Part shown: positions 1 to 64,000 of the stretch, one piece after another
Numbering within the stretch: the stretch's first letter is position 1
Layout of the letters: each line of letters starts with the position of its first letter
From: Hyphomicrobiales bacterium
GTDB lineage: Bacteria > Pseudomonadota > Alphaproteobacteria > Rhizobiales > NORP267
Direction: 5' to 3'
NCBI GenBank assembly: GCA_021775855.1
Contig: JAJFGZ010000004.1
Location: forward strand, 47,132 to 111,131
DNA length: 64,000 bases
The notes under the pieces: generated by a model
The model's database searches: none
What the model was told of the DNA's origin: nothing
The model's input: only the letters and a program-made list of their open reading frames with translations
Made by a program: the position numbers and the translations under genes

Positions 1-191
1 TGATCCTTCAGATCGGCATTCTCCGTGATCAGCTGCTCGACCGGATCGATGTCGGCCTCGTGGTCTTCGGCCAGCGGATCGCCATTGTCGTCCAGACCCT
101 GGTCATTCCAGCCGGAAGGTTTTGCAGCTAAATCATCGTTAGCGGCTTCGCTATCGGGCCCATCAACGGGTATATTTTTTTTATTCATCAT
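1..191 (-). CDS. grpE: Nucleotide exchange factor GrpE, N-terminal part (truncated by window edge)
   Basis: Reverse strand reads MMNKKNIPVDGPDSEAANDDLAAKPSGWNDQ...DPVEQLITENADLKDQ, an acidic GrpE-like N-terminus, directly downstream of hrcA. Confidence 0.7.
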   Translation of the reverse strand, partial: MMNKKNIPVDGPDSEAANDDLAAKPSGWNDQGLDDNGDPLAEDHEADIDPVEQLITENADLKD

Positions 192-259
192 TCGTCCTGG
201 CTGTTTGAACGTTGAAGACTTAATCTCCTGTCCCGGATATCGGATATTGGACGGTAATA

Positions 260-1435
260 TCAAGTCAGAATCCGGCTCACAAGTTTTGCCGTGTAATCGA
301 CAACGGGAACGACCCTGGCGTAATTCAGCCGGGTCGGACCGATCACGCCGAGCACGCCGACGATATTCTGCGCCTCATCGCGGTAGGGCGACAGTACGAG
401 CGACGACCCCGATAGCGAAAAAAGCTTGTTCTCGGAGCCGATAAAAATCCGAACCCCCTCGGCATCATCTGCCAGATCAAGCAATTGAATGATATCGGCT
501 TTTTTCTCCAGATCGTCGAACAATACCTGGATCCGCTCGATATCGGCGATCGCGTTGACATCGTCAAGCAGATTGGCGCGCCCACGCACGATCAGGGTTT
601 TGGGCCGTCCTTCTTCGTCCCTTGCCCAGCTCGCAAGCCCGGCCTCGACAACCTTGTGGGTCAGTTCGTCGAGATCAGTTTTCTGGCGCTTTTTTAAATT
701 TTCCAGAAAAGCAACGAGCTCGGAAACGGTTTTGCCCTTGATATGAGCGTTCAGGTAATTGGAGGCTTCCACCAGCGCCGACGATGGCAACCCTGCGGGT
801 AGGGTAATAACCCGGTTTTCCACCGAGCCGTCTTCGCCAACCAGGATGGCAAGCGCGCGCGACGCTTCGAGACGGACAAATTCGATATGCCGCAGAACCC
901 GGTTGACTTTCGACGCCAGCACGACCCCGGCGCCGTGGCTCAGCCCCGACAACATGCTGGACGCTTCGGCGAGGATATCCTCGTTATTGGGCAATTCGCC
1001 GTTGGCCAGCCCGGCGCGCTGGACCTGGACGGCGATTTCAGCCTGTTCCTCGTTGGACAGTCCGCCGATTTCCAGCATGGCATCCACAAAAAAGCGCAAC
1101 CCGAGGTCGGTCGGCATCCGGCCGGCGCTGGTATGCGGCGCCTGAATCAAGCCGAGCATTTCCAGATCGGACATGACGTTGCGCACCGACGCCGGCGACA
1201 AGGCGGTTGGTAAATGGCGCGACACGTTGCGTGACCCAACCGGTTCACCGGTTTCCAGATAAATCTCCACGATATGGCGGAAAATTTCGCTGGACCGACT
1301 ATTCAGGTCGGCAAAGGCCGAATATATCTTGGTCTTAATCCTGATCTCCGGCTTGAAACAAGCCGCTCCTTGAACGCGTGGGTGGAGATACCCCAATGTA
1401 GGGTCACGCCCTCTTTGGGTCAATCTGGGTGTCAT
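260..1435 (-). CDS. hrcA: Heat-inducible transcription repressor HrcA (start codon uncertain)
   Basis: [32 protein letters not shown]...[37 protein letters not shown]; HrcA signature. Confidence 0.9.
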
Positions 1436-1507
1436 TCTGACCGGGGACTTTACCCCGCAGGGGGTGCAGGATAGACAGCAGCTGCGAGTGTGCAACAGGA
1501 GATCCTT

Positions 1508-2233
1508 TTGACCGATCAGGAATTGAGACCGTCTAGACGCAAACCAGACGAATTGCGCCAGGTCATCATCGAGCGCAATTATGCGCGCCACGCCGAGGGA
1601 TCGTGCATGATCCGGTGCGGCGACACCCACGTATTATGCACCGCGAGCCTGGAAGCCCGCGTGCCACCCTGGCTCAGGGGTGGCGGCCAGGGCTGGGTGA
1701 CGGCGGAATACGGCATGCTGCCGCGCTCCACGACCGAGCGGATGCGCCGCGAAGCCAAAAACGGCCAATCCGGCAGGACCCAGGAAATCCAGCGCCTGAT
1801 TGGACGGAGTCTGCGCGCCATTGTTGACATGAAGGCCCTTGGCGAACGCCAGATTACCATCGATTGCGACGTCATCCAGGCCGATGGCGGCACCCGTACG
1901 GCATCGATCACCGGCGCCTGGGTAGCCTTGCGCGATTGCATCAACTGGATGATGGCCCGGGACATGCTCGAAAAAGATCCGATTCTGGACCATGTCGCGG
2001 CGATTTCCTGCGGCGTTTATAAGGGGGTGCCGATGCTGGATCTGGACTACCCGGAGGATTCGGGTGCTGACACGGACGCTAATTTTGTCCTCACCGGAAA
2101 GGGCGGGATTGTTGAAGTCCAGGCGACCGCTGAAGGTGCGGCGTTTTCGGACGAGACATTTGAAGAGATGAAACAGCTCGCCCGGGCTGGTGTTACGCGG
2201 CTGGTCGAATTGCAGAAACTCGCGGTTGCGTGA
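1508..2233 (+). CDS. rph: Ribonuclease PH
   Basis: [46 protein letters not shown] start at 1508 preceded by AGGAG; the supplied ORF starts at GTG 1490. Confidence 0.93.
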
Positions 2234-2839
2234 ATGAATGACAGGCGTTTAACCAACGGCAGCGAGTTGATCCTGGCGAGCCATAATCCGGGCAAGGTGC
2301 GCGAAATCCGCGCCTTGCTTGAACCCTTCGGCATGAAAGTAAGCTCTGCAAGTGAACTTGAGTTGGACGAGCCGGAAGAAACCGGAATCACCTTCGTCGA
2401 GAATGCCCGGATCAAGGCTCTGGCGACGATGCGGGCGTCCGGGCGACCGTCGCTCGCCGACGATTCGGGGCTTGCGGTCGACGCCCTTGGCGGGGCACCC
2501 GGCATCTATTCCGCCCGCTGGGCGGGGCCCGAGAAGGACTTTTCCGTCGCCATGGAACGTGTCGAATCCGAGTTGAAGACGACCGGCGACTGCAACCGCC
2601 GGGCCGCCTTTATCTGCGCCCTGACGCTGTGCTGGCCAGACGGCCATTGCCGGGATTTTGAAGGCCGGGTGGAAGGTGAGCTGGTCTGGCCACCGCGCGG
2701 CACGCTCGGTTTTGGATACGACCCGGTCTTCGTACCGGACGGGCACAGCGAAACGTTCGGCGAAATGGACCAGATCAAAAAACACGCCATGTCCCACCGT
2801 GCAGACGCGTTTCGGAAACTGGTCGATGCCTGTTTCTGA
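2234..2839 (+). CDS. rdgB: Non-canonical purine NTP pyrophosphatase (RdgB/HAM1)
   Basis: [22 protein letters not shown]...[26 protein letters not shown]. Confidence 0.93.
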
Positions 2840-3995
2840 AAAACCGGGTCCCGAGCCCTTCGGTGTCTATGTTCATTGGCCATTCTGCGCCGCCAAATGC
2901 CCCTATTGCGATTTCAATTCTCACGTGCGCCACCAACCGGTGAATCAACAAGTATTTGCTGACGCCCTGTGCACTGAGATCACAACAACCGCCCGGCGGG
3001 TGCCAGGCAGGCGGGTTGAGAGCGTGTTTTTTGGTGGTGGCACTCCTTCGCTCATGGAGCCGGACACCGTCGCCCGGATACTTGAATGCATCGCCGACAA
3101 CTGGGCCATGCCGGATGACGTCGAGGTGACCCTCGAAGCCAACCCCACCAGCGTCGAAGCGACGCGTTTTCGCGGCTACGCCAAAGCCGGTGTCAACCGC
3201 TTGTCGCTTGGCGTTCAGGCGCTCGAAGATTCGGCCCTTCAAGCGCTCGGGAGGTTGCACAATGTGGACCAGGCGCTTGGCGCGCTGGCGATCGCCAACG
3301 AAAACTTTACTCGAGTATCAATTGACCTGATCTACGCCCGCCCCGGCCAGACATTGTCCCAGTGGGAGGACGAACTTGCCCGGGCCCTTGCGCTCGGCGT
3401 CGGGCATATCTCGCCTTACCAGCTGACCATCGAAGCGGGGACACCGTTTGCCGATCTCGAGGCACGTGGCAAATTGCGGCAATTGCCGTCTGACCTCGCG
3501 TTTGACATGTTCGCGGCGACCAACCGGTTGTGCGCGAGCGCCGGACTGCCTGCTTACGAGGTTTCCAACCATGCCCGCCCCGGCGAGGAGAGCCGGCACA
3601 ATCTGATCTACTGGCGCTACGGGGAATATGCCGGGATCGGCCCTGGCGCCCACGGCCGTCTGATTTCCGAGGATCACCGTTGGTCGACGGCAACGGAGTT
3701 TCACCCCGAAACCTGGCGGCAAAAAGTTGAAGACCAGGGATCAGGTCTGGTGACCGACGACCGGCTCAGCCCGGCGGAAGCGTCGAAAGAATATCTGTTG
3801 ATGGCGCTGCGCCTCTCGGAAGGCCTCAATCTTGCGCGTTATGCCTGGATTGCTGGAGCGCCGCTGGAAAAATCCCGCTACCTGCCTCTAATCGATGATG
3901 GGTTCCTCACCCTCGATAAAGCGGGATACCTGTCAGCAACCGACAAGGGCCGCCCGGTTCTGAACAGCGTCATTGCAGCAATAGCGGGGCTCTAA
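2826..3995 (+). CDS. hemW: Radical SAM HemW (oxygen-independent coproporphyrinogen III oxidase-like)
   Basis: [21 protein letters not shown] radical-SAM CxxxCxx[11 protein letters not shown]; in-frame ATG at 2826 overlaps the rdgB 3' end. Confidence 0.92.
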
Positions 3996-5182
3996 AACGC
4001 GCGCGGACCAAACGCCTGCGGGGCCGGTTGCAAGACCCTGTTTCCGCCGCCTTCGGTTACTTCCATGATCGACAATCCGCGTTCGTTGAGCCCATTGGTC
4101 AGAAAGCGGAAAATCCCGTCGACGCCCTGAAACCCGCTGGGATTGGTCAACGCCGCATCGGTGAAGCGCTGATTCTGAGGTTGGGTCGCCAGGGTGGATA
4201 CCAGATTGACTGCATCGTAGGCAAGGCTCGCCAGCCGGGGCGGTTCTGACCCGTAGGTCGCCTGGAACTGGTTCGAGAATTCCTGAAACCCGGTCGGATC
4301 AGCGGACGGGTACCAACCGCCTTTGAGCGAAGGCTCGCGGCGCGCCCGTTCGTCATCCCACTGCCCCGAGCCAAGAAATTTGACCATATCGGTCTTGACC
4401 CCGTTGATAGACAAAAGTGGTACCAGCGAAGGAATAACGTTGGGCCCGTCGGGGATCAGAATCGCATCGGCCTGGGGCGTATCGCCGTTGGCCACTTCCG
4501 ATATCCGTTGTGCCGGTTCCATCATCCCCTGGCGGTCGAGCGGGTAAGTCTCGATCGCCACCACCTGGCCACCATTGCGTACAACCGCCTGCTGGAACGC
4601 GCCCTGGACAATCGTGCCGTAGGCGTTTTGGGGCAGGATCGCTGCGAACGATCGTTTTCCCTGCGCGACCGCGTAGGCGATAATCTGGTTGATATCGTTC
4701 TCCGGCAGGAAGCTCAGCAGATACACCCCGCGCCCGGCCACATTGGAATCGGTGGAGAAGGCGATCATCGGTATATTTGCCTGGCGGGTGATCGCGCTTG
4801 CGGCGGAAACGGATTCCGCGAATACCGGCCCGATTACCAGTTCAGCACCTTCACTCACGAGTTCAGTTGCAGCCGCCGCCGCGCCGGCTGCGGTGCCCTG
4901 GGTATCTTTCGGGATCAGAATGATATCGGGATTATTGAACGTGAACAGGGCAAGCTCGGCGGCCTCTTTGAGCGCCTTGGCGGTGCGCCCGGCATTGCCG
5001 TTCGCGGTCATTGGCAACAGCAGGCCGATTTTGACGGTGCCCGAGCCGATGGCGTCGAATTGCGCGCTCTGGCCGGTTCCAATATTGCCGAAACCGCCCC
5101 TGTTGAAATTGCCTGTACCGCACGCGGCAAGCAATATGGCAAAGCCCGCAAGGACTAGACCTATCGGGAAAAATCTTTTCAT
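3992..5182 (-). CDS. Penicillin-binding protein activator / ABC-type periplasmic-binding lipoprotein (LpoA-like)
   Basis: MKRFFPIGLVLAGFAILLAACGTG lipobox; VKIGLLLPMTANGNAGRTAKALKEAAELALF periplasmic-binding fold; sits next to rsmI and yraN as is common. Confidence 0.82.
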   Translation of the reverse strand: MKRFFPIGLVLAGFAILLAACGTGNFNRGGFGNIGTGQSAQFDAIGSGTVKIGLLLPMTANGNAGRTAKALKEAAELALFTFNNPDIILIPKDTQGTAAGAAAAATELVSEGAELVIGPVFAESVSAASAITRQANIPMIAFSTDSNVAGRGVYLLSFLPENDINQIIAYAVAQGKRSFAAILPQNAYGTIVQGAFQQAVVRNGGQVVAIETYPLDRQGMMEPAQRISEVANGDTPQADAILIPDGPNVIPSLVPLLSINGVKTDMVKFLGSGQWDDERARREPSLKGGWYPSADPTGFQEFSNQFQATYGSEPPRLASLAYDAVNLVSTLATQPQNQRFTDAALTNPSGFQGVDGIFRFLTNGLNERGLSIMEVTEGGGNRVLQPAPQAFGPRAF

Positions 5183-5329
5183 GTCCGCCGAAAATCCTCG
5201 CACCCACCGCAAAGTGGGGAGAAATGATCATATTGAACGCGCACCGTCCAGTCGAAATATGGCGGTATTCGGGACAACGCACCGAGAATGCCTTATTAGT
5301 CGCATCTAAACCCGAATTCAGGAACGTAG

Positions 5330-6259
5330 ATGCCTAGCGATAGTGAAGATCAGGAGCGCCCGGCCGCCGGCTTTTTCATCCAGGGAAAGTCTTTTTTCCC
5401 CCCGCCATTGGCGCCTGGGCTGTATATCGTCGCGACGCCAATCGGAAATCTCGGTGATGTAACGATCCGGGCACTCGAAACCCTGGCGGGCGCCGACAAA
5501 ATCGCCTGCGAGGATACGCGCGTCACCCGGCGACTGCTCGATCGATACGGAATAAAAACCAGGCTTGTCTCCTACCACGACCGCAACGGCGCAGCCCAGC
5601 GCCCGAATTTACTTGCCATGCTGGATGACGGCGCGGTGCTTGCCCTGGTGAGCGATGCCGGGACCCCGCTTGTTTCCGATCCGGGCTACAAGCTGGTGCG
5701 CGACGCGGGGAAACGCGGGGTCGACGTGTTCGCCATCCCAGGTGCTTCGTCGCTGCTGGCGGGCCTTGTGGTGGCAGGGCTGCCGACCGACCGGTTTGTT
5801 TTTGAAGGGTTTCTGCCCACAAAGAGCAAAGCCCGGATCGACCGCATCCGGGCGCTTGCCGGGGTCGATGCCACCCTGGTATTTTTCGAATCCGCCAAGC
5901 GGTTGGCGGCCTGTTTGAAAAACCTTCGTGATGAAATGGGCGACCGCGACGCGGTTATTGCCCGCGAGATCACAAAAAAATTTGAGGAGACCATTCGCGG
6001 ATCGCTGGCAGAATTGACCGAGCGATTTAGCAGCGGCGAGACCCTGAAAGGCGAGGTGGTTCTTCTGGTCGGGCCGCCTGGCGAACCGGCCCAGGGAGAG
6101 CAATCCCTCGACGACGCGCTAAACGATGCGCTTCAGACCTTGTCTGTGCGCGAAGCCGCTATCGAAATTGCAGGTCTGCTCGATCTGCCGCGCCGGACGG
6201 TATACGCCCGCGCCCTGGCACTTGCAGGCAAGACACGCGGCCATGACCCGCAGTCCTGA
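5330..6259 (+). CDS. rsmI: 16S rRNA (cytidine1402-2'-O)-methyltransferase
   Basis: GLYIVATPIGNLGDVTIRALETLAGADKIACEDTRVTRRLLDRYGI. Confidence 0.94.
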   Translation: MPSDSEDQERPAAGFFIQGKSFFPPPLAPGLYIVATPIGNLGDVTIRALETLAGADKIACEDTRVTRRLLDRYGIKTRLVSYHDRNGAAQRPNLLAMLDDGAVLALVSDAGTPLVSDPGYKLVRDAGKRGVDVFAIPGASSLLAGLVVAGLPTDRFVFEGFLPTKSKARIDRIRALAGVDATLVFFESAKRLAACLKNLRDEMGDRDAVIAREITKKFEETIRGSLAELTERFSSGETLKGEVVLLVGPPGEPAQGEQSLDDALNDALQTLSVREAAIEIAGLLDLPRRTVYARALALAGKTRGHDPQS

Positions 6260-6632
6260 GCACCCCGCCCGTCGCCGCGCCGAGCGCCGTGGCATGCGCG
6301 CGGAATGGGTCGCCGCCTGGTGGTTGCGTGCCAAGGGGTACCGAATCCTGGAGCATCGCTACAAGTCACCCGTTGGCGAGATCGATCTGATCGTCCGCCG
6401 GGGCCGGCATCTCGCGTTTGTCGAGGTCAAGGCGCGCCGGAGCCGGGATCGGGCTCTCGAATCCCTCTCCGCCCACCAGCGCCGCCGCATAGTCCACGCC
6501 GCGGAGGCCTGGCTCGCGGGTGAAGCAATGCGCGCCCGGCTTCCGGACACCTATGACATTTCTTTCGACATGGTGCTTGTGGTGCCCGGGCGCTTTCCCT
6601 ATCACTTGTCGAGCTTGTTCGACGCCGGTTGA
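6243..6632 (+). CDS. YraN family protein (UPF0102, endonuclease-fold)
   Basis: [46 protein letters not shown]; overlaps the rsmI 3' end. Confidence 0.88.
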
Positions 6633-6676
6633 GCCGGTTTCGCTATTCAAAAATTTCAGAATCAGGTGACGACACT

Positions 6677-7618
6677 ATGCCACTCCGTGTAGCTATCCAG
6701 ATGGACCCCGTCGAAGACATTGATATCGAAGGGGATTCGTCTTTTGCCCTGATGCTGGAAGCGCAGAAACGCGGTCACGAATTATTTTATTACCTGCCCC
6801 AGAATCTATCCATGAAGGACGGCGCGATCTTCGCCCGTGGGCAATCCCTCAAGGTCCGCGACGAAGCCGGGCGACATTTCGAGCTGGGGGAAACGCGGCT
6901 TGAAAACTTGATCGATTGGGACACAGTGCTTCTGCGCCAGGACCCGCCATTCGACATGTCGTACATCACCACGACCCACCTTCTGGAACGGATCCATCCG
7001 CAAACCCTGGTCGTGAATGATCCAGCCGAGGTGCGCAACGCGCCCGAAAAGATTTTCGTGACGGATTTTGCCGATCTAATGCCACCGACTCTGATTACCC
7101 TTGATCGCGAACTGGTCGACGAATTCCGCGTGGCCTATGGCGACATCATCATCAAACCGTTGTACGGAAATGGCGGCGCCGGGGTTTTCCGCCTCAGACA
7201 GGACGACAGCAACCTCGCCTCGCTTTTGGAGATGTTTGGCGATCTTTACCCTGAACCGTTTATCGTCCAGCAATATTTGTCGGACGTACGCAAGGGCGAT
7301 AAGCGCATTATTCTGGTGGACGGCGACCCGGTTGGGGCGATCAACCGGGTCCCGGCGGATGGCGAAACCCGCTCCAACATGCATGTGGGGGGGCGCCCCG
7401 AACATTCCGAATTGACCGATCGCGAGCGCGAAATATGCGCCCGTATCGGACCGGAACTGAAAGCCCGCGGCATGATTTTCGTCGGCATCGACGTGATCGG
7501 CGACGTGATGACCGAGATCAATGTCACCTCGCCGACTGGCATCCGCGAGGTTGCCAATTTTGGCGGCAATGACATCGCGGCACTGATCTGGGACGCCATC
7601 GAATCCCGGACCGGCTAA
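6677..7618 (+). CDS. gshB: Glutathione synthetase
   Basis: [42 protein letters not shown]-grasp core [17 protein letters not shown]. Confidence 0.94.
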
Positions 7619-7728
7619 CCAAAGACTAGTTTTCCACAATCGATGTTCACATTATGTTCTTGCACGTGGGTGCGGTCCACGCTAGGATGGTTGGCATTTA
7701 TTGATCAATTTATTCAGGCATTTGCAAA

Positions 7729-9261
7729 ATGGTCTCACGGGTCACGACGGTCGCATTTGAGGGCGTCAATGCCCGCGTTGTTGACGTCCAGGTCCATGTG
7801 GCGTCCGGGTTGCCAGCTTTCACCATTGTCGGATTGCCGGACAAAGCCGTCGGCGAGAGCCGCGAACGGGTCCGCGCTGCGCTCAGCGCTGTCGGCCTTG
7901 GACTGCCTCCAAAACGGATCACGGTCAATCTCGCGCCTGCCGACCTGCCGAAAGCGGGCAGCCATTACGACCTCCCCATCGCCCTTGGCCTGATGGCGGC
8001 GATTGGCGCTGTGCCCGCCGACATGCTTGACGAGTTTATCGTGATCGGTGAACTGGCGTTAGACGGGTCCATATCAAAGGTGACCGGGGCGTTGCCTGCG
8101 GCCATCGGCGCCAACGCCGCCGGCAAGGGTTTAATCTGCCCTTATTCTTGCGGGTCCGAGGCTGCCTGGGCGGACCAGGACATGGCAATTCTCGCACCGT
8201 CCAATCTTGTCGGCTTGGCCAACCATTTCAAGGGATCACAGGTGCTGGAGCGCCCGGAACCTGGGGTCATGGCGGATGCAGGCAACCCGCCCGATCTGGC
8301 CGATATCAAGGGCCAGGAAATTGCCCGCCGCGTCCTGGAGATCGCGGCGGCTGGCGGCCACAACCTGCTGATGGTCGGCCCGCCTGGAGCCGGTAAATCC
8401 ATGTTGGCCAGTCGGCTGCCCTCGATCCTGCCGCCGCTTTCAACTCCCGAGATGCTCGAGGTGAGCATGCTCCAGTCGATCGCCGGGTTGCTCGAAGGGG
8501 GCCGTATTTCACGCGCCCGCCCGTTCCGCAGCCCGCACCATTCCGCCACGATGGCGGCGATGGTCGGTGGCGGTGTGCGGGCCCACCCGGGCGAAGTCTC
8601 GCTCTCCCATCTGGGGGTGTTGTTCCTAGACGAATTGCCGGAATTCTCGCCCCAGGTGCTTGATTCTTTGCGCCAGCCCCTGGAGACAGGGGAGACCGCC
8701 ATCGCCAGGGCCAATCACCGGGTCACCTACCCGTCGCGGTTCCAGCTGATTGCAGCGATGAACCCGTGCCGGTGCGGGATGGCCGGGGAGCCGGGTCGCA
8801 CCTGCGCCCGCGGTCCGCGCTGTGCGGGTGATTACCAGGCCAGGATTTCGGGACCGCTGATCGACCGGGTCGATATCCAGATCGAAGTCCCGGCCGTGGC
8901 CGCAAGCGATTTGGTCATGCCGCGCCCGGTCGAAGACAGCCGCCAGGTGGCCGAACGGGTGGCGGCGGAGCGGGACGTGCAGGTTAGCCGGTTGGCGGCG
9001 CTGGGGCACACCCACATGCGCACCAACACAGATTGCAGTTCGGCGATCATCGAGGAAATCGCCGCCCCGGACGTCTCCGGGCGGAAACTCCTCCAGGACG
9101 CCGTGGACGCGATGCGGCTGTCGGCACGCGGTTATCACCGGGTTTTGCGGGTAGCTCGGACCCTTTCCGATCTTGCCGGCGCTGAGACCGTCGGCCGGGA
9201 CGCGATCGCCGAAGCCCTTGGATACCGGGGTACGATTGGGGCATTTCAGGCGGCAGCCTGA
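7729..9261 (+). CDS. comM: YifB family Mg chelatase-like AAA ATPase (ComM)
   Basis: N-terminal ChlI-like region, Walker A VGPPGAGKSML, FRSPHHSATMAAMVGGG, MNPCRCG. Confidence 0.92.
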   Translation: MVSRVTTVAFEGVNARVVDVQVHVASGLPAFTIVGLPDKAVGESRERVRAALSAVGLGLPPKRITVNLAPADLPKAGSHYDLPIALGLMAAIGAVPADMLDEFIVIGELALDGSISKVTGALPAAIGANAAGKGLICPYSCGSEAAWADQDMAILAPSNLVGLANHFKGSQVLERPEPGVMADAGNPPDLADIKGQEIARRVLEIAAAGGHNLLMVGPPGAGKSMLASRLPSILPPLSTPEMLEVSMLQSIAGLLEGGRISRARPFRSPHHSATMAAMVGGGVRAHPGEVSLSHLGVLFLDELPEFSPQVLDSLRQPLETGETAIARANHRVTYPSRFQLIAAMNPCRCGMAGEPGRTCARGPRCAGDYQARISGPLIDRVDIQIEVPAVAASDLVMPRPVEDSRQVAERVAAERDVQVSRLAALGHTHMRTNTDCSSAIIEEIAAPDVSGRKLLQDAVDAMRLSARGYHRVLRVARTLSDLAGAETVGRDAIAEALGYRGTIGAFQAAA

Positions 9262-9408
9262 TCGGTTCTCATCACTTTCCACAGAAAAAATTGATCGTTT
9301 TTGATTTTCGACACAGTTTTGCCCGATCCGGCGTCAAGGATTTGTCAAGGTTGATGTGATCTTAATGCGATTGTTGTTTTTGTCAGCCAGTGTTGGGTTT
9401 TGTTGCGT

Positions 9409-11799
9409 ATGTCTTCTGTTTCTGCGTCTCCGCTCGCCCGGGATATTCCAAATACATTGAATGATGAGGACGACCGGCGTGCGCCGTCGCCACCGAATAC
9501 GTCAGCAATTGTTGAAAATCCTGAGACTGGAAAAGACCCGGTCTCCGTTGTTGCCCGCCCGCAATTTATGGGGATTGCCATTGGTGGTCTGCTGTTTGGC
9601 CTTGCGGCATGGTTCATTTCACCGTTTGCAGGCGTTGCCGGGATCGCGATTTTTGCTGCGCTCTATTCGACGTCGATCGCCTGGCAAGCGCGCCGCGATA
9701 TCGGTGTGGTCCAGCAGGAAAATGTGGCCCTGCGCCGCTCCATCGAACACCTCAATGACGGCAACTGGGAGCTACGCGAGAGCGAAGAACGGTACCGCGG
9801 CCTGATCGACGTCCAGGACGACCTGGTCCTGCGCCGCTCCCTCGATGGAAATATCAGTTTCATCAATGGCGCGGCCATCCGGGCCTTCGGCAAACCGGCT
9901 GAAGAGTTGATTGGGACGCGCTTTCAGCCGAAAATATTTGCTCTGGACTCAAGCGGGAATGTCGGAAATGCCGCTACCGAGACGGGTGTCGCCGAATACC
10001 AGGAAAATTCCTACGACCGCAAAATTGAGACCGAGAACGGCCCGCGCTGGATCTCGTGGCGGGATTTCGCGGTGCGCGATAATGACGGCAGCCTGATCGA
10101 AATCCAGAGCGTTGGCCGCGATATAACGACCCGCAAGGCCAACGAAGAAGCTCTTGCCACCGCGCGCGACGAGGCCGAAGACGCCAACCGTGCAAAATCC
10201 CGGTTTCTGGCGACAATGAGTCATGAAATCCGCACGCCCATGAACGGTATCCTCGGCATGACCGGGCTACTACTTGATACCGAGATGGCGCCCGAACAAC
10301 GCTCCTACGCCCAGGCGGTCAAAACCTCGGCCAACACCCTGCTGACGCTGATCGACGAAATTCTTGATTTTTCCAAAATCGAAGCCGGGCGATTGCAGCT
10401 TGATCCTGCCCCTGTACAGCTGTGCGACCTGTTACAGGGGGTCATCGAATTGCTGTCACCCCGCGCCCAGGACCGGGGCGTCGAAATCGCTTCTAAACTG
10501 GATCCCCTGATTCCTGAAATCGTAATCGCCGACGAGATGCGGCTGCGACAGATCCTGTTGAATCTCGCCGGCAACGGTATCAAATTCACCGATAAGGGAG
10601 GAGTCGCGATCGACGTGACTTATGTCGGTGAGGGAGCAGGTATCGAGGTTGCCGGCGTTGAGGAAAAAACCGTCCGTCTCGAATTTTCGGTCATTGATAC
10701 AGGCTCGGGCATGTCGCGCGAGGTTCAGGAACATATTTTCACCGAATTCCAGCAGGGCGACGCCTCGACCACCCGCCGCCATGCGGGTACGGGTCTTGGC
10801 TTGACTATCTCACAGCGTCTCGTCGAGTTGATGAACGGCGAACTCGAGGTAAAATCAAAACCTCGTTCGGGCAGCAAATTTTCCTTCGAAATTGAGCTGC
10901 CGTTCACCGCGGAGGTGGAAAAGAACAACTTGCACAATTCCCTTAAAGACCACGATATCGCGTTGGTTTGGGAATCGCGGATCGAAGCCCCGCGCGTTCG
11001 CCATGCGCTCGAGAGCCTGGGCGCGACCGTGCGCCGTTTCAACACGCCGTCCGACGCGATGATCTGGCAGGGCACCCGCACGGGAACCCGGATCGTCCTG
11101 TGCGACATGCCAGCGGCCGAAGACATGTCCGCGTTGCTGGTTGCTGATCGCGACCGGAACGATCTCCGCGCGTTGGCGCTGCTGACAGCGGCCGAACGCC
11201 AGGATCTCGGGAAACTCGGCAACCTCGGGTTCGACGGGTATCTGATCAAACCCATCCGCCCGCAATCTTTGCTCTCCCAGATTGTCGGCCTGGCGCCTGG
11301 TTCGGACGCGCCTGCCGGTGCGAGAAAGCAGGACGCCCCCCGACCGGAGTTTTCCGGCGGCCGGGTATTGCTGGTTGAAGACAACGAAATCAATGCCCGT
11401 GTTGCCAAGGCGGTCATCAAACGTACCGGTTACGAGGTCGATCACGTTGTCAACGGCCGGCTGGCGGTCGAAGCAATCAAGGCTGCTAAAAACAGTACGA
11501 AGGATAACGGATATACAATGGTGTTTATGGACATCCATATGCCCGAAATGGATGGACTTGAAGCGACCCGCAGGATCCGGGCGCTCGGCCATGGCGAGAA
11601 TAGCGACGGCCCAGGCGCAGTCCCGATCATCGCGCTGACGGCTAGCGCATTCAGCGAAGACCGTGACGCCTGTATGATGGTCGGGATGGACGATTTTCTC
11701 CCAAAGCCATTTGACGCCGGCGATTTGGAAAAAATCGCCGCAAACTGGGCTGGCCGTTCGACATCCGCCCGGGGTTCACATTTGTGTGCGGCAAATTAA
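9409..11799 (+). CDS. Hybrid sensor histidine kinase/response regulator (2 TM, PAS, HisKA, HATPase, degenerate REC, REC)
   Basis: H-box FLATMSHEIRTPMNGILGMTG; ATPase boxes DTGSGMSREV and GTGLGLTISQRLVELM; C-terminal REC VLLVEDNEINARVAK...VFMDIHMPEMDG...KPFD. Confidence 0.92.
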   Translation: MSSVSASPLARDIPNTLNDEDDRRAPSPPNTSAIVENPETGKDPVSVVARPQFMGIAIGGLLFGLAAWFISPFAGVAGIAIFAALYSTSIAWQARRDIGVVQQENVALRRSIEHLNDGNWELRESEERYRGLIDVQDDLVLRRSLDGNISFINGAAIRAFGKPAEELIGTRFQPKIFALDSSGNVGNAATETGVAEYQENSYDRKIETENGPRWISWRDFAVRDNDGSLIEIQSVGRDITTRKANEEALATARDEAEDANRAKSRFLATMSHEIRTPMNGILGMTGLLLDTEMAPEQRSYAQAVKTSANTLLTLIDEILDFSKIEAGRLQLDPAPVQLCDLLQGVIELLSPRAQDRGVEIASKLDPLIPEIVIADEMRLRQILLNLAGNGIKFTDKGGVAIDVTYVGEGAGIEVAGVEEKTVRLEFSVIDTGSGMSREVQEHIFTEFQQGDASTTRRHAGTGLGLTISQRLVELMNGELEVKSKPRSGSKFSFEIELPFTAEVEKNNLHNSLKDHDIALVWESRIEAPRVRHALESLGATVRRFNTPSDAMIWQGTRTGTRIVLCDMPAAEDMSALLVADRDRNDLRALALLTAAERQDLGKLGNLGFDGYLIKPIRPQSLLSQIVGLAPGSDAPAGARKQDAPRPEFSGGRVLLVEDNEINARVAKAVIKRTGYEVDHVVNGRLAVEAIKAAKNSTKDNGYTMVFMDIHMPEMDGLEATRRIRALGHGENSDGPGAVPIIALTASAFSEDRDACMMVGMDDFLPKPFDAGDLEKIAANWAGRSTSARGSHLCAAN

Positions 11800-11959
11800 A
11801 CAACTTCGCCATTGCCGAACCACTTCCTGATTTGCAATAATCCTGTCACTCGGGCCGATTAAGCAATTGGCCGTCCGGAGACAGACTAAGCAGATTGATT
11901 GCTGGTCTGGAAACCGGACACCTTCCAGCGGCCCGGATTGCGCCGCAAACGGGTAATAA

Positions 11960-12973
11960 ATGTTGGGCTCGGCGGTACAACCTGGAGGCCAAAAAAAGGT
12001 GTCGATGAAGTCCGCGATATCGGATGTTTTGATCGCCGGAACCCAGGCAGGTCTTCAGCAGGGTGCGCGGATTTTTTCGTTTCGCCGTCACTACCCCTCG
12101 ATGCGCAAGCGCTGCGGCCCGGTCGCCGCCGGGACCACGTTTGCCCGCAATGGCTCGCTGGAAGTGCGGCTCGCCCGCAACCTCCAGGATATCCGGCGCG
12201 CCCAGCATCTGCGTTACAAGATTTTTTACGAGGAAATGTCAGCGATACCCGACGCGACGGCGTTGATCACCCGGCGCGACGAAGATTCTTACGACAAGAT
12301 GTGCGACCATTTGCTTGTATTTGATCATGGCGACGCCAACGGACCTGATTCGCGCATCCCCTGGGGTCAGAAGCCCCAGGTGGTCGGAACCTACCGACTT
12401 CTCCGCCAGGAAATGGCCGAAGAATATTCGGGATTTTATTCCCAGGAAGAATTCGATATTTCGGCCCTTATCGCGCGCCACGGAAAGGGCACGAGGTTTC
12501 TGGAACTAGGCCGTTCGTGTGTCTTGAAGGGGTACCGTACCCGCCCGACAATCGAATTGCTGTGGCAGGGAATCTGGTCATACCTGGCGCGGCACAATCT
12601 TGACGCCATGATCGGTTGCGCCAGCCTGGAGGGGACCGACCCGGCGCAACACGCGGAGCATTTGAGTTTCCTGCATCACTTTTGTGCCCCCCCTCCGGAT
12701 TGGCGGGCAAGCGCCCATCCCCACCAAAAAGTGGAAATGAATATGATCCCCAAGGAGGAGATCGAACCGATGCGGGTGCTGCGCTCCCTGCCGCCGTTGA
12801 TCAGGGGGTATCTCAGGGCCGGCGCCTATATCGGCGATGGCGCGGTGATCGACCACCAATTCGGGACCACCGACGTCCTGATCATCCTGCCCGTCACCAA
12901 TATCCGGCAGGGCCATATCGATTATATGCGCAAGCGCGAACGCCCCGCCAACGGGCAGCTGGCAGGCAGTTGA
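11960..12973 (+). CDS. GNAT-type N-acyltransferase, OlsB/hemolysin-like (start may be 12005, MKSAISD)
   Basis: NGSLEVRLARNLQDIRRAQHLRYKIFYEEM...LELGRSCVLKGYRTRPTIELLWQGIWSYL; OlsB-like acyl transfer fold. Confidence 0.72.
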   Translation: MLGSAVQPGGQKKVSMKSAISDVLIAGTQAGLQQGARIFSFRRHYPSMRKRCGPVAAGTTFARNGSLEVRLARNLQDIRRAQHLRYKIFYEEMSAIPDATALITRRDEDSYDKMCDHLLVFDHGDANGPDSRIPWGQKPQVVGTYRLLRQEMAEEYSGFYSQEEFDISALIARHGKGTRFLELGRSCVLKGYRTRPTIELLWQGIWSYLARHNLDAMIGCASLEGTDPAQHAEHLSFLHHFCAPPPDWRASAHPHQKVEMNMIPKEEIEPMRVLRSLPPLIRGYLRAGAYIGDGAVIDHQFGTTDVLIILPVTNIRQGHIDYMRKRERPANGQLAGS

Positions 12974-12983
12974 TTGGGACCGA

Positions 12984-15266
12984 TCATCCGTTGATATTAT
13001 AGGCGGCCAGTGCAGCCATATTCACCAATTCCGTATCCTGGGCGCCAAGCGGAACGATCTGCACAGATTTATCGAACCCGACCAGCAGCGGGCCGATAAC
13101 GGTGGATCCGCCTAGTTCCTGCAGCATGTTGGTGGAAATGCTGGCTGAATGGAATGCCGGCATGATCAACACATTCGCAGGCGCGGTCAGCCGGCAGAAC
13201 GGGTAGGCCGCCATGGCCTTGGCGTTGAGCGCGACGTTTGCAGCCATCTCGCCATCATACTCGAAATTCACGTTCCGCTGATCAAGGATCTTGACCGCCT
13301 TGCGCACGTGGTCGGCGCGCTCGCCAGCAGGATACCCGAATGTGGAATAGGCAAGCAGGGCCACCCGGGGTTCGTATCCGAGCCGACGCGAGACACCGGC
13401 GGCTTCTTCCGCGATATCCGCCAACTCCTCCGCGCTCGGCATATCGTGAACCGTAGTATCGGCAACCAGCACCGTGTGCCCCTGCGACAGAATGATCGAG
13501 AGCCCGATCACCCGGTGCCCGGGCTTGGCATCGATCACCTTACGGACATCTTTGAGCACCATGGCGTAAGGCCTGGTGATCCCTGATACAAGCGCGTCGG
13601 CATCGCCGGTCGCGACCATGCTGGCTGCGAAATAATTGCGGTCGGTATTGATAAGGCGGGCGCAATCGCGCAGCAAATAGCCGCGCCGCTGCAGCCGGGC
13701 GTATAGGTGGTTGGTATACTCCTCGGTGCGCTCGGAAAGTGCCGCGTTCTGGATCTGGATATCGTCCCGTTTTTCCAGTCCCAGGTGGGCAATTTGCTCC
13801 AGAATCTGTTCCTCACGCCCCACCAGGATCGGCGTACCAAGCCCGGCATTGGTGAACGAATAGGCCGCCCGAATAACCTGCTCTTCTTCGCCCTCGGCAA
13901 AGACCACTCGTTTGGGTTGCCGCCGGACTTTGGAAAATATGCTCTGCAGGGTCCCGGCGATCGGATCCAGCCGCGCGCTCAGTTGCTCCGTATAGATCTC
14001 CATATCCACGATTGGTTTGCCGGCAACGCCGGTTTCCATGGCTGCGCGGGCGACCGCGAGTGGGACCCGGCTGACAAGGCGCGGGTCGAACGGTGTCGGG
14101 ATTATATAGTTAGGCCCGAAGCGGGGCCGGGTCCCCTGGGATGCAATCGCCACTTCGTCGGGCACGTCTTCGCGCGCCAGATCGGCTAGCGCCTGCGCCG
14201 CAGCTATTTTCATTTCCTCGTTGATCGCGCTCGCCCGGACGTCAAGCGCTCCGCGGAAAATGTAGGGGAACCCGAGCACGTTATTAATCTGGTTGGGGTA
14301 ATCTGATCGCCCGGTCGCCATAATGGCATCGTCGCGCACTTCGCGCACTTCTTCCGGCGTAATTTCCGGGTCGGGATTGGCCATCGCGAACACGATCGGG
14401 TTTTTGGCCATAGAGGCCACCATTTCCGGCGTGATCGCGCCTTTGACCGAAAGCCCGAAAAACACGTCCGCACCGTCAATCGCTTCAGCCAGGGAGCGCG
14501 CCTTGGTGTCCGACGCGAACGCCGATTTCCATTGGTTCATCCCTTCGGCGCGGCCCTTGTAGATCGGACCTTTGGTGTCGCACAGAATGATGTTCTTGCT
14601 CGGAAACCCCATCGCCCGGATCAGCTCCAGGCAGGCAATCCCGGCGGACCCGGCGCCGTTGCAGACAAGCTTGGTTTTCTTGATATCTCGGTTGGTCAGG
14701 TCGAGCGCATTGATCAATCCGGCGGCAACAATAATCGCGGTGCCGTGCTGGTCGTCATGAAAGACCGGGATATCGGCGAGTTCGCGCAACCGCTGCTCGA
14801 TGATGAAGCATTCTGGTGCCTTGATATCCTCGAGATTGATGCCGCCAAAGGCTGGCGTCAGATAGCGAACACAATTGACGAACTCGTCGACATCCTCTGT
14901 GGCCACTTCGATGTCGATCGCGTCGATATCGGCAAACCGCTTGAACAGGGCGGCTTTGCCTTCCATGACAGGTTTTGCTGCAAGCGGTCCCAGATTGCCC
15001 ATACCGAGTATCGCGGTGCCGTTGGAGATGACCGCGACCATGTTGCCCTTGATCGTGTAATCAAACACAAGCGCCGGATTATCGGCAATCGCCTGAACCG
15101 GAACCGCCACGCCAGGGGAATAAGCAAGCGACAGGTCGCGCTGGGTCACCATCGGTTTGGTCGGCCGAACTTCCAGCTTGCCTGGCTTGGTGTGGTGATG
15201 AAAATGCAGCGCGTCCTGGTCTGTAAATGTTGGCCGGTTTCCCGGTGATTTGAAATCAGTGGCCAT
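12984..15266 (-). CDS. maeB: NADP-dependent malic enzyme with C-terminal phosphotransacetylase-like domain
   Basis: [38 protein letters not shown]...[16 protein letters not shown]-terminal PTA-like half [16 protein letters not shown]; 760 aa. Confidence 0.94.
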
Positions 15267-15364
15267 AAATTATCCGTTGTTTTCCCGCTTGTTATGTCGG
15301 CATGAACCTTGGAAGCCGCCCGACAAACCGCTAGATTAAGGCTTGCCAGCCTTGCGGACAAGGT

Positions 15365-18286
15365 GTGCTTGCATGCTGGGGTATAGTCCGAAAGATGTAT
15401 GCTAGGCATATACTGAAAGGTTTTCGAATACTACCAATGCACAATATCAAACAGCCCATGATTGCCGACGATACCGACCGCGTTGCGTACGAAGCGGAGC
15501 CCTTGGGGGCGAATGCCAAATTGGGAGTCTCCAAAAAAGCAACTGCTGCTGGCAAACCCGCTAAGACCAAGACAACCCCGATGATGGCCCAGTTCTTCGA
15601 GATCAAGGCCAACAACCCGGACAGTTTGCTTTTCTACAGGATGGGCGACTTTTACGAGATGTTTTTTCAGGACGCTGAAGTGGCGTCCCGCGCGCTCGGT
15701 ATCGCGCTGACAAAACGCGGCCAGTATCAGGGTCTGGACGTACCGATGTGCGGGGTCCCGGTCCATGCTGCCGACAACTACCTGCAAAAGCTGATCCGGC
15801 TTGGCCACCGGGTCGCGGTCTGCGAGCAGCTTGAAGACCCGGCGGATGCCAAAAAGCGTGGTGCGAAGGCGGTCGTGCGCCGCGATGTGGTTCGGCTGGT
15901 AACGCCTGGAACCCTGACAGAGGATTCATTGCTGGACGCGCGCCGGAATAATTTTCTGGCTGCAGTGGCGGGTGTCAGGTCCGGTGACAGTGAGACCGCG
16001 TTCGCAATCTCCTGGGTCGACCTTTCCACGGGGGCGTTCCATGTGGCTGCGACCGATAAGTCCCGTATCGCTTCCGATCTGGCGCGCCTGGAGGCCAGTG
16101 AAGTTCTTGTGGCCGAACCGCTCTTTGAGGATCCGAATTGGCGTGAACTCTGGATAGACGGGGATCTCCCTGTCGTGCCGTTGACCACGGATTATTTTAA
16201 CTCCTCCTCTGCCAAGGCCAGGCTGAGCAAATATTTCAACGTCGCGACGTTGGATAGTTTCGGCGCCTTCAGCCGCGCCGAGCTCGCCGCCAGCGGCGCC
16301 ATCATTGCCTATGTGGACGCGACCCAGGTCGGCCAGCAGGCCAGCATTTCACCGCCCCGGCGCGAAAATGCCAGCGACGTTATGGAGATCGACCCGGCGA
16401 CCCGCGCCAACCTGGAACTTTTCCGAACCACAGCCGGCGACCCGCGCGGCAGCCTGTTCGCGGTCGTCGACCAGACAGTAACGCCGGCGGGAGCGCGCAA
16501 GCTGGCGAGCCGGATGGCAAGCCCGCTGACGCTCCCCGAACGCGTCAACCGGCGCCTCGATGCGGTTTCCCATTTCACCGATCAGGACGGGTTGCGTGAC
16601 AAAGTCCGCCGCGATCTGGCGGCATCCGCAGATCTGGCCCGCGCCTTGTCGCGCCTGGCCCTTGGGCGCGGTGGTCCACGCGATCTCGGCGCGCTGCGAG
16701 ACGGCATCCGCGCGGGGTCTCTCTTGCGCCAGCATTTCGATCAGGCCCCCGGGCTCGCGCCGCCACCCGACGAGTTGGTCAAGCTAATGAGTGATTTGCA
16801 GGGTCCGGATCCGGATACGCTCTCAAGATTTGCCGGCACTTTAGGCGCGACGCTGGACGATGAACTACCGGCCTTTGCCCGAGATGGCGGGTTCGTCCGG
16901 GCGGGGCATGATACAGGCCTCGATGAAGCATGTGCCCTGCGTGACGAAAGCCGGAAAATCATCGCCACCCTGCAATCCACCTACCGAGAAGCAACCGGGA
17001 TCAAGGCGCTCAAGATCAAACACAACAATGTGCTCGGGTATTTCGTCGAGGTGCCAGGCCAACACGGATCGCGGATGCTGGCCGCACCGATGAATGAGAC
17101 TTATATCCACCGCCAGACCCTGGCGAACGTTTACCGGTTTACGACAACCGAGCTTGGCGAACTGGAATCCCGCATTGCGGCGTCAGCAGAACGCGCGCTG
17201 GCCATCGAGATGGACATTTTCGATTCATTGACCGCACAGGCATTGACCCTCGGCGAGGCCATCAAGACGGTTGGCGATGCCATGGCGGCGCTTGATTGCC
17301 ACGCGGCTCTGGCCGAACTGGCGCGGACCGAGAATTGGTGCCGCCCGGGGGTGGACGATTCCACAAGTTTCGAGATCGAAGCGGGCCGCCACCCGGTTGT
17401 CGAAGCGGCGTTGAAGAAATCCAGCGGAGCGTTCATTGCCAACGATAGCAATCTCGGTGCTGATCCGAATGATGAAACCGGGCGTCAAATCGCCGGGGCA
17501 ATTTGGCTTTTGACCGGTCCGAACATGGCCGGTAAATCGACCTTCCTTCGCCAAAACGCCATCATCGCCATTCTCGCACAAACGGGTTCATTCGTTCCGG
17601 CAAAATCCGCCCGGATCGGGATTGTCGACCGGCTGTTCAGCCGCGTCGGTGCGTCCGACGATCTCGCCCGGGGGCGCTCGACCTTCATGGTGGAGATGGT
17701 CGAGACGGCGGCGATCCTCAACCAGGCGGGGTCTAGATCCCTGGTTATTCTGGACGAAATCGGGCGCGGTACGGCGACGTTTGACGGCCTGTCGATTGCC
17801 TGGGCCACGGTCGAACATCTCCACGAGGTCAACGGCTCGCGGGCGCTGTTCGCCACCCATTATCACGAATTGACCAGTCTCGCGGAAAAGCTCCAGCGGC
17901 TCCAGAATGCCACCATGAAGGTCAGGGAATGGCAGGGCGATGTGGTTTTTCTCCACGAAGTGGTGCCTGGTGCTTCTGACCGTTCCTACGGGATCCAGGT
18001 GGCGCGACTTGCAGGCCTGCCAGCCACCGTCGTTGCCCGCGCCCGCGAGGTACTGGACAAGCTCGAAGCGAGCGACAAAGCTAACGCCGGGGCGCGGCTC
18101 AACCAGGACCTGCCGCTTTTTGCGGCCAGCGTCACGAGCCCCCCTGTGCGAACCGGAAATCCTGTCTACCGCGATATTTGTGACAAACTCGAAACCCTGA
18201 TCCCGGACAATTTGACGCCCCGCGATGCCCTTGAAATGCTGTACGAACTGAAAGGCATGTTGCGCGACAATGAGGGCAGGGGATGA
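15365..18286 (+). CDS. mutS: DNA mismatch repair protein MutS (start may be 15437)
   Basis: TPMMAQFFEIKANNPDSLLFYRMGDFYEMFFQDAE; LTGPNMAGKSTFLRQNA Walker A; DEIGRGTATFDG. Confidence 0.96.
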   Translation: MLACWGIVRKMYARHILKGFRILPMHNIKQPMIADDTDRVAYEAEPLGANAKLGVSKKATAAGKPAKTKTTPMMAQFFEIKANNPDSLLFYRMGDFYEMFFQDAEVASRALGIALTKRGQYQGLDVPMCGVPVHAADNYLQKLIRLGHRVAVCEQLEDPADAKKRGAKAVVRRDVVRLVTPGTLTEDSLLDARRNNFLAAVAGVRSGDSETAFAISWVDLSTGAFHVAATDKSRIASDLARLEASEVLVAEPLFEDPNWRELWIDGDLPVVPLTTDYFNSSSAKARLSKYFNVATLDSFGAFSRAELAASGAIIAYVDATQVGQQASISPPRRENASDVMEIDPATRANLELFRTTAGDPRGSLFAVVDQTVTPAGARKLASRMASPLTLPERVNRRLDAVSHFTDQDGLRDKVRRDLAASADLARALSRLALGRGGPRDLGALRDGIRAGSLLRQHFDQAPGLAPPPDELVKLMSDLQGPDPDTLSRFAGTLGATLDDELPAFARDGGFVRAGHDTGLDEACALRDESRKIIATLQSTYREATGIKALKIKHNNVLGYFVEVPGQHGSRMLAAPMNETYIHRQTLANVYRFTTTELGELESRIAASAERALAIEMDIFDSLTAQALTLGEAIKTVGDAMAALDCHAALAELARTENWCRPGVDDSTSFEIEAGRHPVVEAALKKSSGAFIANDSNLGADPNDETGRQIAGAIWLLTGPNMAGKSTFLRQNAIIAILAQTGSFVPAKSARIGIVDRLFSRVGASDDLARGRSTFMVEMVETAAILNQAGSRSLVILDEIGRGTATFDGLSIAWATVEHLHEVNGSRALFATHYHELTSLAEKLQRLQNATMKVREWQGDVVFLHEVVPGASDRSYGIQVARLAGLPATVVARAREVLDKLEASDKANAGARLNQDLPLFAASVTSPPVRTGNPVYRDICDKLETLIPDNLTPRDALEMLYELKGMLRDNEGRG

Positions 18287-21087
18287 TCAAGATCGCCCGG
18301 GATTTTGGCGAAGTTGTTGACGCCACGCGGCTCCGCGAAGACCTCACGGCGATCGCCAACGAGACCCGTGGTGGTGATACTAAATTGCGCAAAGCAGTTC
18401 TCGAGCGGCTTAAACAAGCACTGGGGGATGGTCGCGATACCGCCCAGCGCTGGTTGGAGGAAGACGGCGACGGCGCGACCTGCGCCAAATTTATATCCAG
18501 GCTCGAAGACGAGCTGATCAGCGTGATCTACGATTTCACGGTGACCCACGTCTACCAAATCCGTAATCCGACTGCCGGGGAACGGCTGGCTATTGTCGCG
18601 GTCGGTGGCTACGGCCGGGGAACCCTGGCGCCTGGCTCCGATATCGATCTATTGTTCCTGCTGCCCTTCAAGCAGACCGCGTGGGGCGAGAGCATCACCG
18701 AGTATATCCTCTATATGCTCTGGGATATGGGCCAGAAAGTTGGCCATGCGACCCGGACGATCGAAGATTGTATCCGCCTCGCCAAGACCGACACCACCAT
18801 CAAGACGGCAATCCTGGAAGCTCGCTTTATCTGGGGCGACAGCGATCTCTTTGACGACTTGCACGTGCGCTACGACAAACGGGTCATCAAAGGTACCGGC
18901 GCGGAATTTATCGCCGCCAAGCTCGCCGAACGCGACGTGCGCCACCGCAAATCCGGCGAATCCCGTTACCGGGTCGAGCCCAACATTAAGGACGGCAAGG
19001 GCGGCCAGCGCGACCTCCATACCCTGCTATGGATTGGTAAATATTATTACCGGGTCAACGATATTTCCGAACTTGTAGCGGCGAAGGTATTTACGCCCGC
19101 CGAGCGCCGCCGGTTCGAGAAATGTGACGAGTTCCTCTGGACTATCCGATGCCATCTACATTTCCTCGCTGGCCGCGCTGAAGAACGCCTGACGTTCGAT
19201 ATGCAGCAGGAAATGGCCCGCCGGCTCGGATATACGGCGCACCCCGGCGTACGCGACGTGGAACGCTTCATGAAGCATTATTTCCTGGTCGCCAAGGAAA
19301 TTGGTGATCTGACCCGCACCCTGTGCACGGCGCTTGAGCTGCAGCATGTTAAAACCATTGGAAAACTCGGCCTGTTGATCACCCCGTTCAAGGCCTTGCG
19401 TGATCGCCGCTTTAAAAGTGCCCCGGGATTCGCCCGTCGGATGGGACGCCTGACGATCGACCACGAGAATGTATTTCGCGACGACCCCGTCAACCTGATC
19501 CGGATGTTCTGGATCGCCGACAAAAATAGCCTGCTGTTTCACCCGGACGCCATTCGGCTCGCCCGGCGCTCGCTCCGTCTGGTCGACGACGATTTGCGCA
19601 ACAATCCGAAAGCCAACAAACTGTTTGTGAAAATCCTGACATCCGGCCGTCAGCCCGAGGCGATTTTGCGGCGCATGAACGAGACCGGCATTCTCGGACG
19701 TTTTATCACGGATTTCGGCCGCATCGTTTCATTGATGCAGTTCAACCTCTATCACCACTATACCGTCGACGAGCACCTTCTCCAGGCGATCGGGTTTCTC
19801 TCCGAAATCGAGCGCGGCGAGTTGCAGGACGCACACCCCCTGTCCCACGACATCGTCCATCAGCTTGAAAACCGCCGGGTACTGTATGTCGCCGTGCTGC
19901 TCCACGATATCGCCAAAGGCCGCCCCGAGGATCATTCGATTGCGGGCGGTCGGGTTGCCCGCGAGCTTTGCCCCCGCCTCGGCCTGAGCGCCGCCGAAAC
20001 CGAGACCGTGGCCTGGCTCGTCGAGCAGCATCTGGTGATGAGCGCGTTTGCCCAGTCGCGCGACCTCAACGATCCGAAAACCATCCAGGACTTTGCCGAC
20101 ATCGTGCAAAGCCCTGAACATTTGAAGCTACTGGTGATTTTAAGTGTCGTGGATATCAAGGCCGTCGGACCTGGGGTCTGGAACGGCTGGAAGGGGCAAT
20201 TATTGCGCACGCTTTATTTCGCGACCCTGCCGGTCCTTGACGGCAGCCATATTGTTGCGAGCCCCGCCGAGCGGATCGAGGCGGCGCAATCCGAGCTCGC
20301 AGATGCGCTCGCTGAAGATGGCTGGCAGGCAAACGAGGTCGAACCATACCTGACCCGCCACTACCCGGCCTATTGGTTCAACGTTCCGCTTGCGCGCAAA
20401 CGGACCCATGCCAAGCTGGTGCGTTCGGCCATTTCGAATAGCACTGCCCTGGCGTGCGAAGCCTTTACTGACGCCTTTATGGAAATCACCGAATTGTCGG
20501 TCTACGCCCCCGACCATCCAAGACTGCTCTCGATCATTGCCGGCGCCTGCGCGTCGGCTGATACCAATATTGCCGGGGCAGCGATTTTCACGACCCGCGA
20601 CGGCATGGCGCTGGATTCGATTTTCGTCAGCCGCGAATTTACCGAATCGAGAGACGAGTTGCGACGCGGCGGTCGAATCGCGGCGACCATCGAGAGCACC
20701 CTGATTGGCGATACCCGGCTGCCCGAAATCGTCGCGATCCGGGATCAGGCCAGAGCCAAACTGAAGGCCTTCCGGGTCGAACCAAGGGTCGTAATCACGA
20801 ACAACTGGTCGGACAATGCAACCGTGATCGAGGTGAATGGTCTCGACCGGTCCGGTTTGCTGTACGATCTCACAACGGCGCTCGCGGACCTCAATCTGAA
20901 TATCGCTTCGGCCCATATCGCGACCTTCGGCGAGCGTGCAGTGGACGTGTTTTACGTCACTGACCTGATCGGCCAAAAAGTCGTCGACAAGGCCCGCCAG
21001 AAACGGATCAGACAGGCCCTGCTCAACCTGCTCAAAGCGGCAAAGTCGCCAGCGAAAAACAATATGGAAAAAGCGGACGTGGACTAA
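18283..21087 (+). CDS. glnD: [Protein-PII] uridylyltransferase / uridylyl-removing enzyme
   Basis: VGGYGRGTLAPGSDIDLLFLLP nucleotidyltransferase; HD domain LHDIAKGRPEDHS; two C-terminal ACT domains; ATGA overlap with mutS. Confidence 0.95.
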   Translation: MIKIARDFGEVVDATRLREDLTAIANETRGGDTKLRKAVLERLKQALGDGRDTAQRWLEEDGDGATCAKFISRLEDELISVIYDFTVTHVYQIRNPTAGERLAIVAVGGYGRGTLAPGSDIDLLFLLPFKQTAWGESITEYILYMLWDMGQKVGHATRTIEDCIRLAKTDTTIKTAILEARFIWGDSDLFDDLHVRYDKRVIKGTGAEFIAAKLAERDVRHRKSGESRYRVEPNIKDGKGGQRDLHTLLWIGKYYYRVNDISELVAAKVFTPAERRRFEKCDEFLWTIRCHLHFLAGRAEERLTFDMQQEMARRLGYTAHPGVRDVERFMKHYFLVAKEIGDLTRTLCTALELQHVKTIGKLGLLITPFKALRDRRFKSAPGFARRMGRLTIDHENVFRDDPVNLIRMFWIADKNSLLFHPDAIRLARRSLRLVDDDLRNNPKANKLFVKILTSGRQPEAILRRMNETGILGRFITDFGRIVSLMQFNLYHHYTVDEHLLQAIGFLSEIERGELQDAHPLSHDIVHQLENRRVLYVAVLLHDIAKGRPEDHSIAGGRVARELCPRLGLSAAETETVAWLVEQHLVMSAFAQSRDLNDPKTIQDFADIVQSPEHLKLLVILSVVDIKAVGPGVWNGWKGQLLRTLYFATLPVLDGSHIVASPAERIEAAQSELADALAEDGWQANEVEPYLTRHYPAYWFNVPLARKRTHAKLVRSAISNSTALACEAFTDAFMEITELSVYAPDHPRLLSIIAGACASADTNIAGAAIFTTRDGMALDSIFVSREFTESRDELRRGGRIAATIESTLIGDTRLPEIVAIRDQARAKLKAFRVEPRVVITNNWSDNATVIEVNGLDRSGLLYDLTTALADLNLNIASAHIATFGERAVDVFYVTDLIGQKVVDKARQKRIRQALLNLLKAAKSPAKNNMEKADVD

Positions 21088-21105
21088 CGCCGGAACCAGA
21101 ATATG

Positions 21106-22218
21106 CTATTCCGCGCTGGAGGGGCCGGAGCCCGACTCCATCGCCCAAAGCGCTGCCGCGCCATCGAATAGACGCTGCATTATCTGCATTTCGGTGACCC
21201 CCAGGCGGACACTTGGTGAAATGTCAACGAGCCCGCCTTCGCCGGCGTCGGAATGTTCACCCCCCGCCCCGCGCACGGCCAGTCCCAGAGATTTGGCGTC
21301 TTCTTTTACGCGCGACAGGTCCTGGCCGTTTTTGGTGAGGCCCGGCAACCGCATATGCAGGCTGGCCCGCATCCCGGCGCCAAGGTTGGTCGGGCAGCTG
21401 GTCACATTGCCGTAAACCGGTGATGTGGCGAAGGCCGGCAGCAGCTCCTGCAACCGGCCAAGCCCGTCATGGAGCCGCTTAAACAGCGCGTTCAGATTGC
21501 CGCCGGTCTGCATCGCCATGATGCGCAAATGGTCTTCTTCGCCCACCCAGACCAGAAAGTCCTGTGCCCCCGAGACATACATTCCCCGCCCATACGGCCA
21601 ATCCGCACTGATCCCGGCCACATTAAGATACCGGTCCCCGCTCATATCTTTGAACATCTGGTGGGCGGCAACCCGCCGATCATATTCGGCGCCATCAATT
21701 TCGTACGGAGATCCCGGTGTGATCGACAGATATTGACCGCCATAGTTCGTGTCTTTGCAGAGATGCGTGAACGCTTCTGCGGCAAGGTCTTCTAGTGCCA
21801 CGCGCTGGTCCCGGGTCATGGCGCCGGGGAGCGGAAATGAACCTAGGTTGCGCGCCACCCGGACTCGCATGGAGACCGCTTCAAGGCGAGGATCGATTTT
21901 GCCTAGATCGCAGGATGATTTGCTGGAATCCCAATCGTGGGCCTGGGCAATTTGCACGTCTTCCGGTATCCCGTGAAAATCACGGATCAGGGGGTCCAGC
22001 ATCGGCGCAAACAGATCGTAATCTTCCGGCGACATGGCGTAAGCGCCCATCTGGCTGTCGCTGTTTTCGATCCCCGTTGCAATTATTTTCATGAGCCGCT
22101 GGCGCAGGCCCGCGTCCAATCCGCGGAAATAATCAGCGTTGAAATGACGTGCCATCAGATTGTCAGGATTGGTATTTCTGATGCTTTGGAGTGTGGAAAT
22201 CACCTGTTCGGGCGTCAT
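21106..22218 (-). CDS. Two-domain ATP:guanidino phosphotransferase (phosphagen kinase, arginine-kinase type)
   Basis: GIENSDSQMGAYAMSPEDYDLFAPMLDPLIRDFHG (N-domain/GS loop); MRVRVARNL; DFLVWVGEEDHLRIMAMQTGG; TSCPTNLGAGMRASLHMRLP; VRGAGGEHSDAGEGGLVDIS. Confidence 0.93.
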   Translation of the reverse strand: MTPEQVISTLQSIRNTNPDNLMARHFNADYFRGLDAGLRQRLMKIIATGIENSDSQMGAYAMSPEDYDLFAPMLDPLIRDFHGIPEDVQIAQAHDWDSSKSSCDLGKIDPRLEAVSMRVRVARNLGSFPLPGAMTRDQRVALEDLAAEAFTHLCKDTNYGGQYLSITPGSPYEIDGAEYDRRVAAHQMFKDMSGDRYLNVAGISADWPYGRGMYVSGAQDFLVWVGEEDHLRIMAMQTGGNLNALFKRLHDGLGRLQELLPAFATSPVYGNVTSCPTNLGAGMRASLHMRLPGLTKNGQDLSRVKEDAKSLGLAVRGAGGEHSDAGEGGLVDISPSVRLGVTEMQIMQRLFDGAAALWAMESGSGPSSAE

Positions 22219-22375
22219 GTTTCAAATTCTCCAATATGGTCCGGCCGGGGCTGCATGCCGTGAATATCAGCGAAATAACATATTTCCGCTTATAATATTC
22301 AGGGATTCCAAATTCAGCCCATTCCTGCAATACAGAAATCAGCCCACCCGTCCGGTGTTGGCTGGAGAAAAATCC

Positions 22376-23272
22376 ATGACGGTCACGACACCCGAACCAG
22401 GCGCGGAGAAAACCGGCGCCAGCCCAATTTTGGGAATCGGCCTCATGATCGCGGCGATGCTTCTCATTCCGATGGTCGACGGCGCGGCGAAATATTTAAG
22501 CTCCACCCATTCACCGCTTTTCATCGGTTGGGCCCGGTACGCGGTTGCGGCGCTCATTGTCCTGCCCGCTGCCGTTTATAAACACGGGTCCCAATGTCTC
22601 CCCCGGTCAAACCTCGGCGCGCATTTTCTGCGAACTATTTTCCTGATGGCGGCGATGACCTGCTACTTCATTTCGATCTCGCTTATTCCCCTGGCAACGG
22701 CCATCAGCGCCTATTTCGTCGGCCCGATCATCGCCACATTGTTGGCAGCGATGATTTTGGGCGAGCGGCTAACCTGGACAAAGATTCTGGCCTTGGGGCT
22801 TGGGTTTTCCGGGGTGATCCTGATCGTACGCCCGGGGATCGATTTTGACCCGGCGATTCTGCTGGCGTTGGCAAGCGGTGTGTTGTTCGGGCTGTATATT
22901 GTCGCCACCCGGCATGCATCCCGGACCAGCGACCCGCTCAGAACTCTGGCTTTCCAGTGTCTAGTCGGGGCATTAATTCTGGCCCCCCAGGCCGTCTGGT
23001 TCTGGTCATGGCCGACCCCCGATCAGCTGTACCTATTTGCCGGTATGGGATTGTTTTCAGCCGTAAGCCACTTTCTCTCGATCGCCGCTTTCCGTCTTGC
23101 GGAAGCGTCTACCCTTGCGCCGCTGGTCTATGTGGAGTTGATTGCTACCGTCGCGATCGGATTTATCTTCTTCGCTGAAATACCAGGCTTGACCGTTTGG
23201 GTAGGCGCAAGCGTGATTGTCGCCGGTGGGCTGTTGTTGATCCGGCGACCGCGGAGTGAAAACCCTTTATGA
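22376..23272 (+). CDS. DMT superfamily (EamA-type) transporter
   Basis: About 10 TM segments; duplicated EamA-like architecture (PLATAISAYFVGPIIATLLAAMILGERLTW...SAVSHFLSIAAFRLAEASTLAPLVYVELI). Confidence 0.87.
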   Translation: MTVTTPEPGAEKTGASPILGIGLMIAAMLLIPMVDGAAKYLSSTHSPLFIGWARYAVAALIVLPAAVYKHGSQCLPRSNLGAHFLRTIFLMAAMTCYFISISLIPLATAISAYFVGPIIATLLAAMILGERLTWTKILALGLGFSGVILIVRPGIDFDPAILLALASGVLFGLYIVATRHASRTSDPLRTLAFQCLVGALILAPQAVWFWSWPTPDQLYLFAGMGLFSAVSHFLSIAAFRLAEASTLAPLVYVELIATVAIGFIFFAEIPGLTVWVGASVIVAGGLLLIRRPRSENPL

Positions 23273-24828
23273 GCATGCTTCGATCCTTCGCAACCGTCGG
23301 TGGGTTTACATTGGGCAGCCGCGTGCTCGGTTTCGTCCGTGATATCCTGATCGCCAACATCCTTGGTACCGGGACCGTTGCGGACACATTTTTTGTCGCC
23401 TTCCGGATTCCAAACCTGTTCCGCCGCCTGTTTGCCGAAGGTGCGTTCAACGCAGCCTTTGTGCCGCTATTCGCCAAACAACTTGAGGGTGAGGGGGAAA
23501 GCGCGGCGCGTAAATTCGCGAGTGAATCGCTCAATATCCTGCTGGCTGCGCTCCTGGTGACGACGGCTTTGGCTGAAATTTTCATGCCCTGGCTGATGTA
23601 TGTCATCGCCCCTGGCTTTGCCGGCGATCCGGATAAACTCGACCTGGCAGTGCTGTTGACCCGGATCACCTTTCCCTACCTGTTCGTAATTTCGCTCGTG
23701 GCGTTATTGAGCGGGGTCCTCAATTCGCTTGGCAAATTTGCAGTCGCCGCTGGCGCGCCCCTGCTGCTCAATATCGTATTTATTCTGGTCCTTGGGATGC
23801 TTGCTTGGATGAACGCCCATGAAACCGCGTTTGCCGGCAAAGCCCTGAGCTGGGGGGTCTGCGTTGCCGGGATATTGCAGTTGATCATGCTCTGGGGCGC
23901 GGCCCGCCGGTCCGGAATGGCGCTGACTATCGCCCGGCCCAGGCTTACACCCGCGGTCCGCGATCTGATCCGGCTTGGTATTCCAGGCATGATTGCCGGC
24001 GGCGTCACCCAGATAAACCTCCTGGTCGGTACAATGATCGCGACCCTGCAGGCGGGTGCAGTTTCGTATCTCTATTACGCCGACCGGATTTATCAACTGC
24101 CCCTCGGGGTGGTCGGCGTTGCCATCGGAATCGTGCTGTTGCCCGATCTTTCGCGTCGGTTGCGTGCCGGAAAAGAACAGGAAGCCAGCCAGATCCAAAA
24201 CCGGGCACTGGAATTGTCGATGCTGTTGACGATCCCGGCAGCCGTCGCCCTGATCGTTATCCCGACCCCGATCATCTCGGTCTTATTCGAGCACGGTGCC
24301 TTTCAGATCGAGGATACAGCCCCTACGGTCTGGCCTCTGACAGCATTTGCAACCGGGTTGCCGGCTTTCGTGCTGATCAAGGTCTTTTCGCCCGGATTTT
24401 TCGCCCGCGAAGATACCCGAACCCCGATGATCTTTGCGGGTATTTCGGTCGCGATCAATATTTCCGGAAGCCTCACTTTGTATTTTCTCATGGGGCATAC
24501 CGGCATCGCTATCGCAACGTCATTCGCCGGCTGGATCAATGCAGGCCTGCTCGGGCTGGTATTGTACCGGCGTGGCCAGTTCCGCGTCGATTACGGACTG
24601 CGGTCGAGGTTGCCGAAGATCCTCCTCTCCAGCGTTATTATGGGCGTGGCCCTCGCCTTGATGATGCAGCTGTTAGGACCCTGGCTTGAAGCTGACCAAC
24701 TTCTTTTCATCCGCATCGCCGCGCTTACCGCACTGATCGGCAGCGGCGTGGCGGTCTTGGCGGTTTCGCTTCTGGTAACCGGGGGTGCCGACCCGGGTGT
24801 AATAAGCCGGCAATTGTTCCGGCGCTGA
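23269..24828 (+). CDS. murJ: Lipid II flippase MurJ
   Basis: MLRSFATVGGFTLGSRVLGFVRDILIANILGTGTVADTFFVAFRIPNLFRRLFAEGAFNAAFVPLF. Confidence 0.96.
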   Translation: MSMLRSFATVGGFTLGSRVLGFVRDILIANILGTGTVADTFFVAFRIPNLFRRLFAEGAFNAAFVPLFAKQLEGEGESAARKFASESLNILLAALLVTTALAEIFMPWLMYVIAPGFAGDPDKLDLAVLLTRITFPYLFVISLVALLSGVLNSLGKFAVAAGAPLLLNIVFILVLGMLAWMNAHETAFAGKALSWGVCVAGILQLIMLWGAARRSGMALTIARPRLTPAVRDLIRLGIPGMIAGGVTQINLLVGTMIATLQAGAVSYLYYADRIYQLPLGVVGVAIGIVLLPDLSRRLRAGKEQEASQIQNRALELSMLLTIPAAVALIVIPTPIISVLFEHGAFQIEDTAPTVWPLTAFATGLPAFVLIKVFSPGFFAREDTRTPMIFAGISVAINISGSLTLYFLMGHTGIAIATSFAGWINAGLLGLVLYRRGQFRVDYGLRSRLPKILLSSVIMGVALALMMQLLGPWLEADQLLFIRIAALTALIGSGVAVLAVSLLVTGGADPGVISRQLFRR

Positions 24829-24924
24829 TACGCTTGCGTGGAAGCGGAAGATTGGCCATAACCCGGCTGCCGGAAGTCTGGTCCCTGGCCAGCCACCGGA
24901 AACGACAATCCTGAAGGGTCATCC

Positions 24925-25962
24925 ATGTCTATCCCGCAAAACCGCGTTTTTTCCGGCGTCCAACCGACCGGCAATCTACACCTCGGCAATTACCTGGGCG
25001 CGATCACCCGATTTGTCGAATTGCAGAAGGATTTCGAGTGCATTTATTGCGTGGTCGACCTGCACGCCATTACAGTCTGGCAGGACCCGGACACGCTATC
25101 GGCCAATACCCGCGAAGTGACCGCGGCGTTTATCGCCAGCGGGATCGACCCGGAAAAGCACATCATTTTCAACCAGAGCCGGGTGCCGGCCCATGCCGAG
25201 CTTGCCTGGATCTTTAATTGCGTCGCGCGCATGGGGTGGCTCAACCGCATGACCCAGTTCAAGGAAAAAGCCGGCAAGCACCGCGAAAATGCGTCCGTTG
25301 GCCTGTTCTCCTACCCGAACCTGATGGCAGCGGATATTCTGGCCTACCGGGCGACCCACGTTCCGGTCGGCGAAGACCAGAAACAGCATCTGGAATTGAC
25401 CCGCGATATAGCCCAGAAATTCAATACTGATTTTGCCGATTCGATTTCGAAAAACGGATTTGGCGACGGATATTTTCCGCTGACCGAGCCCCTGATCCAG
25501 GGTACCGCGACCCGGGTCATGTCTTTGCGCGACGGATCGGCTAAAATGTCCAAGTCGGAGGCGTCCGATTACTCCAGGATCAACCTGACCGACGATGCCG
25601 ACACAATTGCATTAAAGATCCGCAAGGCGCGCACCGACGCGGAGCCCTTGCCGTCTGAAATGAAGGGCCTTGAGGGGCGCACGGAAGCTGAAAACCTGGT
25701 GCGCATTTTTGCCGCTCTTGGCGACCGCGACCTCGACGATGTGTTGGGCGAATATGGCGGATCGCAATTCTCCACGTTCAAACAGGCCCTGGCCGACCTG
25801 GCGGTCGCCCGCCTGGCACCAATCACTGAAGAAATGCAGCGCTTGTGCGCCGACCCCGGTCATATCGACGCGGTGCTGAGCAACGGCGCGGCCCGCGCCA
25901 ATGCCATCGCTGCACCCGTGCTCGCCGATATCAAACAGATTATGGGTCTGTTGCACGATTGA
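24925..25962 (+). CDS. trpS: Tryptophanyl-tRNA synthetase
   Basis: [23 protein letters not shown]-like; [23 protein letters not shown]. Confidence 0.96.
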
Positions 25963-26038
25963 CCGGGGAACAGGAATTTAGCTGAATTCGGACCATTCTT
26001 GACTTGCCGGTTTAGTTTTGGAATGGCAGCATACAGCT

Positions 26039-26533
26039 ATGAGCAGAATCCGAGAAAGTACCAAACCGGGCCATAGCCGGAAATTCCTGGTCGTCGTGGA
26101 CAACTCACCGGAATGCGCCCGCGCTCTCAATTTTGCGGCCCACCGCGCTGAGAGCACGGGCGGCATGCTGACCATGCTGGTGGTGATCGAGCCTGGTGAT
26201 TTTCAACACTGGCTCGGCGTCGAGGAAATCCGCCGTGGCGAGGCTATGAACGAAGCTCAGGCTATCATGCGGCTCTATACCCGCAAGATGAAGGCCTATA
26301 GTGAGATCGAGCCCGAACAGGTGATTCGCGAAGGCAAGGTGGGTGAGGAAATCCTCAACCTGATCGAGGAAGACCCGGACATTGCCATCCTTGTCCTCGG
26401 CGCGTCCGCCGACAACGACGGCCCCGGCCCGCTTGTCTCAATGCTTGCCAACAAGGGCGCTGGCGCCTACCCGATCCCCGTCACAATTGTCCCGGGCAAC
26501 CTGACTGACGAAGAAATCGACGCCTTGATCTGA
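26039..26533 (+). CDS. Universal stress protein (UspA family)
   Basis: KFLVVVDNSPECARALNFAAHRAESTGGMLTMLVVIEP...ILVLGASADNDGPGPLVS. Confidence 0.85.
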   Translation: MSRIRESTKPGHSRKFLVVVDNSPECARALNFAAHRAESTGGMLTMLVVIEPGDFQHWLGVEEIRRGEAMNEAQAIMRLYTRKMKAYSEIEPEQVIREGKVGEEILNLIEEDPDIAILVLGASADNDGPGPLVSMLANKGAGAYPIPVTIVPGNLTDEEIDALI

Positions 26534-27373
26534 TCACGAATTGTCGGCCGCATCGACGGTGTCGTCGCGTGCAATGGCGCGGACATAGAGATGCCATGTG
26601 GCGTGGCCGAGGACTGGCAGGATCACGATCATCCCTAGAAACGCCGGCACCATCGCGACGATCCCCAGCGCAGTCACCACGATGCCCCATCCAAGCATGG
26701 CGACCGGGCTTGCCAGCACGCTTTTGAAGCTCGTGATCATTGCCGAGATAAAATCGATATCGTGCTCCAGCAAAAGCGGCATGGCGGTCACCGTCGCCGA
26801 AAACAGGATGAATGCCAGAAACGCCCCGATCAGGGTGCCTACGCCAATAAAGGCGAGGCCTTCATTTGTTGTGACTATAATCTGAAAAAAACCTTCGACG
26901 CTGGAAAACGATTTGAAGCCAAAAAACAACGCCAGCAATATTCGAACCAGATAAATCCAGACCCAGAAAATAAATAGAATGACGAACGACATCCAGCCCA
27001 GCTGCCGATGCCGCTGGTCGAGGACGACCCCGAGGATACTGCGCCACCTGAGCGGCTCGTTTTTGGCAAGCCGGCGGCTGACCTCGTACAACCCGACAGC
27101 GGCGAATGGCCCGATCAACGGAAACCCGATTGCAATTGGGATGATCAGCCACACCATGTCGAAATACGTCACGGACGCCAGAATAAACAACCCGCCCGCG
27201 GCATAGAACCCTCCGAAAAACAGGCCGAACAAGGGTGCACGAAGAAAATCACTGATCCCGGCTCTGAGCGCTGTCAGAATATCTTGCATGGTAACCGTTT
27301 TCACAACCAGCATTGGTGTTGGCTGATAGGTATTGCTCCCGACATCTTTGCCCATCAATCTCTCCCCTTGCAC
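26534..27373 (-). CDS. DUF2189 domain-containing multi-spanning membrane protein
   Basis: Multiple TM helices; DILTALRAGISDFLRAPLFGLFFGGFYAAGG...FPLIGPFAAVGLYEVSRRL. Confidence 0.75.
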   Translation of the reverse strand: MQGERLMGKDVGSNTYQPTPMLVVKTVTMQDILTALRAGISDFLRAPLFGLFFGGFYAAGGLFILASVTYFDMVWLIIPIAIGFPLIGPFAAVGLYEVSRRLAKNEPLRWRSILGVVLDQRHRQLGWMSFVILFIFWVWIYLVRILLALFFGFKSFSSVEGFFQIIVTTNEGLAFIGVGTLIGAFLAFILFSATVTAMPLLLEHDIDFISAMITSFKSVLASPVAMLGWGIVVTALGIVAMVPAFLGMIVILPVLGHATWHLYVRAIARDDTVDAADNS

Positions 27374-27574
27374 TAGTCGCCGAGAGCCCTACAGTTGGGC
27401 AGTTTAGATCAATCGGGACTTACAGAAATTGATCTGGGTTAAATTTCGAAAAAGCGGAATTTCCCTTTTCCAGGTCCTTGATTGACCAGAAGGCATGAAT
27501 AAATGTAGAATGATTCTAAAGTAACGCGGCTGGTACCCGCGTGAAATGCGGGACAATCCAAAAGCAGGTTCATT

Positions 27575-28132
27575 ATGTTTATCCAAACGGAAGCAACGCC
27601 CAATCCGGCGACCCTCAAATTTCTCCCCGGCCGGCCCGTTATGCCGACCGGCTCGTGCGAATTTCGCGACCTTGATTCGGCAACAGATTCACCCCTGGCC
27701 AGCAGTTTGTTTGCCATCGAAGGGGTGGAAGGGGTGTTTTTCGGCGCCGATTTTCTGGCCATCACGAAGGCCGGTCCAAGTGATTGGCAACACCTGAAGC
27801 CGGCTATTCTGGGCACCGTCATGGAACACTTTATGTCCGGCGCTCCGGTCGTCAACGACGACCATCTTAGTAGTGATGGCGAAGAAAATTTTGACGAAGG
27901 CGACGCCGAGATCGTCGCCACGATCAAGGAATTGCTGGATACCCGGGTTCGTCCTGCGGTTGCCCAGGATGGTGGCGATATCACCTTCAACGGGTTTCGC
28001 GATGGCATTGTCTATCTGCAGATGAAGGGCGCCTGCGACGGTTGCCCGTCTTCAACCGCCACGCTCAAGCACGGCATTGAAAACCTGCTCAGGCATTTCG
28101 TCCCGGAAGTCCAGGAAGTCCGCCCGGTCTGA
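27575..28132 (+). CDS. NifU family Fe-S scaffold (Nfu, N-terminal Nfu_N plus NifU C-domain)
   Basis: MFIQTEATPNPATLKFLPG; RPAVAQDGGDITFNGFRDGIVYLQMKGACDGCPSSTATLKHGIENLL with CxxC. Confidence 0.93.
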   Translation: MFIQTEATPNPATLKFLPGRPVMPTGSCEFRDLDSATDSPLASSLFAIEGVEGVFFGADFLAITKAGPSDWQHLKPAILGTVMEHFMSGAPVVNDDHLSSDGEENFDEGDAEIVATIKELLDTRVRPAVAQDGGDITFNGFRDGIVYLQMKGACDGCPSSTATLKHGIENLLRHFVPEVQEVRPV

Positions 28133-28186
28133 CGGCGTTTTTCGCTTTAACTCTCTGGATCGGCCCGGGGTATACCGGGAGTGATC

Positions 28187-28894
28187 ATGAATATTCTCAG
28201 CTTCGATACTACCCTCGCTGCCTGCTCGGTGGCCTGTGTCGCGATCAACCCGGATTCCGGTGAAATCGACGTGCTGGCGTCAATGCGAACGGCTATGGCG
28301 CGCGGCCATGCCGAAGCCTTGGTCCCGATGATCGAGCGGACGATGACGGAATCGAACCTGGATTTCACGCAACTTAACCGGATCGCGGTCACCACCGGAC
28401 CCGGCAGCTTCACCGGCCTTCGGGTCGGCGTTGCAACAGCGCGCGGGCTCGGCCTGGCGCTCGGAATTCCAGTGATCGGGGTCGTGACTCTGGACGCCCT
28501 GGCCCGTGATTTTGCGGATGCAAATCCTGATAATTTAAAGCCGTTCGTCGTTTTACTCGATGCCCGGCGCGGCCAATTGTATCTCCGCAATTATGATGCG
28601 GACGCAATTCCCATTGATGATCCATCGGTCTGCGACGTGGCGGAAACAGGCCGTCGGATCAGCAGTCCTGACTGTCTGCTGGTTGGCCCCGGCGCGGACA
28701 TCCTGGTCGCCAGCGCGCCAGTAGGGTTTACCCATGGCGGGATCGCTGCGCTGCGGTTTGTAGACGGGCCATCGGCGCGTAACGTGGCCGTCACCGCGGC
28801 TCTGGATGACCGTCCCGGATCGCCCCCAATTCCGCTCTATCTGCGCCCGGCAGATGCCAAACCTCAAAGCCACAAATCCCTTGCCCGGCGCTAG
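28187..28894 (+). CDS. tsaB: tRNA threonylcarbamoyladenosine biosynthesis protein TsaB
   Basis: MNILSFDTTLAACSVACV...AEALVPMIERTM...IAVTTGPGSFTGLRVGVATARGLGLAL. Confidence 0.93.
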   Translation: MNILSFDTTLAACSVACVAINPDSGEIDVLASMRTAMARGHAEALVPMIERTMTESNLDFTQLNRIAVTTGPGSFTGLRVGVATARGLGLALGIPVIGVVTLDALARDFADANPDNLKPFVVLLDARRGQLYLRNYDADAIPIDDPSVCDVAETGRRISSPDCLLVGPGADILVASAPVGFTHGGIAALRFVDGPSARNVAVTAALDDRPGSPPIPLYLRPADAKPQSHKSLARR

Positions 28895-29396
28895 CTTAGT
28901 CCGCGAAGCCGAACCGGGTGATTACCGAGTTCTGGCGAAAATCCACAGTTCCGGGTTCGCGACCGGTTGGACCCCTGAGGCGATCGGAAACCTGACCTCC
29001 GGATTGGGCGTCACGTCGCTCGTTTTGGCTGGTGTGGGGACCGGAAAAATTTACGGATTTTTGATGGCGCGCTCGGTGGCCGGCGAAGGAGAAATCCTGA
29101 CCATTGCCATCGCGCCTGAACACCGCCAACAGGGATTCGGCGCGCAGCTATTGGATGCCACACTTGGTTGGTTTGAAAAATCGGCGGCGGGCGCTATATT
29201 CCTTGAAGTTGCCTGCGACAATCGGGCGGCGATTACGCTTTACCGCCGCTTCGGCTTTTGCGAGATTGGGCGACGCAAAGGCTATACAAATGGGCAGGAC
29301 GGCGCAAAGCAGGACGCGCTTCGGATGGGTCTCCATCTGGATCAGGGCCGTCCCGAATTTGCGCGATCGGGTACGTCGGATTCCGCGCGGGACTAA
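28854..29396 (+). CDS. rimI: Ribosomal-protein-alanine N-acetyltransferase-like GNAT protein
   Basis: EGEILTIAIAPEHRQQGFGAQLL...FLEVACDNRAAITLYRRFGFCEIGRRKGYT; directly after tsaB. Confidence 0.87.
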   Translation: MPNLKATNPLPGASLVREAEPGDYRVLAKIHSSGFATGWTPEAIGNLTSGLGVTSLVLAGVGTGKIYGFLMARSVAGEGEILTIAIAPEHRQQGFGAQLLDATLGWFEKSAAGAIFLEVACDNRAAITLYRRFGFCEIGRRKGYTNGQDGAKQDALRMGLHLDQGRPEFARSGTSDSARD

Positions 29397-29429
29397 AATT
29401 GAAGAACCGGCATTCTGGAGGGGAAGTGA

Positions 29430-29900
29430 ATGTCTGAGCAAATATCTGCAACGGAAGTGAATACGGTGCCAAACGACGAAGATCGTGGATCGATTGAAGA
29501 GGCGTGCGTGCGCAAAGGCATGCGCATGACCGAACAGCGCCGAATCGTGGCCAAAGTCCTGTCCGATTCCAGCGATCATCCGGACGTCGAGGAGGTCTAC
29601 CGCCGCGCCTCTGAGGTGGATTCCAACATTTCAATCTCCACCGTCTACCGCACGGTGAAACTGTTTGAGGATGCCGGGATCCTCGATCGCCATGATTTTC
29701 GCGACGGCCGTGCCCGCTACGAGCCCGTGACCGAAATCCACCACGATCACCTGATCAACCTCCGCACCGGCGAAGTGATCGAATTTCGCAGCCAGGAGAT
29801 CGAAGAGTTGCAGGCGATTGTCGCCGAAAAACTCGGATTTAAATTGGCCGACCACCGTCTCGAACTGTATGGAATCCCCGTCGATGACAATACCGAGTAA
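29430..29900 (+). CDS. Fur family transcriptional regulator (Fur/Mur-type)
   Basis: GMRMTEQRRIVAKVLSDSSDHPDVEEVYRRASEVDSNISISTVYRTVKLFEDAGIL...EIHHDHLINLRTGEVIEF. Confidence 0.9.
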   Translation: MSEQISATEVNTVPNDEDRGSIEEACVRKGMRMTEQRRIVAKVLSDSSDHPDVEEVYRRASEVDSNISISTVYRTVKLFEDAGILDRHDFRDGRARYEPVTEIHHDHLINLRTGEVIEFRSQEIEELQAIVAEKLGFKLADHRLELYGIPVDDNTE

Positions 29901-29954
29901 CGCCGGTCCAGGTCCCGATGCCAACAAATTACAGCGGCGTGTGGAAGTCCGCAT

Positions 29955-30791
29955 ATGAAGACAGCCCGCGCCGCCGTTAAATTGTTCTTGTGTGTGTTGG
30001 TGCTTTTGGCATTCATTTTAGTCCAATGGCCTCTTTTGCGCCTCTGGCCAGCCGCAGCGCGGTGGTTCCCGGTCTGGATCGACCGCACCCTTCTGGCGAT
30101 CATCGGGGCGCGAGTGGTTTTGCACGGTGAATTGTCCAACGACAGCCCGACCCTGATCGTATCGTCGCATTCCTCGTGGATCGACATTCTCTCTATCGGA
30201 TCGATCGGGCCGGTCAGTTTCGTCTCCAAGCAAGAAGTCGCGGATTGGCCCGTTGTCGGGTTTTTGGCGACATTGATTCGCACGATTTTTATTGACCGCA
30301 CCCGCCGCCAGGCAACCGGCAACGCCACCGCGGAACTCGCAAAGCGCCTGATCGACGGAGACCGGATGGTGCTTTTCCCGGAGGGTACCAGTAGCGACGG
30401 CAACCGGGTTTTGCCGTTCAAGAGCGCCATCATCGGCGCCGTGGAAAAAGCCGTGTTGGGGTCGGATATCGGTGACATGTCGATCCAGCCCATGGCGGTT
30501 GCATTTGTCCGCCGAAGCGGTTTGCCTATGTCGCGGGCCGACCGGAATTTTTTTACATGGTTTGGTGACATGGAATTTGCTCCGCATGTCTGGGGCGTTA
30601 TGCTGAATGCTCCTGTCGAAATTGTCATTTCGGTCGGCGAGCCCCTTCGCCATTCGCGGTACCCGGACCGCAAACACATGACCCGGCAATTGGAAATCGA
30701 GGTCAAGCGGATGCTGCTCTCGTCGATCATGGGACGTGATCTTGTCGATTCCGACATCGTGCAAGGGTCTGGCGTTGGTCAACTGGCGTGA
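29955..30791 (+). CDS. 1-acyl-sn-glycerol-3-phosphate acyltransferase (PlsC-like)
   Basis: VSSHSSWIDIL (HX4D-like), FVSKQEVADWPVVGFLATLIRTIFIDR, LFPEGTSSDGNRVLPFKSA. Confidence 0.9.
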   Translation: MKTARAAVKLFLCVLVLLAFILVQWPLLRLWPAAARWFPVWIDRTLLAIIGARVVLHGELSNDSPTLIVSSHSSWIDILSIGSIGPVSFVSKQEVADWPVVGFLATLIRTIFIDRTRRQATGNATAELAKRLIDGDRMVLFPEGTSSDGNRVLPFKSAIIGAVEKAVLGSDIGDMSIQPMAVAFVRRSGLPMSRADRNFFTWFGDMEFAPHVWGVMLNAPVEIVISVGEPLRHSRYPDRKHMTRQLEIEVKRMLLSSIMGRDLVDSDIVQGSGVGQLA

Positions 30792-30912
30792 TATGGCTAA
30801 ATCTCGGTCGAGACCTTATGGATAGAGTTACTGATCGCGAGATATCGGGATTGCGCCGAAATTTTTTCAGCGCCGCTGTTTCGCCGTGTCGCGACAAAAT
30901 TGGAACAACGCT

Positions 30913-32331
30913 ATGAAACCGACGGGACGACCCCCGGAAAAGGCCTACATCCGCTCCTACGGGTGCCAGATGAACGTCTACGATTCCGAGCGTATGGCGG
31001 ACCTTCTGGCGTCCGAAGGCTACGAGATTATTGACGCGCCGGGCGATGCCGACCTGGTGATCCTGAATACCTGCCATATCCGCGAAAAGGCCGCTGAAAA
31101 GGTTTATTCCGAGCTGGGCCGGTTGCGGATAAACAAAGAACGGGCCCGTGCGGAGGGCCGCAATCCCCTGATCGCGGTGGCGGGCTGCGTGGCCCAGGCC
31201 GAGGGTGAGGAAATGATCCGCCGGGCGCCCGCGGTCGATCTGGTGTTTGGACCTCAGGTTTATCACCGCTTGCCCAGGTTGCTGGCGCGTGCCCGCGCCG
31301 GCGAGAAAGTAATCGAGACCGAATTTCCGACCGAAGAGAAATTTGATGCGCTGCCGAACGACCGTCGCAGCGTGACATCCACCCGCGCGGCGACCGCCTT
31401 TCTGACCATCCAGGAGGGGTGCGACAAATTCTGCACTTTCTGCGTGGTGCCCTATACGCGCGGTGCGGAATTTTCCCGCTCACCTGAAGAGATTTTGGAT
31501 GAAGCCCATCGTTTGGTCGCGGCTGGGGTGAGCGAAATCACTTTGCTTGGCCAGAATGTCAACGCTTTTCACGGTGTCGACGGTGCGGGCCGGGGACACG
31601 ATTTGCCGGACTTGCTCAAGGCCCTTGCCGGCATTGATGGTCTGGCGCGGTTGCGCTACACCACAAGCCACCCCCGCGACATGACGCAAAAACTCGTCGC
31701 TGCACACCGCGATATCGAAATACTGATGCCCTACCTGCATCTGCCAATCCAGTCCGGCGCAGACCGGATCCTCGACGCCATGAACCGCAAGCACACCGCA
31801 GCAGAGTATTTGGCGATCATGGCGGATATTCGCGCCGCCCGGCCGGACATCGCCATCTCGTCTGATTTTATCGTTGGATTTCCTGGTGAAACGGACGCGG
31901 AATTCGAAGCAACCCTGCGTGTTGTCGAGACCGTCGGCTACGCCCAGGCCTATTCGTTCAAATACAGCCCGCGCCCGGGAACCCCGGCTGCCGACAGCAA
32001 CGAGCAGGTACCGGAACCGGTCAAGGCCGAGCGGTTGGCCCGGCTGCAGGCTTTGTTGGAGGGGCAGCAATTCGCATTCAATCGCGCTACAGAAACTGCC
32101 ATATTGCCAGTTTTGCTCGATCGTGCCGGGCGCAAGGACGGTCAATTGGCCGGGCGCACCCCCTACCTGCAAGCGATCCAGGTCGAAGCACCGGTGGCCT
32201 TGCTTGGGACTATCCAGCAGGTCCGTGTGACGAAGGCTGGGCCGCATTCGTTGTTTGGATCGCTTGCCGATAACACTGTTCCGGTAAAGTTCGAAGCCCG
32301 GACGGTGCAATTGGAAGGCGTGACCAGTTGA
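30913..32331 (+). CDS. miaB: tRNA-2-methylthio-N6-dimethylallyladenosine synthase
   Basis: [22 protein letters not shown]; radical [26 protein letters not shown]-terminal TRAM. Confidence 0.96.
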
Positions 32332-33437
32332 GTAGGAAACCCGCAACCCGGCAAGCCGGTGGCACCGTCACCCGGGCCGCGCGAACCCCGGCAAGGGCGT
32401 CAAATCCAGTTGAACGCACCGTCAGTTTCGAAGACAATACCTATCTCGGCGCACTGTTCGGCGAGCACGACCAGAATCTCGCCCTGATCGAGCACCGGAT
32501 GGGCGTCCATATATCGGCCCGCGGCAACCATGTGGTCATCCTTGGCGGTGAAGCCGCCTGCGACGCGGCGCAGGCAACGCTGAAAGAAATTTATAAGCGG
32601 ATCGCGTCAGGAGATCCGGTCACGGCGGGCGATATCGATGGTGTTATTCGCATGAACGAAGTGGATGCCGGGATCAGGAAAAAGAAGCAATCAAGGGTGT
32701 CTGCAAAGAGCAATGCCTCCACCGAAACGTCTGGTGATGCGCGGATCGTGACCCGGCGAAAGACAATCCTGCCCCGTTCCCTCACCCAGCAGACTTATAT
32801 CGAAGCCCTTGACGGCACCGATCTGGTTTTTGCGCTGGGCCCGGCCGGGACCGGCAAGACCTACCTCGCGGTTGTGCACGCTGTATCGCTGCTGGAAGAT
32901 GGCAGGGTCGACCGGATCATCCTGTCCCGGCCAGCGGTTGAAGCCGGCGAGCGGCTCGGTTTCCTGCCCGGCGATATGCGTGAAAAGGTCGATCCTTACG
33001 TACGCCCGCTCTACGACGCGCTTTATGATGTTTTGCCGGCCGACAAAGTCGAACGCGAAATCCAGGCAGGGGTCATTGAAATCGCGCCGCTTGCCTTCAT
33101 GCGCGGTCGCACTCTCTCCAATGCCGTTGTTATTCTCGATGAAGCACAGAATTGCACGTCGATGCAGATGCGCATGTTTCTCACCCGTCTCGGCGAAGGC
33201 AGTTGCATGGTTGTGACCGGCGATCCGAGCCAGACCGATCTGCAATCCGGCGATCGCCCGGGTCTCGTTGAAGCGGTCGAGTTGCTCGCTGACGTCGAAG
33301 GCGTCGCGCAAATAAAATTTTCTGACCAGGACGTCGTGCGCCACGATCTGGTTTCGCGCATCGTCAAGGCGTACGATGTGCATGACCAAATCCAGCGCAA
33401 ACCCAACCGCAAATCGGGCTTTAGGTCGACAGACTGA
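32328..33437 (+). CDS. phoH: PhoH family ATPase
   Basis: KH-like N-terminus; [44 protein letters not shown] start overlapping the miaB stop. Confidence 0.94.
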
Positions 33438-33439
33438 TC

Positions 33440-33961
33440 ATGCGCACCGAAATCGTGACACTATCCGGCGACTGGCCTGACGAGCCGGAATTATACGGAC
33501 GTCTCCAGGACTCCGTTGCCCGCACCCTCGCATGGCTCGGGCTTCAATTTGGGGATGATACGGGATTGAGCATCGCACTCTCGGACGACGCACATGTCCA
33601 CGCCCTGAACCGGGAATTCCGGCACATCGACCGGCCTACCAACGTGCTGGCATTTCCAGGCGGTGGCGCCGGCGAGCCAGCGGACGGAAAATTTTCCGGG
33701 GGCCTTCTCGGCGACATTATTCTGGCGTCTGGTATTGTCGCCGGTGAGGCGGCACGGGACGGGAAGGAATTTTCCGATCACGCGGTGCATTTGACCATTC
33801 ATGGTTTGTTGCATTTGCTCGGATACGATCATGGGAACGAAGCCGATGCAAAGTCGATGGAGGCCCTGGAGGTTGAAATTTTGAATTCGATGGATATCTC
33901 AAACCCGTTCGACGGTGATCCGGGCGAACTCGATTATCAGGAGCAATCCGAAGGGAAATGA
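33440..33961 (+). CDS. ybeY: Endoribonuclease YbeY
   Basis: RPTNVLAFPGG; zinc motif HLTIHGLLHLLGYDH. Confidence 0.95.
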   Translation: MRTEIVTLSGDWPDEPELYGRLQDSVARTLAWLGLQFGDDTGLSIALSDDAHVHALNREFRHIDRPTNVLAFPGGGAGEPADGKFSGGLLGDIILASGIVAGEAARDGKEFSDHAVHLTIHGLLHLLGYDHGNEADAKSMEALEVEILNSMDISNPFDGDPGELDYQEQSEGK

Positions 33962-34971
33962 CCAGTGCCAGCGATATATCCGGCGAAACTTCCAGCGGAG
34001 ATAGTTTCATGTCCCGGATAAAATCCCTGTTTGGCATGGCCGATGAGCCGAGCCTGCGCGACAGCCTTGAAGCTGCGCTCGAGACCGAAGAGGGCTCGAC
34101 AAGCGGCTTTACCGACCAGGAACGGCTGATGCTCAACAATATTCTGGGATTCCGCACGGTGCGCATCGAAGACGTGATGGTGCAGCGCGCGGATATCCTC
34201 GCGGTCGACGAATCAACGTCGATCGGTGAAGTGATTGCGGTTTTCCGCGAAGCAGGTCATTCCCGCCTTCCTGTTTACCGAGAGACCCTCGATGAACCTG
34301 TGGGCATGGTCCATATCAAGGACTTGATGGGCTGGATGACCAGCAAGGCCAAGCAGAGAAGCGGCGCCCGTACGACCAAAAACGGGTCTGGGAGTGCGAC
34401 GTCCAACGGGCCCAACGGATCAAAAATCGATCTGGCCCGCATCAATCTCGACCGCCCTTTGGCGTCGACAAAGATTTTGCGCAAGGCTCTATTTGTCCCG
34501 CCAAGCATGCCGGCAATGGAATTGCTGCTGAAGATGCAAGCCACCCGGCTGCATTTGGCTTTGGTTGTTGACGAATATGGCGGCACCGAGGGCCTGGTAT
34601 CGATCGAGGACCTGATCGAGGAAATCGTTGGCGAGATCAACGACGAACACGATGTGGACCAGACCCCTGCGATCAAAATGACCGACGACGGCACCTATGT
34701 CGCCGACGCTCGGGTCTTGATCGAGGATTTCCGCGCGCTGCTCGGAGACGACGCTCTGTTCGAAGTAAACGACGATGAGGTGGATACCCTGGGCGGTTTG
34801 GTATTTTCAATATCCGGCCAGATCCCGGTACGCGGCGAGCTGATCGCCTGTCCGCCCAATCTCGAATTCGAGGTTCTGGAAGCCGACCAACGCCGGGTCA
34901 AGAAATTGCGGATAAGTGTGATATCAGGCGCAAAGGCCCGCAAGCGTACGACCGCAGATGTTGCTGACTAG
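33958..34971 (+). CDS. CorC/HlyC-type CBS-domain protein
   Basis: RTVRIEDVMVQRADILAVDESTSIGEV; LALVVDEYGGTEGLVSIEDLIEEIVGEINDEHD; C-terminal transporter-associated domain. Confidence 0.92.
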   Translation: MTSASDISGETSSGDSFMSRIKSLFGMADEPSLRDSLEAALETEEGSTSGFTDQERLMLNNILGFRTVRIEDVMVQRADILAVDESTSIGEVIAVFREAGHSRLPVYRETLDEPVGMVHIKDLMGWMTSKAKQRSGARTTKNGSGSATSNGPNGSKIDLARINLDRPLASTKILRKALFVPPSMPAMELLLKMQATRLHLALVVDEYGGTEGLVSIEDLIEEIVGEINDEHDVDQTPAIKMTDDGTYVADARVLIEDFRALLGDDALFEVNDDEVDTLGGLVFSISGQIPVRGELIACPPNLEFEVLEADQRRVKKLRISVISGAKARKRTTADVAD

Positions 34972-35005
34972 ACTGTCTCGGAAGTTGACGCCGGTTGTAT
35001 AAAAG

Positions 35006-36667
35006 GTGCGGGGAGGGCGGATGCAGAAGCTGGCTGGCAGGATGATTCTGCTCTGGGGTTGGCGTCGGGCCTTGGCGGCATTTATTGTCGGCGCGGTTTC
35101 CGTCCTGGCCTTCGCCCCGTTCAATATTCTCCCCTTGATGTTGGTGTCGTTTCCGATCCTCGTCTGGCTGATCGACGGGGTTGGCTCACCGGCAACAGGG
35201 GTTTCAGAGAATCACAGCGGGTGGGCGTCGGGCCTTGGCTCGGCCTTTATGGTTGGCTGGAGCTTTGGCTTCGGCTTCTTCCTTGCAGGGCTTTACTGGA
35301 TCGGCGCGGCGTTCCTGGTCGAAGCCGATCAATTTGCGGTTTTTTTGCCCCTGGCCATTGTTGCGCTACCAGCAGGTTTGGCTCTTTTCTACGGCTGTGC
35401 GGTAGCCCTCGCCTGGATCTTCTGGTCCCAGGGCGGGGCGCGTATATTTGCTCTCGCCTTTGCTTTCGCGGGTGCAGAATGGTTGCGCGGCCATATCCTG
35501 ACAGGTTTCCCCTGGAACCTGATCGGATACAGCCTGACAAGCTATCTGCCACTGATGCAGGGCGCGGCCTATATCGGGACATACGGAATGACACTAGTGG
35601 CAATTGTTATTTTCGCCAGCCCCGCCACGCTCGGAATGCCTGATCCGGGCAAAGGTCAAAGCCGTCTCGTGATGCCGGTATTTGGGTTGTTGCTATTCGT
35701 CGCGTTGCTCTTGGCTGGGATCCAGCGCACAGCCATGGGTCCGGACAATTTGACCATGGTTCCAGACGTCCGGCTTAGAATCGTTCAGCCGAATGTTGCC
35801 CAGGAAGATAAGTGGCTGATCGAAAACCGCAGCCGGATATTCGCAGACCTGGTGAACTTAAGCGACCGCGCAACATCCCCGGGCATATCAGGCGTCCGTG
35901 ACGTGACTCACGTGATCTGGCCTGAAACCGCGCCCCCGTTTTTACTGGACGAAACCCCCGAGGCCTTGTCTGCGATCGCCGCTATGCTCCCCGACGGCAC
36001 CAGCCTGGTGACCGGTGCGATCCGGCGCGAACCATCCGGAAGCGATGCCCAGAGCGTGTTCAACAGCGTTCTCGCGATCGATTCCAATGCCGAAATTCTG
36101 GACCGGTACGACAAAGTGCGTCTTGTGCCCTTTGGTGAATATCTACCCTTCCGGGGGCTCCTGCAATGGCTCGGATTTGAACAGTTGACCAGGGTCAGGA
36201 CCGGGTTTTCAACCGGGAGCGCGGGCGCCATCCTCAACGTGCCGGGTCTGCCACCCGCCTTGCCACTAATATGCTACGAGGTGATTTTTGGCGGTCAGAT
36301 TGCTGACCCCGGTAACCGCCCGGGGGTTATCCTGAATGTAACCAATGACGCGTGGTTTGGGATCTCCACGGGGCCCTATCAGCATCTGCAGCAGGCCCGG
36401 GTTCGCGCCGTAGAGGAAGGCGTGCCGTTAGTGCGCGCCGCCAATACCGGCATCTCGGCGATCATTGATCCCTTTGGACGGGTGCTCCAGTCGCTTTCCC
36501 TTGGAACCGCGGGTGTCATAGATACCGGATTACCGGAAGCCCTACCACCGACCATCTACGCCCGGTACGGCGATCGGATATTCTCGATCATGCTCATCTT
36601 GGCCGGAATGATCGGACTTATCGGCCGTCGGATCGAAGGGCGCAGCCGTCGCGCCTCAAATGCTTGA
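35006..36667 (+). CDS. lnt: Apolipoprotein N-acyltransferase
   Basis: N-terminal TM bundle; nitrilase-like domain VIWPETAPPFLLDE..., LPLICYEVIF, NVTNDAWFG. Confidence 0.95.
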   Translation: MRGGRMQKLAGRMILLWGWRRALAAFIVGAVSVLAFAPFNILPLMLVSFPILVWLIDGVGSPATGVSENHSGWASGLGSAFMVGWSFGFGFFLAGLYWIGAAFLVEADQFAVFLPLAIVALPAGLALFYGCAVALAWIFWSQGGARIFALAFAFAGAEWLRGHILTGFPWNLIGYSLTSYLPLMQGAAYIGTYGMTLVAIVIFASPATLGMPDPGKGQSRLVMPVFGLLLFVALLLAGIQRTAMGPDNLTMVPDVRLRIVQPNVAQEDKWLIENRSRIFADLVNLSDRATSPGISGVRDVTHVIWPETAPPFLLDETPEALSAIAAMLPDGTSLVTGAIRREPSGSDAQSVFNSVLAIDSNAEILDRYDKVRLVPFGEYLPFRGLLQWLGFEQLTRVRTGFSTGSAGAILNVPGLPPALPLICYEVIFGGQIADPGNRPGVILNVTNDAWFGISTGPYQHLQQARVRAVEEGVPLVRAANTGISAIIDPFGRVLQSLSLGTAGVIDTGLPEALPPTIYARYGDRIFSIMLILAGMIGLIGRRIEGRSRRASNA

Positions 36668-36798
36668 CGGGTAGACATTGCTTTACTACAACCTATGGCA
36701 GAAATGCATTGCAGTGCGCCATCTTCAGCGCGCAAATTCAAAGTCTTATTGAGTAGATGATCTCGTCCAATTTATTTGATGAGTAGGTGATTTCCGGC

Positions 36799-37212
36799 AT
36801 GAACCAGAAGAAGCGCCCCCATCCTGTCGATATCCATGTGGGTGGCAGGGTCCGGATGCGACGGGTGCTACTGGGCATGAGCCAGGAGAAGCTGGGTGGC
36901 GAACTCGGGCTGACCTTTCAACAAGTCCAGAAATACGAAAAAGGCGCCAACCGAATTGGCGCAAGCCGCCTTTGGGAATTGTCGCGTATTCTCGATGTTC
37001 CAATCGGCTTTTTTTACGAGAATGCCGTTGTGAGCAATGTCAACGCCGACGGCTTCGAGGAAGAAGGGTCGCAGGATTTCGTAACCGAGTTTGTCTATTC
37101 CGGTGAAGGACTGAACGTCATCAAGTATTTTGCCCGCATCACCGATCCCAATATCCGCCGTAGTATATTGAACCTGATTCGCTCCGTCGCCGGCGAAGAC
37201 GAATCAAACTGA
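36799..37212 (+). CDS. XRE-family helix-turn-helix regulator
   Basis: VGGRVRMRRVLLGMSQEKLGGELGLTFQQVQKYEKGANRIGASRLWELSRILDVPIGFFYE. Confidence 0.93.
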   Translation: MNQKKRPHPVDIHVGGRVRMRRVLLGMSQEKLGGELGLTFQQVQKYEKGANRIGASRLWELSRILDVPIGFFYENAVVSNVNADGFEEEGSQDFVTEFVYSGEGLNVIKYFARITDPNIRRSILNLIRSVAGEDESN

Positions 37213-37224
37213 CTAGACCGATTT

Positions 37225-37917
37225 TTGTCCAGATCCTCGAAGGATAACCCGCGCCGGTTTTACGGGCGTCGTGCAGGCCACAAGCTCCACGCGAGCCAGG
37301 CCGCGCTGGTCGAATCCCTTCTGCCCGAAATTCGGATCGACCCCAGTCGCCGGATCAAGGATTTACGCAACCTCTTCCCGAACGATGTGAACGAAGTTTG
37401 GTTGGAAATCGGGTTTGGCGCCGGTGAGCACCTGCTCTGGCAGGCGCGGGAAAATCCTGAGACGGGCTTTCTGGCGTCGGAGCCTTATATCAACGGCGTC
37501 GCCAAGGTGCTCACCGCCGTGGATCGCGACCGGATCGGCAATGTCCGCCTCTATGACGACGACGTGCACCACCTGTTTGACGGCTTGCCGGACAATTCGT
37601 TGTCACGCGTTTTTGTCCTTTTTCCCGACCCTTGGCCGAAAAAGCGCCACAACAAGCGCCGGATTGTTTCACCTTTTCTGATCGCACATCTGGCCCGGGT
37701 CATGCCCCCGGGGGCTGAATTGCGGTTCGCCAGCGATATCCCCGACTATGTCGATTGGACCTTGCGGTATATGCAGAACAGTCCCACATTTGCCTGGACC
37801 GCGTGCACACCAGATGATTGGCGGCGCCGCCCGCCGGACTGGCCGGAAACACGCTATGAGAAAAAAGCCGTCGAAGCCGGGCGCCCTGCGGCATATCTCT
37901 CTTTCCGGCGGATTTGA
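37225..37917 (+). CDS. trmB: tRNA (guanine-N7-)-methyltransferase
   Basis: RFYGRRAGHKLHASQAALVESLLPE; EIGFGAGEHLLWQA; VFVLFPDPWPKKRHNKRRIV; TTG start. Confidence 0.95.
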   Translation: MSRSSKDNPRRFYGRRAGHKLHASQAALVESLLPEIRIDPSRRIKDLRNLFPNDVNEVWLEIGFGAGEHLLWQARENPETGFLASEPYINGVAKVLTAVDRDRIGNVRLYDDDVHHLFDGLPDNSLSRVFVLFPDPWPKKRHNKRRIVSPFLIAHLARVMPPGAELRFASDIPDYVDWTLRYMQNSPTFAWTACTPDDWRRRPPDWPETRYEKKAVEAGRPAAYLSFRRI

Positions 37918-37993
37918 CCTGTAGCCGGGTTGCAAATACGGCAAAGCGGGTCTATTGTCCGGCCAATCACTCACAGCGTCAAAGAATCGTTGA

Positions 37994-38022
37994 GAGTGGG
38001 CCACACCGGCCCGCTCCTTTTT
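37994..38022 (+). terminator. Hairpin followed by T-tract between trmB and rimP (terminator or attenuator)
   Basis: GAGTGGGCC-acacc-GGCCCGCTC followed by CTTTTT; 9-bp stem with one G-T pair. Confidence 0.65.
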
Positions 38023-38071
38023 GGTTTGGTCGACGATTGTGGAACGGCAAAAACAGAGACGTTGTATACCT

Positions 38072-38653
38072 TTGTCCGAAGCGGTCAAAATTGATGCAGA
38101 TAGCGCCCTGAACGAACTTCGGTTTGTGCAGGAAATGGGTCTCGAAGCCCGGATTGCGGCTATCGTCGAACCGATCCTTATGGGACTCGGTTACCGGTTG
38201 GTGCGCATTCTTTTTTCCAGACGCGAAGGCAGTACCCTGCAGGTGATGGCGGAATGCCCGGATGGGTCCATGTTGGTCAGCGATTGCGAGATTGCCAGCC
38301 GCGCCATTTCGGCAGCGCTCGACGTGGATGATCCGCTCGATACGGCTTACAACCTGGAAATGTCGTCGCCGGGGATCGATCGCCCGCTTGTGCGGTTGAG
38401 TGATTTCGAGCGCTGGCAGGGTCACGAATGTCGGGTCGAACTGGAGCATATGCACGATGGCCGCAAGCGGTTTCGCGGCATAATCGATGGGGTCGCCGAC
38501 GGGAATTTGCGTCTCCAGGGCGGCGATCCAGATGAAGAATTTATTGAATTACCGGTGGCGGCGATTGCCGAAGCCAAACTGATGCTGACCGACGAATTGA
38601 TTTCAGAATCCCTGCGCCGGTCAAAAAAATCTGTGGCTGCCGATCAGGGTTGA
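38072..38653 (+). CDS. rimP: Ribosome maturation factor RimP (supplied ORF opens at 38021; TTG at 38072 preferred)
   Basis: [36 protein letters not shown]...[20 protein letters not shown]. Confidence 0.9.
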
Positions 38654-38703
38654 TCGGGCGGCGATTAAAAGGAGAAGAAAATGTTCAATTTCGGAGCGGT
38701 CAC

Positions 38704-40338
38704 ATGTCGCCTGCAGCAGTAAGCGCCAACAGACTGGAGCTACTCCAGATCGCCGATGCAGTTGCCCGTGAAAAGGCAATCGATAAGGAAATCGTGTTGT
38801 CCGCGATGGAGGATGCGATCCAGCGCGCGGCCCGCTCGCGTTATGGCGCGGAAAACGATATCGCAGCGCAAATTGATCCTAAAACCGGTGAAATTACGCT
38901 GAACCGGCTTCTCGAAGTTGTCGAGGAGACGGACGAAGAAGCACGCCAGATTTTGCTGAGCGAAGCCATTCTCCGTAACCCCGCGGCTCAGGTCGGTGAT
39001 TTTATCGCTGAAGCATTGCCGCCGCTGGATTTTGGCCGTATCGCCGCCCAGAATGCCAAACAGGTTATCGTCCAGAAAGTGCGCGACGCCGAGCGCGAAC
39101 GTCAGTTCGAGGAATACAAGGACCGCGTCTCGGAGATCGTCAACGGCATCGTCAAGCGGGTCGAATACGGCAACGTGGTGGTTGACCTTGGCCGCGCCGA
39201 GGGTGTCGTCCGGCGCGACGAATTACTGCCGCGCGAGAGTTTCCGCTACGGCGACAGGATTCGTGCCTATGTATACGACGTGCGCCGTGAACAACGCGGC
39301 CCGCAGATTTTTCTATCGCGCACCCATCCGCAATTCATGGCGCAATTATTTGCCCAGGAGGTTCCGGAAATCTATGACAATATCATCGAACTGAAATCGG
39401 TCGCGCGCGATCCTGGCAGCCGCGCCAAGATCGCTGTGATCTCCAACGATGCCTCGATCGACCCGGTCGGCGCCTGCGTCGGCATGCGCGGCAGCCGCGT
39501 ACAGGCCGTCGTCAACGAATTGCAGGGCGAAAAAATAGATATCATTTCCTGGTCGCCCGACGCCGCGACCTTCATCGTCAACGCCCTGGCGCCTGCCGAG
39601 GTAGCCAAGGTTGTGCTCGACGAAGACGCCCAGCGCATCGAGGTTGTGGTTCCAGACGAACAATTGTCCCTGGCCATCGGCCGGCGCGGGCAGAATGTCC
39701 GTCTTGCGTCCCAATTGTCAGGCTGGGATATCGACATCCTGACGGAAGCTGAAGAATCCGAGCGCCGCCAGAAAGAATTTGCCGAGCGCAGCGAAGCCTT
39801 CATGGAGCAACTCAACGTAGACGAAATGATCGGCCAGTTGTTGGCCTCCGAAGGGTTTACGTCCGCCGAAGAGGTTGCCTATGTGGCGCCAGAGGAGGTT
39901 GCCGCGATTGGCGGGCTGGACGAGGATATGGCCGCGGAACTTCAACGCAGGGCACAGGAATTCCTGGAGCGCCGCGAATCCGAATTGCAGGCCGAGCGCA
40001 CAACCCTTGGCGTCGAAGACGCGGTTGGCGAATTGCCCGGTGTTACCACCGCCATGATGGTGGCGTTTGGCAGTGATGACGCCAAAACGGTTGATGATAT
40101 CGCCGGATATGCTACCGACGAACTGGTCGGCTGGTCGGAGAGGACCGAGGGCGAAACCGTCTGGCATACCGGTATTCTGAGCGACCACGACCTTTCCCGC
40201 CAGGAAGCCGAAACGCTTGTAATGGCGGCACGCATTGCGGCCGGGTGGGTCACTGAAGAAGATCTTGCCGAACCCTCGGAGGAAGAGGAAGACACCGAGG
40301 GTGAAGCCGCGAGCACAGACGGAGACGCAAGCACCTGA
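38704..40338 (+). CDS. nusA: Transcription termination/antitermination factor NusA
   Basis: LLQIADAVAREKAIDKEIVLSAMEDAIQRAARSRYG; S1 and KH domains; C-terminal acidic repeats. Confidence 0.96.
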   Translation: MSPAAVSANRLELLQIADAVAREKAIDKEIVLSAMEDAIQRAARSRYGAENDIAAQIDPKTGEITLNRLLEVVEETDEEARQILLSEAILRNPAAQVGDFIAEALPPLDFGRIAAQNAKQVIVQKVRDAERERQFEEYKDRVSEIVNGIVKRVEYGNVVVDLGRAEGVVRRDELLPRESFRYGDRIRAYVYDVRREQRGPQIFLSRTHPQFMAQLFAQEVPEIYDNIIELKSVARDPGSRAKIAVISNDASIDPVGACVGMRGSRVQAVVNELQGEKIDIISWSPDAATFIVNALAPAEVAKVVLDEDAQRIEVVVPDEQLSLAIGRRGQNVRLASQLSGWDIDILTEAEESERRQKEFAERSEAFMEQLNVDEMIGQLLASEGFTSAEEVAYVAPEEVAAIGGLDEDMAAELQRRAQEFLERRESELQAERTTLGVEDAVGELPGVTTAMMVAFGSDDAKTVDDIAGYATDELVGWSERTEGETVWHTGILSDHDLSRQEAETLVMAARIAAGWVTEEDLAEPSEEEEDTEGEAASTDGDAST

Positions 40339-41066
40339 TGCAGCATTCGGCGGACACATTGAAGCACCGGTCAGAGACCGGGAAGCGACAGGCATCGCCT
40401 GAACGCACACGGCGGTCTGCGCGTCGTGGCCCTTCCGTTTCTGCCGGTGTGTCGGCGACCCGTAAATGCATCGTGACAGGCGAGAGCCTGGATTGCGATG
40501 ACCTGATCCGGTTTGCGGTGTCGCCCGCAGGCGATCTGGCGCCCGATCTCTACTGCAAACTCGGTGGCCGCGGTGTCTGGGTGACCGCGACCCGGGCGCA
40601 TGTGGAACAAGCCTGCGCCAAAAAGGCGTTCGAGCGCGGGTTTCGCGCAAAAGTGACGTTGCCGGACGACCTGCCTGGCATGATCGACCGCCTGTTGCTG
40701 AAGTCAGCCCTCGATTCTCTCGCGATGGCGCGCAAAGCGGGGCAGATTGTTACCGGCCAGACTAAATTGAACGCGGCCATCCGGGCGGGGAAAATTGGCT
40801 TGGTGATCGAAGCCGAGGATGGCGCCGAAGATGGTGCACGCAAAACCCGCGCGGCTATACTGGCAACAGGTTTAATCGACAAGCTTCCCGTGATCAGGTT
40901 ATTTACCTCGACACAGATGAGTTTGGCCCTTGGACAATCAAATGTGGTACATGCGGGTGTGCCATCAGGAGGATTGTCCGGCGCCATCATAGATAAGTCT
41001 GGCAGATTGTTGCGATACCGCGCTATTGATCGGTCGCCAGATACATTAATAGCCTCCGAAATTTGA
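40338..41066 (+). CDS. YlxR (DUF448) plus L7Ae-like RNA-binding fusion protein
   Basis: [41 protein letters not shown]; second half L7Ae-like [32 protein letters not shown]. Confidence 0.88.
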
Positions 41067-41097
41067 CGGGTTTGGCATTCAGGGATACGCAAACAGT

Positions 41098-43647
41098 ATG
41101 AGCGACGACAAGAATACAGACGATAGCAAGACCCTGCGGGTTGCTGCTGCAAAACCGATGAGTTTGAGCCGGACCGTGGAATCGGGTCAGGTACGCCAGA
41201 AATTCAGCCACGGCCGCACCAAGTCGGTCGTAGTCGAGAAGAAAAAGCGCCGCATGATCTTACCGGGCGAGCAGGCGGGCGCGGCCCCGGCCCCTGCCGC
41301 CCCACCGCCTGCCCCGACCGCCAAGGCCCCCACGCCAACAGCGCCGGTCGAGACGGTGACCGAACCGGACGCCGATGCGAAGGGATCTGGGATGGTCCTG
41401 CGCAGCCTCACCAACGAAGAAAAAGACGCCCGCGTCCAGGCACTCAACCTCGCCAAGGAGCGCGAAGCCGACGACCGCCGCCGCGCGGAAGAGGAGCGCG
41501 CCAGGTTGAACGACGACGACCTTCGCCGCGCCGAAGAACGCCGCGAAGCCGAGGAACGCCAGCTGGCGGAAGAGAATCGTCTGCGCGAGGAGGAAGAACA
41601 ACGCGTGGTTGCCGAGGACGAGGCAACCCGCCGGGCAGCGCTCGCCCCGGAGCCCGACAGCGCCGCGCCTGCGCGCGGCAAAGAAGTCAAGACCGCTGTC
41701 CCCCACAAGCGCCCCGAACAGCGCCCAACCCCGCGCCGCGAAGAAGACCGCAAAAAAGGCCGGCTTACGCTCGCCAATGCGTTGAATCAGGACGAAGGCC
41801 GCGAACGCAGCATGGCCGCGATGCGCCGCCATCGGGAACGCATCCGCAAGCAAACCACAACGCCCCAGACGGCCCAGTCCAAGCGGGTCAGAGAGGTGGT
41901 CCTGCCCGAGACGATCACGGTCAAGGATCTTGCCGACCGGATGGCAGAACGCGTGGTTGATATTATCAAATACCTCATGCAGCAGGGCGAAATGATCAAG
42001 GCGAACGATGTGATCGATGCCGATATGGCCGAACTCCTGGTGAACGAATTTGGCCATACCGTCAAACGCGTTACCGACGCCGATGTGGAGACGGGCCTTT
42101 TTGCCGACGCGGATGATCCCGCTGACACGGAAGCGCGCCCGCCGGTCGTGACCATCATGGGTCACGTCGATCACGGCAAAACCTCGCTGCTGGATGCCCT
42201 ACGCAAAACCAACGTGGTGTCCGGCGAAGCAGGTGGCATCACCCAGCATATCGGCGCCTACCAGGTAGTCGATCCGTCCGGCAAAAAAATCACTTTCATT
42301 GACACCCCCGGCCATGCAGCCTTTTCGGCAATGCGCGCCCGCGGCGCCGAAGTAACGGATATCGTCATTCTTGTGGTGGCCGCCGATGACGGCGTCATGC
42401 CGCAAACCATCGAAGCGATCAACCATGCCCGCGCGGCCAACGTGCCGGTCATCATCGCGGTCAACAAGATGGATAAGGAAAATGCCGATCCGACCCGGGT
42501 CCGGACCGACCTCCTGCAGCACGAGATTGTCGTCGAATCCATGTCTGGAGAGGTTCTCGAGGTCGAAATATCCGCTCTGAAAGGCACCAATCTCGATAAA
42601 TTGCTCGACATCATTTCGCTCCAGTCGGAACTGCTCGAACTCAAGGCCAACCCCGACCGCTCTGCGGAGGGCGTTGTGATCGAAGCCCGGCTCGACAAAG
42701 GCCGTGGCGCGGTTTCGACCGTATTGGTCCAGCGCGGCACTCTGAATATTGGCGATATCGTTGTTGCAGGCACTGAATGGGGCAAAGTCCGCGCCATGAT
42801 CGATGATCATGATGAACAAGTCACGTCTGCAGGACCATCGGTACCCGTGGAGGTTCTTGGCTTGAGCGGCGCGCCGCTGGCGGGCGATCCGTTTGCAGTT
42901 GCCGGGAACGAAGCCCGCGCCCGTGAAATCACCGAATACCGCGAGCGTTCCAGGCGCGATATGCAGGCTGCCCGTGCGGCAACCGTGCGCGGTGGTCTCG
43001 AAGACATGATGAACCAGATCCAGGCGGTCAAACGCAGCGAGGTTCCGGTGATCATCAAGGGCGATGTTCAGGGATCCGTTGAAGCGATCTCGGGCGCGCT
43101 TGAAAAAATGAACACCGACGAAGTACGGGTGGAAGTCGTCCATTCAGGCACCGGCGGTATCACCGAGTCCGATATTACCCTGGCGATCGCGTCCGAAGCG
43201 TCAATCCTTGGCTTTAACGTGCGCGCCAACAAACAGGCCCGCGAAGCCGCCGCCCAGTCGGGTGTCGAGCTACGCTATTATTCGGTCATCTATAACCTGA
43301 TCGACGATGTGAAGGCGATGATGTCCGGGCTATTGTCGCCGGAGATCCGCGAAGAATTTCTTGGCAACGCCGAGATCCTGGAAGTATTTGGGATTTCCAA
43401 GGTCGGCAATATTGGCGGCTGCAAGATTACCGAAGGCAAGGTCCAGCGCGGCGCCCATGTCCGCCTGATCCGCGACGACGTGGTTATCCACGAGGGCACC
43501 CTGTCGACCCTGAAACGCTTCAAGGATGAAGTACGCGAGGTGGTTGCCGGACAGGAATGCGGCATGGGTTTCGAGAATTATTACGATCTCCGCAAGGGCG
43601 ACGTGATCGAGTGCTTCAACGTCGAAGAGGTCGCGCGGACACTCTGA
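41098..43647 (+). CDS. infB: Translation initiation factor IF-2
   Basis: [41 protein letters not shown]; charged N-terminal extension. Confidence 0.97.
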
Positions 43648-43692
43648 CCGATCCCTTTTTCGGGAGTTGGTTGAAAGCGATACGGATAGTTC

Positions 43693-44181
43693 ATGTCACG
43701 TGATAACCACCGCCACAGCACCAGTGCTGATGGCCACAGTTCCAATACGCCCAGCCAGCGCCAGTTACGTGTCGGCGAACTGGTGCGCCATGAAATGTCG
43801 GAAATTCTGACCCGCGGCGGATTCCACGATCCGGAATTGCAAGGCCGGATCATCACCGTGCCCGAGGTTCGCATGACCCCGGACCTTAAAACCGCCTTGG
43901 TCTTCATCATGCCGCTTGGCGGTGCCGGTGAGGCGGAAATCGTCGCTGCACTTAACCGCAACAAAAAACGCATCCGGGGGCTGCTATCCCGGAAGATGAC
44001 CCTCAAGTATATGCCCGGACTGAAATTCGAAATCGACCGCTCGTTTCAGGCGTCCAGCCGGATCAACGAATTGCTGCGCTCGCCCGAGGTCGCCCGCGAC
44101 CTCAATTCAGAACAAGAAGCCGCCCGCGATCTCAATTCAGAACAGGAAGCGGCCAGCGACCTCAATTCAGATCGGGATTGA
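43693..44181 (+). CDS. rbfA: Ribosome-binding factor A with repeated C-terminal tail
   Basis: QRQLRVGELVRHEMSEILTRGG...LKYMPGLKFEIDRSFQASSRINELLRS. Confidence 0.94.
   Translation: MSRDNHRHSTSADGHSSNTPSQRQLRVGELVRHEMSEILTRGGFHDPELQGRIITVPEVRMTPDLKTALVFIMPLGGAGEAEIVAALNRNKKRIRGLLSRKMTLKYMPGLKFEIDRSFQASSRINELLRSPEVARDLNSEQEAARDLNSEQEAASDLNSDRD
44091..44180 (+). repeat. Three tandem copies of a 30-bp unit within the rbfA 3' end
   Basis: cgcccgcgacctcaattcagaacaagaagc / cgcccgcgatctcaattcagaacaggaagc / ggccagcgacctcaattcagatcgggattg; encodes ARDLNSEQEA-ARDLNSEQEA-ASDLNSDRD. Confidence 0.95.
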
Positions 44182-44184
44182 CAG

Positions 44185-45126
44185 GTGGGCCGCAAGCGCA
44201 AGGGTGACCCGATCGACGGTTGGGTACTGCTAGACAAACCCCTCGGTATGACATCGACCCGCGCCGTCGCCATCGTGCGCAGGATTTTCAACGCCGCCAA
44301 GGCGGGTCACGCCGGCACCCTTGATCCGCTCGCAACCGGGATGTTGCCAATTGCGCTCGGGGAAGCCACCAAAACGGTCCCTTTTATTGTTGACGCATCG
44401 AAAGACTATGAATTCTCGGTCCGCTGGGGCGAACAGCGCGATACCGATGACCGCGAAGGCGCAGTGGTGGATACGTCCGATAGCCGCTCGGACGGGCCTG
44501 CAATCCGTGATTGTCTCGCCAACTATCTTGGTGAAATCATGCAGACCCCGCCGGTATATTCGGCCATAAAAATCGAAGGTGCACGCGCCTACGATCTGGC
44601 GCGTGACGGGGTCAAAGTGGAGCCGAAACCCCGCCAAGCACATATATTCAGTTTCGAACTTGTGGGCCAGCCGGACACCGATCACGCAGACTTCCGTGCG
44701 ACCTGCGGCAAGGGCACCTATATCCGTGCTCTCGCCCGCGATATGGGCCGGGATCTTGGCTGTTTTGGCCATATTTCCCGGCTGCGCCGGACCCGGGTTG
44801 GACCAATGTTGGAAGCCAGCATGATTTCGCTGGAAAAGTTGGAAGAATTCAGTCATAAAGGCGCCGGCCAGCGAGAGTTGGCCAAATTTATTTGCCCTGT
44901 GGAAACCGCGCTGGACGACATCCCGGCGCTGGCGGTAAGTGGGGCCGATGCGGTCTGTCTGAAACGCGGACAGTCCATTCTGGTGCGTGGTGGTGAAATC
45001 CCCGTTGCAACCGGTCTGGCCTATGCGGTTTGCAAGGGAACCCTTGTGGCCATTGGCGAGGTCAAACGCGGCGAGCTTCTTCCAAAACGTGTATTTAACA
45101 TTTCCGGGCTCAAGCCCGTATCCTGA
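44185..45126 (+). CDS. truB: tRNA pseudouridine(55) synthase
   Basis: GWVLLDKPLGMTSTRAVAIVRRIFNAAKAGHAGTLDPLATGMLPIALGEATK. Confidence 0.96.
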   Translation: MGRKRKGDPIDGWVLLDKPLGMTSTRAVAIVRRIFNAAKAGHAGTLDPLATGMLPIALGEATKTVPFIVDASKDYEFSVRWGEQRDTDDREGAVVDTSDSRSDGPAIRDCLANYLGEIMQTPPVYSAIKIEGARAYDLARDGVKVEPKPRQAHIFSFELVGQPDTDHADFRATCGKGTYIRALARDMGRDLGCFGHISRLRRTRVGPMLEASMISLEKLEEFSHKGAGQRELAKFICPVETALDDIPALAVSGADAVCLKRGQSILVRGGEIPVATGLAYAVCKGTLVAIGEVKRGELLPKRVFNISGLKPVS

Positions 45127-45144
45127 TGATTAAGGAGTAGCCCG

Positions 45145-45414
45145 ATGTCGATTTCGCAGGAACGTAAAACGGCGTTGATCAAGGAATTTTCGCGCGGCGA
45201 CGGAGACACCGGTTCGCCAGATATTCAGGTGGCCATCCTTACGGAACGGATCGTCAACCTGACCGAACATTTCAAGACACACAAGAAAGATAATCATTCC
45301 CGGCGCGGATTGCTGAAAATGGTCAGCCAGCGCCGCAGGCTTCTGGACTATATCAAGCGCAAGGAAGATAAGCGCTACCAGGACTTGATTGCCCGGCTGG
45401 GTATCCGCCGGTAG
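45145..45414 (+). CDS. rpsO: 30S ribosomal protein S15
   Basis: 89 aa; [52 protein letters not shown]. Confidence 0.97.
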
Positions 45415-45484
45415 TACGCCGTTTGGGGCGCGAGAAAACGTCCCGGCGGCCATTCGGATGTATGAAGGTCATGGCAGGATCGCC

Positions 45485-45511
45485 GGCAGCTTTTCAGTGC
45501 GAAAAGCTGCC
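45485..45511 (+). promoter_or_regulatory. rpsO-pnp intergenic hairpin
   Basis: GGCAGCTTTT-cagtgcg-AAAAGCTGCC, perfect 10-bp stem with no T-tract after it. Confidence 0.6.
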
Positions 45512-45603
45512 CGCAATCTTGTTCATGGCTTTGCATGCTCCCCAACGTGGCACATGCCAATTACGTGTATGGCCAACAAGACTTATGAACGAAGGAAAAC
45601 AAG

Positions 45604-47712
45604 ATGTTTGAAGTCCATAGAGAAGAAATCGAGTGGGGTGGACGTCCACTCATTATTGAAACGGGCAAGGTTGCCCGCCAGGCCGACGGCACGATCATGC
45701 TCCAGTACGGCGAAACCACCGTCATGGCAGCTGTTGTTGCCAGCAAGACGCCGAAAGACGGGATCGATTTTCTACCCCTGACTGTCCATTATCAGGAAAA
45801 ATATTACGCGGCAGGCAAGATCCCCGGTGGCTTTTTCAAGCGCGAGGCGCGCCCGTCCGAAAAAGAAACCCTGACCGCCCGTCTGATAGACCGGCCGATC
45901 CGGCCGCTCTTTGCCAAGGGTTATCAGAACGAGACCCTGGTGATGATCACGGTCCTTTCCCACGATCTTGAAAACGACCCGGATGTCCTTGGCATGATCG
46001 CCACGTCCGCTGCCCTGACCATTTCAGGAATCCCGTTTATGGGACCTATCGCCGGCGCCCGCATTGGATACATGGATGGCGAATTTATCCTCAATCCGAC
46101 CATCGAAGAGGTTGCTGAAAGCGATCTCGATCTGATCGTTGCGGGCACCAGCGATGCCGTGCTGATGGTCGAATCTGAAGCCAAGGAATTACCCGAGGAC
46201 GTCATGCTCGGTGCTGTCATGTTCGGCCACAAGGAATTCCAGCCGGTGATCGATGCGATCATCCGTTTGGCCGAAAAATCGGCCAAGGACGCCTGGGACC
46301 TGCCCGAGGAAGACACTTCCGGCGTTAAGGAAGTTGTCGCCAAACAGGTCTCGAAGGCGCTCGGCGAAGCCTACGCCATCAAGACCAAGACCGAACGCCA
46401 GAACCGCTTGGCTGAAGTCCGCGCCGGAGCCCACGAGGCGCTCGGCGGCGACGGCGACGACGCGATCCCCGCCGGTAAAATCGACGCCGCATTCAAATCC
46501 GCCGAAAAATCGACGGTGCGCGGCCAGATCCTCGACGATGCCATCCGCATCGATGGCCGCGGCCTGGCGGATGTGCGCCCGATCGAGTGCGAAGTCGGGC
46601 TCCTGCCCCGCGCCCACGGCTCCGCCCTGTTCACCCGCGGCGAAACCCAGGCGCTGGTGATCACAACCCTCGGCACCGGCGACGACGAGCAATTTGTTGA
46701 TGCGCTGGAAGGGACCTACAAGGAGCCGTTCCTGTTGCATTACAACTTCCCGCCCTATTCGGTCGGTGAAGCGCGGCGCGTTGGCCCTCCCGGCCGTCGC
46801 GAAATCGGCCACGGCAAACTTGCATGGCGCGCAGTGCATCCGTTGCTGCCGTCGCGCGAAGATTTTCCCTACACGATCCGGGTCGTGTCGGAAATCACCG
46901 AATCCAACGGTTCGTCCTCGATGGCAACCGTCTGTGGCACATCGCTCGCCGTCATGGATGCCGGCGTTCCGCTGGCCAAACCAGTCGCGGGCATCGCCAT
47001 GGGGTTGATCAAGGAAGGTGACAAGTTTGCCGTTCTCTCTGATATTCTTGGCGACGAGGATCACCTCGGCGACATGGATTTCAAGGTCGCCGGTACGTCC
47101 GACGGCATCACCTCGCTGCAGATGGATATCAAGATCGCCGGGATCACCGAAGATATCATGCAGGCAGCGCTTGATCAGGCTAAGGGCGGCCGCATCCATA
47201 TCCTAGGCGAAATGGCCAAGGCGCTTGGGACCGCCCGCGAAGAAGTTGGTGAATACGCGCCGCGCATCGAGACCATGAATATCCCGGTCGACAAGATCCG
47301 AGACGTGATCGGTGCCGGCGGTAAGATTATCCGCGAGATCGTTGAGGAAACCGGTGCGAAAATCGATATTTCCGACGATGGCACGATCAAGGTCGCGTCC
47401 AGCGACCTCGCCAGCATCAAGGCCGCAATGGACTGGATTCACGGCCTCACGGCCGAGCCAGAGGTTGGAAAAATCTACAAGGGCAAGGTTGTGAAAACCC
47501 TCGATTTTGGGGCTTTCGTGAACTTTTTCGGGCCCAAGGACGGTCTGGTGCATATCTCCCAGCTATCCCAGGAACGAGCTGAAAAAGTCACCGACTATGT
47601 CAGCGAAGGCGACGAGATTTACGTCAAGCTGCTAGGTATTGATGACCGTGGCAAGGTCCGCCTGTCTATGAAGGTCGTTGACCAGGAAACCGGCGAAGAA
47701 ATCGGTGAATAA
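45604..47712 (+). CDS. pnp: Polyribonucleotide nucleotidyltransferase (PNPase)
   Basis: [66 protein letters not shown] and S1 domains. Confidence 0.97.
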
Positions 47713-47734
47713 CCGGTATCGAAATCAAAATTCG

Positions 47735-47763
47735 AAAAGAGCGGCCATCGGGCCGCTCTTTTT
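47735..47763 (+). terminator. Rho-independent terminator after pnp
   Basis: AAAAGAGCGGCC-atcg-GGCCGCTCTTTT T, 12-bp stem. Confidence 0.92.
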
Positions 47764-47935
47764 GGGTGATCACCTATGTCCATCTATCCAACCCGCGACA
47801 GAATGTCTCAACATTCCGATGTGGCTAAAGAAAGCCCGCTTTCAGCCGATCCTTCCGTGGGAAATTCGCTCAGCACACGAATGTTTGACCGGAAAATCGC
47901 TTTTAAATTGTGCGGCAATTGATTAGTAAACTTAT

Positions 47936-48292
47936 ATGTTGAAAGTTATATCCATATTTTTGGCAATTGTTTATCTGGCAGTGAATACGTCCTCGCTGGT
48001 CGCATCGGCTGTTGAAAGCGACAGCCGAATTCAGCATATCGCGGCCCAGGGCGACATCATTTGCGATTCAGGCCTGTCTTCAGACTTCGCCGAGCGCAAT
48101 TGCGAGCACGAACAACAGAAAGTGCCCGTGGAAGATTCCGAGCATTGCTTCGGCACCCATTTTAACTTTTCGACTCTTGTATTCATCCACAACAGTCCAA
48201 CTTGCGATCTCACGCGACCTCTGCGTTCCGATGTGCGGGTCAGTTTCCAGCAGCCGGACCTTATAGCAAAACCCCCCCGAATTTTTTCCTGA
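47936..48292 (+). CDS. Small secreted Cys/His-containing protein of unknown function
   Basis: 118 aa; signal peptide MLKVISIFLAIVYLAVNTSSLVASA; four Cys and five His in the mature part (NCEHE, EHCFGTH, IHNSPTC); ends AKPPRIFS. Confidence 0.6.
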   Translation: MLKVISIFLAIVYLAVNTSSLVASAVESDSRIQHIAAQGDIICDSGLSSDFAERNCEHEQQKVPVEDSEHCFGTHFNFSTLVFIHNSPTCDLTRPLRSDVRVSFQQPDLIAKPPRIFS

Positions 48293-48338
48293 AAGACTCA
48301 ATCAGTCGCGTAACACTCATTGTATTCAGGAGACCAAA

Positions 48339-48896
48339 ATGTTGAACAGAAGAGCAATCCTGCTATCTGGCATGGTTGCGTTATTCGCGCCTAAAATAGC
48401 ATTGGCGCACAATAGCGCAAATTTTGTACTCGATCCCCGGTACGAACCGCAAATGGTGGATTATTCCGGGTATTCCACGGGAACCATCATTGTCGATCCA
48501 GGCGCCAGGTTTCTCTATCTGGTTGAATCGCCAGGCCGGGCGCGTCGCTACGGCGTTGGTGTAGGCCGCGCCGGGTTGGCGTTCAAGGGGGTCGCTATCG
48601 TCGGCAGGAAAGCCGAATGGCCGAGATGGACGCCGACCAGGAATATGATCCGGCGTGACCCTGGGCAATATGCACGGTTTGCAAACGGGGTTCCCGGCGG
48701 GATCAATAATCCTCTTGGTGCCCGGGCATTGTATTTATACCGCAACGGCCGCGATACCTATTACAGAATTCACGGTACCAACCAGCCCTCGTCGATCGGG
48801 CAAGCGGTATCGAACGGCTGTATCCGCATGCTGAATGATCACGTGAGAGACCTGTATGAACGTGTGCCCGTAGGGGCCCGCGTGGTCGTCGTTTAG
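48339..48896 (+). CDS. L,D-transpeptidase (YkuD family), predicted exported
   Basis: MLNRRAILLSGMVALFAPKIALA signal; catalytic YRIHGTNQPSSIGQAVSNGCIRMLN. Confidence 0.92.
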   Translation: MLNRRAILLSGMVALFAPKIALAHNSANFVLDPRYEPQMVDYSGYSTGTIIVDPGARFLYLVESPGRARRYGVGVGRAGLAFKGVAIVGRKAEWPRWTPTRNMIRRDPGQYARFANGVPGGINNPLGARALYLYRNGRDTYYRIHGTNQPSSIGQAVSNGCIRMLNDHVRDLYERVPVGARVVVV

Positions 48897-48932
48897 CCTC
48901 AACAACACATGCTATTTAGCAAGGGATACCCA

Positions 48933-49598
48933 ATGCCTATTGAAGAAAAAATTGGCCGCCGCACCTTTATGCTCGGTGGGCTGAGCGTCGGCAGCCTCGC
49001 TCTGGCAGGATGCGCGACAACACCGCCGTCTCAAAGTCTTGTGTCTGATCGATCTGCCAGATCCATGTACCAGGCACTGCCGGACGAAAAATTTCCGATC
49101 CCCGCAGTCAACCTGGAGGTAGTCGATCCGCAATATTACCGCAACGAGGTTGAGGACCCGACCGGGGCGGCGCCTGGCACGGTCTATGTGGATACCAGCA
49201 CCTTTTATCTTTACCTGGTTGGTGAGAACAACCGGGCGATGCGCTACGGCGTCGGTCTCGGCCGGGCCGGCTTCGAATGGGACGGGCAGGGCACCATTGC
49301 CTGGAAAAGGGAATGGCCGACCTGGACCCCACCGGCAAGCATGATCGCGCGCGAACCGCATCTCGAAAAATACAGCGCGGCGAACGGTGGTATGCCCCCG
49401 GGAATAACCAATCCCCTGGGCGCTCGGGCGCTGTATATTTTCCAGAACGGCAAAGATACGCTTTATCGACTCCATGGCACGGCGGAAGCCTATTCAATCG
49501 GCAAAGCGGTCTCAAGCGGGTGTGTGCGGCTGCTCAATCAGGACGTGATCGATCTCTACGGGCGGGTTCCATCGGGTTCGTCAATCATAGTGGTTTAG
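48933..49598 (+). CDS. L,D-transpeptidase (YkuD family), Tat-type lipoprotein
   Basis: IGRRTFMLGGLSVGSLALAGCATTPP twin-arginine plus lipobox; catalytic YRLHGTAEAYSIGKAVSSGCVRLLN. Confidence 0.92.
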   Translation: MPIEEKIGRRTFMLGGLSVGSLALAGCATTPPSQSLVSDRSARSMYQALPDEKFPIPAVNLEVVDPQYYRNEVEDPTGAAPGTVYVDTSTFYLYLVGENNRAMRYGVGLGRAGFEWDGQGTIAWKREWPTWTPPASMIAREPHLEKYSAANGGMPPGITNPLGARALYIFQNGKDTLYRLHGTAEAYSIGKAVSSGCVRLLNQDVIDLYGRVPSGSSIIVV

Positions 49599-49629
49599 GG
49601 AAAAACCTCGCGTCGGACGTCATTTCTCC

Positions 49630-49660
49630 TTGAAGCTCCATTCGCTGTAGCTTTTAGGAT
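49630..49660 (+). promoter_or_regulatory. MerR-family-type promoter/operator
   Basis: TTGAAG -35, 19-bp spacer, TAGGAT -10, with dyad AAGCTCCA-ttcgc-TGTAGCTT inside the spacer. Confidence 0.6.
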
Positions 49661-49690
49661 GTGTTTTCAGTTACCGAAAACACAAGCGAG

Positions 49691-51805
49691 ATGGCCATGA
49701 CGACCAGTCTGATTCTGCAAGTTGAGGGCATGGACTGTCCGAGCTGCACCAACAAAATCGAAGGTGCGGTTTGCGCAATCCCAGGCGTTGAGAATGTTGC
49801 TGTAAACTTCACCAACCAGCGCCTGAGCCTCGATTTTGACGACGGTGAAACGACCGAGCAATCGGTCTCCCGGGTTGTCGAGAAGCTTGGATACAGGGTT
49901 GGCCGGCCAGGGGAGGTTCCTCTGTCCAGCGAACTGTCCTGGTGGCAAACAGCCAAGGGTCGTTTGGTCCTTGTTGCCGGGTCGCTCCTGGTCGTGGCCG
50001 GAATTTTGTCTCTCATCTTGCCCGACTATGCGGATTATGTATTTGCCGCGGCCGCCCTGGTGGCGCTCGTTCCCTTGGCGCACAAGGCGGGCGCCGGCAC
50101 CCTGGCCGGACAACCTTTCACGATCGAGACTCTGGTCACGATTGCAGTGATTGGCGCCATCTTTATCAACGAAGCCGCCGAGGCGGCGGTCGTGGTGTTT
50201 TTATTTCTGGTCGGTGAAATGCTTGAGATGCTGGCCGCCGCGAAGGCCCGGCGCTCGGTCCAGGCGCTGACCGATCTTGTTCCCAAAACAGCGTTTCTGG
50301 TCACTGGAACCGGGGTGCTCGAGGTGGCGGCAGACAGCCTTTCGGTCGGGGATCTGGTTGAAGTTCGCCCCGGCGGGCGGATCCCGGTTGACGGGATCAT
50401 TGTCGAGGGCGAAACCTCGGTCGACGAATCAAGTGTCACGGGCGAATCTCTCCCCAAGCGCAAACATGACGGCGACAACCTTTTTGCTGGCTCGATCAAC
50501 ACCGACGGCCTGATCCGTGTACGGGTCGAGAAGACCGTCGAAAACAACATGATTTCGCGCATCCTACAGATGGTCGAAGAGGCCGAGGCCAGCAAGGCGC
50601 CAACGGCACGGTTTATCGATCGCTTCAGCCGCTACTATACGCCCGGCGTGATCCTGGTATCGGCGCTTGTCGCGATTATCCCGCCGCTTGTCTTTGGCGC
50701 GGACTGGGTGTTGTGGATATACAAAGGGCTGGCGATCCTCTTGATCGGTTGTCCTTGTGCGCTGGTTCTATCAACCCCGGCGGCCATCACGTCGGGTATC
50801 TCCGCCGGCGCCCGCCAGGGTCTTTTGATGAAAGGCGGTGCGGTGCTGGAGGCCATCGGCAAGGCGACCCTGATTGCGTTCGATAAAACCGGCACGCTCA
50901 CCGAGGGCACTCCCAAGGTGACCAACATCAAAACGTTTGTCGGCTCCGAAAACGAATTGCTGGTGCTGGCAGGCGCCGTCGAAGCCGGTTCCTCGCACCC
51001 GCTTGCGGTCGCCATTGTCGACGCGGCACGTGCGCGCGATATCGCAATCAGCGCGGTCAGTGACTCCCGGGCGCTCAGCGGGCGCGGGGTACAGGCCAAG
51101 GTCGATGGCCGCGTGGTGACCATCGCGTCGCCGCGATACGCCGGCAACATTGCACAGCTCACCGCCCCCCAATCCAGCGCGATCGAGAGAATGGAAGAAG
51201 ACGGCAAGACGGTCGCAATTGTCGTTGTCGACGGTGAAGCTCACGGGATGATCGCGCTGCGCGATGAATTACGCGCCGACGCCGTCGGCGCCATGACGCT
51301 GCTTGCCCGTCAGGGCATTTCAACAATCATGCTGACAGGTGACAATGCCCGCACCGGTGCGGCGCTCGCCGCCCAATTGGGGATGAATGTCAAAGCCGAA
51401 TTGCTGCCCGAGGAGAAACTGAAAACCATCGAACAATTACGAAACGACAACGTTGTTGCAATGGTCGGTGATGGTATCAACGACGCCCCTGCGCTTGCCA
51501 CTGCCGATATTGGCATCGCCATGGGCGGCGGCACTGACGTGGCACTTGAGACCGCCGACGCTGCGCTCCTGCACGAGCGCGTCACCGATGTGCCTGCACT
51601 CATAAGTCTGTCCCGTGCGACCATGGCCAACATCCACCAGAACATCACCATCGCGCTCGGCCTGAAAGCAGTTTTTCTACTGACAACCCTGACAGGGTTC
51701 ACGACCCTGTGGATGGCAATATTGGCAGACACCGGTGCAACCGTACTGGTCACCATCAACGCGCTGCGCCTGCTCGGGTATCGTACAAATCAGACTGGAA
51801 AGTAA
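49691..51805 (+). CDS. Heavy-metal translocating P-type ATPase (Zn/Cd/Pb-type P1B)
   Basis: HMA domain VEGMDCPSCTNKIEGAV; GESLPK; CPC in LLIGCPCALVLSTPAA; FDKTGTLTEG; MVGDGINDAPALATAD. Confidence 0.94.
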   Translation: MAMTTSLILQVEGMDCPSCTNKIEGAVCAIPGVENVAVNFTNQRLSLDFDDGETTEQSVSRVVEKLGYRVGRPGEVPLSSELSWWQTAKGRLVLVAGSLLVVAGILSLILPDYADYVFAAAALVALVPLAHKAGAGTLAGQPFTIETLVTIAVIGAIFINEAAEAAVVVFLFLVGEMLEMLAAAKARRSVQALTDLVPKTAFLVTGTGVLEVAADSLSVGDLVEVRPGGRIPVDGIIVEGETSVDESSVTGESLPKRKHDGDNLFAGSINTDGLIRVRVEKTVENNMISRILQMVEEAEASKAPTARFIDRFSRYYTPGVILVSALVAIIPPLVFGADWVLWIYKGLAILLIGCPCALVLSTPAAITSGISAGARQGLLMKGGAVLEAIGKATLIAFDKTGTLTEGTPKVTNIKTFVGSENELLVLAGAVEAGSSHPLAVAIVDAARARDIAISAVSDSRALSGRGVQAKVDGRVVTIASPRYAGNIAQLTAPQSSAIERMEEDGKTVAIVVVDGEAHGMIALRDELRADAVGAMTLLARQGISTIMLTGDNARTGAALAAQLGMNVKAELLPEEKLKTIEQLRNDNVVAMVGDGINDAPALATADIGIAMGGGTDVALETADAALLHERVTDVPALISLSRATMANIHQNITIALGLKAVFLLTTLTGFTTLWMAILADTGATVLVTINALRLLGYRTNQTGK

Positions 51806-51894
51806 AACCTGTCCACCATTGCGACTGCAGCTTGCCCGGGACGGCGATCGCGGGGCATCTTGAAGTCAGAATGTTGAGCGCGAGTTTGCGGCGC

Positions 51895-52752
51895 CTATTC
51901 AGCCGCTTCCTTCGTCTGCTCCCCCAGGCCTGATTCTCCGTTTTCGGACGGCAGGTCTTCGGGGCGGGGCATGCACATGATGTTGTAGCCGGCATCCACA
52001 TAATGGATTTCGCCGGTGACCCCGCCGGATAAATCCGAGAGGAGGTACAGCCCGGCGCCGCCAACATCATCGAGGGTGATGCTGCGTTTCAGGGGGGAGT
52101 GATCGCGCTGGTAGGAAAACATGGTCCGGGCATTGGCGATGCCGGCGCCGGCAAGGGTGCGCACGGGGCCGGCCGAGATGGCGTTGACGCGGATGCCTTG
52201 CGCCCCGTAATCGGATGCCAGATACCGGACGCTGGCTTCAAGCCCGGCTTTGGCGATGCCCATCACGTTGTAGTTCGGCATAACTCGTTCGGCGCCCGCG
52301 AAGGTCAGAGTCAGCATGCTGCCGCCATTGTTCATAAGGTTGGCAGCGCGCTTTGCGACTTCGGCAAACGAGAAGCAGGAAATCACCATGGTGCGGACGA
52401 AATTGTTGCGACTTGTGTCGGCGTACCGGCCTTTCAGCTCGTTGCGGTCTGAATAGGCAATGGCGTGGACCAGAAAATCGATTCCGCCCCAGGAATCGCG
52501 CAGGGCATCAAAAACCGCATCGACACTCTCGATATTTTCTACGTCACAATCGAGCATCAAATCCGCGCCGACAGACGAGGCGAGCGGCGCTACCCTGCGC
52601 CCGAACGCTTCTCCCTGATAGGTAAAGGCCAATTCGGCACCCTGGGCGTGGAGCGATTTGGCAATGCCCCAGGCAATCGAATGGTCGTTGGCGACGCCCA
52701 TAACCAGGCCTCGCTTGCCCTTCATCAGTCCTTCAACCATGGTCATTTCCAC
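51895..52752 (-). CDS. fabI: Enoyl-[acyl-carrier-protein] reductase (NADH)
   Basis: LMKGKRGLVMGVANDHSIAWGIAKSLHAQGAELAFTYQGEAFGRRV...NVMGIAKAGLEASVRYLASDYG. Confidence 0.95.
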   Translation of the reverse strand: MEMTMVEGLMKGKRGLVMGVANDHSIAWGIAKSLHAQGAELAFTYQGEAFGRRVAPLASSVGADLMLDCDVENIESVDAVFDALRDSWGGIDFLVHAIAYSDRNELKGRYADTSRNNFVRTMVISCFSFAEVAKRAANLMNNGGSMLTLTFAGAERVMPNYNVMGIAKAGLEASVRYLASDYGAQGIRVNAISAGPVRTLAGAGIANARTMFSYQRDHSPLKRSITLDDVGGAGLYLLSDLSGGVTGEIHYVDAGYNIMCMPRPEDLPSENGESGLGEQTKEAAE

Positions 52753-52917
52753 TCAAATCGGACAGTAATTTTTTGCGGAACAGACCCACAGGCTTGAGCT
52801 TCAGCCCCCAGGCAGCTCCCATAAATATAACGGTCATAGTCGCACGGGCCGACGTTGGTCCACGATAAACATTTGTGTCCAATTGTGTCCCCTTCCGATC
52901 CGCAATTGCATCCCCAA

Positions 52918-54138
52918 TTACAGATCATGCCGCGTAAACGCCAGTGTCGCATTGGTCCCGCCAAACCCGAAACTGTTCGAAATAACACAGTTAATTCCGG
53001 CATTGTCGATCCGCTCCCGGGCGATCGGTAAATCGGCAAATTCCGGGTCGATTTCCGTAATGTGCGCAGATTCGCAGATGAAATCCTGTTGCATCATCAA
53101 CAACGAATAAATCGCCTCCTGCGCCCCCGCGGCCCCCAGCGAATGCCCGGTGAGTGATTTGGTGGCGCTGAAGCGGGGCATCTTGCTGCCAAATACCTCG
53201 CGCATGGCTTCGATCTCGCGCAAATCCCCGATCGGCGTGGAGGTGGCATGGGGATTGATATAGTCGATCGGCTGGTTGACCGTGGACAAGGCCAGCCGCA
53301 TGCACCGGGCGGCCCCTTCGCCCGACGGCTGGACCATGTCGAAGCCGTCCGAAGTGGCGCCGTAGCCCGCAAGTTCGGCATAGATCCGCGCACCGCGGGC
53401 GATCGCCGCTTCGCGCTCCTCCAGGATCAATACCCCTGCACCGCCGGCAATGACGAAGCCGTCGCGGGAAACGTCAAATGCACGGCTTGCCGTTCCGGGC
53501 GTATCATTATGTTTGCTGGACATAGCGCCCATGGCGTCGAACAGCGCCGACATGGTCCAGTGTAGGTCTTCGCTGCCACCGGCAATCATGATGTCCTGCT
53601 TGCCCCACTGGATCATTTCCGCCGCGTTGCCGATGCAATGGGCCGAGGTCGAACAGGCCGACGAAATCGAATAATTGACCCCTTTAACGTGCAGCGGGGT
53701 GGCGAGCGTGGCCGACGCTGTGCTGGACATTGCCTTGGGAACGGCGAAAGGTCCAATCCGCTTGGGACTACCGCGTTCTTCGGTTATCCGGGCGGCTTCC
53801 ACAATCGTCGAGGTCGACGGCCCACCAGACCCCATGATCAGCCCGGTCTTTTCGTTCGAGACCTGTGCCTCTTCAAGCCCGGCATCCTGGATCGCCTGTT
53901 GCACCGCGATCCAGTTCCATGCGGCACCCTCGCCCATGAACCGCATGGTGCGACGGTCCAGGATTTCCGAGACTTCGAGCTGGGGCGCGCCGTGCACATG
54001 GCAGCGGAATCCGCGCTCAACGTAATCATCCGCCTGGACAATCCCGGATTTGGCTTCCCGCAGGGAGGCGACAACCTCTTGGGTATTATTGCCGATCGAC
54101 GACACAATCCCCATTCCGGTGACAACTACTCGCCGCAT
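52918..54138 (-). CDS. fabB: 3-oxoacyl-ACP synthase I (beta-ketoacyl-ACP synthase)
   Basis: [78 protein letters not shown]. Confidence 0.95.
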
Positions 54139-54245
54139 TACATTTATTCCTTTCAGGACCCCTTTGCCCGGATCTGGTTCAGCGAGCCGCACTGCTGGCT
54201 GAATTTGTTCCGGGGAGGATAATTATTTCCCGGACTGGCTCTCGC

Positions 54246-54758
54246 TCACGTGTCTGACTTGAACAAGCCAACCCGAAGGTCTGCTGCAGTAAAGATAGTC
54301 TCGCCATCTGCTTTTAGCCACCCATCAGCAATTCCAAGCACCAACCGCCTTCGAATGACGCGCTTCAAATCAAGCCCGAATTCGAGTTTTTTGATGTCAG
54401 GAGTCACCATGCCAATAAATTTTACCTCGCCGGTCGCCAAAGCCCGGCCCTTTCCCTCGGACCCGCCCCAGCCGAGAAAAAAGCCGAGCAGCTGCCACAT
54501 CCCGTCGAGACCGAGGCATCCGGGCATGACCGGGTCGCCGGCAAAATGACAGGCAAAAAACCAGAGGTCCGGACGGATATCAAACTCGGCGCGCACAAAC
54601 CCTTTGTCGAATTCTCCGCCTTCCTCGCATATCTCGGTAATCCGATCGATCATAAGCATTGGCGGCAGGGGCAGTTGCGCATTTCCAGGGCCAAACATTT
54701 CGCCACGCCCGCACGTCAACATGTCTTCATAGTCAAAACTGGTACGTCGTTCACCCAT
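54246..54758 (-). CDS. fabA: 3-hydroxydecanoyl-ACP dehydratase/isomerase
   Basis: [17 protein letters not shown]...[31 protein letters not shown]. Confidence 0.95.
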
Positions 54759-54918
54759 GTCTTTTCCCTGGCAACCTGTAGGAATACAACCCCGATCAAG
54801 CCTATTTCTCTACCATAATCATCCCGCCTACAATAGTCTTGCGCCGGATCAGTTCACCTGTTTACAACAGGAAATTACGTTGATCAGGTTATGTAACGCG
54901 ACCCCAATCCTGTCAGTT

Positions 54919-54938
54919 GCAAATGCGAATGATTTTCA
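54919..54938. promoter_or_regulatory. Fur-like box in the fabA/irr intergenic region
   Basis: TGCGAAT-G-ATTTTCA (54924-54938) versus 7-1-7 TGATAAT-N-ATTATCA: 11/14 by hand count. Confidence 0.4.
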
Positions 54939-55002
54939 ATAAACTGTTCAGGATCTGCGGAGGAACGACCGGGTTCGACCGTTAGAAATTTGGTAAGGTT
55001 CT

Positions 55003-55419
55003 ATGGAAAACAAGCAGAAAATCCGCGATATTTTGAATGCGGCCGGGCTCCGTCCCACCCGCCAGCGTCTGGATTTGGGGGTGCTGCTGTTTACCGGCGA
55101 AGACCGGCATTTGACCGCCGAGATGCTGCGCGACGACGCGTTTGCCAACAACATCCGGATTTCTCTTGCGACGATTTACAATACGCTGCACCAGTTTACC
55201 GAGGCCGGGCTGTTGCGCGAGGTTGCCGTAAGCGGGGCGAAAACATATTTTGATACCAATACCGGCGACCACCATCATTTCCATTTGGAGGATGGCAACA
55301 CCGTTCTCGACATCGCCCATGGCGAATTGAAGGTCGAGGGCATCCCAACCCCGCCCGAGGGTATGGAAGTCAGCCAGATCGATATCGTCGTTCATTTGCG
55401 CTCAAGCAAATCCGACTGA
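55003..55419 (+). CDS. irr: Fur-family iron response regulator Irr
   Basis: LRPTRQRLDLGVLLFTGEDRHLTAEMLRDDAFANNIRISLATIYNTLHQFTEAGLLREVAVSG.KTYFDTNTGDHHHFHLEDG; divergent from fabA-fabB-fabI. Confidence 0.92.
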   Translation: MENKQKIRDILNAAGLRPTRQRLDLGVLLFTGEDRHLTAEMLRDDAFANNIRISLATIYNTLHQFTEAGLLREVAVSGAKTYFDTNTGDHHHFHLEDGNTVLDIAHGELKVEGIPTPPEGMEVSQIDIVVHLRSSKSD

Positions 55420-55447
55420 TTCTCACTTGGCTCTTTTGCAGGATTAG

Positions 55448-56050
55448 TTAGTTCGCAGCTTCGTTCGGGTAAGTGCCGAACAAAAGGTCCTGAGCGATCC
55501 ACCCGTCATATTGCCTGATCGAAATCTGGCACCAGCCGTCGTCGCATCGTTCCAGATTGCCGAGAATTCCCGGGCTAAGTTTCGCGACCAATTCGCCGTC
55601 CTCGCCCGGTGTTTCGCGCAGCGCCAAAGATTGCTCGTCCGACCAGGGTGCCACCAGGATCGTCCGTCGGGCGCTCAGGAGCGAGTGGAAGACCCAACCC
55701 TCCTGGCCGTCGCTGTCGCGAATCTGCCGCCAGTTTTCAAACTCAGCGATAATTTCGACGGGGAGCCCCTGGCGTAGAAATATCCATGAAATCGAATGGT
55801 TCTGGCTCGGTCCCCCGCGCACGTTAACGCGGTTGGATTTGAGACTGACGAAGCGCGGTACCGGCAGCCCGCTCGGCCCCACTGCCACCGACCCTGTTGT
55901 CGTCTGAGGCAGGGCGGGTGTTGATAGAAAAAAACCGGCGATCAGCGTGACGGTAAAAGCCAGGACCAGTAATTTGGACCGATTTGTTGGCACTGCCCGG
56001 AAGTCAGGCATTCTTGGTTGCAGATGGTTGGCCAGGTTCATAGCATCCAT
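55448..56050 (-). CDS. Exported SH3-domain-containing protein
   Basis: RFVSLKSNRVNVRGGPSQNHSISWIFLRQGLPVEIIAEFENWRQIRDSDGQEGWV plus second SH3-like repeat; N-terminal hydrophobic segment. Confidence 0.87.
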   Translation of the reverse strand: MDAMNLANHLQPRMPDFRAVPTNRSKLLVLAFTVTLIAGFFLSTPALPQTTTGSVAVGPSGLPVPRFVSLKSNRVNVRGGPSQNHSISWIFLRQGLPVEIIAEFENWRQIRDSDGQEGWVFHSLLSARRTILVAPWSDEQSLALRETPGEDGELVAKLSPGILGNLERCDDGWCQISIRQYDGWIAQDLLFGTYPNEAAN

Positions 56051-56338
56051 ATTTCGATCAACTTTTGTACGATACTTTTCAAACCCAATCCTCTGCTGGC
56101 GGGATTTCGAGAATTGGGTTTCCGTACGACTACCGGAAAAATACCTGTCTCTGATCTAGCGCAGCCGGACTGCGTGTTCAATCTCGATTAGCGCTTGAAA
56201 CGCCTTTATTTTTGCCCGCACCTTCTGCTAGAGAATGACGGCAAAGCCGTGGCGATGGACACGGAGCGGTATTTATCCCGCTCGGTCTGTTCGTTCCCAT
56301 GGCGCCCTGGTCGCAACTGTATTTGATTGAGACATATC

Positions 56339-57337
56339 ATGCCCAAATCCAAGCCGTTGGTGATCGTGACCAGGAAGCTACCGGATATTGTCGAGACGCG
56401 CATGCGGGAATTGTTCAACACCCGTCTGAACGATGACGATTCGATCATGTCGCAAAAGGACCTGGTGGACGCGGTCGCCGAAGCCGATGTGCTCGTCCCG
56501 TCCGTCACCGACAAGATCGATGCCTCTATTCTCAGCCAAGCCGGTGAGAATTTGAAGCTGGTCGCAAATTTTGGCAATGGAGTTGATAATATCGATGTGG
56601 GGACCGCAACCAACCGGGGAATTACGGTTACAAACACGCCAGGCGTGCTGACTGAAGATACCGCCGACATGACCATGGCCTTGATTCTGGCTGTACCGCG
56701 GCGGCTGGTCGAAGGGTCGCAGGTCCTGGCCTCCGATGTCACCTGGACCGGATGGTCACCCACCTGGATGCTGGGCCGGCGGATTTGGGGGAAACGTCTC
56801 GGGATCATCGGTATGGGCCGCATTGGCCAGGCGGTCGCGCGCCGCGCCCGCGCCTTTGGCCTTCAGATCCATTACCATAACCGCCGCCGCATCGCCGCCG
56901 CGACCGAGGAAGAGCTTGAAGCGACGCACTGGGATAGCCTCGACCAGATGCTCGCCCATATGGACATCATTTCAGTCAATTGTCCGCATACGCCGGCAAC
57001 CTTCCACCTGTTGTCCGCCAGGCGGCTGAAACTGATCCGCTCCGACGCCTATATCGTCAATACGGCGCGCGGCGAGATAATCGACGAAAATGCCCTGACC
57101 CGGTTGCTTGAGGCCGGTGAAATTGCTGGCGCCGGGCTTGATGTTTACGAGCACGAACCAGCGGTCAACCCGAAACTCATCAAGCTGGCGATCACCGGCA
57201 AAGCAGTCATCCTACCCCATATGGGTTCAGCCACAATCGAAGGCCGGGTCGATATGGGCGAGAAGGTGATTATCAACATAAAGACCTTCATGGACGGCCA
57301 CCGCCCACCGGACCGCATCCTCCCGTCGATGCTCTAG
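56339..57337 (+). CDS. D-isomer 2-hydroxyacid dehydrogenase (glyoxylate/hydroxypyruvate reductase-like)
   Basis: LGIIGMGRIGQAVARRARAFGLQIHYHNRRRI; INTARGEIIDENAL-like motif; ILPHMGSATIEGR. Confidence 0.92.
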   Translation: MPKSKPLVIVTRKLPDIVETRMRELFNTRLNDDDSIMSQKDLVDAVAEADVLVPSVTDKIDASILSQAGENLKLVANFGNGVDNIDVGTATNRGITVTNTPGVLTEDTADMTMALILAVPRRLVEGSQVLASDVTWTGWSPTWMLGRRIWGKRLGIIGMGRIGQAVARRARAFGLQIHYHNRRRIAAATEEELEATHWDSLDQMLAHMDIISVNCPHTPATFHLLSARRLKLIRSDAYIVNTARGEIIDENALTRLLEAGEIAGAGLDVYEHEPAVNPKLIKLAITGKAVILPHMGSATIEGRVDMGEKVIINIKTFMDGHRPPDRILPSML

Positions 57338-58149
57338 GGGTGGATCGAAAGATCTGTAATCGTCGGATTACGTCCGTTGAGCGGGTTGTCCGGGTCCCAT
57401 TTGTAGGCAATCTCGGAAAAACGTACATCGAGAGAATCGTAGCCGATCAGCCGCCCGACCAGGGACGTTCCGGCCCCGGTGATCTCCTTGATGGCTTCCA
57501 TCGCCTGCATCGCGCCAATCATGCCCGTTAATGCGCCAAGGACACCGGCTTCTTCACAGGACGGCGCCATCTCGCGCGGAGGTGGTTCGGGAAACAGACA
57601 CCGGTAGGACGGGTTGGGAGTACCGTCGGCACTATTCTCGAACGCCCGAAACGTAGTGACCGAACCGTCAAACTGGCCGACCGCGCCGGAAACCAACGTC
57701 TTTTTCATGAGATAACAGGTGTCGTTGACCAGGTACCGGGTCGCAAAATTATCACACCCGTCGATCACCAGATCGAACCCGCTGATAATCTCCCAGGCAT
57801 TGGCGCCGACAAGCCGGGATGGAAATAATTCTACCGCTACATGGGCGTTCAGATCGCCAAGCCGGGTGCGGGCACTCTCAGTTTTTGCGGTCCCGACGGT
57901 CTTCGTTCCGTGCAGAACCTGGCGCTGTAGATTGGAGAGCGAAACCTCATCGTCATCGACAATCCCCAGGGTGCCGACACCAGCAGCGGCAAGATACAGC
58001 AGCGCCGGGGAGCCCAGTCCGCCGGCGCCGATTACCAGAACCCGCGCCTGTTTCAGTTTCTGCTGGCCCGGTCCGCCCACATGCCGCAAGACAATATGGC
58101 GCGCGTACCGCTCCAGTTCCTCATCGCTGAAGCTTGGGTCGTTGCTCAT
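57334..58149 (-). CDS. HesA/MoeB/ThiF family adenylyltransferase
   Basis: ELERYARHIVLRHVGGPGQQKLKQARVLVIGAGGLGSPALLYLAAAGVGTLGIVDDDEVSLSNLQRQVLH. Confidence 0.93.
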   Translation of the reverse strand: MSNDPSFSDEELERYARHIVLRHVGGPGQQKLKQARVLVIGAGGLGSPALLYLAAAGVGTLGIVDDDEVSLSNLQRQVLHGTKTVGTAKTESARTRLGDLNAHVAVELFPSRLVGANAWEIISGFDLVIDGCDNFATRYLVNDTCYLMKKTLVSGAVGQFDGSVTTFRAFENSADGTPNPSYRCLFPEPPPREMAPSCEEAGVLGALTGMIGAMQAMEAIKEITGAGTSLVGRLIGYDSLDVRFSEIAYKWDPDNPLNGRNPTITDLSIHP

Positions 58150-58601
58150 TGCCCCGTCGACCCGAACCCACCCGTGCCGCGGTGGCTCGGGGGCAATGCG
58201 TCGGTTTCGGTTAGAACCGCCCGGCTCACCGGCGCGATCACTATCTGGGCAATCCGCATGCCAGGGGTAACGATAAAAGACTCGCCGCCATGGTTGATCA
58301 GCGCGACCTTGATCTCGCCACGGTAATCACAATCGATGGTACCCGGTGCGTTCAGGACCGTCACCCCGTTCTTGACGGCAAGACCGGACCGGGGCCGGAT
58401 CTGAGCCTCAAAGTCTTGGGGCAACCCGATCGCGATGCCAGCGGGGACAAGTGTCCATTCACCGGATTCGATAACCATTTCGGCATCGATCGCAGCGCGA
58501 AGGTCCATCCCCGCCGCGCCTTCAGTTTCGTACATTGGCAGTGCCAGGTTGGCGCCGTGCGGCAGCCGCTTGATAGCGACCGGAACGAGTGCCCCGCTCA
58601 T
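58146..58601 (-). CDS. dut: dUTP diphosphatase
   Basis: AAGMDLRAAID; AQIRPRSGLAVKNGVTVLNAPGTIDCDYRGEIKVALIN; RGTGGFGSTG. Confidence 0.96.
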   Translation of the reverse strand: MSGALVPVAIKRLPHGANLALPMYETEGAAGMDLRAAIDAEMVIESGEWTLVPAGIAIGLPQDFEAQIRPRSGLAVKNGVTVLNAPGTIDCDYRGEIKVALINHGGESFIVTPGMRIAQIVIAPVSRAVLTETDALPPSHRGTGGFGSTGQ

Positions 58602-59842
58602 TGTTCGCTGTCCTGAGTGTTGAACTGTTCCGCGATCCGCGCCGCGAGCCCGGCGGCGACCTCGGCCTTGGTCATTTCCGGCCAGCTATCGACCCCGTCA
58701 CCGGAGACGATATGAACCCGGTTGTGATCGCTTCCCATAACCCCGGAGCGCTTCCCGCCGTCGGGAAGCGAGACGTCGTTGGCGATAATCCAGTCGCATT
58801 TTTTACGCGCCAGTTTTTCCCTGGCATGCTCGATGACATTCTCGGTCTCCGCCGCAAAGCCGATAACGAGTGCCGGGCGATTTCCAGATTTATTCGAGAG
58901 GGTTGCCAGAATATCCGGGTTTTCAACCAGCTTGAGCATTGGCGTTGTGCTGCTCTTACCTTTCTTGATTTTCTGCCCGGCCAGATCCGCAATCCCCCAG
59001 TCGGCGACGGCCGCGACGCAGACCGCGATATCCACCGGTGACAATTCCTGGCAGGCGGCCAGCATCTCTTTGGCTGATTCCACATGGATGGTTTTTGCGC
59101 CAAACGGGTCAGGTATGGCAACAGGCCCGCTGACCAGCGTGACGTCCGCCCCTAGCCGGGCCAGGGCCGCTGCGATGGCGTGGCCCTGCTTGCCCGAGGA
59201 GCGGTTGGCGAGGTAGCGCACTGGATCGATCGCTTCCCGCGTTGGTCCCGATGTGACCAGCGCCTTGCGGCCTTTGAGCGGTCCCCCGCCGGGTCCGAGT
59301 AGAGCCTCGATCGCCGTTAAAATCTCGGCGGGCTCCGCCATTCGTCCAAAGCCGAACTCACCGCAGGCCATGTCACCCTCGTTCGGGCCGATAATGTGTA
59401 TTCCGTCGCCCGATAATTGGGCCAGATTGCGCCTGGTCGCAGTGTGCTCCCACATGCGTACATTCATGGCAGGCGCGATCAGCACCGGCTTGTCGGTCGC
59501 CAGCAACGCGGTCGACGCCAGATCGTTGCACAGGCCGTTCGCCATCTTGGCCATCAGATCAGCCGTCGCGGGCGCCACTACCAGCAGATCGGCGTCGCGC
59601 GATAATTCGATGTGCCCCATCTCGGCTTCGTCGGTGAGATCGAACAGGTCGGTATAGACCCTGTCACCGGTCAACGAGCCGAGCGACAGCGGGGTAACAA
59701 ATTCGGACCCCGCCGACGTCAAAATCGCGCGTACTGTCGCGCTGGATTTGGTCAAAAGTCGCACCAGCTCCAGGCTCTTGTAGGCGGCGATACCACCACT
59801 GACAATGAGGAGAATGCGCTTATCTTTGAGAAACTCTGCCAT
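58598..59842 (-). CDS. coaBC: Bifunctional phosphopantothenoylcysteine decarboxylase / phosphopantothenate-cysteine ligase
   Basis: KRILLIVSGGIAAYKSLELVRLL; APAMNVRMWEH; VTSGPTREAIDPVRYLANRSSGKQGHAIA. Confidence 0.95.
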   Translation of the reverse strand: MAEFLKDKRILLIVSGGIAAYKSLELVRLLTKSSATVRAILTSAGSEFVTPLSLGSLTGDRVYTDLFDLTDEAEMGHIELSRDADLLVVAPATADLMAKMANGLCNDLASTALLATDKPVLIAPAMNVRMWEHTATRRNLAQLSGDGIHIIGPNEGDMACGEFGFGRMAEPAEILTAIEALLGPGGGPLKGRKALVTSGPTREAIDPVRYLANRSSGKQGHAIAAALARLGADVTLVSGPVAIPDPFGAKTIHVESAKEMLAACQELSPVDIAVCVAAVADWGIADLAGQKIKKGKSSTTPMLKLVENPDILATLSNKSGNRPALVIGFAAETENVIEHAREKLARKKCDWIIANDVSLPDGGKRSGVMGSDHNRVHIVSGDGVDSWPEMTKAEVAAGLAARIAEQFNTQDSEQ

Positions 59843-59845
59843 GGT

Positions 59846-61438
59846 CTAGACTATAAAATTCCACGCTATGACGGCAAGCGAAAGCGCAGCCACCCAAAGC
59901 GCCCGGCGGGTCCAGCGGTCTTCCCGGTGCTGGGTGGCGGCAATCTTGTCGATGGTTTCGCGGTCAAGCTGGATGCCACCGACCGCCATATCGGCCATCC
60001 GCCCGGCGATTGTCTCGGCGCGTGAAAGAATTCCCGGAACCTGGCCGAAAAACCGGCCGAGATCTGCCGCACCCTCAGCGGCGTCGTGTAGCCTGCCCTC
60101 GGGCCCGAGGTTGCTCTCCATCCATTCCTTGACCACCGGCTCGGCGGTATCCCACATATTCAGTTCCGGATCGAGCATCCGCCCGACCCCTTCCACGACC
60201 ATCATGGTTTTCTGCAGCAGCAACAAATCGGGCTGGGCTTCCATTTCAAACAGTTCGGTATTCTGAAACAATTGGGTCAAAAGGTTCGCCATGGAAATAT
60301 CTTCCGCGCTTTTATCCATCAGGGGTTCCCCGATGGCGCGCAGCGATTGGGCGAAATCGGCCCGGCGCTTTGTAGACGGTACATACCCCGCCTCGAAATG
60401 CACGTCCGAGACCCGCGTATAGTCGCGCCGGATAAAACCCCAGAGAATCTCGGCGAGGAAACGGCGCTCGTCCGGCCCGAGCCGCCCCATGATTCCGAAA
60501 TCGACGGCTACAATATTGCTGTCTTCATCCACGAATAAATTGCCCGGATGCATGTCGGCGTGAAAAAACCCGTCGCGCATGGCGTGGCGCAGGAAAGACT
60601 GGATGATATTGGCGCCAAGCGCCTTGAGGTCGTGGTCGGACGCTTTGAGTGCGTCGAGATCGCTGAGTGGAATCCCGTCGACCCACTCGATCGTCAGCAC
60701 CCGCTTGGCGCATTGCGGCCAGTAAATATCCGGAACCCTGAACCCTTCGTCATCGGCAATGTTTTCCGCCATCTCGGAAATCGCGGCGGCCTCCAGTCTT
60801 AGATCCATCTCGAACCGGACCGTCTGGTTGAGCACCTCAACGGCGGCGAGCGGCTTCAGGCGCCGGGTTGGCGGCAGGAACCGCTCGACGTTGCGCGCCA
60901 TGAAGAAAAAGCTCTCCATATCGCGGGCGAAGCGCTGTTCGATGCCGGGCCGTAGGATTTTGACCGCGACGATATTTTCTTCGCCGTCCTCGGACTTTAA
61001 TGTGGCTTTGTGGACCTGGGCGATCGAGGCGGCGGCGACGGAATTGCCAAACGAGGAAAAAATTTGACCCACAGGATGTCCAAGCGCAGCGGCCACGGCA
61101 TCCTCGGCCTCGATTTGCGAAAAGGCCGGCAGCCGGTCCTGTAGTTCGGCGAGGTCTCGCGCCCGGTCTTCGCCAACGATATCCCCCCGGGTCGCCAGAA
61201 ACTGACCAAACTTGATGTAACTTGGCCCAAGGTCCGTTAGCGCGGCGGCGAGGCGTTTGGCAGACGATTGGGTGCTTGCCACGTCGGTTTTCGGACCAAA
61301 CAGGGTGCGCACGATTTTTATACCGATGCGCGCAGGCGCCGGTAAATCGTCCGGTGTGACCAGATCAAGAGCGCCATGGCGGGCCATCACCAACCCGGCC
61401 CGCGCAAGGCGCCACGACTGAGTGATATTCGAAATCAT
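59846..61438 (-). CDS. ubiB: 2-octaprenylphenol hydroxylase / ubiquinone biosynthesis kinase-like UbiB
   Basis: LGPSYIKFGQFLATRGDIVGEDRARDLAELQDRLP; AAASIAQVHKATL; DGFFHADMHPGNLFV. Confidence 0.95.
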   Translation of the reverse strand: MISNITQSWRLARAGLVMARHGALDLVTPDDLPAPARIGIKIVRTLFGPKTDVASTQSSAKRLAAALTDLGPSYIKFGQFLATRGDIVGEDRARDLAELQDRLPAFSQIEAEDAVAAALGHPVGQIFSSFGNSVAAASIAQVHKATLKSEDGEENIVAVKILRPGIEQRFARDMESFFFMARNVERFLPPTRRLKPLAAVEVLNQTVRFEMDLRLEAAAISEMAENIADDEGFRVPDIYWPQCAKRVLTIEWVDGIPLSDLDALKASDHDLKALGANIIQSFLRHAMRDGFFHADMHPGNLFVDEDSNIVAVDFGIMGRLGPDERRFLAEILWGFIRRDYTRVSDVHFEAGYVPSTKRRADFAQSLRAIGEPLMDKSAEDISMANLLTQLFQNTELFEMEAQPDLLLLQKTMMVVEGVGRMLDPELNMWDTAEPVVKEWMESNLGPEGRLHDAAEGAADLGRFFGQVPGILSRAETIAGRMADMAVGGIQLDRETIDKIAATQHREDRWTRRALWVAALSLAVIAWNFIV

Positions 61439-61441
61439 GGT

Positions 61442-62215
61442 TTAAATTCGCCAGCCGGAATGGATGGCGGCGATCCCGCCGGACAGGTCGCGATACTTCG
61501 GCTGCTCGAACCCGGCTTCCCCGACCCGCTCCATGAGCGCTTCCTGGTCCGGAAATTTGCGGATCGATTCCACGAGATACCGGTACGAATCGCCGTCCCC
61601 TGCGACCAGTGTTCCTATGACCGGAATGGCGTTGAACGAATAAAATTCATAGATCTTGTCGAACATCGGGATGCTTGGGTGTGAAAATTCCAGGCAGATA
61701 ATCCGCCCTCCGGTTTTCAACACCCGGAAGGCTTCGGACAGCGCCTTGCCGATATCCGGCACGTTGCGCAGCCCGAAAGCGATTGTATAGGAATCGAACC
61801 ATTGGTCCGGGTAGGGCAGATCTTCGGCGTTGCCTTGGACGAACCGGAGTTGGCCTCCATGGGCCTGCCGGCCGGCCCGGGCGCGGCCTTCGCGCAGCAT
61901 ATTCGCGTTGATATCAAGAATGTCGATTTCGGCCTTTTTGCCAGCTGCTTCGGCGATCCGGAACGCCATGTCACCGGTGCCGCCAGCGACATCGATGTGA
62001 CGGTAGCCGGAATTGGACGCGCGCGGCGCCAGCCAATCCACGGCGGCGTCCTTCCAGAGCCGGTGCAGCCCGCCGCTCATCAGATCATTCATCAGATCGT
62101 AGCGGCGCGCCACCTTGGCAAATACGTCGTCCACCAGCGCCTGCTTGGCGCCCGGTTCAACGTCTCGAAAGCCGAAATGGGTCGCATTATTGTCCGGGAT
62201 TGGGTTACGCACCAA
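61442..62215 (-). CDS. ubiE: Demethylmenaquinone/ubiquinone methyltransferase UbiE
   Basis: THFGFRDVEPGAKQALVDDVFAKVARRYDLMNDLMSGGLHRLWKD; IDVAGGTGDMAFRIAE. Confidence 0.95.
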   Translation of the reverse strand: MVRNPIPDNNATHFGFRDVEPGAKQALVDDVFAKVARRYDLMNDLMSGGLHRLWKDAAVDWLAPRASNSGYRHIDVAGGTGDMAFRIAEAAGKKAEIDILDINANMLREGRARAGRQAHGGQLRFVQGNAEDLPYPDQWFDSYTIAFGLRNVPDIGKALSEAFRVLKTGGRIICLEFSHPSIPMFDKIYEFYSFNAIPVIGTLVAGDGDSYRYLVESIRKFPDQEALMERVGEAGFEQPKYRDLSGGIAAIHSGWRI

Positions 62216-62317
62216 TTTGTCTCCACAGAGGTCTAGCCCCTAACGAACGGGACCATAGCGCAGGCGGCGCGCGAGCGCTATGTTGCTCTGCAAAAAGCGT
62301 AAAGAAGGACCCATATT

Positions 62318-63187
62318 TTGCCAGAATTGCCGGAAGTGGAAACAGTTGTGCGCGGACTGGACCGGGCGATGACCGGTAAGATAATCGAGAGGGTCGAATT
62401 GCGCCGCGAAAACCTGCGGTTTCCTTTTCCGGATCGTTTTTCGGCAAATCTCGAAGGGCAAACCGTGGCTAACCTGTCGCGTCGCGCCAAATACATCCTG
62501 GCACGCCTGTCATCGGGCAACGTGCTGGTGGTCCATCTGGGCATGTCCGGCCGGTTTCTGATTGACGCGGGCGGCGCGGCCAATTTTCACCACGAATTAG
62601 CGCACAAACCAGCCCACGATCATGTGGTGATTGATCTCGAAGACGGCACCCGGATCACCTACAACGATCCGCGCCGGTTCGGCTATATGTTGCTGGTAGC
62701 GGATGCCGAACTGGACTCCCATCCCCGGTTCAAATCCCTCGGTGTCGAACCATTGGGGAACCATTTGAACGAGACCTATCTCAACGCTGCTTTCCGGGGC
62801 CGCGCCACCAACCTCAAGGCGGTGTTGATGGATCAGCGGATTATCGCCGGGCTTGGCAACATATATGTCTGCGAAGCGTTACACCTGTCCGGCCTGTCGC
62901 CGATCCGCAAGGCGGGTTCCATCGCCACAAAACGCGGCGGCCCCGGCAAACGCATCGCGCCGCTTGTCGCGTCAATCCGCGATGTGCTGACCCGGGCGAT
63001 TGAAGCCGGCGGGTCGAGTTTGCGCGATTTCGGCCATACCGACGGCTCGCTCGGCTATTTTCAGCACAATTTTAACGTCTATGACCGGGAAGACGGCTCT
63101 TGCGTCAAACCGGCATGCCAGGGGACGATCCGCCGCATTGTCCAGAACGGACGCTCGACATTCTATTGCGCGGCGTGCCAGAAATAG
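62318..63187 (+). CDS. mutM: Formamidopyrimidine-DNA glycosylase
   Basis: (M)[20 protein letters not shown] start; C-terminal zinc finger [28 protein letters not shown]. Confidence 0.96.
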
Positions 63188-63245
63188 GAAAATTCATTGG
63201 CCTGCGGCCTCGGCTGCAGCACGGATTAAGTTGCGAGGAAACAAA

Positions 63246-64000
63246 ATGGCTTTCGAAACAATCATCACGGAAACCCGGAACCGGGTCGGCCTCATCACCC
63301 TCAATCGCCCAAAGGCGCTGAACGCCCTGAACAGCGTTCTGATGGGTGAATTGTCACAGGCGCTGGACATATACGAGGCCGACGACAAGATCGGCTGTAT
63401 CGTTATTACCGGAAGCGAAAAGGCCTTTGCCGCCGGTGCCGATATCAAGGAAATGCAATCAAAGACCTATATGGAAGCTTACAAGGAGGATTTCATTACC
63501 CCCTGGGAGCATCTGTCGCGGGTCAGAAAGCCGGTCATCGCTGCGGTTGCCGGCTACGCCCTTGGGGGCGGCTGCGAGGTGGCGATGATGTGCGATTTTA
63601 TCCTGGCGGCCGATACCGCAAAGTTCGGCCAGCCTGAGATCAACCTGGGCGTTATGCCCGGCTCAGGGGGCACCCAGCGCCTGACACGCTTTGTCGGCAA
63701 ATCAAAAGCCATGGAAATGTGCCTGACCGGGCGCATGATGGACGCCGAAGAGGCCGAGAGATCGGGTCTCGTGAGCCGAATTGTCGACGCCGATAATCTC
63801 GTAGAGGACGCGGTGGAGACCGGCAACAAGATCGCCCAGATGTCGATGCCGTCTCTGATGATGACCAAGGAATCGGTCAACCGGTCTTACGAGACAACGC
63901 TGACCGAAGGCGTCCGGTTCGAGCGCCGGGTCTTCCATTCCCTGTTCGCCACCGAAGACCAGGCGGAGGGGATGGCGGCGTTTGCAGAGAAGCGCAAGCC
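63246..64000 (+). CDS. Enoyl-CoA hydratase (truncated by window edge)
   Basis: [28 protein letters not shown]...[17 protein letters not shown]...[46 protein letters not shown]. Confidence 0.93.

Follow-up and report, generated by a model that had tools for sequence, protein, structure and literature searches.

Phosphagen systems belong to textbook animal physiology, in which invertebrate arginine kinase stores spare ATP energy as phosphoarginine. Free-arginine kinases have also been published from the bacteria Desulfotalea psychrophila, Myxococcus xanthus, Moritella and Sulfurovum, and the origin of the bacterial enzymes is still debated, one view holding them to be ancient and the other to have been taken from eukaryotes (PMC6429109). 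We analysed a 64,000-nucleotide stretch of DNA from a marine alphaproteobacterium (the window), which carries a gene of this type. Since bacterial arginine kinases have already been published, the gene is one more representative, and an expected one, of an enzyme family already known; set beside the four published enzymes by description rather than by sequence, its putative product resembles them as a free-arginine kinase in a bacterium, although none of their hosts is alphaproteobacterial. The literature searched, with key specialist papers outside its coverage, yielded no description of an alphaproteobacterial arginine kinase family, and we make no claim to a first report.

The arginine kinase (AK; a phosphagen kinase) gene occupies positions 21106..22218 of the minus strand, with its ATG at 22218 and its stop codon at 21106-21108, and is recognized from its open reading frame and translation, Pfam matches and fold. 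The original prediction placed this 370-residue frame exactly but left the strand unstated; the plus-strand reading of the same interval contains stops. A GGAG sequence lies 9 nt upstream of the ATG on the minus strand, the frame is intact, and GC (0.59) and GC3 (0.68) are like those of the neighbouring genes. The source assembly holds a single copy. No sigma-70 consensus promoter was found around the gene, and a terminator search of the same surroundings returned a candidate at chance level only. An alphaproteobacterial host, as had been supposed, agrees both with the syntenic mutS-glnD-murJ-trpS neighbourhood and with the nearest named homologues, which are mostly from Hyphomicrobiales.

Profile searches with ATP-gua_PtransN and ATP-gua_Ptrans matched both domains, the N-terminal helical domain (PF02807) at residues 19-79 (21982..22164, minus strand; 42.7 bits against a cut-off of 25.7) and the C-terminal catalytic domain (PF00217) at residues 147-362 (21133..21780, minus strand; 167.5 bits against 22.4); both were also found in 42 of 42 aligned AK homologues. 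The top sequence matches in the PDB are arginine kinases, with E values down to 3.7e-109, and arginine, taurocyamine and creatine kinases head the ranking, with McsB at its end. An AlphaFold model built with 42 homologues (pLDDT 94, pTM 0.90) retrieved in Foldseek, over its full length, Paramecium tetraurelia AK3 (7ews; TM 0.90), followed by the Limulus transition-state complex (TM 0.83) and then other arginine kinases. The phosphagen-kinase fold, comprising both domains, thus spans the whole length of the protein, with TM scores of 0.8-0.9 to phosphagen kinases in the PDB, so that the two-domain ATP:guanidino phosphotransferase originally proposed is borne out by profile scores and predicted fold alike.

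Among enzymes of known structure Paramecium AK3 is the closest, being not only the top fold match but also the best single-domain sequence match (279 bits), and the signatures SMR.RVARN and WVGEED are common to both proteins. The two nevertheless share only 38% identity, 7ews has Ser at the Y68 position where the window enzyme has Tyr, and the ciliate enzyme lies on a sister branch. The animal arginine kinases (Limulus 1m15, Litopenaeus 4bg4) likewise have the two-domain fold, all the catalytic residues and the same GS-loop length, but are only ∼32-34% identical to the window enzyme and fall on the opposite side of the tree. McsB shares the catalytic domain superfamily and the core residues, whereas it lacks the N-terminal domain, has another C-terminal extension and sits on a long branch.

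We compared the active site with that of Limulus AK, using a reference sequence that is letter-for-letter identical to PDB 1m15. Every residue equivalence that had been proposed by eye was upheld in the multiple alignment (Limulus/window): in the guanidino-specificity (GS) loop S63/S55, G66/G58 and Y68/Y60; at the nucleotide site R124/R118, R126/R120, R229/R232, R280/R284 and R309/R316; and in addition E225/E228, C271/C275 and E314/E321. The named catalytic and arginine-binding residues are invariant over 73 bacterial sequences, save for one Ala at S55. The roles of these positions in binding nucleotide and arginine we take as established from Limulus AK structures, conservation alone being tested here. 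The GS-loop core DSQMGAY (residues 54-60; 22039..22059, minus strand) has the same length as DSGVGIY of Limulus AK, and the loops align without a gap (NSDSQMGAYAMSPEDY vs NLDSGVGIYAPDAESY), giving a short, AK-type loop with S63, G66 and Y68 kept. The reactive cysteine C275 (Limulus C271; 21394..21396, minus strand) is invariant in the 73 bacterial sequences, as is the E321-H322 pair of the second specificity loop (Limulus E314-H315; 21253..21258, minus strand), which is V-D in creatine kinase. Limulus G64 and R312 are replaced by Q56 and G319 in the window enzyme.

Glu at the E314 position had been read as pointing to arginine over creatine. It does exclude creatine, and creatine kinase is ruled out by Glu321 (Val in creatine kinase) together with the short GS loop (longer in creatine kinase); however, Glu is also found in taurocyamine kinase 4wo8 and in McsB, so that arginine is not proved by this residue. 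We base the preference for arginine instead on the GS loop, the whole active site and phylogeny. The bacterial clade has an arginine kinase, 7ews, as its nearest relative of known structure, with the animal arginine kinases standing on the opposite side. Loop type and this phylogenetic bracketing make arginine the best reading, even though sequence cannot prove a substrate. Domains, predicted fold, active-site residues, GS loop and bracketing together indicate that the window protein is very probably a two-domain arginine kinase (EC 2.7.3.3 type) of monomer length that belongs to a bacterial phosphagen-kinase family.

Three other accounts of the protein were weighed against this one. A phosphagen kinase acting on another free guanidine that the cell either synthesizes or imports (taurocyamine, agmatine, lombricine or a marine guanidino osmolyte) would also fit the Glu at the E314 position, which is common to taurocyamine kinase; Q56 and G319, in the GS and second loops, depart from Limulus AK, and non-arginine phosphagen kinases occur in unicellular organisms (PMC6429109). 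Such a substrate nevertheless seems improbable given the AK-length GS loop with S63, G66 and Y68, unlike that of taurocyamine kinase (GALLP-R) or creatine kinase, the identity of the closest solved relative as an arginine kinase, and the presence of arginine in every cell. It is far less credible still that the protein is an McsB-like protein-arginine kinase, tagging proteins for degradation. The C-terminal half does match McsB models weakly, with PDB McsB chains at ∼67 bits, but NCBIfam McsB scores of 45-103 bits fall far short of the cut-offs of 381-679 and the match is confined to that half. Moreover, unlike McsB, the window protein carries the N-terminal domain, and its chain stops shortly past the catalytic domain, whereas that of McsB runs on; in the tree the two are set apart by a long, fully supported branch, and no mcsA, ctsR or clpC was recognized among the neighbours examined. 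The earlier argument against McsB therefore holds on domain content, profile scores, tree and predicted fold. A patchy distribution and shifting genomic sites could be taken to mean that the gene is a decayed or non-functional acquisition retained by chance; this too is most improbable, since every aligned full-length homologue has an open frame and the active-site residues are kept down to 40% identity, conservation and open frames that together imply purifying selection.

For the window arginine kinase we thus infer catalysis, arginine as substrate and ATP buffering. The two domains would close over ATP-Mg and free L-arginine, with R118, R120, R232, R284 and R316 holding the phosphates and E228, C275 and E321 the guanidinium, while Y60 and the rest of the GS loop would hold the amino-acid end of arginine. 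The γ-phosphate would then pass reversibly between ATP and arginine, such that phosphoarginine would accumulate at high ATP and regenerate ATP at low ATP, acting as a stand-alone buffer. The buffer role is proposed because it is the known role of phosphagen kinases, and a stand-alone enzyme is consistent with the lack of a conserved operon partner. An operon hypothesis was rejected after ORF clustering across ∼80 homologous loci, where neighbours are shared only among close relatives (at most 5 loci); the AK neighbours in the window recur at none of these loci. AK expressed in Escherichia coli or yeast gives better survival of low-pH stress (reviewed in PMC6429109), and by analogy survival at low pH is a plausible benefit for a bacterium carrying the gene.

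In the phylogeny, which had been proposed as a check on the McsB question, the window enzyme falls among bacterial AKs and not inside McsB. The bacterial AKs form one clade (support 95/89), and Paramecium AK3 and the Kaiserbacteria AK together (100/100) make up its sister group, although the tree program flags long branches there and the exact position of the ciliate enzyme is consequently not firm. Outside the bacterial and ciliate group (96/86) are McsB and the arginine kinases of animals. Nested as it is in the bacterial clade, the window gene gives no sign in this tree of an animal origin. Organism groups are intermixed inside the clade, and in the best tree the window AK groups with L041, L008, L009 and L025 (87/92), apart from its congeners L011 and L049; a tree joining it to the congener AKs is not rejected by the AU test (p 0.34).

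The genomic context argues for movement of the gene. Gene order in the window is mutS-glnD-[AK, EamA]-murJ-trpS. On the left of the insertion, glnD (PII uridylyltransferase; 18283..21087, plus strand) converges on AK with 18 bp between the stops; on the right lies murJ (lipid II flippase; 23269..24828, plus strand), whose start is overlapped by an EamA-family (DMT) transporter gene (22376..23272, plus strand; Pfam EamA 111.4 bits) divergent from AK. The transporter gene shares the glnD-murJ insertion with AK and may be functionally linked to it or have arrived with it. Since glnD and murJ are adjacent, without EamA between them, in the two congeners as well as in two further genera of the family (G001, G002, G003 and G005), the window carries an extra segment of ∼2.2 kb consisting of AK and EamA. 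The congener AK lies instead between nadD and rsfS, so AK sites differ within one genus. In the window genome contigs end at this second site, one in nadD and one 238 bp upstream of rsfS; the 236 bp before rsfS show no similarity to AK and contain a short reading frame starting with LLR, as is found near the end of congener NadD (STLLRATRDMKERT). The nadD-rsfS site of the window genome is thus probably empty of AK.

Sequence identities tell a similar story when AK is set against GlnD. Identity to the window for AK (and, in parentheses, GlnD) is 77% (57%) for L041, 77% (58%) for the Afifella MAG L008, 74% (52%) for the Anderseniella MAG L010, 71% (45%) for Marinosulfonomonas L017, 65% (32%) for Cocleimonas L025, 58% (32%) for the gammaproteobacterium L048 and 56% (33%) for Desulfuromonas L052; L012 and L021, short contigs labelled Deltaproteobacteria/Myxococcota that may be mis-binned, were excluded from the argument. 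Within the genus the relation is reversed: the congeners are 75% and 71% identical to the window in AK and 77% in GlnD, and to each other (G001-G002) 82% in AK and 94% in GlnD, 10 ambiguous residues in one congener AK lowering its figures somewhat. Because AK outpaces GlnD within the genus and yet, between distant lineages, is by far the more similar of the two, acquisition or relocation of AK through horizontal transfer between bacteria is well supported by these comparisons. The horizontal acquisition first suggested is in keeping with the AK and EamA insertion, the different congener site and the excess of AK over GlnD identity in distant genera.

Vertical inheritance within the genus with mere relocation, and no transfer between lineages, would account for the presence of AK in all three genomes of the genus, for window-congener identities near that of GlnD, and for a three-genome clade that the AU test leaves standing. 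We consider it rather unlikely, as AK evolves faster than GlnD in the genus while other lineages show 74-77% identity in AK against 52-58% in GlnD, the best tree draws the window AK away from its congeners to the four loci named above, and none of the three further genera sampled from the family has the gene. Transfer between bacteria therefore remains our preferred reading, while the AU test (p 0.34) falls short of proving that the window lineage acquired the gene independently of its congeners. Foreign composition as a mark of recent arrival was rejected, GC and GC3 of AK matching those of its neighbours; the transfer was consequently not recent, or the donor genome was similar. As to vehicles, a search for carriage on mobile elements gave no AK match in IMG/VR viral contigs. 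Phage carriage was dismissed because the phage matches are McsB-like and cover the C-terminal half only, and plasmid carriage because the sole full-length plasmid relative is a divergent gene from a ciliate endosymbiont. In a Rhizobiaceae MAG, two near-identical IS3-like transposase pairs (L073:1160-2286 and 3817-4943) lie upstream of AK, one adjoining it, and are a possible vehicle.

The AK N-domain was found in three of three genomes of the genus, none of three other family members sampled (all from other genera) and 6 of 61 relatives. In even samples, the domain was present in 4 genomes out of 399 for the phylum and in 2 out of 387 for the class, both counts including the source genome of the window. 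A scan of species-representative genomes nevertheless returned 88 related stretches, of which 80 were retained, mostly from Hyphomicrobiales, Rhodobacterales and Rhodospirillales MAGs, with a minority from some Gammaproteobacteria, one Desulfuromonas, one Mariprofundus and one Kaiserbacteria. Carriers in cultivation include Aliiroseovarius subalbicans (locus L070). Phylum-wide family searches gave 1 match in 297 genomes for the phylum of L052 (Desulfuromonas) and 2 in 237 for that of L021 (Polyangiaceae). The gene is thus rare per genome, yet belongs to a coherent, sizeable bacterial family; the original description of sporadic bacterial cases was right about rarity, but a picture of few cases is too narrow for a family with 88 related stretches in one scan. 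The bacterial family is larger and more mobile than the accessible literature describes.

These observations lead us to a tentative proposal, which we hold with less than even confidence, that, in marine bacteria, the capacity for phosphoarginine buffering is accessory and mobile. The AK family, distinct from the animal enzymes, would have passed repeatedly, as a lone gene, between Hyphomicrobiales, Rhodobacterales, Rhodospirillales and certain other bacteria, gammaproteobacteria included. The ciliate AKs, lying on the bacterial side, would imply gene transfer between bacteria and ciliates. If free-living bacteria do carry intact, exchanged AKs, phosphoarginine ATP buffering would be a selectable accessory function in marine microbes, and the larger bacterial set with its ciliate sister is direct test material for the debate between an ancient and a eukaryote-derived origin.

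Three further kinases are divergent or linked to ciliates. A very divergent phosphagen kinase, ∼30% identical to the window AK, is encoded at L091:4492-5418 (minus strand) in the 1.3-Mb alphaproteobacterial genome G389; its N-domain match is strong (77.5 bits), whereas the R229 position is occupied by Thr and the GS loop contains Ile/Ser, and in the tree its branch, a very long one, is on the animal side. The plasmid NZ_CP110821.1 of Candidatus Bandiella woodruffii, a member of Rickettsiales and endosymbiont of the ciliate Euplotes, encodes a phosphagen kinase annotated as a hypothetical protein (L097:2824-3921, plus strand), which has all the catalytic residues and adjoins transposases. Finally, an AK is encoded on a 37-kb contig of a Candidatus Kaiserbacteria MAG (L087:4821-6104, plus strand), beside neighbours that look like lepA and hisS. 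It is 61% identical to Paramecium AK3 (7ews) and thereby much closer to that enzyme than to any other bacterial AK, a likeness suggesting either that the gene passed between ciliates and CPR bacteria or that the contig is misassigned.
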